Source: Diadema setosum (lineage: Eukaryota; Echinodermata; Echinoidea; Diadematoida; Diadematidae). From it: a DNA stretch of 64,000 bases. This document shows, in pieces, positions 1 to 64,000 of the stretch (positions within the stretch are counted from its first letter, which is position 1; each line of letters opens with the position of its first letter). The notes under the pieces were generated by a model. It ran no database searches. It was not told the origin of the DNA and worked only from the letters and a program-made list of their open reading frames with translations. Where the stretch lies: assembly GCF_964275005.1 (NCBI RefSeq), contig NC_092701.1, positions 6,058,715-6,122,714 on the forward strand. Reading direction: 5' to 3'. The position numbers and the translations under genes were made by a program.

Positions 1-336
1 GACCTGTGTATCTCAAAATAACTACATGTATATTGTTATAGAATAGTATATCATTTACTCATTATTTATCTAGCGATCCACGTCCGACAAGCTTTGCTTT
101 TTAGTGGATCACTATTTTCCATAATCGAATTTATTTTCCGCTCGCCCACGAAGTATTTATACAGTGTTCCTCACAATTATTGTACATAATTTTATATGTT
201 GTTCTATAATTTGTCTCGTATATCACATGAATCTTTTGCAAACGTTTGAACAATATTATGTCATGACATGTATACTTTGTTCTATGTTTTTGATTTTCGT
301 TGATTGGAAATAAACTATGATTGAATTGAATTGAAC
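1..336 (+). mobile_element. 3' end of a CR1/L2-like LINE
   Basis: This is a non-coding LINE 3' untranslated end. It has a conserved block near 88-108 (AAGCTTTGCTTTTTAGTGG) that recurs near 14413 and 60462. It ends in an AATAAA-like stretch and a short microsatellite tail of ATTGA units at about 320-336. A 3' microsatellite tail in place of poly(A) is usual for CR1/L2-type LINEs. The coding part would lie to the left of the window. It runs straight into the interior of an ACCCCGTTTACAG element, so it probably inserted there. Confidence 0.6.
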
Positions 337-417
337 GGACAAAATTGCGGGGCTCGTCCCCGCAACTGAGGCTGGGCTCGGCCGCGGCTCGGCCCAGCCC
401 CGCACTGTAAACGGGGT
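337..417. mobile_element. Truncated right end of an ACCCCGTTTACAG element
   Basis: This matches the last ~80 bp of the complete element at 531-1056, including GCACTGTAAACGGGGT at the very end. The following CTGAG equals the CTGAG in the paralogous foldback copy near 19009, so the element's right edge and insertion point are clear. The left part is missing, replaced by the LINE tail. Confidence 0.75.
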
Positions 418-530
418 CTGAGCAAATAAAGCCCACGAGTTCGACACCAAGTAAAATAAGCCCAGGAGTTATACGGCTCATGGGACCGACACTACGCACA
501 AAACTCGGGGCTCATGAGACCGACACTAAG

Positions 531-1056
531 ACCCCGTTTACAGTGCGAGGCTCGGCCGCGGCTCGGCCGCGGCCGAGCCCATTCCCACTTCAGTGTAAAC
601 GCGCAAAAGGCCAAATGCGGGGCCAAAATTGGCCTCGCATTTGGCCTCGCTCTGGAGGTGGTCTCGGCATTTTCTCAGTGTAAACGCAAACTGGGCCAAA
701 TGCGCGGCCAATTTTAGTCTGGCTTCCAAACCCTCTGCCCGTACTATTTCGCTATTTAGGATATTAACCCCCTCAACGTCCAAAGCTAGTATAGTTTAAG
801 GTAGTTTTGTCCTGCAAAGGAACGGCGACTTCGTCACCACGGAATCCAGTAGGCAAAGGGTCTGAAAACCGGACTATACCAAATTGCGTTTGTTTACAAG
901 CAGAGCGCCACTATGATTACGACAAAATATTGAAAGGTTTGAATTAAAAGCGCGGCCGAGCCTGGCAGTGTAAACGGACAAAATTGCGGCGCTCGGCCCC
1001 GCAATTGAGGCTGGGGTCGGCCGCGGCTCGGCCCAGCCCCGCACTGTAAACGGGGT
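531..1056. mobile_element. ACCCCGTTTACAG non-autonomous DNA element
   Basis: The terminal inverted repeats begin ACCCCGTTTACAGTGC and continue as GC-rich GGCTCGGCCGCGG repeats. It is flanked by a 5-bp duplication CTAAG (526-530 and 1057-1061). The unfilled site survives in foldback copy 2 near 19097-19112 (ACTAAGCAAACAAAGCCCAC). No coding capacity is seen. The superfamily is not assigned; a 5-bp duplication does not fit hAT (8 bp) or mariner (TA). Confidence 0.85.
717..874. mobile_element. 158-bp TA-flanked MITE (GTCTGGCTTCC)
   Basis: The inverted ends are GTCTGGCTTCCAAACCCTCT and the matching AGAGGGTCTGG-type right end, flanked by TA on both sides, as for Tc1/mariner-type MITEs. It lies inside the ACCCCGTTTACAG element. 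A related copy with the same interior (TACTATTTCGCTATT, CTAGTATAGTTTAAG) is at 51221-51334. Confidence 0.65.
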
Positions 1057-2429
1057 CTAAGCAAACAAAGCCTACGAGACCGACACTACACTTAAAAGGC
1101 CCACGAGACCGACATTACGCAAAAGAGGTTCACGAGACCGACACTAAGCAAAGAAGGCCCACGAGACCGACAGGATGAACCGCGCCACCTATAGACCAAT
1201 AACTTGTATAGGCTGTCCTGATAATGGCGTAAGAAGATATAAGAGATGGAAAAGAAGAGTTGCCAGGGTGTAACCCCATCAGTTGTTTCCCACCCCCTGA
1301 AATGATCAGGATCTTTAATTGTGTTTGCCTGGGTGTGTGTTTGTGAAAAAATGAACAAAATTCAGTAAAAGTGTGCAACAGATCTTTCCAAAATAAACCT
1401 GCGAGGGTGTTGATTTAGTATTAATAAGAAAATAAATAACGTAGTCGTCTATTAAGGTAGCGTTAGGGATTCGGAAAAAACAAGATGCATCCAAAAAACA
1501 GCTATTGTATTTCACGAAAAAAAATGTATTGTTTGGAGGAGAATAACACAAACCACAAATCGAGGTGAATCCCTGCGATATAAAACGTTCTAATCAGTTG
1601 AATTACATCATAGTTACAGAGAAAATTAATATAGATCTTACTCCAAAACGGCTAAGCAGAAGGGTAGGATGTCTAATACAGCCTACGTAACTAGCGAATC
1701 GAGAGAGAAAGAGGTAAAAAGTACATCCTGTCCATCTTCTAGCTAAAAACTGGGAAAGCATATTAAAAAATAGCATGGTGGCATTATCAAAGCTCTATAA
1801 TTAATCCATACATCGTTCTTGTCCTCTTTTATTGATTCATTTGTGGGGGGTTGTCTTTTTTTGGGGGGGGGGGCATGAGGAATACAATTCTATTCTTCTA
1901 ATTGATAACAATGTTAGAAGTGTGTGATGTCGTTCATATGCAGATGGTTACCATCTTTCACTTGATAGCGTGACGAAGTTGCACCCGCCAGTATGTTATT
2001 TTTCCGTGTGGTGGAACACCCTGTACAGGTAATTGACATGTAGATGGCGCTGTTTATACTGTCGGTCTTGTGGGCCTTCTTTGCCTACTGTCGTTCTCGT
2101 GGGCTTTTTTTGCTTAATGTCGGTCTCGTAAGCCTTTTTTGTAGTACCGGTCTCGCGGACCTTCTCTGCCTACTGTCGGTCACGGGGGCTTTCTTTGCTT
2201 AGTGTCGGTCTCGTGAGCCTTTATTGCTTAGTGTCGGTCTCGTGGGCTGTGTTTGCTTAGTGTCGGTCTCATGAGCATTTTGTGCGTAGTGTCGAACTCA
2301 TGGGCTGTGTGATTCCTGAGCCGTATGACTCGTGGGCTGTATGACTCATGAACCTATTATTGATGTCGGTCTCGTGGACCGTATGACTCGTGGGTGTCGG
2401 TCTCGTGGGATGACCCCCTATAATTTATT

Positions 2430-2716
2430 TGATTGCACGAAACGAGACCGACATCCACGAATCATACAACCCATGAGTCATACAACCCATGAATTCAACA
2501 CTATTACATGGCTAACAAGACCGACACATTAAGCCCCGTGTTGTAATGTCGAACTCGTGGGTTTTTTTTTTACCTAGTACCGAACTCATGGGCTTTTTTT
2601 GCCTAGTGTCGATCTCATGGGCTGTATTACTCGTGAGCTGTATGACTCATGGACCTGCTCTCAGAGTCGAACTCTTGGGCTGTATGACTCGTTGGTGTCT
2701 GTCTAGTGGGATGAAC
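2430..2716. mobile_element. Short foldback copy 3
   Basis: A compact foldback with the same vocabulary as the two large copies. The left part reads CGAGACCGACATCCACGAATC and the right part ends GTGTCTGTCTAGTGGGATGA. It sits immediately right of copy 1 and has almost no loop, so it is either an internally deleted sibling or a local rearrangement product of copy 1. Confidence 0.55.
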
Positions 2717-3206
2717 CCATTGGATCTACCATTATATCTTAATGTGTAACTGTAATGTTGCACCCATCCACGTCAGTCAATGAAAGTTGAGTGTGCTAAG
2801 GAGGACTATTACATTAGTATCATTATAATAAAAATCGTTCAGTGAAGGAGGAAGAAGATGCCACTTGTGTGGTGCATGTACGAACGGGGACAAAGGAGCA
2901 CAATTTGTTATCAGCACAGTGAACATAATCAAGACATTCTATATTATGCCTGTGATATTTCTAAAGCTGTATTATCAATCTGAAGACCGATTGGCAATGA
3001 TATTTCCATTTCGGTGATGTCAACTCACCTACGCGCGCGCACACATACACACACACTCACGCACAAACAAAAACTTTGTTATTTTTTTCTTTCATATTTC
3101 GGTTCTTACAAGCCCGTAGCCAGGATTTTTCAAGGGGGGTGCGGTCACTAAAAAAATGGACCTTCGGTACCAATACCAATGATGACACACACACACACAC
3201 ACACAC

Positions 3207-3260
<54 letters not shown>
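2717..3260. repeat. Non-coding stretch ending in CA and TA microsatellites
   Basis: Nothing gene-like is seen in 2717-3030. A (CA)n run at about 3184-3209 passes directly into a (TA)n run of about 50 bp ending near 3259. Any ORF through here is low-complexity. Confidence 0.8.
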
Positions 3261-3261
<1 letters not shown>

Positions 3262-3289
3262 TTTGGACGACCGAACTACAAAAGTTGTA

Positions 3290-3600
3290 TAAGAATTTGC
3301 GCGCGAAGCGCGCCGCAAATTGTGAATTTTGACTGTTTTAATGACGTTTTAAAGTCTCGAGGAAATTTGTATTTTTGTCTGTTGCATGCAATCGCGTTTC
3401 GGTATTTCATCTAGGAAATAGTAAAAACTCATTTTGCCAGGAAGTTGCAAAGTTTAATTGTGTTCGAGACTCTGCGCGCGTAGCGCGCCGCAAAATTGAG
3501 AATAGTGATTTTCCTGGTGTTGTTTTAACTTTTATTTTTTCTATTGTATACCCGCGTTAGCAGGCCTGAAGCCAGGATTTTTAAAGGAAGGGGGGATTGC
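3290..3600. repeat. Repeat relics with GTAGCCAGGATTT and GCGCGNAGCGCGCC motifs
   Basis: GTAGCCAGGATTTTTCAAGG near 3116 and GAAGCCAGGATTTTTAAAGG near 3570 are related copies. Near 3299-3320 and 3473-3493 there are two palindromic blocks (GCGCGAAGCGCGCC and GCGCGCGTAGCGCGCC) in similar context, suggesting a degenerate two-unit tandem. No protein is supported. Confidence 0.45.
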
Positions 3601-3654
3601 GTTAATTAACAAAACGGTCCTTTGATACTGTCCCGGGAGGGGTAGCGACAATTA

Positions 3655-3940
3655 AAAGGTGGACACCATGCTCATACATGGACTTTCAAAATGGCCCCTA
3701 AACGAGTAATGATCATATGATTTTTTTTGGGCCTTAAAAACAAGTATTCCTTAAATGTTTCCTGCACCCTAAAGAAGTACTTCATCATGATTGAACAATA
3801 TACCATTTTCCCAAATTTCGGCCTTTTTGATACCCTTTGATTATATACGCTCGTACATCACACTTTCCATCTAATCCGTGAGAAAAAACGACCCCTATTA
3901 CGCGTTTTCTTTAGCGAGTATGGTCACGGTGTCCACCTTT
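3655..3940. mobile_element. 286-bp MITE (AAAGGTGGACACC ends)
   Basis: The ends are AAAGGTGGACACCATGCTCA and the inverse of AAAGGTGGACACCGTGACCA. No target duplication is certain. The interior is AT-rich and non-coding. Confidence 0.6.
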
Positions 3941-4171
3941 CAGTTGGAGTTTTCCATCCCATTGGATGCTGTTTGGAAGATGAAACATTCACTTTACTAT
4001 ACAGTATATCAGCCGTTGGTATGCGAGTTTGTCAAAAACGAAAATAAATAAGAACATTTTTAAAACAAAATGAATTGTAAATGTGAACCATTTATATTTT
4101 GCCTCCTTGTGGTAGGATATTTCCAGCATTTCCGAACTTTCAAATAATCATTTTAGATTTAATAATATTAA

Positions 4172-4501
4172 AGGTAGTAGATCCGATTCGCAAACATCTC
4201 CAATATCAGTCAAATGTCATATTAACCATCATGCTAAGAAGGTTTTCTTTGTGAAATTTGGAGGTCAGTGAAATTCAAAAATTAAACATCCGTTAGCCAT
4301 TGGAAGAAGTTGAGTGCAAATTCAGACCTCAGGCTTAGTGCTCAGATGTTATCCTATTTGATTTGATCTGTCTTACTGTGCACACTAAGATACATACTGG
4401 AATGGTTATTTCTTATTTATTAAAATAATTATAGTAGCATATTTGGTTACTAGCTGTCTCTAAGCATTTTCGAATTTGGGCTGCAAAGAGATCCACTACC
4501 T
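4172..4501. mobile_element. 330-bp TTAA MITE (AGGTAGTAGATC ends)
   Basis: TTAA at 4168-4171 and 4502-4505 flanks inverted ends AGGTAGTAGATC / GATCCACTACCT. TTAA targets are used by piggyBac- and Kolobok-type elements. Its right end and right flank (4467-4545) are copied again at 4815-4893, so a later duplication includes part of it. Confidence 0.65.
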
Positions 4502-5379
4502 TTAAGTTAGAAGAGAGATAAGTAAATAATAATAAAATAAACAAACAAAAAAGAATGAGTTTCTTTTGTAATACTATCTGACAAACTTTTTACTTTACCA
4601 TTTTACTTCATAGCTCAGCACTTTCCATTCTCTCTCATACCCTCTTACCCATTACATTTAAATGAAATACAACTACAATGAGTTTGCGTGCCTGCATAAT
4701 ACTCTTTGGAAATTATAAGTGAGAATGTTCTTAGGTTTTGGCTCACTTTAAAATGAGAACCAATAGAACTGTCACAACATGAGAAAATGTATAAGTAATA
4801 ATCAACAGTACATTTCCGAATTTGGCCTGCAAAGAAATCCGCTACCTGTAAGTTAGAAAAGAGATTAGTAAATAATGATAAAATAAACAACAAAAATGAA
4901 CGAGTTTCTACCGCCGTATCCAGAACAGAGCCTGAAACGGTGCAGACTCAAGAAATCGTTTGTACTAATACGTCTTGAAGTACTGTGTGATACTGTTAAC
5001 TCAGACTTCTACAAAGCTGTAAGTAAGAATTTTAACCCAATCCGGCTCATTACCTGTGTTTTTTATGAAAAAGATGAATAAAGAATGTAAATTAAATAAC
5101 GACGCGTCACAATGCAGTCTAACGCTCTCACAATGTTATCATACATAGGGTTTTTCCCTGACTGTTTTTACTCCGGAGCTCTTGCAATATTCAGGCTTTT
5201 GTAATACTATCTGACAAACTTTTTACTTTACCATTTTACTTCATAGCTCATCATTCTCTCTCATACCCTCTTACCCATTACATTTAAATGAAATACAACT
5301 AAATTGAGTTTGCGTGTCTGCATAATACTCTTTGGAAATTATAAGTGAGAATGTTCTTAGGTTTTGGCTCACTTCAAAA
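4467..5379 (+). repeat. Partial tandem duplication
   Basis: Segment 4467-4545 recurs at 4815-4893. Segment 4567-4805 recurs at 5201-5379 and resumes at 8562-8620 after an inserted element. The order A-B-A'-B' indicates one duplication of an A+B block. The B copy near 4745-4765 (TTTAAAATGAGAACC) is the empty site for the insertion at 5380. No gene is seen. Confidence 0.75.
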
Positions 5380-8300
5380 TAGTAGACTTGCTAAGGGGGT
5401 AAACGCTGCATTTTTTAGTACAAATGTCCTATTTGCCACAGATGTTCCCTAGGGCAAATGAAAAATTTTCATCTAAAGAGACAATCTGTATCTATGCAAA
5501 TAAGCCTTAATTTGCATAATTTATGCAGAAATACATATAAAAATTATTTTAAAATATATGTGCATCCAGCAGAAGTACCTAATTTGGTAGAAGTATTCTG
5601 TAGAGTATTCAAAAGTGGAAACATTCCTGCAAAAATTGATTTCATACCTATTTAAATAAACATAAAATCTGCATAATTATGCAAGTTATTGTGCAAAAAT
5701 CTGCATTTTTGAAAGAATTTCTAATCTATTAAGCACTGGATCTTGAAGAACAAAGTTTGAACCTGGGATGGATGTTCCTTGGGTCAAAACCAAGTGATTC
5801 ATCTAAAGAGACAAACTGTCTCTATGCAAACAACCTGTTATTTGCATGATATGCATATCAAAATCTACACATAGATAATCAGAACAAACAAAAAGCAATT
5901 ATGTGACAATGTCTTAAATCGCTTTGAACTTAACATCTAAAAAGCTAATAGAATAAGACAATATTCTTACAACAACACTTTTCAGTTGCTTAAAGTTATT
6001 TCCATATTATTTAATCAACTTAGGTATTTTATGCATGAATTATGTTAATAAGTATACAAGACGTGAAATTTCCAAACATATTGATCTTTGAAATGATTTT
6101 TACTATCAATTTTCCCTTATTGCATAAATGCTTTGCAGGGTGGAAAAATAACAATCGATAGTGACACTCTTTAAATATGATTATGCAAATATAAAAGTTG
6201 GGCCTACATAGGAACAGATGCAATTCGGAACAATATTGCTTACAAAAGGATTGTTTTCCCTTGCAAACAGTACACAACTGAGGTCATGGTTAGAAATCAT
6301 TACAAAAATCACTACAATAGCGAAAATTCTGATTTTCATTGTGTTTTGTAGGCACCCAAGCGAATGAGGGGCTTTTTATATCAAACTGATTATAAACTTT
6401 TGTAAATTATGTGGATTATGTTGATTAAGGGTATCTGCACACATTAAGAACTTAGAAGCTTGAGTTTAGAAACAAAGTCTGTTTCTGAAAAAAAAACCAC
6501 AAACCTTTCCCACAGTATACTATGAGCTGCTATGGCATGGAAACTATGCTAGGAAATTTATACACAATAACATTTTGATAAGGCAATAATTTATGCAAAA
6601 ATTGTCATGTGAACAATAATCTTAGTCTCTGACTGAAAATCAGTCAATTTCAACAATAAATCAAAGCAGAAATAATATGTTCATAGCCATAAAAGAGTAT
6701 ATTAGATGGCGTTCACAATTAGGATGTGATTTGTCAACAGATCGTCACATGCTATTGTTTACGAGGATCGTAAATATCATATTCTCCCTGGTTGTGATCG
6801 TTTTCCCTTGGGTAATGTAACTCCCTGGCGGTCCAAAGAATGTTATATTCCACCACATACCAGCTAATACCTGTATATATGATTATGACCTACATGATCT
6901 TGAAGCTTTTTCCAAAAAAAACAAAAACAAAAACAAAAAAAACATAATTATGTTAACTGGTTTCGTGTATAGATGTCAAAGGTTAAATAAAAAAATACAC
7001 AGGTAAAAGTGTAAAAGGTAAGAATGTCAGAGGTTATACATGTGTATACATCAAAATTAACTTTCATACATTAAATGCAATGACGGTGATGACTATACCA
7101 TGTCACTGAATTCCATGTCCTTTCCTGCTTATCAAGAGGAAACAAAAACACTTGAGAGGGGAGGGCTTAAACATTTTTTCGATAATCAACAAGGGTATCA
7201 CTGTCAGGAAAGAACACGCACTAATATGTACTAAGTTTTATGATACCTTGATTCACATTCAAGATATGGAAGAAAAAGTGAAATATAGCACTTTCATCAG
7301 AGTTTTGACCTTTTGGCAGGAAATTTCCCAGAGAAAATCCATTAGGTAATACATGTATATATTAAGTTTCAAGAAAAATCCTACAAGCATTGCAAAAATA
7401 TCAGGGAAATAGTGAAATTTTGAGGGCTCAATTGACCTTGATCTTTGACCCTTGACCTTTGACGAATGACCTCTAAATTCCCTAGAAAATACCTGCCATC
7501 AATACCAAGTTTCATGAAGACACCTTGAACCATTTGCGAGATACAGAGACAAAAGTGAAATTTTAACATTTTCACCTGACCTTTGATCTTTGACCTCTTG
7601 ACCTGAAACTCTCTGAAGAATCTTATTTTGGTATGTATAGTACATGTATGCAGTCACTAAGTTTCAAGAAAATACCTTCAGGCATTGCATAGATATGGGG
7701 GAAATAATGAAATTTTAGCATTGAACTTGAACTTTTTGACCTTTGACCTCTTGCCGATTTTACTTAAAAACTGCTTAATTAATTGCCCCATCATACGTCA
7801 TCTTTGGACCAAGTTTGGTGAAATTTGCTTAATCCCGTCTTGAGTTATCGCGTAAACTGAAACAAGTCGACCTTGACCATTGACTTCAGGTACATTCGGG
7901 TATTAATATGCACAATATGCTAATTAGGTGGTATTTGCATAGAGAAATAGTGTTTTGATACTACAAACGAGAAATAATGTTTTGACATTACAAACCATTT
8001 CCTTTTGACTAAAGGATATTCATAATACTTTGGTAGTTTTTATCATAAAATGCAGTTCTTATACTGTAAGAAAAACTTTAAAAATAATGTTTTTACTTTA
8101 CTTTCTTTAGTAATTATGTAAATTAGCTGGTAATGATAATTCAATTTTTCAAATTCTTTTTTCATTTTGTTTCATAGAGTGTTTCTAAAGGGTTATATCT
8201 ATCTAGGAAGAGATTTAAGGGGGTTTCATTGTTTACGAATCAATTTGAATAACTCACATAATTATGCAAATTTTATGTTTATTTACATAGGTATGAAATC

Positions 8301-8561
8301 AATTTTTGCAGGAATTGTTTCCACCTACTCTATAGAATACTTCCCTAAATTGAGTATTTCTGCTGGATGCACATATATTTTTTAACAATTTTTATATGTA
8401 TTTTTGCATAAATTATGCAAATTAAGGCTTATTTGCATAGATACAGATTGTCTCTTTAGATGGAAAAATTCCATTTGTACCGAGGAACATGTGTGCCAAA
8501 TAGGACATTTGTACTACAAAATGCAGCAATCACCCCTTTTTTCGCCCTTAGCAAGCCTACT
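5380..8561. mobile_element. 3.2-kb AT-rich element with long inverted ends
   Basis: The first ~300 bp (TAGTAGACTTGCTAAGG, ACAAATGTCC, TCTAAAGAGACAATCTGTAT) are repeated inverted at 8250-8561. Comparison with the undisturbed paralogue near 4750 places the insertion in an AAAA run. A weaker internal direct duplication links 5433-5530 with 5756-5870. The middle (7380-7900) holds clusters of TGACCTTTGACC-type motifs. No transposase is found, so it is non-autonomous; the superfamily is unknown. Confidence 0.75.
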
Positions 8562-8620
8562 AAAATGAGAACCAATCGAACTGTCACAACATGAGAAAAT
8601 GTATAACTAATAGAGAACTG

Positions 8621-8882
8621 GAGTAAGACAGGCCTTTCATTTTGTTTTGTCTCTCCTGATCGTTCGTAAGAAATGCTAATTCATGACCACCTTTTCACAA
8701 TTTGATTGGAGCATGCATTCATAATGGAAAATAGTTGACATAATAATCTATCCCCAGGCATTATCATGCCAACATGTACCTAAATGTACATGTACTATAT
8801 CTTTGTGAGACGTAGATATAAAGTAATGTCTCAGGTTTTCGATTATAGTAGTTTCGAGGAAATTTCTTTAATTTTTATCATA
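8621..8882. other. Unassigned AT-rich spacer
   Basis: I see no ORF, RNA or repeat boundary here beyond ordinary AT-rich sequence. Confidence 0.5.
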
Positions 8883-8961
8883 TGTGACCGTGCACCTCAA
8901 AACGAACATAAAGTCGCACACACTGATTTTGCGTGAGGACTGAAAATAAGTGAAGTGGGTC

Positions 8962-11353
8962 TGTTGCGACACGGATTGTCGCCCCTACACGGATTGTCGC
9001 CTCCTGCTCGGGGCGACAATCCGTGACGGGCGCTGGCGGCACGGATTGTCGCCCCCTACACGGATTGTCGCCTGGCGACAATCCGTGACGCTTGTGCAGT
9101 TCCCAGTTTTTGACCTCGAAGGCGACAATCCGTGTTGGCAAAAAAAATTGTTGCGACACGGATCGTCGCCCCGTCACGGATTGTCGCCCCGGGCTCGGGG
9201 TGGTTCCTCCGGTGTTAAGCTTTGGTGGGATGGGTATGACTGGTAAGTTATGCGTATGTGTGTGTGTGTGTGTGTGTGTGTATTGTGAGCTGCGTGATAT
9301 ATGATGTGTATGATTTGTTGTGTGTGTGTGTGTGTGTGTTTGTGTGTGTGTTTGGAGTATAATAATACAATATTATATGTAGAAACTGTGCATGTGTGGT
9401 GGTTACATAGTGGTAGTGGTTTGTTTGTCTGTGTGTATACGTGTGCCTGTATGTTTACGTGTGTATGTGGAATATAGTGGCGCTACTGTGGCAATACAAA
9501 CGCCTTCAGAGTGTATGAGCACGTGTTTAAAGAATTCACACCAGCGTTGATCTAAAAATAGTATGGGTGTGTCAACCAAATATCAGCGGTGAGGCGGGCT
9601 AGGCGAGAGAGAGACCGAGAGAAAATACATACGAGGGAGGTACCCTCCCCAAATGTTATTTGTCTTTGTTCATTTTTCCCTGCAGTCATTTTCTTCCATC
9701 AGCCTTATAAACTAGAACGTCCATACCACTATTCTTTGTCCCAGAATAGGTTTGGCATGCTTTATGCATGAGCGAATAATTTCCACACGCCGTAAAAAAT
9801 TTGTCAATCGTTACTTGATTAATTAGCACAAACGAACTGCCATTGCACACCGCCAATACATACGTAATACAAACAAACACCAACAAACACTCAAACAAAC
9901 CTCATAATGCAAACAAACCAACTCAACACTTTTTTCCTTGATATTTATTGATTTCATTCAAATCATTCATAAATCGACCCATTCTGGGTGCAACAAGAAC
10001 AAAAAAAGTTACAAATGGCAATTCGAAACAAAAGCAAATCCATGTGTCAATTTATACCACAAATAATCTCACTTCAACATAGATAACTCGATTAAAGACC
10101 AACCCTACTAACAATTTCTTCACGAGAAAGTTTTGACATGTATAGGGCCCTACCAAACCTATATTCCTTGAATATATTGGTTTGGATCATGTAACACCTT
10201 CTTACTTAAAAGGGCATATACATAAAAAAACCCACACAAATATATTACACAAATCTAGAATGAAATCAGTCATAAAACACCCTACCACCCCCTCCCTTCC
10301 CAAACCGAAACAAATCTAGGGCCTACATCTATCCTAAATATTAAATCCTACCAACATCCGTCATACCATTTATAACTATCCTTCTTCAAATCCAATCCCC
10401 AACCCACCAACCCCTGATTAAACAAAACCTAAATCATCCCACACCCACATTCACCGACCCAAATACATACATACATACACACACACACACACCCACACAC
10501 ACACACACACACACACGCACACACACACACACACACGAAGGTTCGTTATTCCGAAGTTTCGTTTTTTCCGAGGCTTCATTTATCCGAAACACACAATTCC
10601 CTATACCTAGTGGTTGGTTGATCCAAAAATGAAATTCGGAATAACGAACCTTCGGAATAATGACCCTTCGGACGAATGAGCCTTCGGACGAATGAGCCTT
10701 CAGAATAACAAACTTTTGCAATAACGAAATGTAACCCCCTTCCCACATACCGACGCACACCCGAACCGATACCACATCCTTCCTGATGGAACGATTTCCC
10801 AGTGTTGATAAATAAGACATAATGGACCGTACGCAGAAAAGCAGCATCCGCCCGCATGCAAGCTCCACTCCGAATTCATATACAAATCTGCCAAACAAAC
10901 TCATCAAATTCAAAGCTGCTGATAAAATCAATATCAATGTTTATGCCAGCAACAGCTTACTAGGTATCCCTCCCCACGCGCAGCTAAAAAACACTTACGC
11001 AAAAAACTGACATAATAAACACATTCTTCCATCACACACACACACGCACACACACACACACACGCACACGCACAAACGGACACTAAATTATCATGTGCAC
11101 GCGCACATACACACTTCCTTGAAACCTCACCATGAGTTTTTACATGGCATGTTTGCATGGATGTAGCCATGTAAGTTATGTGTTAGTATTTCAATGATTA
11201 TGTCCAGAACGATATTACCCAGCAAAATGCGCTTCGAGGGCGGGCGACAATCCGTGTAGGGGGCGACAATCCGTGCCGCCAACGCCCGTCACGGATTGTC
11301 GCCCCGGGCAGGAGGCGACAATCCGTGTAGGGGCGACAATCCGTGTCGCAACA
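8962..11353. mobile_element. 2.4-kb element with CACGGATTGTCGCC hairpin ends
   Basis: Two 111-bp terminal inverted repeats (8962-9072 and 11243-11353) begin TGTTGCGACACGGATTGTCG and differ at about two positions. Each contains several copies of CACGGATTGTCGCC in both orientations, able to form strong hairpins. A third partial cluster lies at 9120-9200. It is flanked by GGGTC (8957-8961 and 11354-11358), a 5-bp duplication. The interior holds (TG)n at 9257-9281 and 9319-9351, (CA)n near 10476-10535 and 11036-11070, and TTCGTTATTCC repeats. No transposase is visible. Confidence 0.85.
10537..10735. repeat. TTCGTTATTCCGAA-type inverted repeat cluster
   Basis: Direct and inverted copies of GGTTCGTTATTCCGAAG and CTTCGGAATAACGAAC, with loosely related TTCGGACGAATGAG repeats. 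The same vocabulary occurs at 55860-56245. It is non-coding; the ORFs through it are shadows. Confidence 0.65.
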
Positions 11354-11975
11354 GGGTCAGCCTAACCGAACTTGACTTTTTCGTATTTTCTGAAAGAGAG
11401 GGTCTTCCTTTACATTATGCTAAAATTTGGTATCATAAAATGGGCAGGAATTACTGTGTTTTTTAACAGTTTATCTCGAACATTTTTTGGTAGAATAGTG
11501 TGGTTAGGTGTGTCTTTAGAATCCCTTTTTCATTTCTGAAAAACCTTGTCCACACTCTTCACTTTCAACTGATAACTTTTAAAAAGATAGTGTTACCGCT
11601 TTGAAAGTTGGCATTGATTATGGACAGAATATGTTAATGAGGCATGCTTAATTTCAGTTTAATCTGATAATCCCTTCATTGTTGTTACTCTGGTGGTTTA
11701 CTTCCTGTTTTTTTGTCTCATTCATCGCACAGCCAGCGCGGTTTGGTAAAGATTAAGCGCTTGAATAGACACTGTACTTTAATAAGAGCCTCTTTTCTCA
11801 GTTCACACTTTTCCTGAGTTTGTGCTTTCTTTCCAATATTTACATATGTTAGGAGAGTCCATTTGATTTGAGTTATACATCATTTTAAAGCTTAAAGTGT
11901 GCTCTTTCAGAATATGGTCTTAACTAAAAATTCATGTCTGGCGACTTTTTGTTTGTTTTGAGGTGCAGGGTCACA

Positions 11976-14030
11976 TTATATGTAAACTTGAGGCTATTAG
12001 ATTTTCATCCACTTACCTCTGTTCCTGTGAAAAAATGCAAGTGTCAACCTCAATGTCATCCACGAATCGCACGTACTCGGGCGGCCAGTGGAAAAAAAAA
12101 AAAAAACACCGGTCACACGCGCCAAGGGCCATGGCATGCAGTGCCAATATAATAATAGCTCGCACAAATTGATACATGACATTTGTGTTTGTGTGCATGG
12201 GGACGATCCGATGGTTCATACAACAAAAGGGTTTCGTACAATTATTTTTATCATTGTTAAACGTACTCTTCCACATTTACGTAGCATATAATGTGTCTTT
12301 ATATTTATTTGGATTGTTATCTTGAGAATTGCTAAAAACCGTTGTTATGAAAAAGTGGACCTTTCAGAATTTTGGGGGGGGGGGGGGGGTGCGTACGCAC
12401 CCGACGCACCCCCCCCCCCCCCCCCCCTCCCTGGCTACGGGCCTGCCGGGTTACAAGGTCCTGATATGAAAATATTTTAGAGATTATTTTCCACGTTAAT
12501 CATTGATGCCGTTTGTTTATAACAAGCGAGACTGTTTTCTTACATGTAGGGCGTCACTGCTGTCATGCCTATGAAGACAGACATATCAAGGCATGATTGA
12601 CTGGGTGAACGATGAGAGTAGCTCAGGAAAAGGAAAGAAACAAGATGACAACAAGACCAGCCTTGACTAGACGTTATACATAACCTCGAGGGGAAAGAAG
12701 AGACCTGTTGCGTTATCAAACATGTTTCAATCGATTTATTTGTCCTTGCGTTATCATTGTACATGCACACTTTGTTGATATAACATAGTATACATTATTA
12801 TACGTGGTTTACAATGTCGTGTAGCAAGAGTGTACCCGTGTAATACGAGGTATACAATACACTGAAGAGTTACGGCTTAATTAAACATAGTTTGATTTGC
12901 AAAGCCCTTACTATGCAAATGCATTGATTTACAACGCCTCTCAACAGCACAGCAAAGTTTTACACATTAAACATAACAATTAAAACAATTGTCAATTGAC
13001 AAAGACAAAAAGAACAATTGAATGCCTGTTGTGCAAAAAGGCACCTATATAAAGGCACATTCTTGTCAGTAACAATAAGTGTTTATCACTACACAATTTG
13101 AAATATGCAGTATTTTTGAGCTAGCTTACTTTGAAAGGTTGAAACGGAGCAGCTTCATAGGCATATACACGCGACTTTAATTCTCCCCATTTGTTTTGCC
13201 TTCCAAAACTTTTTATTTTTTTTTTTTGGGGGGGGGGGCAGCAGGGGGGGGGGGGAGGGAGGAAGGAGCATCGCCCCCTCGCCTCCGAACCCTCCCCCCC
13301 CCCACCCTTTAGCTTTGCCCAAGCCTATAGGTGTACCTGTAATGATACCCAACCAGTGTTGTACCACTATCATGGTTCAGTTATGATAACATATATCATG
13401 CAAACGAAAAGTTCTTTTCAAAGATCATAAAGCGGTTTACAAGCTCATAAATTAGCAACGTTCTAAATTTCTTTTGACCGTACATATCCATTGTTGCCGC
13501 TTGTATAGCAAGCACCATAATCAACAGAAACGTTTACATTTATGTAGCTGTCGAGTTTGTCATAAAAGTAAAATCCATCGTGCTTAACTATACGTGGCCA
13601 AAATGAAAAAGGCAGACGAATGAACAAGACTACGCGCTGAATAAATTCAACGATGGGAGTAACCTTTCACTATCAATATCGAAATTACACATACATTGTA
13701 TTTACACTCCACTGATATGCAACATCAATACATTGAACTAACCATTAACAGTGGTGCAAATTCAAATACACCGTTTCACGATGATTATGCAACCTATTCA
13801 AGTGCACATACGAAAGTGCTCTTTCGTACAGTCATTCACTTCGAAAGGTACAAAAAAGGTACGACACTTTTTGTATGAAATTGCGATGAATGGTAACTGT
13901 TGTTTTGACCAGTCATTTACTCTATAAATCTAATGCTATCTTGCCACATTGCTAGAAGGTTCATTGCCCAGCTGAGAGAATGTCTGCCAGCAGTGGCTAC
14001 CTATGTTGCACTATAGACACAGCACATGTA
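11976..14030. other. Unassigned region with a G-run/C-run palindrome
   Basis: No gene is supported. At 12371-12427 a run of G, GTGCGTACGCACC and a run of C form a near-perfect palindrome, followed by CTCCCTGGCTACGGGCCTG, the complement of the GTAGCCAGG relics near 3116. At 13210-13310 there are T-run/G-run and C-rich blocks. The rest (12450-13200, 13330-14030) is plain AT-rich sequence. Confidence 0.6.
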
Positions 14031-14031
14031 T

Positions 14032-14033
<2 letters not shown>

Positions 14034-14067
<34 letters not shown>

Positions 14068-14526
14068 ATGCATGCAAATGTACTGTACATGTACATAACT
14101 GTGAGTCCCAAAAAAAATTAATAAATAAATAAAATCGACTCTCGCAAAAGTCGCATTTTCTTTTTCCTTTTTCAGTCCCGAGAGCTTCGGCTCGTGCGAG
14201 GTTTGCTGTACCCAGGTATATGCAACATTTACCATAGCCTGTAGCTTGTCACATACAATGTATTTTCATACTCATTGTTGCCTCTCTGTACTACTCCCTT
14301 TGAGGAATATTTCATTTCAATGTTGTCATGGGAATTATTATCATGTTTTTGTTGTTGTTTTTTGTGTGTGTTTGTGTTTGTGATGTAATGTATTTTGTAA
14401 GGCAGCTCACCACAAGCTTTGCTTTTTTGAGGTTCTGCCTTCCTGTACAATAATTTCATGCATGTGATTTCCTACATGAAAAAAGATGGAAAATAAATGT
14501 TATACAAACTTGAACTTGAACTTGAA
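14034..14526 (+). mobile_element. CA microsatellite and a LINE 3' end
   Basis: (CA)n at about 14034-14062. From about 14380, CACAAGCTTTGCTTTTTTGAG matches the 3'-UTR block of the LINE ends at 88 and 60462, and the element ends in AAATAAATGTTATACAA plus ACTTGA units at about 14508-14526. The 5' extent is unclear and no coding part is present. Confidence 0.55.
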
Positions 14527-14889
14527 TGATAGCAGTTACCTTCTCAAAGAAAACAAACAAAAACCATTTCCTAACTTTGATGAGTAGAATCATCGTTGGT
14601 TAAAATTACTTGGTTCAATATTTACTAAATGCAACATTCTACACTTCTATCTTGTATGCAACGCCAAAAGTAATGTTGTAGGGAGGCACCTTTTTTTAAC
14701 AGTGTCTTATGTAGCTATGGTTGGCGTGCTAAACAACGACAGACCAGCGCAAACATTTTTATTTTTTTTTTAAATTTTCATTATCACACAACACATGGTA
14801 GAAACAACGACGTTTTATTGTGGTCAGAAATATGCATTTGATATTTTGGAAAAAAAAATATAGAAAAATTGGAAATGCCACATTAAAAT
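14527..14889. other. Unassigned spacer
   Basis: AT-rich with homopolymer runs near 14760. Nothing gene-like is seen. Confidence 0.5.
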
Positions 14890-15577
14890 TATGGCCCTGC
14901 ATCACAAAACCAATTAAAAGTCGCCAGAAATTAATTTTTAATTAAGGGCAGATTCTGAAAGAGCAGAGACTCTAAGCTTTAAGATGATGTACTCCCCTAA
15001 CCTATCTAAATACTGGAAAGAACACACACACACTCGGAAAATGTGAACTGAAAGAAAGAGGCTCTGAAGTACAGAGTCTATTCAAGCGCTTTAATCTTTA
15101 CCAATCCGTGCTAGCTGGGCGATGACAAGGGCAAAACACAGGATGTAAACTGCTGCAGCAACAGTAATGAAGGGATTATCAGATTGAGCTGTAATTGAGC
15201 ATGTTCTATTTACTCATTCTGTCCATGATTTATGCCAACTTTTAAAGCAGTAGCGTTATTCTTTCAAAAGTTATTAGACTTCAAATTGAAGAGTGTGCAC
15301 AGGATTTCAAGAAATGAAAAGGAGCCTCTGTAAAGACAAAAATGATCATTCTATGCTCCGCCGAAAATGGGTTGTAGAAAAACTGCTTAAAACACACTTT
15401 CCCATTCATGTTTTACTATCCCAAACTAAATAATAATTTAGAAGAAGGGTGGCTCTTTCAGAAAATATGAAAAACTCAAGATTGACTCGGTTGACTCATT
15501 TCATCTTTTTTGAGCCCTCACGTAAAAAAGAATATCAAAGGGTACGACTTTTTGTGGTTTTATGATGCACAGTCACA
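14890..15577. mobile_element. TGTGACYGTGCAYC MITE, copy 2 (uninterrupted)
   Basis: This is the reverse complement of 11354-11975 plus 8883-8961. The right end reads GATGCACAGTCACA; the left end is diverged (ATGGCCCTGCATCACAAAAC). Around 15480-15510 it preserves the site into which the hairpin element of copy 1 inserted, giving an internal empty-site control. It is non-coding. Confidence 0.8.
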
Positions 15578-17471
15578 ATAGTCTACTCCATGAATATGAT
15601 GTAGAGCCATCAATCTTCCTTGTCATTCTTTGATGATTATGCCAACAATTGTTCATTGCAAAATATAACTTCTACAGTTATAGCTTTACAAAGCGCATGC
15701 ACTGTTAAAACTCAGCTAGAACTATCACTGAAGTCTTCTTCATAATCATTATCTCAACCTGTTAATGTTCTGTCCTCTGGTATGTAGGGCTATGCCCTTA
15801 ACATAATGTTGCATACATATTGAAGAGGGAGATGTTTTAACAATCCCATCTTTACTCTTGTAATATAATGTTTTCGCTGTGGTGTTGAGAATGGTAGAAG
15901 GTATATCACAAGAACAATTAAACAAAAGAGTGCTTTCTTCTTTTTGCTTATCCAGCAACAAGCCTGTCTGCGTAACCATCATGTTAAACTTTATTACCAA
16001 TACATAGACCATGTAATCAGGTCCGCACAAACAGTTAAAAGAAAATAAAAAATGATTCACCGAAACAAATACGTCTTAAGTCTTTATAACATTTTGTACA
16101 CATCAAGAGGGAGAACAGGGCTGTTAAACCTTGTCAATTCATACTTACATTGCACTATTCAAGTATAATTATAAAACACACTGAACCATAAAGAAAGTCA
16201 GTGTTTGCTATGATGATATTGGCAAGCTACCCATGCATGTATTAAATGGTATTCAAGAAAACAACATCATGGTTACCAAGTCACACAGCATTAACTTTAA
16301 AAAAAAGTGATAAGGGAAATAAAAAAATGCAAGTATTGTGTAAGTGAAGCTTTACAGTTTGAATTCATGACTACTTCCTGACTACATGGCAGATATCCAA
16401 GCACACTTCAAGCTCATCGTAACTGAATGAGATATCATGATTGAGCAACTAAAATTGTTTACAATCATTCATATAGAGACATCGAAAAATATTTGAAATA
16501 TTTATATCTGTACGAGATATATTTTGTGATGGAGCTAACAAAATCCGAACCTAGTCAGTTTATATGGAATAAATGTAGCATTAAATGTTTTTTAATTGGC
16601 AGGCTGTTAGGAAATACGAGCACCAACGGTAAAAAAAAAAAAAATAGGATGAAGGAATTTATACAATTCAGAATCAGGTACAGTACCAAAGGCGGCACAA
16701 TCTGTTATCAGTAAATATCAGCATTTCACTTTTATTAACACATCGTATAAATAGCGAAGTTAGTAATGACACGATGAAGACTCGTCCACAAGTATCTCTC
16801 AGGCATATGAAAGATGTCTCAAATAGACATGGTCGTAACTTTAGAGCATAGCGTTTATCCCCTGTATTTGGAACTCTCATCCCTAACCATGCCCATAACT
16901 TCCTTAAGAGATTTCATGCAGAATAACAGTTTAGGTTGATGAGACATTTTAAGGTTTGCTGTGGCGTCGTCCATCAAGTGCTATTCCTCTTTCAGTGTGT
17001 GCGTTGTTGTTGTTGTTTTTTTTTCACTCTGTTTCAGGTTCTCCTCTTTTTTCCCCTTCCTTGTCTTCCTGCTCCCTGGTCTATTTAATAAATATCCCTC
17101 TTTCGGTGCCTTTTCGTCCTCACTCATGTTCTCCCCACCCTTTCCTTTACCTCTTTTGTTTCTCACCCTCATCGGTGTTGATTCAGTAATTTCTCCATAG
17201 AACGTTGTGATTCTTCTTCATGACGCTCACCCTGGGAAAATCCATTGGTGTGTTTGATCACAAACACCCCTGCTTGTCTTTCTCCTTTTTCTTGCGCATG
17301 TCATCTTGCCCTTCCTGGTTTTCCAGGAAAGCCATCTGTTCGAAAGTATTCCGTCTCCGCTAGTTTCAGGTTCGTTCCGGCAGGTGGTAAACTTTCTTAA
17401 CCCAGATCCGAGGCCTCCTCCGTGTCTTCTCTCAAATCCTGCAGCTTGACATGTGTTTGTATGTGCTTGTA

Positions 17472-17503
<32 letters not shown>

Positions 17504-18198
17504 GAAAGGAAAAAATTGAAAGTTATGACTATCAAATGAAAAAAAAAAAAATCCAAACCTGCAATCATGTCTTTGTAGAATATACGACTTGCGTGTCAAG
17601 GGGTGCTTATAAATTGTCTTTCCTGATTCACCAACGTTAGAAACTTTCTTCAATTTACGGCATTCTATGAACATAAATTTCTGACATGTTAGGCAATTTT
17701 ATTACGGATGAAAATGTAACACAATGTCATATACACACGCAAACACGCACATCACACACTGAAACATGATTATGTATACAGTGTGGTATGTGTGCGAGTG
17801 TATGTATGGATGAGAATTTTGAACGATGTACAATTGCCAATTTTCGCACCTTATGACATTCTTTCCCTTAGAACACGCCAGGATGATCTAAGAAACCAGA
17901 TTTTTTCAAGTCATCTCAAAGCCTGGTAGATTTCCTTTCAGGAAATGTATGGTTTGGTTGACTTTTGACTGATATTTTTCATTTGACAAGGACTTAAAGC
18001 GTAAAAATACGGTAAAAACGCCATTTTTACAACATTTTTTTTTTTTTTCAAACTAATGATGTGCCTTTTTTATGGTACGTGGCATCTAATATCTGACCAT
18101 GTTCTGGATCTGACATATCATGGGTATGTACCACAAAATTATAAGAACTTTATGAACACGTATAAAATTACAGAGAACAATTGAAATATCATAGCCCT
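15578..18198. other. Unassigned, gene-free region
   Basis: I see no supported gene. 16980-17200 is pyrimidine-rich and gives spurious hydrophobic ORFs. (TG)n lies at about 17470-17501. The rest is AT-rich and could contain UTR or intron of the minus-strand host gene, but nothing in the sequence shows it. Confidence 0.5.
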
Positions 18199-18202
18199 AG
18201 AC

Positions 18203-21200
18203 AGACGAACGTCCGTGATGCTTTTATTTTTATCGCTGCTGCAAATTCTGCTTTGTTGTCCCAGCTGTAATGTATACGAAAAGTTGGTGTTTCATCTAAT
18301 GAACATATCCTTCAAAAATTGTGCTTCTGCTGGCTGTAACACATGGGACGTAACATTCTTTTATGCAAAATTATACTCAGTTTTCGTCACGGACGTGCTT
18401 CCGCTATTTACTAATAATGATCGTAGCACATTAAAGTTATTGGCGATATTGTCCAAATCAACTATCTAGCCACACGATAATATGTTTGTTTTGAGTTGCT
18501 GTCCATCCCTTGTCAAATGGGAACCGAAATTACATTTTTAGACGGATCTCCGAGAAAAAAAAGAACGTTCGTGATGATTAAAACCGTATCGAGTGGGACA
18601 CCATCTTGCTTTGATGGTGAAGGTACATTTTACCTTTGGCTCTTTAGCCGAGGAGCTGCATGTCATGTTTGGAGCGGACTGAGGCTCGTCCGCAGTTTTT
18701 GGACCATACGATTCACCGAAAACCAAGCAAACAATTAATATTTTCTCTGAAAATTCACCTCCTAATCCCCCCCCCCCTTGAACAATATATATATGTGTAG
18801 TAAGGATGTCAAATTTCTTATAACTCGCATTGACAATATATTTTCACATTTTTGAAAGAGTTAGGAAGGGTGCACGTCACGAGACCGACACCCACGAGTC
18901 ACACAGCCCACAAGGTATACAGCTCACAAGTCATACAGCCCAAGAGTCATACAGCTCACAAGTCATACAGCCCACCAGTTATACAGCCCACGAGTTCGAC
19001 ACTGAGTAAATAAAGCCCACGAGTTCGACATCAAGTAAAATAAGCCCAGGAGTTATACGGCTCACGAGACCGACACTGCGCACAAAAGGCGCATGAGACT
19101 GACACTAAGCAAACAAAGCCCACGACACCGACACTACACTTAAAAGGTCCACGAGACCGACGCTACGCATAAAATTAAGCTCACGAGACCGACATTACGC
19201 AAAAGAGGCTCACAAGACAGACACAAAGCAAAGAAGGCCCATGAGACCGACAGGATGAACAGCGCCACCTATAGACCAATAAATTGTATAGGGTGTCCTG
19301 ATAATGGCATAAGGAAGAGTTACCAGGGGGTTACACCTTCACTTGCCCCCCCCCCCCACCCCCCAAAATGATCAGGATCTTTAATTGTGTTTGCGTGGGT
19401 GTGTGTTTGTGGAAAAAAAAAACATAAACAAAATTCAGTAAACGAGTGCAACAGATCTTTCCACGTTAACTTAAAGATTCCAAGACACCCTCGTTTGCAT
19501 GTTAATCGTTTGACCTCTTTTACATATTCCTACTCCCCCCCCCCCCCCGAGATAGAGAGAGAGAGAGAGAGATCTGCCTTCGGTGATTGTTGTTATATTC
19601 TAGTGGGATCATCTGGAGACATTTTATAGAGTGAAAATCGGCATGATACGAATATGCTTAATAGGGGTTGAATAGACAAAAAAAAAACGGATTGTAAGAA
19701 ATATTCTTAGTGCAATTCCATCTAATCTCCAAAAACAAAGTGTCTACCAAAATCATTACGTTTTTTTTTTTTTTCTTGTAGGCGGTTGCTTGTGGAAAAC
19801 TCGTCACAGAACTGGCAATCTATCATCACTTAAATTACATGATGAGAATGTGGGGTACAGACAAGAATTTAATACAAGTCAACGAATCAAGAAGAAAATA
19901 AAGCATATACAATGATTTTAAATGCAAATATAATACATTGAATGGATGAGAGATAAGTGGTTTTAGCTACTTCACTGATTTTTGGATCTTATAAGATACT
20001 TTTGTACTATGATGTCAATCTCCATTGGCTTGACGAATCAGATTATCAAGGTAAAAAATGTCACGAAATGTAATGGCAGTAAATGATTAAAAAATGACAA
20101 TTCCTCATATAGGTTCTATATAATATATACAAAATCAATGAATCATTTTGCATGTTTTGCATGTATTCTTTTATTTAAGACTTAACTCTCTTATAGAACT
20201 AACGAATGAACAAGTGGAAAAGTTTAGAAGGCAATTTCTTATGCAATTTGCATTATTTTCACTCGTATTAAACATGTATTTTATTGATTCATTTGTGTTT
20301 TTTTCCTCCTTTTTTTGGAGGGGGGGGGGAGAAGGGAGGGGGGCATGAAGCCATTCTTTTTTTCTGATTGATAACAATGTCGCTCCCTGACAGACCTGCC
20401 CCCTAGAAATATGTAGAAATACATGTTTGATGTCGTTCATATGTAGATGGTAACCATCTTTCACTTGATAGCGTGAAGAAATTGCACCCGCCAGTATGTC
20501 ATTTTTCCGTCCATGGAGCACCCTGTACAGGTAATTGACATGTAGATGGCGCTGTTTATCCTTTCGGTCTCGTGTGCCTTCTTTGCCTACTGTCGGTCTC
20601 GCGGGCTTTCTTTGCCTTTTGTCGGTCTCGTGAGCCTTTTTTGCTTATTGTCGGTCTCGTGGGCCTTCTTTGCCTATTGTCGGTCTCGTGGGCTTTCTTT
20701 GCTTAGTGTCGGTCTCGTGAGCCTTTATTGCTTAGTGTCGGTCTATTGGGATGTGTTTCCTTAGTGTCGGTCTCATGAGCCTTTTGTGCGTAGTGTTGAA
20801 CTCATGGGCTGTATGACTCCTGAACTGTTTAACTAGTGGGCTGTATGACTCATGAACCTATTATTGATGTCGGTCTCGTGGACCGTATGACCTGTGGGTG
20901 TCGGTCTCGTGGGATGACCCTGTTAGGAAGGCTAGGAACTCTCTGCCGATTAGTTATCCGTCCTGGAACATGACCCTATCATAGCAGTAGAACGAACGTC
21001 CGTGACGTATGCAATCCGACCGATAGGGATTACCTGTCCCGAAAGTGTCCTGTATTCTTTATAACTTTTGGCTCCAATAGCGACAAATAAAGTTTTACAA
21101 AGTACACAATGAGTTTAGAGCAGTAGTTTCAGAATTTTCAAGGCGGTATGTGATCATGATGAACAAACAATTGAAAATTTACTCACAATTTTACGCTTGA

Positions 21201-21690
21201 TTCCCTTCTGATTATACAAAAACAGCTTAACACTGAAAACCAAGTTATAGGAAAATGGAATTTTGCGTAATCTGTAATTTCTGTGCGTTTAAATTTCTTT
21301 CTAATGAGGTTTTGAAGACAATTGGCACTGTTACAGGTTCTGAAAGTTTCGCTCACGTACGTTCCGTCCGAGAAAGGAAATTTCTGATAACTACAAATGT
21401 CTCACTGTACATTAAGTTAATGTTACTTGAAAATATGACCAAATCACCGGGTCACTCATACCCAAAAGTGAATAACGTTCAGCACTCAATTTACCTGTAA
21501 TAACAAAAGGAAAACGTTTTGGTCACGGATGTTCGATGGTAGAATAAGTCCATGGATTACATAGTAGGAGAAAGAGGAACAGTGCCACTTTTTGGTGTCA
21601 GATGCTCCAAGTGTTCATCTTTTGAGTATGGTAGCTGCAATCTCAAACAGAACACATCCAGATTTGGTCTCCATCACGGACGTTCGCTGT
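18203..21690. repeat. Outer repeat marked by GAACGTCCGTGATG motifs
   Basis: GAACGTCCGTGATG or its inverse occurs at about 18206, 18385, 18566, 20999, 21522 and 21673, on both sides of the foldback copy at 18869-20921 and nowhere else that I noticed. This suggests one older element (halves 18203-18868 and 20922-21690). Beyond the motif the two ends do not align well by eye, so the boundaries are tentative. Confidence 0.4.
18869..20921. mobile_element. Foldback element, copy 2 (both ends present)
   Basis: It is flanked by GTTAGGAAG at 18860-18868 and 20922-20930 (7-9 bp duplication, allowing for shared bases at the edge). The arms are about 370 bp of ~28-30-bp repeats: GAGACCGACACTAAGCAAAC on the left and TGTCGGTCTCGTGGGCTTTC on the right. 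The centre is about 1.3 kb, AT-rich with homopolymer runs, and has no transposase ORF. A long-armed element with about 9-bp duplications fits Mutator-like or classical foldback types. ORFs in the right arm are repeat translations. Confidence 0.85.
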
Positions 21691-22113
21691 AATTGTCATG
21701 ATATTTAATGCCTTAATACGTTTTTATTTTATTTTTATCTTCACGACGATTTTCTCCCATTCCCTACGTAGCCTGAACATACTGCGACCAAACAAAAAAA
21801 ACAAAACAAAACAAAACAAAACAAATCTGAAAAGTGCTATACGCAGTCACATTCAGGATATATTGAAACAAAAGGGATAAAATAACGGAAGAAGTCTGTA
21901 ATGGGCATGTATTGAAGAAGGAAAAGTTTCCAGAGAAGCAGTTGAATTAAAATGAGAAGAAACAGAGAAGGGATCGAGCTCCAACACACAGAGAAAAGAA
22001 TTCCCAGTGCACTCCCGTTATACCGAATTCCACTGGAGAATTTAAGATCAACTTAACTTCGTGCATGAGAGCTGGCCGAAAATGAGTATAGTGCTTCATT
22101 AGTAGTCACTGAC
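21691..22113. other. Unassigned spacer
   Basis: AT-rich, with an AAAAC microsatellite near 21795-21825. No gene is supported. Confidence 0.5.
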
Positions 22114-22155
22114 CTGCTCGTTTAAGGGCCTTCCATTGACGGTTATGTTCTCCAG
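22114..22155 (-). CDS. Candidate 42-bp exon downstream of the LRR-like exon
   Basis: On the minus strand, a tract ending GTGCTACAG is followed by 14 codons (LENITVNGRPLNEQ) and then the donor GTCAGT. It is phase 0 at both ends, like the two larger exons upstream on the same strand. The peptide would suit the tail of a leucine-rich repeat. A 42-bp open stretch between AG and GT can easily arise by chance, so this is weak. Confidence 0.22.
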
Positions 22156-22541
22156 CTGTAGCACGTACACAATATGAAAATGAAACTTAGCAAATGAAAT
22201 ATAATTATATAATAGTATACAGTTATGTACCGTTTACACATCACGATAAATGTATTCTTCTGTTGGTGAAGATTAATTGCTTCAATGCAACATTGAACAT
22301 ATAATTGTTCTTTGATCAGTTCTCTTCCAATCAAGAGGCTGGGATCGATTACAGGATTATGTGCAAAGACGAAGTGACTATTTTGAGCAGTTGTTTTGTT
22401 AGTGTTTGTCACTTCATATCAATACTGTTATGGTCTTTTTAAAGATTACACTTATGCAATTAGTTGTGCTTAGACAATGTAATACTATTTTCCATTCACT
22501 CATGCATTAGCAAACACATCGGAGTTGATTATACTATTTAC

Positions 22542-22715
22542 GTCACAGTGTTTGTCCTGTTCAGCAATTGACGTAAAGAATCTCCCGGGCAGTTGATATT
22601 TGGAATTGATATATGCCCGCTCGAGACTGGGCATACGACACAGAAACTTGGCCAGGTCTTCTGCGTCTTGGTTTGAGACCCGATATCCATCAAATACCAA
22701 AGCAAACGTATGGAT
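22542..22715 (-). CDS. LRR-like exon of a host gene (probable NLR/LRR family), partial
   Basis: On the minus strand a long pyrimidine tract and CTCTGCTTTAG precede 58 in-frame codons starting IHTFALVFDGYRV and ending AEQDKHCD, followed by donor GTAAAT. The length of 174 bp is a multiple of three and the exon is phase 0-0. The core DLAKFLCRMPSLERAY and LPGRFFTSIAEQ align with the exon at 42790-42969 (shared pattern I-F, DLAKF-C-P-L, L-G-FF, A-K-C). That layout, one leucine-rich turn followed by an FFSTxAxxxxxC-like end, is what I recall from LRR-region exons of invertebrate NLR and related proteins. The family name is inference. No NACHT, death or transmembrane segment is seen in this window. 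A pseudogene exon is possible. Confidence 0.55.
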
Positions 22716-23128
22716 CTAAAGCAGAGGAAAGAAGAAAAAAAAAAAAAGAACGATTCAATTCATAATATACTTACTTTTCTTCCCGCTATATTAGAAAGCA
22801 TTTTCTATAGGGCCCTTCTCCGTTTAGATGGTAAAATCGATGCAGCAGGACAGTCTTGTCAGAAATTTAGGGCACACAACACACATGAGTACAACATTGG
22901 AAAATCAAATGACGCAAGACTAGCAGTATCTTAATCCCTTTACATTTATACTACGTGTTTCAAAAAACATTTCCCAGTTTGATAATTAATAGTTCAAAAA
23001 CCATTCATCCGATAAAACTGTCATTGATATGATTAATAGATGAATAGTGTACAATTTTGTTGAACGTGATTTGAATGTGAAAGCATTAATCAGCTTCATT
23101 AAATCTAACATTGATTTTGAAGTACCGT

Positions 23129-23995
23129 AAGGTTTCAGATTTTGGTCAAATTTTAACCCTCTGTACAAAAATTGAACTTTGCACAGGAACCAATGATGTG
23201 TATGTGAGTGTGTGCTGACAATGGCCCTGAACAATGGATATGCCTGAACCACCTGTTGACTAGGCGTCAGTCTCCTGCTCCCAGGCACATGAACGCTTAA
23301 TCAATAATTCATGTGGATTGCCCTGGGCACTGCTAGTCTGAATTCATGTACGATAAGGGTAAAATACATGCACACGGAAAAAGTAAGCACATGTTTCCAT
23401 GTGCTTGCAAACACCACATTTCATTCCAGCTGGCAATCGTTTTCAAATTTTACTTCACATAAATTTGGGATATAAATAAGCATAAACTAATGATCTAAAG
23501 TTCTTAACTTTAATACAACTGTCTACTAACAGTCTGACAAATTTGCCGCTTTTTCAATAAAAAGAGATCATTTTTGGTAAAGAGTTCAGCAGCATTTTTT
23601 ATTGGGGCGATTTGTTTCACAGTAGATTTATTTAAGCCTCCATATACACAAGTGTATACTCTAATTGATTTCCTCTGCTTCCTGTCACCATGTTCACGGC
23701 AGAACAGAAGGCATTCATTGCAATTTCGTGTTTTAGAAGTAGGGAGAGCACTGTCGCGACTCAACGACATTATCGGCAGGCGTTTGACTTTACATAGATA
23801 CTGCCAGAGGCTGAATAAAGACTAGTTGTGATAGTGAAATGTCTCATGAATAAATAATGAAGCATTTAATCCCTGGCCATTGTTCAGAACCATTCTCAGG
23901 GTGTTAACCACACACCCTATACACACCCATTGACCCCTGTGCAAAGTGAAAGTTTTGTACAGAGGGTTGAAAATAGATGAAAATCTGGAACCTAA
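23129..23995. mobile_element. Element with ~125-bp inverted ends (AACCCTCTGTACAAAA)
   Basis: Segment 23135-23260 recurs inverted at 23868-23995, sharing AACCCTCTGTACAAAA, CTTTGCACAGG and TGTTCAG with several mismatches. It is a non-autonomous inverted-repeat element with a ~600-bp AT-rich centre. The target duplication is unclear. ORFs inside look spurious. Confidence 0.6.
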
Positions 23996-24510
23996 CTGTG
24001 AAATTAAAGGTGACATCATGGATTTCACGAAACGATTTTATTTCACCACATTATGCAATGGAGCTTAGTGGGAACAAGTAATGAAAATAATGAAAAAGAA
24101 AATCAAAAATTGTAGTTTGGAAAAAGGAAATCAACCAATAAACTCAGACAGACAAGCAAGTAAACATACTTGAGTTAGTCCCAGTCCCATAGTCGTGATC
24201 GTGACGAAATTGAGAATTATAGGTCCATATCTATTTGGCCTCTAATGTCAATGTGTAGAGGGGGATATCCCTAACACATGGGGATATTTTTGCGTTTTTA
24301 GACTTGAAATTCAGAGATCTGGCAGGTTCACACCTTGGGCTAAACGTTCGATTTTTTTTTAAAGCAAGACTCATCTTGGTGATACCTCCCACACGAGGGG
24401 CATATTGCATTTTCAGACCTGAAATGTAGAATCATGGTGGAAAAAAAATATCTATAAACTAATTGTCGGAAAAAAAAAGTGCGGGGAGAGGGTGTTAGTA
24501 TACAAAAATT

Positions 24511-24671
24511 GACTGCTCATGAGGATGATGGTGGAAATTATCATTCCCGAGGTGTTTTTCAGACCGACCCTTCTATCACCCCGAGGCGTTAGCCGAGGGG
24601 TGATGGAAGGGTCGGTATGAAAAGCACCGAGGGAGTGATAATTTCCACCACCATCCGAATACAGAGCAGTT
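24511..24671. repeat. Long hairpin (CACCCCGAGGC / GCCGAGGGGTG)
   Basis: About 75-nt imperfect arms: GGATGATGGTGGAAATTATC on the left is mirrored by GATAATTTCCACCACCATCC on the right, meeting at CCCCGAGGCGTTAGCCGAGG. It is a palindromic MITE or MITE end. 24672-25440 contains no supported gene but has CTATCACGAGGGTTTTGCC duplicated near 25225-25275 and TATATAAAGG near 25371. Confidence 0.65.
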
Positions 24672-25439
24672 AATATTTGTTTTATATACCTCATCGTTTA
24701 AGACTTAACCAAGATCTAGGGCTAGGCAAATACGAAGTAAATTCTAACTGTTATGCCTAAACGTTAGCCCTATCAAATTTTCAGGCCACAGCCTGCGCTT
24801 GCTTGCATGGTTTTCGTACATTTCGTAGACTACCCAGTACGCACGGTACTCACTCACAGTTAAAGTCACACGGCCTTCGGCGAGCTCCTGCATAAAATCT
24901 TGGCAGAAGATTACAGTATACATCCAGTTTCCCGTCGCTCGTGTTTTAATTCGATATTTCCAACATGCTGAGATTTGTCTCTGCTTCGGGATCCTAAGAA
25001 ATCCTAAGACAAAGTGTACGATCTTTGATCCAGCTCACTTCAAATCACGGGGGAGCGCTCGATCACCCTGCCACGTTGAAACATGCCTGCTGTGCGCTAG
25101 TGCGATGATTTTGCCTGTGTTTATACGATGCGCGCAGTGAACGTCCTTGGAGGGGTTGCGGACACCGCGCGCGAAGTCTAGTGTACTTGTTATGTGTACA
25201 AAAGTCGCGGAGGGTTTACGAATTCTATCACGAGGGTTTTGCCTTTCTATCACGAGGGTTTTGCCTTTCTATTACTTACATGAAAACCCTAAGGCGAGAT
25301 AGACGGGACTACACCTTGTCACGTGATATACTTTTGACCAATCAGTGATACGAATCTCACTTATGAGGTATATAAAGGGAAATACGCCACCCCTACCCCC
25401 ATAGAACGAGGAAGATTTTGCTTTTTTTTTCTCCATTTT

Positions 25440-25476
25440 TTAAACCTGTAATGATAAGACTTTTACAAACAGTAAA

Positions 25477-25508
<32 letters not shown>

Positions 25509-25690
25509 GCAATGATAAAGTCACAACAGAAGAATGCAGGGAATGCATTAATAGCCAATCTTGATTTAATGAATAATCCGAATTTTCGAGGATCCTTCCT
25601 CTTCTTCAGGGATGACAATGCGAATTTTCACAATAATTATTAAGAGTGAGGTGCTACTACCCAGCTAGCGCGCGCAATATGTGTAACCAA
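25440..25690 (-). mobile_element. Possible Penelope-like element tail
   Basis: After (TA)n at about 25481-25508, the minus strand reads CCCTGAAGAAGAGGAAGG followed by ATCCTCGAAAATTCGG. A CTGAAGA...stem...CGAAA arrangement near 25575-25610 is typical of the terminal parts of Penelope-like elements. No reverse transcriptase or GIY-YIG domain is present in the neighbourhood, so only a fragment could remain. Confidence 0.3.
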
Positions 25691-25929
25691 AACAAAAAAA
25701 AATAATAGATGACAACTCTTGTTACAACAAACGCATGTTGTGCGCTTATGAGTGTTAAACTCTACGTCATAATAGATAAGACGCCACACTAGGATTGCGC
25801 GCTCTGCACAAAAAGATCATGAGACAATAATAGCAATAATAGAAACGTCATAAAGGCAACGAAGTTAACATGATACACTGAAAGTGCCAATGGAGTTTCA
25901 CAGTGATATGTCAATATCCCACTATATAG

Positions 25930-28486
25930 CGCGCGTATATAGCAGCAGGTGCGGATACACTGGGAGCTGTAGTCGTAAACCTACACACAGGCGGCTCAGG
26001 ACATGTGGTCGCTCTTCACTGGACCGAGGCAGCAGTGGAGTTCGGCAGCCTTCTGAGCGACCGAGCAGCCCTCTTGAGGATCGCTCTGCTTGCCTCCTCA
26101 GCAAGAGGACGGGGCTAGAAAAGGTGCCCTAAACATAGCCTGCCTCATCTTACCCTGGCCAGCATACCGCGGCTGGCGGGGATCCCCCTCTAGCGGTCGA
26201 AACACAAGGAAAATGAAAACAAAAGCGCTCACCCTAGCATCATGGAATGTGAGAACTCTACTTGATGACACGAAAGCAAACAGGCCAGAGAGACGCACTG
26301 CGCTGGTCGCCAGAGAACTGGCTCGCTACAATGTTGACATAGCTGCTCTTAGCGAAACACGGTTAGCAGAGAGAGGTTAGCTCACTGAAATTGATGGTGG
26401 CTGCACATTCTACTGGAGCGGACGTAGCAGTAAAGAGAGAAGAGAGGCTGGTGTTGGATTTGCTGTCAAATCCATCCACGTGCAGAAACTGGCAAGCATC
26501 CCTGTGGGACTCAATGACCGTCTGATGTCAATGCATCTCCCACTTGGAAAGAAGACAAGTGCAACCATCATTAGTGCCTACGCTCCGATCATGACAAACC
26601 CTGATGAGGTCAAGGACAAATTTTATGAGGAACTTGATTCTCTCATTGCTTCTTCAAAGTCTGAGAAGCTCATCATCCTTGGTGATTTCAATGCTCGAGT
26701 AGGGGCCGACTATCATGCCTGGCACAATGTAGTAGGAAAACATGGCATTGGAAACTGTAACAGTAACGGGCACCTCCTCCTCAGATTTTCCTCCTCTCAT
26801 AACCTAGTAATCACCAACACCATGTTTCGACTACCGACTTGGAACAAGACTTCATGGATGCACCCTCGTTCGAAGCACTGGCATCTTATTGACTATGTGA
26901 TCGTCAGGGCGAGGGACAGGCAGGACGTGAGAGTGACTAAGGCCATGTGTGGTGCTGACTGCTGGACGGATCATCGCCTTATCATCTCAAAGATGAACCT
27001 CCTAATTCAGCCCAAGAGAAGGCCACAGGGCCAGAAAGTAAAAAAGAGACTGAATGTCACAATCTCAAAGACCCCAAGAAGCTCCAAGACTTCCAAGAAC
27101 ACATGCATAACCACCTAGCAGATCTTCAGCTAAACCAGTCTAGCATTGAGGATCAGTGGGCAACCTTTAGGGATGCTGCTCACTCTGTCGCCCTTGAATG
27201 CCTTGGTCCAGCCACTAGGTACCATCAAGACTGGTTTGATGAAAACGACACAGAAATTCAGGAACTCTTAGATACAAAACACAACCTTCTACGTCTACAT
27301 CAGAATGATCCCTCCAACATGGCTAAGAAGGCTGCATTCACCAAGGCCCGCAGCAAGGTCCAAGCAAAACTACGCCACATGAAATACTCCTGGCTTAGTG
27401 CCAAGGCCGATGAGATCCAAAGCTTTGCCGACAGAAACGACATGAAGATCTTCTATGACGCCCTGAAAGCAGTCTATGGGCCAAAACCGTCCGGATCATC
27501 CCCAATTCTCAGTGCTGATGGTTCTACGCTGCTCACAGAGAAGAAGCTGATTCTAGAAACCAGCCCAGATCAACAATGAAGCCATCAATCGCCTCCCCCA
27601 GGTGCCCATAAATCACAAGCTTGATGTGCCCCTTCAAAGAAGGAAATCGACACAGCCATCACACAGCTGTCTAGTGGGAAAGCCCCAGGCTCTGATTCCA
27701 TCCCTGCTGAAGTGTACAAAAAGGGTGGCCCAATCACCCTCATTAGCTCACCAAGCTGTACCAGTCCATGTGGAGCAAAGAACAGTTACCACAAGAATTC
27801 AGAGATGCTACAGTTGTTCACATCTACATATTGAAAGGAAATCGCCAGGCTTGTGGCAACCATCGAGGCATCTCCCTCCTGTCTATAGCAGGCAAGATCC
27901 TGGCCCGAGTCCTCCTCAATCGCTAACTGGAAGATCTGGAGCAGGGTCATCTCCCTAAAAGTCAATGCGGCTTCCGTGCAGGTCGAGGGACCACTGACAT
28001 GATATTTGCTGCCCGCCAGCTTCAGGAGAAGTGCATTGAGCAGCATCGTGACCTATGCACAACCTTTGTCGATCTGACCAAGGCCTTCGACACGGTTAGT
28101 CGTGAGGGACTCTGGAAAATTATGGGAAAGTTTGGCTGCCCACGGAAGTTCATCACAATTGTCCGCCAGTTTCACGATGGGATGACTGCCAAAGTTCTTG
28201 ATAATGGTGAACCCTCCAATGCCTTTCCAGTGGCAAATGGAGTCAAGCAGGGTTGTGTCCTGGCCCCGACACTATTCAGCATGACGTTCTCGGCAATGCT
28301 CTCAGACGCCTTCAAAGACTGCGAACCTGGCATCAACATTAGGTACAGGTCGGATGGAAAGCTCTTTAATCTTAGGCGCTTGAAGGCCATCACGAAGGTG
28401 AAGGAGACCGTCATCAGAGACTTCTTGTTTGCCGACGACTGTGCAATCAATGCCAATGGTGAGAACGAGATGCAGATGCAGATGGG
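25930..28486 (+). mobile_element. LINE A, 3'-lacking non-LTR retrotransposon
   Basis: GC-richer than its surroundings. A leader of about 280 bp (GCGGCTGGCGGGGATCCCC near 26169) precedes a single-ORF-type LINE with AP endonuclease then reverse transcriptase. It stops abruptly at about 28486, where LINE B begins on the other strand. The 3' half of RT, the thumb and the 3' UTR are absent, the opposite of ordinary 5' truncation. Confidence 0.85.
26213..28486 (+). pseudogene. LINE A endonuclease-reverse transcriptase
   Basis: The start MKTKALTLASWNVRTLLDD, then ALSETRL, ISAYAP, LGDFNARVG, LIDYVIVR and WTDHRLIISKM, form an APE-type endonuclease (26213-27010). The reverse transcriptase follows with [43 protein letters not shown] and the catalytic FADD near 28430. 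It is broken: a TAG interrupts the endonuclease at 26378, the frame shifts near 27060, and sequence between endonuclease/linker and RT is missing near 27560, with further shifts to 27990. Frame 27999-28486 is clean. The family is the one often annotated as 'craniofacial development protein 2-like' or jockey-type polymerase; I do not assign the clade. Confidence 0.88.
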
Positions 28487-30308
28487 CCTGTGGCAAGTCT
28501 GGCAGCTGCATTCTGAACCCGCTGTAATTTCTCAATTTGGGTAGCAGTGGCACCGTAGAGCAGGCCATTACAGTAGTCGAGGCGGATGGTGATGAAGGCA
28601 TGAATGATGATGAGTAATGATCTCTGGTCCAGATATTTGTGAATTCGACGGATGTTGTGCAGATGGTAAAAGGCTGCCTTACATGTCATTAGGACATGCT
28701 GATCCACGTCCAAGGCTGAATCGAAGATACAACCCAAATTCTTGACATGAGATGCAGGAACAATATTAGCGTTGCCAATCGTGATGTTAGGAATGTTGAT
28801 CTTTTGGAGTTGTCACCGTGTGCCAATGATGAGGAACTCGGTCTTATCATCGTTGATTAGCAATCTGTTTGTTGCCATCCAAGTACGAATATCCCTGAGA
28901 CAGCACTCCATCACTTCTACAGCTTCTCTTTCACTAACATTGCCATCAGGCCTGAATGAAAAGTAAACTTGAGTATCATTAGCATAGCAGTGGGCGCGCG
29001 GGAGATGTTTTTTTCTAGGACATCAAACAGGTCAGATGTATAGATGGAGAACAAGAGGGGACCCAAACAGGATCCTTGTGGGACACCACAGTGCAGATCA
29101 AACCTCTCAGACTGAGAGCCACAGATGGTTACTCGTTGACTCCTACCAAGCAGGTATGACTGAAACCATTCCAGTGTATGTCCGGAAAGCCCTATCTTGG
29201 TGTGCAAACGTCTGAGAAGAGTTTTGTGGTCGACGGTGTCAAAAGCGGAGCTCAGGTCCAACAACACAAGTAGAGTGACCTGTTGCGAGTTCATGTTGAG
29301 GAGAATGTCATTCTTGATTTTCAACAAAGCAGTTTCAGTGCTACGATTTTTTCTGTACACAGACTGGAAGAGAGGAAACAGAGAATGCTTGCCCATGTGA
29401 TGCTGAAGCTGGTCACAAACAGCACTCTCGACCAGTTTGGACAGGAAGTTCAGATTGCTAATCGGACGGTAGTTCTTGAAGTCACACTCCAATCCATGTC
29501 TCTTTAACAGGGGTGTAATGAAGGCCTCTTTCCAGTCTTCAGTGAATGTTCCAGACTGTAGGGATAAGTTAATGACATCTCTCAAGACTGGAAGAAGTGG
29601 GTCCAGACAACTCATAAGTTGAGAAGGCATTGGATCACACTGGCAAGACTTTTTTCCACACCTCAAAACAAGGGCCTTGACATATGTGACCGATAAGGTG
29701 GAGAAGTGGTCAAGCACAATGTCATCAGGAGGACATGAAGACACAGAGCTTGACATGGATGGAGGTGTAGTGGGACATCCATCTGGAGTGAGTTCATCAA
29801 TTTTCAGACGAATTGATTCAATTTTCTGCATGAAGAAACTCCCAAAGTCGTTTGCTAGAGCTACAGTGTCAGGATTGGAAGGAAGCGGAACATCTTGTTT
29901 ACGTCCGAGTAGCTTATTTGTGCACAGGAACAGTTCACGTGGGTTGGACTTGTGCTTGTCAATGACTGATGTGTAGAAGTCGTGCCGTGCAGCGCTCATC
30001 ACATTATTCGCGCATGTTCTCTTCTCCTTATATTCAGCAAGATCAGTGTCAGAACGTGTGCGCCTCCATTTACGCTCAGCTCGTCTCTTGAGCCTTTTAG
30101 CTGTCTTCACATCATTGTTGTACCAAGGAACAAGACTGTGTGATGAGATTTTCTTTGTCAAGAGAGGAGCGTGATCATCCAAGGCTTGTGACAAGGTTGC
30201 GTTATAGCAGTCAACAAGTTCATGTAGATGCTTCGGAGTGTCAGTGCAAAGTCTGGATGAACTTAGGTCATCTTTCAATGAATCCAGGTCTATAGACGTT
30301 AATTTCCG
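28487..30308 (-). pseudogene. LINE B reverse transcriptase half (CR1/L2-like)
   Basis: On the minus strand it opens RKLTSIDLDSLKDDLSSSRL and runs through the linker, RT motifs YRPISNLNFLSKLVE, LLDLSSAFDTVDH, GVPQGSCLGPLLFSIY, and the thumb/C-terminal region GCIFDSALDVDQHV and YCNGLLYG to [11 protein letters not shown]. The catalytic box reads YAND where YADD is expected (about 28972-28983), so the enzyme would be inactive even without the frameshift just before it near 29000. The C-terminus and 3' UTR are missing at the junction with LINE A. The endonuclease half of the same copy lies at 38586-39719; LINE C separates them. Confidence 0.88.
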
Positions 30309-30992
30309 ATATTTTCATTTCAATTTCAATTTATTTTCATATTTCTCACATATATCACAATAAAAGTATATAAATACAAAAATTATACAAAACATAATTT
30401 AGATGAGACTTCATCAGAATGTACAGAAGTTTGATTTGGTATAAACACGACGTCTGTATGCATGCGAATCAAACTGTGGTCACAATGCGAAAAAAATATG
30501 ATCTGGCCTGCGTAAAAGCATTAGCTTGTACAGCCGCAGGTCCCGTGAGTAATCAGATTAGGGGAAGTTTAAAGTACGGATGTTTTTTAAGACCAACTAT
30601 ATCTGGGGAAACCGATTAAAACAATCAAAACAAAAATCCAATAAAAAATAATTATTATAATTAAATAAAAATACAGAAAACAGAAAGGTCACATGTTGCA
30701 GCAGTGAACAACAACTGCAGAGATTCAAGGGGTGTGTTGCAGGGTATAGAAAATGGCGTAACTGTATGTCATAAATACATAAGTAGAAGGTGGAATAATG
30801 AGATTTGTCGTGAATGTAAACAATACCGAAAGCTCAGGAGTAACATTCCAGCATGGGTCCTAAAACCAAGCATTCCGTGTGACCATAGTAACCGACAGCT
30901 GTCACGCGCGAGAATTTCGATAACCGAGTGGAACAATAGGTGCATGAACAGCGCAAGAGGGCAGACTGTTCAAAAATAGTGTTCATGGTTAG

Positions 30993-32263
30993 CAGGGGCG
31001 GATCTAGCTTTTTTCCAAGGAGGGGGTTTAAGGGTTGAGCTGGGTATTGCAAAGTGAGTGAGAGCAAAGCGAGTGGGGGGGGGAGGGTGTGGGAGGGGGG
31101 TATCCCCCCTCCCACAGTAGGGAGATTTTCAATTTTTAGGATTGCCAGCTTGCAATTTTAAGCATATTAATTACTTTGCATGCTCTATTTTCCCTCTCTC
31201 TCTCTCTTTTTTTGCCAAACATATATACAATGTATATATATATATATATATATATATATTTTTTTTGGGGGGGGGGGGGCAGGGGGGGGGGTTGGTGCAG
31301 CCCCACCCGCGCCCCAAGCGCGGTGGAACATGTCTGGTTTGGGGGGGGGGGGCAAAATTTCGACGGGGATGGGCACATTGACGTGATGGTTTGAGATCCT
31401 CGGCGAGGGAGCGAAGCGACCAAGCGGGGGGAGGGGGAGTACAAAAGTCGCGTTTATAGAGCATTTAAAAGCAAATTTCCAGGAAATTAAAAAGAGGATA
31501 GAATCATTTGCAAATGACTATGATTATACGGGGGTATAACATTATTTCATGAGACGGTGTGAGATCCGCGGCGAGAGCGAAGCGACAGAGCGGGGGAGGG
31601 TGTGGGAGGGGGATATACCTCTTCCCATGTCCCACGCATAGGGACTTTTTGTAAAAACAGAGTATAAAAGTCGCGTTTCTAGAGCATTTAAATCAAATTC
31701 CTAGGGAACTAAACACAGTAAAAAAAATCCCCGCGAAGGACTATGATCATAAATTATGCAAACTATTCATTCTATTATAAGTATGGACAGAGCGAGCGAG
31801 CCACTCTCACTTTGCCATTCGTCTGAAATGTATTCATTAAAAGCTAAAACGTAATCGCATTGTTTGAGCAATAAAAATTATTCTTGTATTACAAGAAAGC
31901 ATCGAAGAAAAGAAAAAAAGTAGGCTTTACTAAAGGTATGTTCCACGGGGCACACTCGAGGACGCGAGGCTACCATCTATACACTAAATTTACTCATAAA
32001 GTAAATATTAGTATATAAAGATATGATAATGTATATTGATAGTGTATTATAATTTTCGCCCCGTTAGGGGCGACAATTTTGCATATTCAGTTTTAAAATA
32101 GACAGCGTTTTACGCAAGAAAAGTGCCTTTATTGTTGATTTTGGTCTTCAAATAATTGACTACTTAGTTGTTGTTTGTTTGTATGTTCTTATTTTTTTTT
32201 TTTACTTGGCAGCCCAAGAGGGGGGTTTAAACCCCCTAAACCCCCCCTGTAGATCCGCCACTG
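30993..32263. mobile_element. 1.27-kb MITE, CAGKGGCGGATCTA ends
   Basis: The ends are CAGGGGCGGATCTAG and the inverse of CAGTGGCGGATCTACAGG, flanked by GTTAG on both sides (30988-30992, 32264-32268). Inside are two diverged ~222-bp units (AAAAGTCGCGTTTATAGAGC near 31443 and AAAAGTCGCGTTTCTAGAGC near 31665), (TA)n at 31232-31258, T/G runs at 31258-31280 and GAGCGAAGCGAC blocks at 31409 and 31577. No transposase. It lies in LINE C's 3' UTR. Confidence 0.8.
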
Positions 32264-32331
32264 GTTAGGATCCCGCAGGACTAAGGTGGGATAGAAAGGG
32301 GTAACATGTAAAGAACAACAAGAACTATACA

Positions 32332-35300
32332 CTATGCATGCCGTACAATGTAGCTGCTAAGAAGATATTGCTTCAGTTTTCGTTTGAATGAGGTTACAGT
32401 GGTACAACGTACAAGTTCCATCATGTCCATAGGGAGTTCGTTCCAATATTTGGGCCCAGCGAACATAATGTTTTTTGTTTTTTTTTTTTCGCGAAACATG
32501 TTCGGGTACGTGGAAGGTGATATGCGTAACGTTGACGAGTTGGATAATCACGAACTGTATAATTTCTTGTAAACATTTGGGAAAATTGAAACATAAACAG
32601 GCCGACGTTGTAATAAAATAACTCGGGAATTTTCAAAATGTTATTACTAACAAAAAGTTCGTTCGTGTGGGATAAATATCCAGTGTGGTTAACAATTCTA
32701 ACAGCTCGTTTTTGTACAAGAAATAACGAATCGATAAGGTTTTTAGAAGCATTTCCCCACGCCAGAATCCCATAGTTGAGATAGGGAGATATCAAAGTTG
32801 AATATATGCTCTGTAGAATATTACTTGGAAAACAATAGCTATTAAAGTTTGTTAAGAACCCGGTATTTCTAGCAATAATTCTGCTTACATAATTAACATG
32901 GGTTCTCCAAGATAAATCACTATCGATATGAAGACCCAAAAATTTTGTATTGTTGACCTGTGACAGATCAATGTTGTTTATCTTGACAGAGAGAGGTAAC
33001 ACAGGTAGCGAATTACTGAATAACATATACTGAGTTTTATCAATGTTTAAGGATAGTTTGTTCGCAAAAATCCAAGATTGGACAGAAACAAGTTCTTTAT
33101 TTATTATGTTTATAAGCGCATCAGGATTTTGATGAGAGAAGAACAAGTTTGTATCATCTGCAAAGCAAACGAAGGAGAGAATCTTAGAGGAGTTCTGGAT
33201 ATCATTAATATATAAAATAAAGAGAAGTGGGCCTAACAAGGAACCCTGTGGAACACCACAAGAAATCAGTTTTGGTTGGGAATCGTGACCGTGAATACTT
33301 ACAAATTTGTTTTCTATTCGTTAAATAATCAGTGAACCATTCTAGCGCCCTTCCCCGAATTCCGTAATGATTTAACTTATAAAGTAAATGTCATGGTCTA
33401 TTGTATCAAACGCCTTGGAGAAGTCAAGGAAAACACCGACAGTGTGAGAAACATCATCTATAGCATGAGATATCTTATCAATAAACTTGAGTAATGCGTG
33501 AGTTGTACTATGTTTTTTCCGAAATCCAAATTGAGATTCAGTAAATATTTTTGCCTGAAGAAAAAAATTAAGGGTGCGTTTATACACAAGTCTTTCAAGT
33601 ATCTTTGAAAAAGAAGTTAAAAGAGAAATGGGGCGATAATTATTGACAAGGTCTTTTCGCCCTTTTTTAAAAATGGGAACAACTCTGGCTACTTTCATTT
33701 TTTGAGGAACTTTGCCAGTAGATAAAGATTGATTGAAAATATAAGTAAGAGGCGAAATTATTTCATGAATTACATTTTTTACCAAGAAGTTTGTGATTCC
33801 GTCATATCCCGAACTTTTTTTATTATTTAACTTATCAACAATCTTTATCATTTCATCTTCGACAATCGGGACAAAAAATGAAGATTCCATATTCCTACTA
33901 CCCAGAAAAGAGTGAAATTCTCGCTGCGCTTCAGGAATTTTATCAGCCAGATTTGGCCCAATGTTTACAAAAAAAAAAATCATTAAAAACTTCAGCTATA
34001 TCTATGGGGTCATCAATAGGAACATCATCCTCTTGAATATAACTATGCACGTTATTATGAGTATTACGTTTCAACGCTCGGTTTATCACCCTCCACGTAC
34101 CCTTCACATCAAATTTACATTTGTCGAATTGATTCATAAAATACATCCGTTTGGCTGACTGTGATGCGGAAGTGAGGATATTACGATACTGAGTATATCT
34201 GGACTTATTTGTAACTATGGGCACTTTGCGATATTTATGATAAAGTTTATTTTTTTTATTGATTGATTTTAAAAGTGATTTTGTAACCCATGGCTGCCGG
34301 GGTACTTTTTTATGATTTGAGTTAGAGAATTTACAACAAGGGATAGCAATATTAAGCTGAGTTATCCAAATATCTATAAAAATATCAAAAGATAAATTTA
34401 CGTCATTTTGATTATATACAATCGACCAATCAACGTGTTTCAACCTTTCTCTAAAACTATTCATGTTCGAGTCTGACATAACACGAAAACCGGAATGTTT
34501 TTGCACACTGTCAGCAAGAGGGTGGATACTACCAATAAGTGCATACACAGGAAAATGATCAGAGATACCCGTAACAACAATACCAGATGAAATATCAGAA
34601 AATGACTTGTTAACAAATATATTATCTATTAAAGTAGAAGAGAGGTCGGTGATTCTTGTAGGTCTTCTTATGAGAGGAATAAAAGACTTAGACAACAGTT
34701 GATTAAGAAACTCTTGACAATTATGATTATCATAATTCAAAAGATTTAAATTAAAATCACCCATAAGAAAACATGATTTATTCTTGAAATAGTTATTCGA
34801 CAAAATACCGTGGATTAATTCACCGAATTCAGAAAGATTAGAGTTTGGTGGCCTATAAATTTCTCCAACAATTACATTTCCTTTATTTGGTACTTTTATC
34901 TCAATGAAAATACTTTCAAAAAATTCTGTCATAAAACTAAACTCTTCCAATAACCGATGGTTTAAATTTTCTGTTACATACATGTAAAAACCAACTCCAC
35001 CTCCTTTCTTGCACGATCTATTGTTTGTAATCAGTTTGAATCTATCAATATGAAACAATGAAGAAGGCGACACCTCCTGTAACCGTGTTTCACTGAGGCC
35101 GATGACACCAAATGTGAATCGTAATTCATCAATGAATAAGCGAAATTGATCAAAATGTTGGTTTAAACTCCTAATATTAACATGAGAAACAAAGATTTGA
35201 TTTGGGTCCGAATTGGATAATGTAATAACATCTTTTTCTAAGCAGTAACTTGTAGAAAACATGTGAGGTGGAATATCATTAGGATCAAAATCAAGTTTTA

Positions 35301-35442
35301 ATTCATCGGTTTCTGTGGTTGAAAAAAATTTTGAGTCAGAATTATCACCGTTCTCATTATTTGTAATGGTTACAGAACTTTCACCTTCCAATGACTGAAC
35401 ATCTACAAAAGCATTACTCATATTCATTGTGATAAAACTCAA
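32332..35442 (-). pseudogene. LINE C ORF2, endonuclease-reverse transcriptase
   Basis: Start MSFITMNMSNAFVDV at 35442. The endonuclease (about residues 85-310) shows VSHVNIRSLNQH, IGLSETRL, IYRPPNSNL, LMGDFNLNLLNYD, LIDNIFV and ISDHFPV. RT follows with YRPISLLTSFSKILE, FLDFSKAFDTIDHD, CGVPQGSLLGPLLFILY and an intact FADD near 33160. The C-terminal tail continues to AGPKYWNELPMDMM and QYLLSSYIVRHA before the stop at 32332. Frame breaks are few: an A-run near 33970, about 33390, about 33320, and a T-run near 32480. All domains are otherwise present, so this copy is fairly young. Confidence 0.88.
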
Positions 35443-36141
35443 AGCAATTCATCCTATTTTCGTTGGGAAATGTAACAGAATGTACAGCAATGTTGGACAC
35501 GCCATATTGCCGTTGACCTGGACACAAAATGGTAGAAGACACGTAAACATGTTTGTCTTTGAGACATATATGTACCTGGACAGTTGATGCCGACATTGGA
35601 AAAACATGTTTATGCAAGAAGGAGGAAAAATACACCAGCGTGAATGCATGGAATTCGGAAATGCGAATAACAAGTGAACAAATAAGAAGTACTGGGGCAC
35701 TGCAAATGCGAATGGAATGTGACACTAGGTGGGATAATGTATGAGACAATTTTCCATAGGTAAATATGAGAACATAGGGATGCATAGGTTCAACCTGTGC
35801 GGGGGACACTTCGGTACGTTCAATTAAAAATTGTAAACATGTGACCTTCCTTAAGAGCAAATGTGCACATTTGGCGTTGCCAATGAATACAAGGATGAAA
35901 CATTTAAACATCAATGCAGAGACAAACGGAAAAATAAGCATGTACATCACTAGCTCTACCTTAGAGCACATCACTAATGATAGTAGAGTGACAAAAATAT
36001 CAAACTACACAATTCTTTCGGATCATAACATATCAACAGCCAACCCACCCTCCTCTCCCTCGTGCGATTTACAATCGCAGAATTAAGTTTTAATCCATTA
36101 TATAAAATAAATTATTAAAATCTAATTATCACAGTTTATGG

Positions 36142-37531
36142 TAACATTCTTTATGTAGTACATAGCGGTATCAAAAAGAAATATCACAACCCCCTCCAAA
36201 AGAGGGACTCATTACATTATACCTTGTGCATATCACATGAGTTTAAAACATGGAGGGAATATACTCCGGTAGCCGTGGAAGAAAAATGTACTATACAAAT
36301 GCATGCCTTGAACATGCAGTTATGAGAGTCTTTCCTTTCTAAGAGGAGCAAAAACAGACAACGAATACATAATGCTAATAACACGCAGTTATTAAACCTT
36401 CAGTTAGACGTTGCTTAAATCACCCGAAAGCCTCCTGACCTACACACACAATACATGGAGTCGGAGCTAGGCCGCCAAACTCGCAACCCCCGCAAGCAAA
36501 GCCTGGTTCTAAAACAACATGGCGGTCGGTCTACTTCTCCGACCCGTAACTGATGCACATATCGGTAAAATATCAAAATACAATTTATCAATACAAAGTT
36601 GTGAGTTATTTCTATTCACTATTGTAACAGTAATAATGTGGGTATCATCATCACCTTTGTATACAATTATAGCCAAAGAGTAAAAAACACTAAGACGGTG
36701 TATTGTTATAAGAACTCTGAAATGGCAGAATTTAAGTGCAAAATGGGTGAATGAAAAAGACGAAGTAAATGAAAGGATATTACTCATGATATAGATTCCA
36801 GTCCGACGCAACGTTTTCTTTCTATTTTAGCACAACCTTGATTCATTATGTAATACATAGCGGTATCACAAAGAAATATCACAACCCCCTCCAAAAAAGG
36901 GACTCATTACATTATACCTTGTGCATGTCACATGAGTTTAAAACATGGAGGGAATATACTCCGGTAGCCGTGGAAGAAAAATGTACTATACAAATGCATG
37001 CCTTGAACATGCACTTATGGGAGTCTTTCCTTTCTAAGAGGAGCAAAAACAGACAACGAATACATAATGCTAATAACACGCAGTTATTAAACCTTCAGTT
37101 AGACGTTGCTTAAATCACCCGAAAGGCTCCTGACCTACACACACAATACATGGAGTCGCAGCTATAGGCCGCCAAACTCGCAACCCCCGCAAGCAAAGCC
37201 TGGTTCTAAAACAACATGGCGGTCGGTCTACTTCTCCGACCCGTAACTGATGCACATATCGGTAAAATATCAAAATACAATTTATCAATACAAAGTTGTG
37301 AGTCATTTCTTTTCACTATTGTAACAGTAATAATGTGGGTATCATCATCACCTTTGTATACAATTATAGCCAGAGAGTATAAAACACTAACACGGTGTAT
37401 TGTTATAAGAACTTAAAAATGGCAGAGTTTAGGTGCAAAATGCGTGAATGAAAAAGACGAAATAAATGAAAGGATATTACTCATGATATAGATTCCAGTC
37501 CGACGCAGCTTTTTCTTTTCATTTTAGCACA
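36142..37531 (-). repeat. Two tandem ~695-bp units between LINE C ORF1 and ORF2
   Basis: Unit 36142-36836 and unit 36837-37531 are near-identical direct repeats (compare TACATAGCGGTATCA at 36160 and 36855; AACATGGCGGTCGGTCTAC at 36518 and 37213). ORFs within are not conserved in frame. Either the family carries a repeated spacer or this copy duplicated it. Confidence 0.85.
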
Positions 37532-38354
37532 ACATTGGTTCCAGCGAGAAGTATTTTTGCAGAGACACCTTTCTGCTTTCTGCTTTCGCGAGCTCACCTC
37601 TCCGAGCTTCTAGACTGGGAGGCAGGTCGGTACGCACGGTTATTCTGCGGTTGGAGAGTCCTGGGTCATCGCCAGCCCGCGGTTGACGCTGCCGTGTCTC
37701 GAACGCGTTGAGAACGAGGTTCCTGTCACGCATGAACACAAATCTGGCGATGATAGCTCTCGGGGGAGGGTCGCGGGATGGGCCTCCAGAGGCCTGGTTG
37801 GAACCAAAGTCGCGGCGAGGAAGCCGGTGGGCATTGGCTAGCTGGATGCCATCAGCATCGGTCGCGCTGAACCCAAGATGAATGAAGGCGTCACGAAGAA
37901 CCCGGTCAATTTGTTCGTTCGGTGTTTCCGTTACTCGGTAGAATAGGAGGTTACTCCGTCGGCCATGAATTTCCATGGCGGTCAGCTTATCGTTGAGTTT
38001 GGAGATCTCATCCGCCATCTTGTTCACGATGTCTGGAAGCTTCCTCTGTTCAATTTCGATTATTTTATCGGAGTTCATTGAAACCGAGGCTTCCAGTTCC
38101 ATGAGCTTGCCATTAATTGCAGTAACTTCTAGCTTTAAGGCGTCCAGTTTCTCGCAGACTGAAGCGGATGAGCGGGAAATGGACCGTTGAATGTCAGCTA
38201 GAGTTAGGTTAGAAGCGTCACATGGCGTTTCAGTGGTATCAGCGTAAGAGCTGCTATCACTTGCGGGCGGGGCGGGTTGGTTGGCATGTGGTGCCCTAGG
38301 CTTCTCCTTCGGGAGTGTAGAACGGGTAGGCATGCGGTCTGGGCGGTCAGCCAT
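37524..38354 (-). CDS. LINE C ORF1 (coiled-coil plus RRM-like protein)
   Basis: The start at 38354 (MADRPDRMPTRSTLPKEKP) is preferred over the upstream ATG because the extra residues are AT-rich leader. About 277 residues: a Pro/Ser-rich N-terminus, a heptad-rich coiled coil (CEKLDALKLEVTAINGKLME to KLNDKLTAMEIHG, about residues 70-130), then GRRSNLLFYRV, RDAFIHLGF and ANAHRLP typical of the RNA-recognition module of L1-like ORF1 proteins, and a basic C-terminal part ending KVSLQKYFSLEP. Such proteins coat LINE RNA. The frame is open to its stop. The tail is shorter than I would expect, so the C-terminus may be lost at the duplicated spacer. Confidence 0.75.
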   Translation of the reverse strand: MADRPDRMPTRSTLPKEKPRAPHANQPAPPASDSSSYADTTETPCDASNLTLADIQRSISRSSASVCEKLDALKLEVTAINGKLMELEASVSMNSDKIIEIEQRKLPDIVNKMADEISKLNDKLTAMEIHGRRSNLLFYRVTETPNEQIDRVLRDAFIHLGFSATDADGIQLANAHRLPRRDFGSNQASGGPSRDPPPRAIIARFVFMRDRNLVLNAFETRQRQPRAGDDPGLSNRRITVRTDLPPSLEARRGELAKAESRKVSLQKYFSLEPMLC

Positions 38355-38585
38355 GTTGGGTGTAAACGTAACAAAATGTTCAAATAAATGAACGAAAATT
38401 TGCAGAAGTGATGAGTTTTTCGTTATATGGACCATCAAAATCAGCAGATAACAGAAATGCAGTTCTGTTAATCCATGTTACGTTGCCAGTAGAGTAGTGC
38501 CTGCATTCCAAGCGTAAAAGGAAGGGCGGTGGCCGTCGGTCGGAGAGCGCTACGAATAAACGTCCTCCCCCATTGGAGTCGAAAG

Positions 38586-39719
38586 GAATGAAATCTCCTT
38601 CACAGGCACAGCAGGCTTCTCAGCATTCAGATGACAAATCACAGAAGAATGATCTGAGAGAAAGTGATGTGGCATTGGCTGGCAAGAAACAACGTTTTCT
38701 GCTTGACGAGAAATAACAAGATCCAAGATATGGCCTGATTCATGTGTGGACTCGACGACATGCTGCTGTAAGCCTAAAGACTCTAAAAGATCAACAAACT
38801 GGGAAGATGATGGATCACTTGGTAAGTCAACATGAATGTTAAAGTCACCAGTAAGCAGCTGCGGATCTGTAGACAGGACAAGAGACTCGAGGTATTCACC
38901 AAATTCTCTGACGAAAGTGTTTATTGAGACTGGATGTTTAGCTGAATATGGTGGCCTATAAATGACTGCCAAACACAAGCGGAAAGATTCATACTTGATG
39001 TTCGATTCTGAATATTCAAAGGATTGGTAAGGTTTCAGTTCACGCTTCATCACTTGTATTCCATCTCTAGCCAAGAGAGCTATGCCACCACCAGGTCGGG
39101 ATGGCCGAGGATGATCGAGAAGCTTATAGCCTGGTGGGGTCACTTCAGCCCTGTGGGCATCATCAATATCTTTCAACCATGTCTCGGTTATAACAAAAAG
39201 ATCGAATTTCTCGTTCGTGACATAGTCAACGAGGGAGCAGGTTTTGTTCCGAATTGACCTTGCATTGACCATGCCAAATTTCACATTTGACTTCTCTCCA
39301 TCTTGGCATTGACATATAAAATGTCTCCTTTGAGCACTGGGATTTGAAACAGGATTCCTAATGAAGCGCTTATTCTGGCCACTGCGACAACCTCTCCGAG
39401 TACTGGGAATAACATTCACTCCACAGCTGCGGATTCTACACATAACACTTGGGTCAATGATTTGAAAGACAGGGCAACCACTCCCAATTGTCAGTAGTTC
39501 TTCTCTGCTGTAGGTAATCATAGTCCTGCGGTAATCAGGCCTATTGTTGCATGAGATAGCGAACAAAGGACTGTCTGACAGAGGTGTGCAAGCCACCAGG
39601 CATACCATCCAAGCTTGAATGAGGATTAGTCCAGAGAACAAAGAGGCAACACTTCCTTTCAGGCGAGGTCTTCTTGCTCCAAAGAACATTGTGAGAGGTT
39701 CATGTGTTGCCAGCAGCAA
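38586..39719 (-). pseudogene. LINE B endonuclease half
   Basis: On the minus strand a region with YSREELLTIGSG and RRGCRSGQ, typical of the N-terminal lead of CR1/L2 ORF2 proteins, is followed by the endonuclease: MVNARSIRNK, FVITETWLKD, GGGIALLARD, VIYRPPYS, LLTGDFNIHVDLP, GHILDLVIS and LSDHSSVICHLN. It ends at VPVKEISF, then runs into 11 residues that belong to LINE C's leader. The frame is open over its whole length; only separation from the RT half breaks it. The 5' UTR boundary lies somewhere in 39720-39850. Confidence 0.85.
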
Positions 39720-39849
39720 GTCCCAAAGCTAAATTCACCTCAGCAAACGTTGTGTATGGGACTGATGACTTCAGTCAGTACATATCAGGTAACTGGAAGC
39801 TGATTTCCCAAGTACAAGAAACAAGAAAATGACATCACATCGAAGATCC

Positions 39850-40175
39850 TTTCGGTGTTTGAGTGGTTCTGTACTCCTCAGGGTACCACACAGGATCAAA
39901 AGTATCTGTTAATCAGTTTTTGTGAACCGTATCACAGGGTTTCTACCCAAACTTTGTCACGTTGGATAAAACAGTTATGATAGAGGCTGGGATTGACACC
40001 AGCTTGTTCTCGGTACACTCCACAAGAGCAGCCTTTGTGTATGCTGCCCAGAGGAAAGATCTGCCCGTAAATGAGATTTTGGCACAGGCTGGAGTAACGA
40101 GAAGACATTTCAAACATATTACGCGAAACCCCTTCAGGGAGGAAAAAGGGGGTTTCAGCCAAGCAGTGTTATCCT
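39850..40175 (+). mobile_element. Tyrosine-recombinase fossil (DIRS/Ngaro-like or Crypton)
   Basis: A fragment containing the His-Ser-Thr-Arg box and downstream helices characteristic of the C-terminal catalytic domain of tyrosine recombinases carried by DIRS/Ngaro-type retrotransposons and Cryptons. Only this small part of the domain is left; no reverse transcriptase, capsid-like part or terminal repeats are recognisable beside it. It is a broken remnant of uncertain age directly upstream of LINE B. Confidence 0.6.
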
Positions 40176-40274
40176 AAAATGTAAAGTCATACCCCTCAGG
40201 GGTAAATATGGTCATGGGTACAGTACTGTATGGCCAAAAAAATGTGACTACCGGACTCGAAGTCTCCTATCATT

Positions 40275-40831
40275 ACTCATTTAATGCATCGTAGTCTCTC
40301 TCGAGACTTCCGAAAATAGAAAATTTAAATGAGAACTTACTTGTTTGAAATTTAAATTGTATTTTATGAGGAAGGCGAAGGAAGAGACTACAGTCCCTCC
40401 TCTCCCACCCTTCTTCATGCGGCCCACGTTCGAACCCGAGTCTGGACTGAGCAATGTTGTGTGTAAGCATACGGTCCACTCTAGCAAGAGGCAAAACACT
40501 CTGTCCCTTGGATAGGACATATTAATGGAGGTCCCGTGTATGAGAGAGTAACAACTCATGCACGTAAAAGATCCCGCTTCATTCATTCATCGCAAAGAGC
40601 AGGGTGTTTAACCCGGTGAAGTGTGGTCCCACCTCACATCCAACTGGACCCCATGGAAGACCAGCTTAACGTAGCTGAATATGGGCTATCCAGCCATCTT
40701 TTCAGATGGAAATGAACAAACAAACAAACAAACACACAAACTCATTTAATGCATCGTAGTCTCTTCCTTCGCCTCCCTCATAGAATACAATTTAAATTTC
40801 AAACCGGTAAGTTCTCATTTAAATTTTCTAT
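40275..40831. repeat. Direct/inverted repeat complex around a SINE
   Basis: A 25-bp direct repeat (ACTCATTTAATGCATCG...) occurs at 40275-40299 and 40740-40764. A 76-bp inverted repeat pairs 40316-40391 with 40756-40831 (GAGAACTTAC, GAAATTTAAATTGTATT, GGCGAAGGAAGAGACTAC). The SINE fills 40392-40739. Confidence 0.75.
40392..40739 (+). mobile_element. tRNA-derived-type SINE, copy 1
   Basis: GTTCGAACCC at 40428-40437 fits a pol III B box; a clear A box is not seen. The body includes ACTCATGCACGTAAAAGATC, CATCGCAAAGAGCAGGG, CACATCCAACTGGACCCCAT and ATGGGCTATCCAGCCATCTT, and the tail is AAAC repeats. A shorter copy at 59845-60035 shares the body and tail. I recall this body from sea urchin repeats, which supports an echinoderm host. 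Confidence 0.65.
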
Positions 40832-41496
40832 CTGAGACCATGTGGTTTTAAATGTTTGGTTAAAGTTTTATCAAAACCCCTGCTCTCTCTCTTTCTCTCT
40901 CTCTCTCTTTCCTATGTTATCTAAAGTAACGTTCGTTCAGTTCTGATCAATCTTTTTTGGGGGAAAACAGTCAGGTAGGAGCATCATGTGCATGCGATTA
41001 GACTTAATATGGGTCATAAATGGTCACCCATATAATTATGTTATAAGCCCAAGATGTTTTGAAACCTGTGCAGAAATATCGTTTTTTGTCCATTGTATAA
41101 TAAAATTCCTTCGACCACTGTACACCAAATTATCTCTAATGATATACATTATAAATTTTCAATGTATATCATATTTAATGGAAGTTTATAAATTATTGTT
41201 TTCTGTTTGCCGTAAGTTTAGACGTTTAATCACGCAGAAAACCGTCATTTTGAGGGTGGCTTACTTTTAAAACGGAATTATTTTTATACAGAGATTTTTT
41301 GAATAAATCACTGGTGTGGGAGGGCGATACCACAACTTTTAATCACACACACACACACACACACACACAAACAATTAGGGGATGCTCTAAAGTGCAGATT
41401 TTGGACATTCTCCCCCCCCCCCCCTTGGCCACTTCGACGCCCCCTCGCTGGTCATACCTCCCCAAATCATGAACATGAACTTACACCCTTGACTAC
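40832..41496. other. Unassigned spacer with microsatellites
   Basis: CT repeats at 40880-40910, (CA)n at about 41343-41368, a C-run at 41412-41424. The 94-aa ORF at 40986-41270 has no recognisable feature and is probably chance. Confidence 0.5.
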
Positions 41497-42480
41497 CAGT
41501 GGCGGATCCAAGGGGGTGGGGGAGCGCATCGGGCGCGCCCCCTTTGAATTTCCAAAGCGAAAAATATAGCTACAATCTGCAGTTTTTGGACTGTAAAATG
41601 TCAAAATTTCCAAGCTCGCTCGCTCGCATGTTATTGTTATAGAATTCTCTTGATGCATGCTGTCAGTAATTTTCTCGTTTGACACCGTCGTTCCATAATC
41701 GGTGTAAGGAAAACTGTTAACATGTAACAAACATTGCGCCGACAAGAAAGATAGGAGTTCTGCACCTGAAACTTTTTTTTTTTTTCTTTTCGGGAAGATA
41801 TTAAATTTTATTGGGTAAAAGTGATAACATATGTATTCAAGACACATGAAAAGAGCATGTTTCTTCAGGCGCTGGCTCGCTTTCGCTCTCTTGCATACAC
41901 AAATAAGTGAAGTAAATGATGATTCTTGATAAATGGAATGACTTTATAGAGGGTATTGTTGTAAGGTTAGAAATGCCAGCAGTTATAGCCTGCAAAAAGG
42001 GATTGGAGCTACACGTCCTGGGTTATCAAAAAGATAACTTTCTCTTACATTATAAATATGTGTATTCTAGAGCGTTCGGTACGCTCGCTCGCGCATACAA
42101 TCTAATTTTGTAGTGAAGAACATGATCATAATTGATAATTTGTAATTGATGAAATATCGGAATTATGTAGGTACATTTTAATAATAATAGTAATCATCAT
42201 CATTAACAATCAATCAATGAGCGCAGAAACTATGTTTATAGTTATAATTCTACTGCATTCATATTTCACATTCCACGAGTAAAACAACATTTCCATTCTA
42301 ATTTTAAGAATTGTTCAGAGTTACAAAATCATCAAAAATCTACCAAAAGTATGCATAAAATCGCACGATGACCAACATAAAAGTAAAAATTCTCCCTACC
42401 ATGCGAGGGGGTACACCCCCTCCCTCACCCTCCCCCCCCCCCCCCCGCACGGCTCGCTCCGCTCGCTTTGCGTCTTGGCT
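41497..42480. repeat. CAGTGGCGGATCCAAGG repeat, right end not found
   Basis: It begins with the same CAGTGGCGGATC end as the MITEs at 30993 and 45102. CTCGCTCG blocks follow at 41614, 42062 and 42452, some near similar AT-rich sequence, suggesting degraded internal repeats. No matching inverted end was identified. Confidence 0.4.
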
Positions 42481-42789
42481 ATACGCACAGTAAAAGGAAG
42501 TCCTATTCGTGTCAATGTTCTTCGTTGACTGCGCTGTGGAATGTATCACATTCCGTTATGTACTGTTATGTATTGTAGTCCCCACTACAGTTTGCAGACT
42601 GACAGCGAACGCACACACGCGCACACACACATACACACGCACGCAAAAGCATACACACCCTCAAAATTACTTTTTCCACGAGGTGCCCCCCCCCCCAATG
42701 TCTTGACCCACGGTACACCACAGTATGATTTCACTAGAATTTTCATAGTCAACTGAAAATTATGCATAGCTTATACAGGTATGACTTAC

Positions 42790-42969
42790 TTTGCAGGACT
42801 TCGCCAAGTTAGCGGCTGTTGAGAAGAAATCACCATCCAAGTCGCATACCGCCTTGAATGTCGCAAGATGCGGCAAAGTACACACAAATTTGGCCAAGTC
42901 TTGTCCCGGCGGCACATGACAGCCACAATAGTCTTCGGTCTGGTAAATCCACACCTCGAAGTATTGGAT
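42790..42969 (-). CDS. LRR-like exon of a host gene (probable NLR/LRR family), partial
   Basis: On the minus strand the acceptor TTTTGTTTGCTTCAG precedes 60 in-frame codons (180 bp) starting IQYFEVWIYQTED and ending NLAKSCK, then a consensus donor GTAAGT. It is phase 0 at both ends. The core VPPGQDLAKFVCTLPHLATF and DLDGDFFSTAANLAKSC align with the exon at 22542-22715, 20 kb downstream on the same strand. Codon composition is balanced, unlike the AT-rich surroundings, and no repeat family covers it. The most likely role is one leucine-rich-repeat turn in an NLR-type sensor or related LRR protein; the family is inferred from pattern memory, not from a search. Confidence 0.62.
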
Positions 42970-43198
42970 CTGAAGCAAACAAAACCAACTAATATAATGA
43001 ACAAAAAACTAATTAAAACATATGAATGTGAACGAATTCATGTTTGCTACTATTCCGTAATACGTATGTAGATGTAAAGGCCGCTAACATGCCTAACAAC
43101 GCTAACATTACTTCAGGAACAGCATCAAATAATTTTACAGAATGACGTGACTGATACAACGTTTTTCAGTTGGGGGGGTGGTATCAAGGTCAAAGTGT

Positions 43199-43660
43199 CC
43201 CCCCTCCCACGGTGAGAACTTTTTGCATTTTTATGTTGTAAATGGTGCAATTTGATGCATGTTTTCCGCCTTTTATCGACTTGAAACGGCCCTACTTGTT
43301 AAAGGTAGCAGGATATTTTGATGTGGATTATTATTAAACAATTTGCCTATAAAGACTTGAAACCCCCGCTTACACGTACCGGCGTAGCCTGGATAATGAT
43401 CGTGTGATATTGGGAGGGCGGTGGTTACTATGCCAGGGAGCGAAGCGACCGAGCCCGAGCGAGCTTAGGGAATGGGGGGGGGTAGGGTAGGGGAGGGGGG
43501 TGTTCCCCCTCCCACGGTGAGAACTTTTTGCATTTTTATGTTGTAAATTGTGCAATTTGATGTATGTTTTCCGTCTTTTATCGACTTGAAACGGCCCCAC
43601 TAGCTTAAGGTAGCAGGATATTTTGGTGTGGATTATTATTGAACAATTTGCCTATAAAGT
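43199..43660 (+). repeat. Two direct repeats, period ~305 bp
   Basis: CCTCCCACGGTGAGAACTTT through TTGCCTATAAAG appears at 43204-43351 and 43509-43660. Between them is GGGAGCGAAGCGACCGAGC and a G-rich run. It is non-coding. 42970-43198 has nothing supported. Confidence 0.75.
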
Positions 43661-44620
43661 GGTGGCATATAAATAAACTTCTTGTATTAATTCATTGTTA
43701 CAATTAATTTCATGAACGTTGTCTGTTAAGCAATCACACAGAAAAGGCATGCTCACGAGAGTGTATACAAACGGGATATTTCTCCTCCTACACGAAGGTG
43801 ATTTTACATTGTCAGGCCTGAAATTCAGCGATCTGGTGCAAACTTTTGGTGCAATACTTGGATTTTTTCTAGCTCACCCAGCCCCCCCCCCCCCCCAAAA
43901 AAAAAAATATATATATGTATATATTTATGGAAATAAATTAGACTTTTTTCAGGAAAGTGTTAATACTAAATAGCAAAATCACGGCATAGAATAGCTCTTA
44001 TTCCGCGTGTGTGTCATCTGTGTGTATGTACAAAGTCTAATGAGGTAGAGGGGGATGCCCCCTCCCAATCGACGGAGCTTTTGCGTCTTTAAAATCAAGA
44101 TAAAGCGATCTGAAGCACCCCTTTTGTCTGAAATTCGGGTAATGTGATTTTCCCCCGATTTTTTCACCTTTCTTTTTTTTCACGATCCAAAAGTGTGTGG
44201 GGGGAGATGGGCTGCAGCCCCCTCCCCCCCCCCCCCTCCGGTTCCACGGCCCCTGCTCAATACACCGAAGTTGACTTGGACGGTACATTTGGGGGTTACA
44301 AGGCTGCGTTCACATAGAAGTATACTATTCGGGTATTTGGGATTCGTTTTCGGGGGCACGCAAAAACCGCAAAAGTGTCGCGTCCCGCTGTAACAGGCAT
44401 TGCTCGAAAACCTCCGAGGAGAATACGCTCTCCTCGTTGCATCGAACGGGTCGGCAGGTTCGTACAGTGATCGAGTGAAAGAAGAATTGGTTACAGTTAT
44501 TCGTTTGGTTATGAGACAACTCAGTATTTAAACTTGAATACGGCGTGGCCCAAAAGAGTGCTATAAAACTGACTATTAATTGCAAAAGCATGAATGAACG
44601 ACAGAAATGCTTATCTTTAG
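43661..44620. other. Unassigned, with C-run/A-run and C-rich element edge
   Basis: A C-run followed directly by an A-run and TA repeats lies at about 43880-43922. C-rich GCTGCAGCCCCCTCC at 44210-44240 followed by GGTTCCACGGCCCCTGC looks like an element edge. ORFs here are shadows. Confidence 0.45.
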
Positions 44621-44925
44621 TATAGGTTTTCCCGGCCAATTTCGCATTTGATAAAAGGTTCATACAGTTTAGCGAAAATCCTCGTCACTGCACATTCTGT
44701 CATTAAAAATTGCAAGTTGTTCGTTCAATTTAACATTCCGATCAATAAGATTTGCACATGTGCCTTTCGAATTCGTAAAACGGGCATTCAAATTGGCACG
44801 TGCTTTTCAGTCATTCAAATTCGACAGCACTGGCGAAAGGGGTATTTCAGTCATTTGATTTCGCGTATGGGCAGTCAAATTCCTAACATGTACATTCAAA
44901 TTAACGTCATGTTATTTCTACTTTG
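44621..44925. repeat. Solo end of the TATAGGTTTTCCCGG family
   Basis: It starts TATAGGTTTTCCCGGCCAAT and contains scattered CATTCAAATT repeats, matching the arms of the element at 59346-61236. No opposite arm is seen nearby. Confidence 0.6.
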
Positions 44926-45101
44926 AAGAGGTGATAACATCTAAACGCGTGTTTCTGTGTTTCATCCACGCACTGTTTAGCAGTGGAAGTTATCGTATTT
45001 TTGACCATATATAACTCGAGTTTCTTCTTCTCTACTCTAAGTCCCTAATCCTACCTCTATAATCCTTTCATATTTCTAGAAAAAAAAAGTAAATAATGAT
45101 C

Positions 45102-45205
45102 CAATGGCGGATCCAGGGGGAAATGACACCGGGCGCGCCCCTTTTATTTTTTGTTAAAAAGGAAGAAAGTCGCCCCTCTTTAAGGAATTCCTGGATACGC
45201 CCCTG
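45102..45205. mobile_element. 104-bp MITE, CARKGGCGKATCCAGG ends
   Basis: The left end is CAATGGCGGATCCAGGG and the right end is the inverse of CAGGGGCGTATCCAGG. It contains CCGGGCGCGCCCC, also seen at 41531. Flanks share only a loose ATGAT. Confidence 0.6.
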
Positions 45206-46587
45206 TATGATAGCATTCGATACCTAATATTCATTTATCGATTGGTGAATTTCGTTGGTAACGTGTGTACCTTTCCAGGTACTACTGTACTGTTAATTTC
45301 ATACCCCAGGCCAACGGCAATGCTAGCAATGCAGGCGTCCAGGCCGAGCTCCTAAGCTTAGCTATAATAGGCACGCTTGCTTGCGTGCTATGCTCTAGAG
45401 AAACATGGTTGGTGCGTACGTCGTCACGTGTCTACCTATTTTCGATTTTTTTTTTTTTAATGGATATGCATGGATATCATGGGCCTGTGATCGACGTCGA
45501 CGAGAAACACATGATCAACGATACTCGCTTCGGGAGTTGAGCTGTGAGCGAATTTCTTTCATAGACATTTTGTAGTTTTAGCCTCTCACTTCAACCAGTC
45601 CAAACGGTAAGGTTAGACCTGTTAAGTAACAGTGAAGTTTAACTCGACTAATGCGATCCTTCTGTGTCTGGCCATTCTGTAGCCTACCCATTTGTGTCAT
45701 TTGTTTGGTCATATGGACACGTTGAAATTACAAAAGTCCAGACATTTTCACAGTAGACCTAGAAACAGTTCTAGCCGACTCTGAAAATGTTTTCATGTTT
45801 ACAATGTTAAAGAGGGGCCAGACACATCACAAAGCCAGAATTGGTCTAGCTCTAAATCAATAAGACCCAAGACTACTCAAGAGTAAAACTACGTTAACTT
45901 CTAGATCTACACGTAAGTTTCCTCAGTACTAACATGTAGGGCTAGTAACAGAGTGGTCTTTACTCTACAGAACGTAGGCCTATCAAAAAAGAAAGAAAGA
46001 AAGAAAAAAGGTAGTCCAAATTTGGAGCCCTATACCACCATGACCATTTCTTATTAATTGTCAGCTATGGAGAGAAGATTCTACACTAAGTTTGAGGAAA
46101 GAAGAACTCTTCGTCTTTCTAGTGTCAGTATTGATACAATTGAATTATGTTGAGAAATATAATGTCATGCATGACTGAGCACATGAACTCAGAAGAGAAC
46201 AATGACAAATTGCACCTTTTCCAAGGGTTGAGTGTCACATGAGGGAACAATGAATTCAATGTCTCACTGAATGGATGGGATCTGTCAATGAAAGTGGTCA
46301 GATTAACAGCCCAACCTGGATGACTGCAGGTTTGTGTTTAGGGTTTCTTCCATTAATGGCATTATTGACATTAACCTTTTTTGGTCCAATACCTTGAACA
46401 TGGCACAGTTGTTGATAACTTCGTCACTCCCACAAAGACTAACCCATTATTAATTTTCTCTTTTTAGAAGTTTATATTCAAGCTATATAGTTTCTAGAAT
46501 GTGTTAAATATGAATAGAGATGAATGGATCATATGTGTTGGCTTTATAGTGGGAGTGACCAGTTATCTGACAGGTGGAAATGTTTAA
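45206..46587. other. Unassigned, gene-free region
   Basis: Mixed-composition non-repetitive sequence without a convincing ORF or splice pattern. A short GAAA run lies near 45990. It could be intron or intergenic DNA of the host gene. Confidence 0.45.
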
Positions 46588-47146
46588 AGGACAAGTCCAC
46601 CTTCACATACATAAGGATTGAGAGAATGCAGCAATATTAGTAGAACACATCAGTGAAAGTTTGAAGAAAATTGGACAATCCGTTTAAAAGTTACGAATAT
46701 TTTAAGTATCTGCGCAGTCACTGCTGGAAGAGAAGACTACTACAGTGTATGATGTCACATGCGTACAACTACATAAGGAAAATAAAAAGAGAATTTCACA
46801 AAACTTTACTTTTTGAATAAAGTGCACATTTCTTCGACCTGCCACTGACGTATGTTAAGGGTAATATTATTCCCCCTGCCTTCTGAAAGAGAGAAGTCGA
46901 GTGTTCTTTTGTTATGCGAGAAAAATGGATATATGTTGAATTTTCTTTATTCTTTCTTTATATCGTTGTACTCATGTGACATCACAAGCTATAGTAGTCT
47001 TTTCATCCAGCCGTGACTGAGCAGAAAGTTCAAAAATTCAAAACTTTTTAACGGATTGTCCGATTTTGCTCAAACTCTCACTGATGTGATCTACTAATAT
47101 TGCTGCATTCACTCAACCCACATGTTTATGAAGGTGAACTTGTCCT
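46588..47146. mobile_element. 559-bp TTAA MITE (AGGACAAGTCCACC), copy 1
   Basis: TTAA flanks (46584-46587, 47147-47150). Inverted arms of at least 110 bp start AGGACAAGTCCACCTTCA and include GAGAGAATGCAGCAATATTA and ATTGGACAATCCGTT. The interior is AT-rich. Copy 2 at 55284-55841 is the same element in the opposite orientation. TTAA plus AGG ends suggest Kolobok- or piggyBac-type mobilisation. Confidence 0.85.
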
Positions 47147-47150
47147 TTAA

Positions 47151-48640
47151 GGTTATGAACCATAAAATGTTAGAAGAACCCCTAAAAACAAATCTTAAAC
47201 ACAGCCCTGCATTCATACAGGCTGGCCTGTTTTTGATCACTTTCGTCGACACGACAGTACTCATCCATTCAGTGAGACATTGTTCCTTCACGTGACATCC
47301 AAACTTGCAAAAAGTGCAATTTGGCATTGTTGTTTTTACTGTTCATGTGCTCAGTCATGCATGGCGTTTGCCTACATAATTAGGTATCACTCTTCTTCTT
47401 TCCATACAACCAGCATTTTCCTCTTCATGGCTGACATGTATGAATAGATAGTCCTCCAAAGTTGGATATATATATATATATATTGTATATGCACTGTAAT
47501 ACTATAGGGCATGTACAGACTGTATATTCTTCAATGTTGTAGCATAATGTATGTGTTGTAAAAAATGGCCTATTGATTTATATCGAGGGGGGGGGGGCTG
47601 ATCATGTCATAAGTAACCAATGTTGGATAAGAAGCCCATGGAGAAGGGATTCAGGGGGAGGGGACCACACTTACAAAAAAAAAAACACACAAAAAGGGTA
47701 CATTTTCAAATAATAATGCTTCAAAAGGAGGGGCAAGACCATTATGTGCCCCCTCTAAATCCAGCACTGATCGAAAGAAGACTTTCAAATCAATGAATAG
47801 ATCTAGTTGTGTTAAAGTTTGTTTGTGTTCATTTATTGTTTATATAGTATTATATATATATATATATAGCTCAATTGGAAGGTTTTTGGTTCTACCTCTA
47901 GTCTGCCTCATTGAGCTTAGTGCTGCCTTCAGAATGCTGTTCAGGAACTCAGTTTATCTATTCAACAGCTGGACGGTATGCATTTTTTCTTGGTCTTAAG
48001 ATTTTGTAATAAGACTGATCTAGAATATTCAGCACTTTCAAAGTCAACATCTTTGTCATGCTCACAGTTTCTCTTTAGCAGCAGTAAAAAATAACATCCA
48101 GCTACTTACTACATGATTGGTACACAATGGAGAAAGGACGCACTTTAGTATGTCTACATACCAAAATAAGGGGGCAATTTCTTTATAGCATGTTTAAAAC
48201 AGAAAGGAAGGAGGTATGTATTTTTTTTCATGGGTGGGCACAGAAATTCTGTAGCAAGAAAAATACTGTTAAAAAAAAGAAACAGAGAATGGGTGTGAGG
48301 TACAAAGTAGCCATTACAGGTGGAAAGAGTACTCTATATTGTTATTGGCTTTTAAATGCATTGGAATAGTCATGAGATAAGTCAGAAAATGACAAATTTA
48401 GAACCTTTAGTGTGTTCTGTAAGCTCAGTAGTGCTTAACATTGTAATTATATACAGCTCATTTATCCAAATTGGCAAAAAAAAAACCCAACCCCCCCCCC
48501 CAAAAAAAAACAACAACAACAACCCAAAGATCCTAATCCACAATGTACAATTGCTCACAGTCACTGATTTATTTATTTATTTTTAATTTTTATTTTTTAT
48601 TTTTTTTTTTTTTTTTGGGGGGGGGGGGGGGTATCTTGCT
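47151..48640. other. Unassigned, with microsatellites and T/G runs
   Basis: Short TA repeats at about 47467-47482 and 47851-47868. GCCCCCTCTAAATCCAGCACTG ending at 47769 resembles an element edge. A/C runs lie at 48475-48510, and a long T-run abuts a G-run at about 48600-48631. No gene is supported. Confidence 0.5.
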
Positions 48641-50000
48641 GAACCAAAGGCTCAAGTGAGCTATTGCTGTCTGTTTTCGTCAATTATCAGTCATGCATTA
48701 ACTTTATACATTTCATTTTCTTTCTGGAACCTGTTGGCAGATTTTAATCAAACTTGGTGAGGATCATCTTTAGGTGTATATAGGTACCAAAAATTGTTGA
48801 TATGGGGCAATTCGTCCCCAGAGGTTCTGGAAAGGGGAAGGGGGCAAGGGAAATAAAGGGGCAGACTGTAACAATCTTCTCCAGACCAAGAAGCTGTAGA
48901 GTCAAAATAATATGTTGTACATGTCTGTAGATACCCTTATGAAATATATAAAGAATATGTTTTAGTCATGAAAGGAAAATTAGATGGACACATGGGCTCC
49001 TACAGGGGGTGAAAGTTTTGAGGAGGGGGCCCAAGGGGAAAACATATTTCCATCATCTTCAGAACCATGCAGTGGATGGATTGAAACCAACTTGGTAGGG
49101 ATCATTCTCCGGGTGTAGGGAGTTCTTTAACCCTAAAAGGGCCGGGGGCGGAATCCGTTTCGCGCTATAATTCTGTAACGCGAGAAGGCCCCGTCGCGAG
49201 GCTTCTTGACTTTCTTTGTTCAAGTCTCGCGCAACTTTTGAGAACAAATTTGCAACGTCCGCGCATACTTATGCGAAGCCACGCCCATTTTTGTAACGGA
49301 ATGTCGCCCCAAAACGGGCACAATTTTGTGATTTTGTGTACATTTCCTGTGGAAAACGGTGCTCTGTCATAAAAGTCATAAAAACCTAATTATTTTCACA
49401 ATTAATCACTTTCATTGATTAATTTTGTGCTAATTATGGTAGAAATGTGGTCAGTGACAATTTCAAATGAAAAAACAAAGAAAAAACAAAAGTTGAAAAA
49501 CAGAAATACATAAGAAATTCTGAAAACAATAAAATGCATAAGAATTGGAATGAGTTTTGGAAGTTTTTGTGATGTACAATTGTTGAATATGCTAAAACAG
49601 ATTTACAGATCAAAAATTAGACTCTCAATGCTTTTAATTAGGCTAAAATATGATCTTGAGCTTAATTTGCATAATTAATTAATTAAAATTAGAAATTGAT
49701 TGTTTCAAAAAGTCTTATTACACAATCTTGTAGATTTTGACGTGGGTCTCACGAATGCACAATTTCATCGCGATCGCACCACCGATGGCCGAGATCTCGG
49801 GGGGGGGGGGGGGGGCGGAATCCATCCCCCCGGTCTGAGCATAGCCAAAAAAAGCCCGGCCCCTTTAGGGTTAAGTTGTTTTTATGGGGTGGGATGGGGG
49901 CAGGGGGTTCTGTGTCAGACCCTCAGGGCCTCTTGTTTTTTCATAGTTTCACTGTAATGTCTTATTTGCATTATCCTTTTGCATTTCTCCTTGATTTTTA
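48641..50000 (+). repeat. Diverged two-unit repeat interrupted by a piggyBac-like MITE
   Basis: TCAAACTTGGTGAGGATCAT near 48748 and GAAACCAACTTGGTAGGGAT near 49083 start related blocks that both continue to a GGGG-rich GAGGTTCTG/GGGGGTTCTG end (about 48826 and 49903). The second block is split by the MITE at 49131-49870. Confidence 0.5.
49131..49870. mobile_element. 740-bp piggyBac-like MITE
   Basis: TTAA at 49127-49130 and 49871-49874 flanks inverted ends CCCTAAAAGGGCCGGG / GCCCGGCCCCTTTAGGG. The CCCT start with TTAA duplication is the hallmark of piggyBac-type elements. GCGGAATCC follows both ends. It is non-coding. Confidence 0.8.
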
Positions 50001-51220
50001 TACTTTTAAGGAAACATCAGCTGTTGATTCAAGGTAGCTGAGAGCAGTCCTGCAACCAAACTAGTAGCAAGCCTAAAAGGGGTGGTTTGAGATTTGATGA
50101 GGACAGAGAGTTTGTCTTCAGGAAGTGGCCCAATTGAATCCACAAGTTTCCACAGAGCTCTGAGGGGTTACTAGTCTGTACACCATGAAAAGGTTTGTAT
50201 TATTTATTGTTATTTCCATTATTATGTTCAGGCATAATGTTTACAGTGGATAAAAAAAAATCTTGCAACAAGGCCATTTTCTACTGCAACTCATTTCATT
50301 TGTTTGTTAACCATAACACATACAGACTGATCACCTGATGTAACAAAGGTTCATTCTAAGTACATTGTTTTACCTCTGAGTTCAGTGTGTGCAAGATGTA
50401 CAGATTCCTAATTTACCTGTATACAGGACCAGCTACTCTTAATTCTTACTCTTAAGTCCAGGCTAGGCTCCATAGAAAGTGCACCCATCCTTGTTTTTTA
50501 TATGTACAATGTTTTCTGATGGCTTCATGTCAATTCGAGGGTGCTGATTCCAAATCCGATTGATGCCACTCGCGTAACCTTGAGCATTTTCGGCAAAATG
50601 CAAAAATCCGAAATGGCCGCCAGATATGCAAATTTGGCCATGATAATCCCAGTTATGTCAATTTTATGACCACTTATTCCATCAAAGTTTTTTTTTTTTG
50701 TTTTGTTCCTTGAGTAATTCTACTTGCACATGCTAGAATTTTTTTCATTTGAAGAGGTACGTTAAGTATTTTACGCTTATTTTCAATAATATTCAAAATG
50801 GCGGCCACGTCTATACTCATGTACTATATGAATGGCAAAAAAAAATATGCATAGAAATGGAAGACGAATTTCCAGTCACATACCTACGCTTTAATCAAGT
50901 TTTGCATGTGCAATGCAAATCTGATGAGTGCCACTAGCAAAATAAGCAAACAAACACGCAAACAAACAGAAAATATATTGGGTGATTGTCGGTGCTAGTG
51001 CTTAGTGCTATCTCAGCACTAGCACTAGTCCAGATACTGGACGATTTTAATCGTCCGCATTCCCCACTAACACACGCATACACATGCATGCACCCACACA
51101 GATGCGCCCAACCGCTGATTGCGACACTCCACCAATTGGTACTCCCGAAAATTCAGGATTGGTGAATTGTGTAATACAGTGTACATACAGACACCATCAA
51201 CGTACGTCCGTACGTACGTA
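50001..51220. other. Unassigned, with a GTGCTAGTGC hairpin
   Basis: No gene is supported. At 50992-51030 GTGCTAGTGCTTAGTGCT faces AGCACTAGCACTAG as a hairpin. AAAATGGCGGCCA-type words at 50612 and 50796 suggest an old repeat. Confidence 0.45.
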
Positions 51221-51334
51221 GTCTGGCTTCCAGACCCTCTGCCCATACTATTTCGCTATTCATGATATTGACGCCCTCAACGTCGAAAACTAGTATAGTT
51301 TAAGTTGATTTTGTCGCGCAGAGGGTCTGGAAGC
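51221..51334. mobile_element. TA-flanked GTCTGGCTTCC MITE, copy 2
   Basis: The left end is GTCTGGCTTCCAGACCCTCT after TA (51219-51220). The right part GCAGAGGGTCTGGAAGC lacks the last few bases. The interior matches the copy at 717-874. Confidence 0.65.
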
Positions 51335-52977
51335 ATTTGTCTTCGAGTTAATGGATTCCGCCCAATTTTGGGCGGAACCCATAAATCTGTCAGAGCTCCC
51401 GTCCTCTGAAGCGCGAAATTCGAATTATCCTGCTCAGCGTGTTATCAGAGCCGGGTGGTGGGAGGACTCTCCTTACTCCCTGTGTGTTGGCATTGCGGCG
51501 TGTGTGTACCAATGGTGTGGATGCTGTACTAGTATTCTATAGTATGCAGGATGAGGGCAGGGAGGTGGAAAGTTTCCACCTCCCTGATGAGGGTGATGGT
51601 ATACATTCAGGGAGGCGTATATTCTACCTCTCTGATGACACGAACATTCCGACTTTTCTATGATCTAAAGTAAGGTCGGATGGAAGAATCGGCAATCGTA
51701 GACAGTGTAGTCCATGATGTGTATATTCCTAAAAGTTTTCGATGTTTTTGATTGTTACGTTTTTTTCCTGTTTATACAAGATACGCACAATGGTCAAGTG
51801 AACTATGTTTCCAATAAAATTAAAGCAGACCATTTTGTGTAATTGTGTCTATCGACGAAATCAAAATCATATATCCTTGTAAATGTTACTTACGTTATAA
51901 GCTCAATGAGGGCTAGGTGTCCAAGGGAGATTTTTTTTTTGTTTCTTTATTTTTGCTGGGTTTTTTTTTTCAACTAATGTATAATGCAATACAATCAGTA
52001 AAGTTCACAATTGCGAACCACATTTCCCTTCCTCCCTTCACAAAGTATCTCAATCAATGCATAACCATCTGGGTCGTTTTCTCGTTTCCACTATGTTGTC
52101 TAATGGATTTCTATTGTAGGCTCGACTTGGGGAAAACCAGCAATATCTCTTTTTCTTTCTTTTTTTTTTTACTTTTTTTTTTTAGTAGGCCTTATGAGTA
52201 TGAATGTAAGAACCCGGTCTAATTTGACTATGCTGAATCCTACAAATAAAACAAAATTCACGGATCTTTGACCAATGAAAAAATACAAAATGGATGCATA
52301 TTTTGATAAAAACGGGCAATTTCAGATACACATTTTTTTACTCTAATATGTGATATTGAGTTCACTTCAATGATTTAATCTCAAAGGTGCTAGAGACGTG
52401 AAATGCAATCGTCAGCTCAATGTAAATGAACATTATCTGAGGTCTTAAATCTTTCCCACATTCATCAATGTGCGAATTGGTGCTCAAATATGCAAATAAA
52501 CAGCACCAACAGTGAAGTATTTTAATTTGTTGCTTTTTTTTGGGGGGGGGGGGAGGGGGATGCTTTGGGTTTTTTTCAGAGAGAAACACGTTAACAATTC
52601 ATGTAGACATTATTGTTCTCATGGCTTAAATAATATCAGTGATCATTTTCGACGAATAATGAAAACTCTAAAGAGGTTTCCCAAATCAGGTATCCGGAAT
52701 TGTGAGTTTCAAAATCAGGCATCTTTGGTGATGAAAAGATCGAGGCCCTCTAAAAAAAGCAACCAAACAACCCCCCCCCCCAAAAAAAAAAAACCCAACA
52801 ACAACAACAACAACAACAACAACTGCAAGTATGATAGACTTGATTGTGGCGACATTGATTGATGCACAACGCCTTCCGCTGTATTTGTTCGTATATAAAA
52901 CTCATAGTAAGAGTCAGAATGATGAGATACATTACAAAAACACACACAATTTCTCCATCTGAAAAGCATATATGCTT
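51335..52977. other. Unassigned, with a 29-nt palindrome and homopolymer pairs
   Basis: 51558-51586 is a perfect palindrome with 14-nt arms (CAGGGAGGTGGAAA) and one central base. 51820-51835 contains AATAAAATTAAA, which could be a poly(A) signal but has no supported gene before it. T/G runs at 52535-52552 are mirrored by C/A runs at 52770-52792 followed by AAC repeats. The ORFs at 51351-51663 overlap the palindrome and are not convincing. Confidence 0.45.
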
Positions 52978-53011
52978 ACATATTTTACAGAGCATGTGGA
53001 AGCATTATAAT

Positions 53012-55093
53012 CAGTGGCGTATCTAGGGAAAACGGCGCCCGGGGCAAGCGAGAAAATTGCGCCTCTAATTTCTGAAAAAGTGTTCAACCCCAACCCCATC
53101 CCGGTATAGGGACTTTAAACAAAGTCCACATGATATGCTTTTTCAAGTACTTAAAAGGGGTCTTTTTTGAGGGTGATTTAAATGTAATGAATTTTGATAA
53201 ATTTCGGCGAGCGAGCGCAGCGAGCGAGCCGAAAATTTTTGTATTTCAGCTTGCAAAACATGGAATTCTTGTCATTTTTTGCTTATTAAATCTTACAATT
53301 CTAATCAAGATATAGTGACGGCCTTATAGATAACGATTTATACCAATTAGCTGAGGATTTTAAAAAAATACTCTAATTTAGTACGCGCGAGTGAGCCGAA
53401 ATTTGTATATTTCCGCGTTATCATCACGTTTTGCTCTTATCTCTTCTTCTTCTTTTTTTTTTTTTTTGATAAATTTTGGCGAGCGAGCGCAGCGAGCGAG
53501 CCGAAAATTTTCGTATTTCAGCTTAAAAAACATGGAACTCTTGTCATTTTTTGCTTAATGAATCATACAATTCTATATCAAGATATAATGACGGCCTTAT
53601 AGATAACGATTTACACCAACAAGCTGAGGATTTTAAAAAATACTCTAAATTAGTACGCGCGAATGAGCCGAAATTTGTATATTTCCGCGTTATCATCACG
53701 TTTTGCTCTTATCTCTTCTTCTTTTTTTTTTTGATAAATTTTGGCGAGCGAGCGCAGCGAGCGAGCCGAAAATTTTCGTATTTCAGCTTAAAAAACATGG
53801 AACTCTTGTCATTTTTTGCTTAATGAATCATACAATTCTATATCAAGATATAATGACGGCCTTATAGATAACGATTTACACCAACAAGCTGAGGATTTTA
53901 AAAAATACTCTAAATTAGTACGCGCGAATGAGCCGAAATTTGTATATTTCCGCGTTATCATCACGTTTTGCTCTTATCTCTTCTTCTTTTTTTTTTTTTT
54001 TTTGATAAATTTTGGCGAGCGAGCGCAGCGAGCGAGCCGAAAATTTTCGTATTTCAGCTTAAAAAACATGGAACTCTTGTCATATTTTGCTTATTACATC
54101 TTACAATTCTATATAATCAAGATATGTAGTGACGGCCTTATAGATAACGATTTATACCAACAAACTGAGGACTTGGAAAAAATACTCTAAATTATAGTAC
54201 GAGCGAGTGAGCCAAAATTTGTATATTTCCGCGTCATCATCACGTTTTGTTCTTATCTCTTCCTCTCTTTTTATGGATAAATTTTGGCGAGCGAGCGCAG
54301 CGAGCGAGCCGATAATTTTCGTATTTCAGCTTACAAAACATGGAACTCTTGTCATTTTTTGCTTATTAAATCTTACAATTCTAATCAAGATATAGTGACT
54401 GCCTTATAGAGAACGATATACCAACAAATTGAGGACTTGAAAAAAAATACTCTAAATTAGTACGAGCAAGTGAGCCGAAATTTGCGCGTCATCATTACGT
54501 TTTGTTCTTATCTTGTTTGATTTGGGGTATTTTTGCGCCCCCCCCCCCCCTGTATATTCGAAACCGTTGGCGCCTTCTTTTAAACCAATTGGCGATCGCT
54601 TCAGAACGAAAGAAATTGCAGCCGCTGCTCCGTGAAACATTTTGCCTGCTAAATATAAAATGACATGTGTGAACACAATAGACATTGTCATTTTGTCCGC
54701 GTCATCATCACGTTTTGTTCTTACCTTCTTTTTTTAATATACATTTTGGCGAGCGAGCGTAGCGAGCGAGACGAAAATTTTTGTATTTCAGTTTACAGAA
54801 CATGGAATTCTTGTGTGAACACAATGAAAATTGTCATTTTGTTCGCGTCATCATCATGTTTTGTTTTTATCTTCTTTGATTTGGTTTTCTGCCCCCCCCC
54901 CCCCCCCTCCGGGCGAGTTTCCCTTCTTCTTCTTCTTCTTTTCTTTTTTTTTTTCTTTTTTTCTTCTTCTTCGTTTTTTTTTTTTCTTTTTTTTTTCTTC
55001 TTCTTCGTTTTTTTTTTTTAGTCTTTGCGCCCCCAAGGAGTGGCGCCCGGGGCACGTGCCCCCCTTGCCCCCCCCCCCCTAGATACGCCACTG
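53012..55093. mobile_element. 2.08-kb element, CAGTGGCGTATCTAGG ends, with internal tandem array
   Basis: The ends are CAGTGGCGTATCTAGGG and CCCTAGATACGCCACTG. Next to them are GGCGCCCGGGGCA and its inverse. The 8-bp direct repeat ATTATAAT flanks it (53004-53011, 55094-55101). CAG-type ends and 8-bp duplication fit hAT-like mobilisation. The interior is a tandem array plus a TTC-rich tract (54919-55020). It has no transposase. Confidence 0.8.
53196..54510 (+). repeat. Five tandem units of ~265-272 bp
   Basis: Units start at GATAAATTT: 53196, 53468, 53733, 54004 and 54276, with a partial sixth near 54738. Each has GGCGAGCGAGCGCAGCGAGC, CAAAACATGGAA-type text, TGACGGCCTTATAGA and a T-run of variable length. 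Units two and three are nearly identical. ORFs of 90 and 124 aa read through the array in one frame; they begin and end at unit features and look like repeat translations, not genes. Confidence 0.85.
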
Positions 55094-55283
55094 ATTATAA
55101 TGCTTCCACATGCTCTGTAAAATATGTTGATGACAAGCAAATCATTATATTAATGCATAAGGCAGGCTAATATTCGGAGAAGAGCTATGATTCAATATGA
55201 CCTGCACGGGAAAAATATTACATTTTTTTTTTAATTCAAGCTAAAAGTATCTGAATCGGACATATTATATTCTTTAAATTTAA

Positions 55284-55841
55284 AGGACAAGTTCACCTTT
55301 ATAGACATGTGGGTTGAGAGAATGCAGCAATATTAGTAGAACACATAAGTGAGAGTTTGAGGAAAATTGGACAATCCGTTCAAAAGTTATGAATTTTTGA
55401 AATTTCTGCTCAGTCACGACTGGATGAAAAGACAACTATAGCTTGTGATGTCACATGTGTACAACTCTATAAAGAAAGAATAAGGAAAATTCAACATATT
55501 TCCATTTTTCTCGCATAGCAAAAGAACACTCAACTTCTCTCTTTCGGGAGGCAGAGGGAATAATATTACCCCTAACATACGTCAGTAACAAGTCGAAGAA
55601 ATGTGCACTTTATTCAAAAAATAAAGTTTTGTGAAATTCTCTTTTATTTTCCTTATATCGTTGTACGCATGTGACATCATGCACCGTAGTAGTCTTCTCA
55701 TCCAGCAGTGATTGCGCAGACACTTTAAAAATTCATAACTTTTGAACGGATTGTCCGATTTTCCTCAAACTTCCACCAATGTGTTCTGCTAATATTGCTG
55801 CATTCTCTCAATCCTTATGTATATGAAGGTGGACTTGTCCT
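55284..55841. mobile_element. 558-bp TTAA MITE (AGGACAAGTTCACC), copy 2
   Basis: TTAA at 55280-55283 and 55842-55845. It is the reverse complement of 46588-47146 along its whole length, with moderate divergence. Non-coding. Confidence 0.85.
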
Positions 55842-55859
55842 TTAAGTAATTCTCATTGT

Positions 55860-56245
55860 TATAATTCGTTACCTTCCGAACAAAGTTCACTAATGCGAAT
55901 GATTAAGTTCATTATTCAGAAAGTTTGTCAGTGCTAAAATGTAATAAGTTTCTTGAATCAAAAATGTATGATTAATCCCAAAATGAATGCAGAGTCGTAA
56001 TTCTTCAGAAGGTTTGTTGATCAGATCATGTTTTTTGGAATAACGAACATTATTCAATATCTGTGATATTGAATAATGTTCGTACAGATATTGAATAATG
56101 TTCGTTATTCCGAAAAACTTAATTGGGTTCTTTAATCCAAAGTTTCGTTTATTCCAAAATGAATGAAGGGTCGTTATTCCGAAGGTGCGTCAATCTGGTG
56201 ATGAAATAGGGTTTGTAATTCCGAAAATAAGACATGTTTTATTTT
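55860..56245. repeat. TTCGTTATTCCGAA repeat cluster with ATTGAATAATGTTCG hairpin
   Basis: Several direct and inverted copies of AATAACGAAC / GTTCGTTATTCC. AATATCTGTGATATTGAATA and AGATATTGAATAATGTTCG lie between 56054 and 56106. It is related to 10537-10735. Non-coding. Confidence 0.6.
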
Positions 56246-56532
56246 TCAGCGAAATGCGGTGTTGTTGTTGTTAAGATAGAACATTACGCAATGAAATTTA
56301 AGGGAAGAGCGGTGGAATACAATTGGAATTTTGCAATTGTGTTATTGATAGAAAACGAATATTTCCTCCTCTTCCTCCGTATCCCACCTTTCCCATGAAC
56401 TCTAGCCAAGATCGTCATCGGGATGAACCATTCTTTGCCACATTCTCCATTCAATTATCGGAATCAGGAATGCAACAACATCAATATTTACAAAAGGTCA
56501 CACAAATGCTCGGTTTTCCCACCTCCCTATGG

Positions 56533-56965
56533 CATGGCTCGACACTAACTTTTTTGTTTGGTGGCCCGATGGGGCCACCAAAATCCTAAATTTCAAGTTT
56601 TTGGTGGCCCGAGAGAAAAATGTGGTGTCCCAAAAAAAACCAATAAAATTAAAAGTCCTTTTCTTTTAATGAGTCAAATATTTAAGATTTATGATAGTAA
56701 GAATTCGAAGTTGGACATATCTACTCATAAATAAACTTCAACAAACTTGCAACACTCACTCTCAGGCATTCATTCAGTCCTTTTCATCCATCCTTTGAAC
56801 AAATTTAACTGCTAATTTCCGGCGCAAAAAGTTACGAATTTATTGACATACTTTTCAAAAAAATTTAGTGGCCCGAGGCGGGCCACCAAATTTGCCCTTT
56901 TTTGAAATTTGGTGGCCCGACTTTCATTTTTGGTGGCCCCGGGCCACCGGGCCACCGTTAGTGTC
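56533..56965. mobile_element. 433-bp hAT-like MITE (CAKGGCTCGACACTAAC)
   Basis: The ends are CATGGCTCGACACTAAC and GTTAGTGTCGAGCCCTG, flanked by CCTATGG (56526-56532 and 56966-56972). Subterminal repeats of GGTGGCCCG and CGGGCCACC occur at both ends. Non-coding. Confidence 0.75.
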
Positions 56966-56972
56966 GAGCCCT

Positions 56973-58729
56973 GCCTATGGTTATACCACCTACTAGTATA
57001 TGGCCTACATGCTTTAACTAAAGACATGCATGTGAAATCGAGAAGTTTGTCGTCAAGGGATTAAAAAGCAAAAATTACAGGATGGAGACCATCATTAATA
57101 ATTGGTTGTGGTGTGCCATATAGTACCGAACTTATTTCTGTTCTCTGCTTATCTAAAGTCAATTTTTATTTTGCATTGAATGAGGTAATAAAAGCAGCCA
57201 AATTGTGTTGCTTCTTATATATAGAAATAAAAAAAACAATTGATAGTCTTACGATGGGGTGATAATTGTCTCTAAACATATTTTGTCATAAACTTGGCAC
57301 CTGTTTCTTTGTATAGAAAGATTATTATAATTATATAGCTAATATGGACGGATCTCTGCGCATATGAAAAACAATGAAAAAAAAAGTGGATGAGCATCTT
57401 TTGAGAACTTTAAATATAATTTGAATTGAGGCAAAATATTCCACAAAACTGATACTTTCCTGTATACAAGTGATTGATAAATCTGCAATAAGCTGAAAAA
57501 ATGTATGAGTTACATGGACAAATCTATATCAAATGCTAGAGCTTGTCATATCTTAATTATGTGAATACAAAAACTGTAAGTCAGAGTCTATTATTGTTTG
57601 TAAGTTTGGCCGTTAATTTTGTTGCATGATGACCTTGGGAAATGAAGTCTTTCAGCTGAAAATATCCAAAACCAAGCTGCAATGATAATTCATTATGATT
57701 ACACTATATGTCCACTTGATATATCTCAGTAATGAACCATGTTGATTGCGACTTAAACTAAATCATTCTTTCTTGCATATACCCATGGATGTTCATAGAA
57801 AAACAAGGCTTTTTAGGGGGCATAATTGCCCCGAAGCGCATCATGCTTCAAACAATGGCCTTCTGTTAAAGAAATGATTTTTTTTATTATTATTATTTGT
57901 TTTATAACCACTTCAGACAAGGTTTTTATTATCAAGTGACTTTATGAAAAATAAATTGGAAATGAGTAGATGTGGCTCTTATTTTTAAAGTGAAGAGCGC
58001 ATTCTTGAATTTGACATGCGCTGGTCACAAAACTGGTCCCTCTATAGATGCTTATTGCTAAATGAATGGATGTTGGAGCATAGTAGTGGTAAGAAGTGAC
58101 CTTCCAAATACTACGGCTATCAAGCGAGCTATTTCAAGGGATAGAAGATGGTGTATGAAGACATCTTATGTTGAGGGGCCACAATACCCCACTTCACTTA
58201 TTTACATGCAAGTGTGCTGCATTAAAAACTTCATTTTTCTTGTGTGGGTTCATACATATCCCGATGTTATTATCTTGGTGGGTATCATGTGTGAGATGAA
58301 GAAATAAACAATATCATACAATATTTTTAAGTTAAGTCAGTTGCCGCAATGTTTCCACGAGAGGGACACGATTAAGACAAGAACTGATCGGAAGAGCACG
58401 TTGCTAATCATCTGTTTCTTTTTTTATTCACTGCTATTAAGTTATAGAAAGAAGGGCCTCAACTGAACGTATTCATCAGCAAACACGAACATAAAAAATA
58501 CATGTACATATACATTATCACGTGGGCCGCCCACCCACAACTCATCTCCACATACTGAGTTTTTACAAAAATTTTGCACAATACTCCACTGCACTTTCTT
58601 TTTTCGGACTTCATTTTTCGCTCTTTGGATGCCATGTGTTTTGGGCATGGTGTAGCTCCGTGCCGCATAGCGTGGATAGTGAGTAAATAGGCCCCATCGG
58701 AAACAGGATTATCGTACCAGAAAACCTTT
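56973..58729. other. Unassigned, gene-free region
   Basis: AT-rich unique-looking sequence with no convincing ORF, splice pattern or repeat boundary. Confidence 0.5.
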
Positions 58730-59245
58730 CCATGCAGTAATAGACCAGGAGCTGGCTGCTGGTCAATTTACCCCACTAAGCCCAAAAGGTTTGACCCCTC
58801 AGAGTTACTGGGACCACCCCCCTCATTGAAAAAATGGGCGTCAGCCTGGTCCCTGAGGGTGGGTTCGGCCCCCAGGGACCCCCCGAAAAGGCCCTCCGGG
58901 GGTGTAATTTACCCCATGGAGCCCATGGACCAAACTTGGCCTAAATGAATGTCCTATGGGTGTACATAATCAAAATATAAAAACTGACAAAATATCTGGT
59001 TGGGAAAGGGGTTGCCAGACCGCTTGTTTGCAGGTACAAAACCTTGTTTTTGGTCACAGAGTCTGCGCCAAGACTACACTGTCCCATAGGCCCTGTACTG
59101 TAGCGTCTCCCAACAGTCTGAGGGACAGTGCCAGTTAGTGCATGTAGTAGTCTTTGCACAGACTCCTTAACGCTCAACAAGGGTTTATGCCTGCAAACTA
59201 CCCGTAAAACCCTGGGACCCAGGGTAGTTTGCATCCAGAAATTCA

Positions 59246-59292
<47 letters not shown>

Positions 59293-59844
59293 CACACACA
59301 TGCACACATACACACACACACACACTTGACTCTATTATACCATAATATAGGTTTTCCCGGTCAATTTCATACTTTTGTCATTCAAGTTCCTATTCCGAGC
59401 ATTCGATTTCACGCATTCCACGCTCGCAGCACTGAATCAGCAATCAAATTCAAAATCCGGTCATTCGAATTCACTATCCGAGCATTCAAATTCACTCTCG
59501 GAGCATTCAAATTCACTATCGGAACATTCAAATTCACTATCGGAGCATTCAAATTTAAGAGAGGAGCACGCATTTCATCAAAGAGCATTCAAATTCATGT
59601 CAAGCTGGCGACGAAATCTCGTCGGTCATTCAAATTCGTGAATAGGCAACCATGTTCCAAATAACTGCATTCAATTTAAAAGAATTCCTGAATTTAGTTA
59701 GTTTGGGGCCGTGTATGCATGTTTTTCTCACTTGGCTTTGAATATATTGGGATTTATGATGATTATTTATTTTGCAGTAGAGGTCCACCTGTTAATTGAC
59801 AATTTTGAACTCGCGCTTAGCAAATAGGAATATACAGGCACATT

Positions 59845-60035
59845 TCCCTGGGATTGGACATAAAATGGAGGTAACACGCGGCGTGTAAAAGAGTCACAAC
59901 TCATGCACGTATTCACCCCACTTCATTTATTCATCGCAAAGAGCAAAACATCTAACTGGACCCCATATGGAAGACTATGACTGAATATGGGTTATCCAGC
60001 CATCTTCTTTGATAGAAAATTAAACAAACAAACAG
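59845..60035 (+). mobile_element. SINE copy 2, shortened
   Basis: It shares ACAACTCATGCACGTA, CATCGCAAAGAGCA, CTAACTGGACCCCAT and GGGTTATCCAGCCATCTT with the SINE at 40392-40739, and ends in AAAC repeats. It lacks the B-box region and an internal segment. Confidence 0.65.
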
Positions 60036-60059
60036 AAATTAGGCACTGTATAGGCCTAC

Positions 60060-60735
60060 AGACGAGCATAATACGGAGGGTTGGTTGACACTTTCGAGGG
60101 AAAAAAAAAAACAATTTCGACTATATTGAAACTGATACATGAGCATTTTATACGTGTTGTCTGTTGTGTATTGCTGTCTTATTGATTTAATTTTGCGGGA
60201 CTATGTGAGATCATTGTGTGTCAGTTTGTTTTAAATTGATGAATTGTCATTATAATATGGTTGGTGTTGGGGCGTTGTCAGCATGCAGTATCATCAAGAA
60301 ATATCATTACTAGTCGTTGTGTTTTTCATCTATTCTGGCAAGTTGTGTCACGTTGTTGTGTTTCTTCTGTTTTGTCCCGTCCTGTCGTATATTATATTCG
60401 TCACAAGTGTTTGTAAATAAGTAATTAATAGGTTTTATGAGCGGTTCACAATCTACACGCTTTGCTTTTTAGTGGACCTCTCTATTCTTTCTTCCTTTTT
60501 TTTTCTTCCTTTTTTTTTCTTTCTTTTTTTTTCTTCCTTTTTTTTTCGACTGAAGCATGACTTTGTATTATTTTTTTTTTGCCAGTATGCGCCCCAGTGT
60601 TTATTGATACCATTTATTAATTAAGACAAATGTTCTTTGTTTATGATGTAAAACTTGATCTATCTTGTGTTATGTTTTTGTTGAAAAAGAAGAAAGAAGA
60701 AGAATGAAATAAATTAATTGAATTGAATTGAATTG
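60060..60735 (+). mobile_element. LINE 3' end, copy 3
   Basis: The ACGCTTTGCTTTTTAGTGG block at about 60461-60479 and the tail ATAAATTAATTGAATTGAAT at 60710-60735 match the LINE ends at 1-336 and 14380-14526. A TTTTTTTTTCTTCC-type repeat (60484-60550) has expanded inside. The 5' boundary is approximate and there is no coding part. Confidence 0.55.
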
Positions 60736-61244
60736 TTGTTTGGATGCACTGCTGATTGGACATTGCAACTTGAAATTTATTGAGATGAAAAACAAAGAAT
60801 ACATGAACAGAGAACAATGTAGAACATGTAAACAATCCTAATTACACTATATGCAAGCATTCATTGGTTGTGTTGGCCCTTTTTCCTTTCTTAAAAGTCT
60901 CCTCCATTTTCCTCGTTAAATTGATTGCACGAAGTAGGAACTTGATCGCCTAAAAATGAATTTGAACGCTCCAAACAAGCTCATTGGGACTATCACGTGA
61001 CTATCGTATGAATTTGAATGCACGAGTAGGAAAGTCGGTGCTCGCATTTTGAAATTGAATGCCCAATCGTGAATTTGATTTCACGAAAACGAAATAGAAC
61101 GCTCATAAATGAAATTGATCGCTCGGATTCTGAATTTGAATGCCCCAATATTTTCGCGTGCGTGCGCTGCGTGAATTTGAATGCACATTAATGAATTTGA
61201 GTGACAAAAGTATGAAATTGACCGGGAAAACCTATACCAATACA

Positions 61245-63359
61245 GGTTAGCTTTCTCAATACTATTAACACAGACATTATATCTTGCACATAATAAATGT
61301 CAGGCCTATAAGATGAATACCTTTTGAATGTTTTACATGGATACCATCAATACACTTATAAGGAACGCTGCTGAATTTTGAAATTTGTGTGAAGTTGTAG
61401 TATGTTTACTGGCCACCCAGCCTACTTATTCTGTATGATGTATTCACCTTATTATGAGACACAAATACAGCTTTTCAAAAAATGCTGAAATAAAACCTTT
61501 GTTGCGAGTAGACTTCAGTTTCAGACCAACAACAACAGCACTAAAGGCCATTTGTATATTAAACAGATTTAGGTAAACATTAATTTTTCATCAACAGTGC
61601 ATTAAACATACCTTTAATAAAATTTATGTCAACAAGAGGAAGTCGTACCTAGCTTGGATTACTTTCTTTTCTCCTGTTCGATATCCTCTTTTGAATACAA
61701 ATAACAAGTCTCAATCTTCATATAATCTAAGATTCTTTTGAAAACCTCAAATGAAAAACTTGTTGTGTATATTTGTGAGTATTTGGCTGATATAAACCAC
61801 CCTACGATGCATGAAATAGGGAAGGATTACAGCATCCATGGCAACATTTCCTTTATTTGACTCTAATAAATTCCAAATCAGAGTAACTGCAAGAAATGCA
61901 ATAACATTAAGAAATGGAGCTTAATGGTTTTGGAAATGATATCTATCGAATTTCATACTCAGTAGTGCATGTGACCTCATAGTTTTGGACAAATATCTGC
62001 ATATCAATAAGAGTAATGAACATGATTATGGTGTTCTATATAGATACATGTATATTGCTGAACTTCCTTGAAACATCAAATAACAAGCTTCACTATAGAA
62101 TGCTAACTTTCTGTAATGAAAATAGCCAGGCTAGGAGCATTTACTTTGATCTTGTGTTCTCCCTATTTCTTCAGCACTTCTTTTTTTGTGGTCAACTTCT
62201 TATTTCTGGAGATATATTGTATACTTTTTTATTTGTGATAGTTCCCATACCCACACAAATGGTGCACATACTGCAAACACTGCCATTGACAGTGGCCAGT
62301 AGGCCTACAAACCAAGTTAAAACATGAAATCATCAGCTTACTGAAATAGCTCTCTTTTTATATACAATTGTAGCATATAGGCTGAGAGCATTAATTTGGT
62401 CTTGTGGTCCCTTTATTCCTTCACCATTTTTATCAACTCCTTATTTCTGGAGATACTTCATCTTCAGTTCCCCAGCCCAACACAAACAAAATTCAACCTA
62501 TGGTGTCACATATACTGCAAACAGCACATCATAGTATGATTGTCATTAACCCTGCACATATACACACAACATTGAAACATGAAATTACCAGCTGAAAGTT
62601 ATGCTAGCTAAATTTCTTTCTTTAACAATAGCATGCACATTGAGAGCTTTTACATGTTGTGTTCTTGTGTTCTCTTTTATAATTATATCAGAATTTTTGT
62701 CAACTCCTCAGTAAAGATGTTACACTTTCAGGGTGTCACATACCATATACAGAACAATGTAGTTAATGTTTATGATTTAGTTGTCTTTCAAAACCGTGGC
62801 AATTACACATGAAGTCATGCATCACACTCTATGGTAGACTAAAGCCTACATTATTGATAAGTATAATGTACAATTGTAGGTCTAATAAGCATTGCACATG
62901 TTTCAATCACAATCTATGATTCTTGAACTGACCAGTATTTGTAATGTTTTGTGTCACACAAATACCAAACAAATTGGTCTATCAGCCAGTATGATGCATG
63001 ATTTGAGCTATTATATAACTGATGTCTACTCACAACAAAGGGCCTAATTTAGCATATTCAAAAAAATTGTCACATAAGGTGGATACATTATAAAGGGTAA
63101 GCAGGTGTAGCCAGTGAAACACCATACAATTGCACTCAAATTTCAAAATCTCTTCACTGCTCCTGTTTAATGGTGTATTGAGAGTATCCATACTAAAATT
63201 CAAGAGGTATGAACATCTTTATAGGTCAGACATAAAGGTATTATGGCTGTACTGTATGGAGAAACCAGTGAACATGTTTTGTGTTACGGTATAGTATACC
63301 ATGGAGTCATGTGTGAAGTTATGTGTGTGTGTGCGTATGAGTGCGCGTGTATGTGTGGG
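61245..63359. repeat. AT-rich centre with three decayed ~250-bp tandem units
   Basis: Comparable blocks begin near 62098, 62343 and 62590. They share TCTTGTGTTCTCC-like text, TCAACTTCTTATTTCTGGAG / TCAACTCCTTATTTCTGGAG / TCAACTCCTCAGTAAAGATG, CATACTGCAAACA and CATGAAATCATCAGCT / CATGAAATTACCAGCT. No gene is supported in 61245-63240. Confidence 0.55.
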
Positions 63360-63367
63360 AGTGTGTG

Positions 63368-63418
<51 letters not shown>

Positions 63419-64000
63419 TGAATTTCTGGATGCAAACTACCCTGGGTCCAAGGATTTAACGGGTAGTTTGCAGGCACAAACCCTTGTTGAGCGTTAAGGA
63501 GTCTGCGCCAAGACTACTACATGCACTAACTGGCACTGTCCCTCAGACTGTTGGGAGACGCTACAGTACAGGGCCTATGGGACAGTGTAGTCTTGGCGCA
63601 GACTCTGTGACCAAAAACAAGGTTTTGTGCCTGCAAACAAGCGGTCTGGCAACCCCTTTCCCAACCAGATGTTTTGTCAGTTTTTATATTTTGATTATGT
63701 ACATCCATAGGACATTCATTTAGGCCAAGTTTGGTCCATGGGCTCCATGGGGTAAATTACACCCGCCGGAGGGCCTTTTCGGGGGGGGGGGGGGGTCCCT
63801 GTGGGCCGAATCCGTCCTCAGGGACCAGGCTGACGCCCATTTTTTCAATGAGGGGGTGGTCCCAGCAACTCTGAGGGGTCAAACCTTTTGGGCTTGGTGG
63901 GATAAATTGACCAGCAGCCAGCTCCTGGTCTATAAACAGTGCATGGAAATACTCCACGGACAGTGGATGCATGTAACGTATATGGAGAGTGTCCTTGGGA

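Follow-up and report, generated by a model that had tools for sequence, protein, structure and literature searches.

Inverted arms and the enclosed element

The window analysed here is a stretch of 64,000 nucleotides from the Diadema setosum genome (contig NC_092701.1, positions 6,058,715 to 6,122,714), and all coordinates refer to it. A repeat search of the window identified two perfect inverted arms of 51 nt (52978-53028 and 55077-55127, 100% complementary), each composed of a 17-bp terminal inverted repeat (TIR), the octamer ATTATAAT and a 26-bp outer arm. Between the octamers lies an element of 2082 bp (53012..55093, plus strand) that was delimited from its TIRs, its target site duplication (TSD), blastn matches and an ORF scan, and that has no long ORF (the longest stop-free stretch is 132 codons). 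The TIR CAGTGGCGTATCTAGGG is present at both ends of this element, on the plus strand at 53012..53028 (the 'GAAAACGG' end, defined by comparison of 32 copies) and on the minus strand at 55077..55093, where comparison of copies gave an opposite end of poly-G followed by CAAGGGGGG. A 272-bp tandem repeat array of 4.8 units is found within the element (53192..54484, plus strand).

The two copies of the octamer (53004..53011 and 55094..55101, both read on the plus strand) are identical. A script-based comparison showed that the 34-bp flanks of the element are exact reverse complements of each other and that, when joined, they form a perfect 60-bp palindrome. The original prediction, in which the element was placed at the exact centre of such a palindrome and the 8-bp duplication was taken to be the palindrome's own centre, was thus right on both points, including its coordinates. 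The right outer arm (55102..55127, reading ACATATTTTACAGAGCATGTGGAAGC on the minus strand) is the native one, as it runs on into a host repeat and recurs at 20 further places with at most three mismatches; the left outer arm (52978..53003, plus strand) is a derived inverted copy that paralogues lack at this position according to the paralogue comparison and a junction search. Adjoining the left arm is a 14-bp palindrome, AAGCATATATGCTT (52964..52977), made up of 7 nt of native right flank and a 7-nt mirror copy. A 21-base piece of the arm had 2 matches in the window (at most three mismatches) as compared to a mean of 0.01 in 100 shuffled sequences, and no inverted similarity of the flanks was detected beyond the arms (the observed score was reached by 173 of 300 shuffles).

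Long palindromes were otherwise rare. Dinucleotide runs aside, none of at least 40 bp was found in 322,174 bases examined, a partly overlapping and non-random set consisting of the window and loci of the same genome, and the longest perfect palindrome in this set was 38 bp and was itself a short-period repeat. A 52-bp AT-run palindrome in the window was set aside as a dinucleotide run, and the 60-bp palindrome, split as it is by the element, falls outside the count. Elsewhere in the window, an inverted repeat pair of 354 bp (58900-59253 and 63411-63764) spans about 4.9 kb, with more matching stretches outside it.

The genome (912.7 Mb, 102 contigs) contains 866 + 864 copies of the 16-bp element end and 0 of the reversed control sequence. 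The end together with its neighbouring bases had no matches in viral contigs and neither had a 25-base flank pattern; the 5 viral and 21 prokaryote stretches containing the 16-base end were taken as chance matches. All 31 convergent pairs among the matches listed (100 of 1730 ends, contigs C1 and C2) were compared with the window element, and the best blastn match of each was about 78-88% identical to it. The first 16 bp of the TIR are common to 32 of 32 compared copies because the copies were chosen by them, and base 17 is the same at every end except one (L084). Copies of the family have a common TIR of about 17 bp, behind which the two ends are unlike. Shifted matches suggest that other copies also contain the 272-bp array, the dimensions of which were measured in the window copy.

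Short TIRs starting with CAG or CAGNG are the rule for hAT elements. Given that an exact 8-bp TSD was present in 24 of the 31 other pairs (one had a single mismatch and six had none), as it is in the window copy, this is a normal hAT-type family. Fifteen of the 38 unpaired ends listed were also examined: 5 gave a partner, with an exact TSD in 4 and two mismatches in 1, which is no independent test of the TSD as partners were accepted only with at most two TSD mismatches, and the 10 without a near-TSD partner stand outside the resulting count of 36 other copies. Exact TSDs thus total 28 (24 + 4) in these 36. Three of the 31 pairs (L057, L071 and L081) are not independent in that they share the same flanks; one is in the opposite orientation and none has a TSD, which would fit an element that travels as part of a larger repeat. 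Judged by its sequence features, the window element is a non-autonomous member of this abundant hAT-type family. It resembles non-autonomous elements of the Ac/Ds, Tol2 and hobo type in its TIR beginning with CAG, its 8-bp TSD, the lack of a long ORF and the many copies, and it differs from hAT relatives in having no visible transposase and an internal 272-bp array.

The possibility that the 34 bp are an extended TIR of the element was rejected, given that the ends of the 31 other copies diverge right after the 16-17-bp TIR and that their flanks are unlike those in the window. Two further occurrences of related ends were observed. Five ends that match the family exactly, each after AT and all on one strand, lie at about 24.520-24.552 Mb of contig C13, and the spacing of the last four (about 6.9-7.0 kb) suggests a tandem array that includes the element end. 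A related TIR pair (CAGGGGCGGATCTAGC ... CCACTG) in the window (30993-32263) has a short GTTAG direct repeat only, perhaps reflecting a TSD length different from that of the 8-bp family.

The host repeat and the 39-bp mirror insert

The arms lie in a host repeat (51761..57694), interrupted at this locus, whose blocks are about 78-94% identical to paralogous loci in blastn comparisons; these limits are the match limits, set by the 3-kb loci compared, and one locus (L109) matches on to 51388. With at most three mismatches the 26-bp arm occurs at 22 places, 2 of which are the window's own arms. Each of the other 20 carries a single arm in a non-palindromic context, typically ...GCTTGTCATCA-ARM-ACTATGCTTTTCAGATGGAG..., within a repeat of about 3 kb or more. 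The left-hand context is common to all 20 paralogues and the right-hand context to 19 (in L098 the similarity to the repeat ends shortly past the arm); L098 and L109 match the host repeat in part or more weakly. The uninterrupted native junction was found at 21 sites, i.e. the 20 paralogues and one more that is known from a 28-base match only.

At each of the 20 other places the outer arm stands alone, and at 19 the host repeat extends from it to either side; the arms were for this reason not assigned to an outer MITE or foldback element. A group of five loci with GCATGTGGAAGCATTATCAC, considered as a second insertion at the same point, was found to lie in an unrelated repeat. The same host repeat contains other interruptions: a 566-bp foldback-type repeat (TTAAAGGACAAGT ... 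inverted arms) at about 55281-55846, related to a repeat near 46584-47150, and a 435-bp stretch at about 56536-56970 with TIRs GGCTCGACACTAAC and, nearby, the 7-bp direct repeat CCTATGG. In one paralogue (L089) the former is replaced by about 16 other bases and the latter is absent.

When the window is read in the orientation of the paralogues, its right flank corresponds to the native left half and its left flank to the native right half. Between the native halves, which overlap by 2 bp (TA), the window carries 39 extra bases, TATAATGCTTCC...ATATGTAAGCATA, that are absent from the uninterrupted paralogues (52971..53009, minus strand, one of several equivalent placements). The insert can be read as 30 nt copied in reverse complement from the native left half, which ends ...GGAAGCATTA, followed by 7 nt copied likewise from the right half, which begins TATGCTTTTC; this two-tract model leaves no errors and no leftover base. 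A single four-point template switch returning upstream of its start accounts for the same sequence with 1 edit, as compared to 39 edits without mirroring. The native reference in these fits is a 62-base composite string that is present in no single copy, and the 1-edit fit refers to the version with T at the native centre; with C, the majority base, the two-tract model has 2 mismatches. At that place 18 of 20 paralogues read GGAAGCAC (CACTATG or CACTGTG) and two have T, and the assumed native centre CATTATG is present in 1 of 20 (L109, with an arm that differs elsewhere) and nearly so in L098 (CATTATA).

A search of the genome for the return junction (at most three mismatches) had a single match, the window locus. 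Inverted arms next to repeats are a known source of assembly errors, and the inverted copy could in principle be a false one created during assembly or library preparation. To this explanation we give the least credit of all, given that the other junction has a second 7-nt mirror followed by native sequence and that the arms enclose an exact 8-bp duplication of hAT length, a combination not expected from an artefact.

We propose that, as a first step, erroneous inverted copying of local sequence, in the course of replication or the repair of a break, would have inserted the 39 bp in one copy of the host repeat, converting the native GGAAGCAT-TATGCTTTTCAG into a 60-bp perfect palindrome followed by the 14-bp one. 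A short-range template switch would be the simplest class of event for such a mirror copy. Short-range template switching is a known source of perfect inverted repeats. Thousands of switches have been described in great apes, and those with a return point before the start tend to appear as one large insertion (PMC7954356, PMC8794818). The window event is similar to the switches described in these reports in that perfect inverted repeats would be generated from nearby sequence in one event; it differs in being deduced from paralogues instead of orthologues, the ancestral state having been taken from paralogues within one assembly, and in requiring 1 extra edit as a single event.

We rate template switching as the more likely mechanism; its main rival is a hairpin route. 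Here the palindrome would again precede the insertion, with both break ends capped by hairpins that were cut open off-centre, 30 and 7 nt away from their tips, before being joined in the manner of P nucleotides; the break may have been left by an earlier transposon on its excision. The 30 + 7 partition, in which every base is explained, fits slightly better than the switch (0 as compared to 1 edit), and the hAT enzymes Hermes and Kat1 are reported to form hairpins on flanking DNA (PMC4763223). However, the overlap of the native halves is shorter than the 6-8 bp or so that we would expect from an 8-bp hAT duplication, and a remnant of an earlier element was not recognised at the locus. We regard this route as unlikely.

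Searches of this assembly with the arm and with the junction, allowing at most three mismatches, revealed no empty palindromic allele, and the search for empty copies of the 60-bp palindrome that had been suggested as a test thus gave none. As the non-palindromic empty paralogues show the source of the palindrome, the option of a pre-existing palindrome stands in changed form: the suggestion that a tiny foldback had received the insertion was right as regards an existing palindrome and wrong as regards a foldback element, in place of which a larger repeat would have acquired a local mirror insertion of 39 bp.

Flanks and target sites of other family copies

The original prediction also offered that the mobilising enzyme prefers palindrome centres or cruciform tips. 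As a flank score we counted how many of the 26 bases beyond the octamer on one side are complementary to their counterparts on the other side, and palindromic outer flanks were present in 0 of the 36 other copies (31 pairs and 5 further copies). The window copy scored 26 of 26, whereas the 31 pairs had a mean of 6.9 and a maximum of 11, and the 5 further copies scored 2-9; by our own arithmetic, 6.9 of 26 is the base-composition expectation. Self-complementarity of the 24 exact TSDs was likewise near both null expectations (mean 1.17 of 4 pairs, as compared to 1.06 from composition and 1.22 from column frequencies) and one of the 24 was fully palindromic (CCGATCGG). A standing preference of the family for long palindromes is not supported by these data, and the idea finds no support as a general rule for the enzyme; the window copy differs from the 36 others examined in lying in a long palindrome. 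Taken literally, what had been named as evidence against the prediction was what we found, namely ordinary flanks in the copies examined and no empty palindrome in the assembly.

A wider version of this idea, in which this family, or hAT transposase generally, prefers extruded cruciforms or palindrome centres, would account for the exact centring at the window locus. Target motifs of cut-and-paste elements have been described as palindromic and as reaching past the TSD (PMC3276498), and for Galileo, of the P superfamily, a 15-bp palindromic motif centred on the TSD has been reported and a stem-loop suggested (PMC4168063), which resembles the arrangement in the window. However, the motifs in these reports are 7-15 bp and not 60 bp, and the Galileo motif is short and common to its insertions while the window palindrome is long and confined to one locus. 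Together with the ordinary flanks and TSDs of the other copies, this makes such a preference very unlikely. The column counts of the TSDs suggest a weak symmetric core near nYTAYARn, in agreement with published motifs of hAT and other TIR elements, which are likewise weak and palindromic (PMC3276498, PMC4825651). In the literature searched (titles and beginnings of abstracts), short palindromic target motifs were the only ones described, and a eukaryotic transposon lying at the centre of a long palindrome was not among the reports found.

Order of events and exact centring

In all 20 paralogues read, the junction lacks ATTATAAT (the nearest has ATTATACT), and after the arm this octamer occurs solely at the window locus. 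It forms where ATTA joins its mirror TAAT, and past the mirrored arm the native TATGCTT has been retained. Given that ATTATAAT is known only in the mirrored allele, the palindrome was probably present first, and as insertion into the unmirrored site would duplicate another octamer, the mirrored allele most likely preceded the element. Based on the paralogues and on parsimony, we infer that the most likely order is palindrome first and hAT element second, the element, moved in trans by a hAT transposase, inserting at ATTATAAT and duplicating the octamer in a second step.

The reverse order, in which the element inserted into the native repeat and one flank was mirrored later by copying out through the inverted TIR, has in its favour that a TIR common to both ends might permit strand switching during copying. 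Both element-side octamers are ATTATAAT, although the native site has ATTATGCT or a similar sequence, the native right flank TATGCTTTTCAG persists beyond the mirrored arm, and the self-complementary 8-bp repeat would be a coincidence with a probability of 0.5% (from composition) or 0.85% (from family column frequencies). Insertion before mirroring is on these grounds highly improbable, even more so than a general preference for cruciforms.

The new palindrome centre contains TTATAA, which is the core of the weakly preferred target motif TNA(C/G)TTATAA(G/C)TNA reported for the hAT element Tol2 (PMC4825651), and the centre would thus be a plausible hAT target in its own right. Less favourably, when scored on the family's own motif (from the 24 TSDs), ATTATAAT took 9th place among the 107 octamers in the empty allele, with a score reached by 8.4% of random octamers. 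The symmetric hAT-type target core TTATAA, and not a search by the enzyme for long palindromes, is probably the reason that the centre was hit. Since long palindromes were rare in the 322,174 bases, insertions placed uniformly would rarely coincide with an exact centre; for about 870 uniform insertions we estimate an expected number at such centres well below one. The two events might instead have been linked, with the transposase integrating at a TTATAA tip exposed by a hairpin or cruciform at the locus, or with the element re-entering a hairpin left by an earlier hAT excision. We consider such a link doubtful, and less probable than the hairpin route to the palindrome itself, though not as improbable as a family-wide preference. 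There is also ascertainment, in that a scan for odd structures finds the odd one among very many insertions.

The reading we prefer, with a probability of about 0.72, is that a template-switch-like event created the palindrome in one copy of the host repeat and that a hAT element later inserted at its TTATAA centre, without seeking out long palindromes. The parts are of known kinds and their combination is unusual, a double coincidence and no new targeting system. The locus would then represent an ordered pair of events at one site, a template-switch-like palindrome followed by insertion at the newly formed symmetric centre; if the events were linked, non-B DNA resulting from a copying error would have served as the insertion target. 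Where flanks belong to a repeat family, they can provide the 'empty site' and in this way test readings that invoke targeting. Our results suggest that symmetric TTATAA-like cores usable by hAT elements may arise through local inverted-copy mutations, and that the central insertion, which separates the arms, may preserve a palindrome that would not persist without it.
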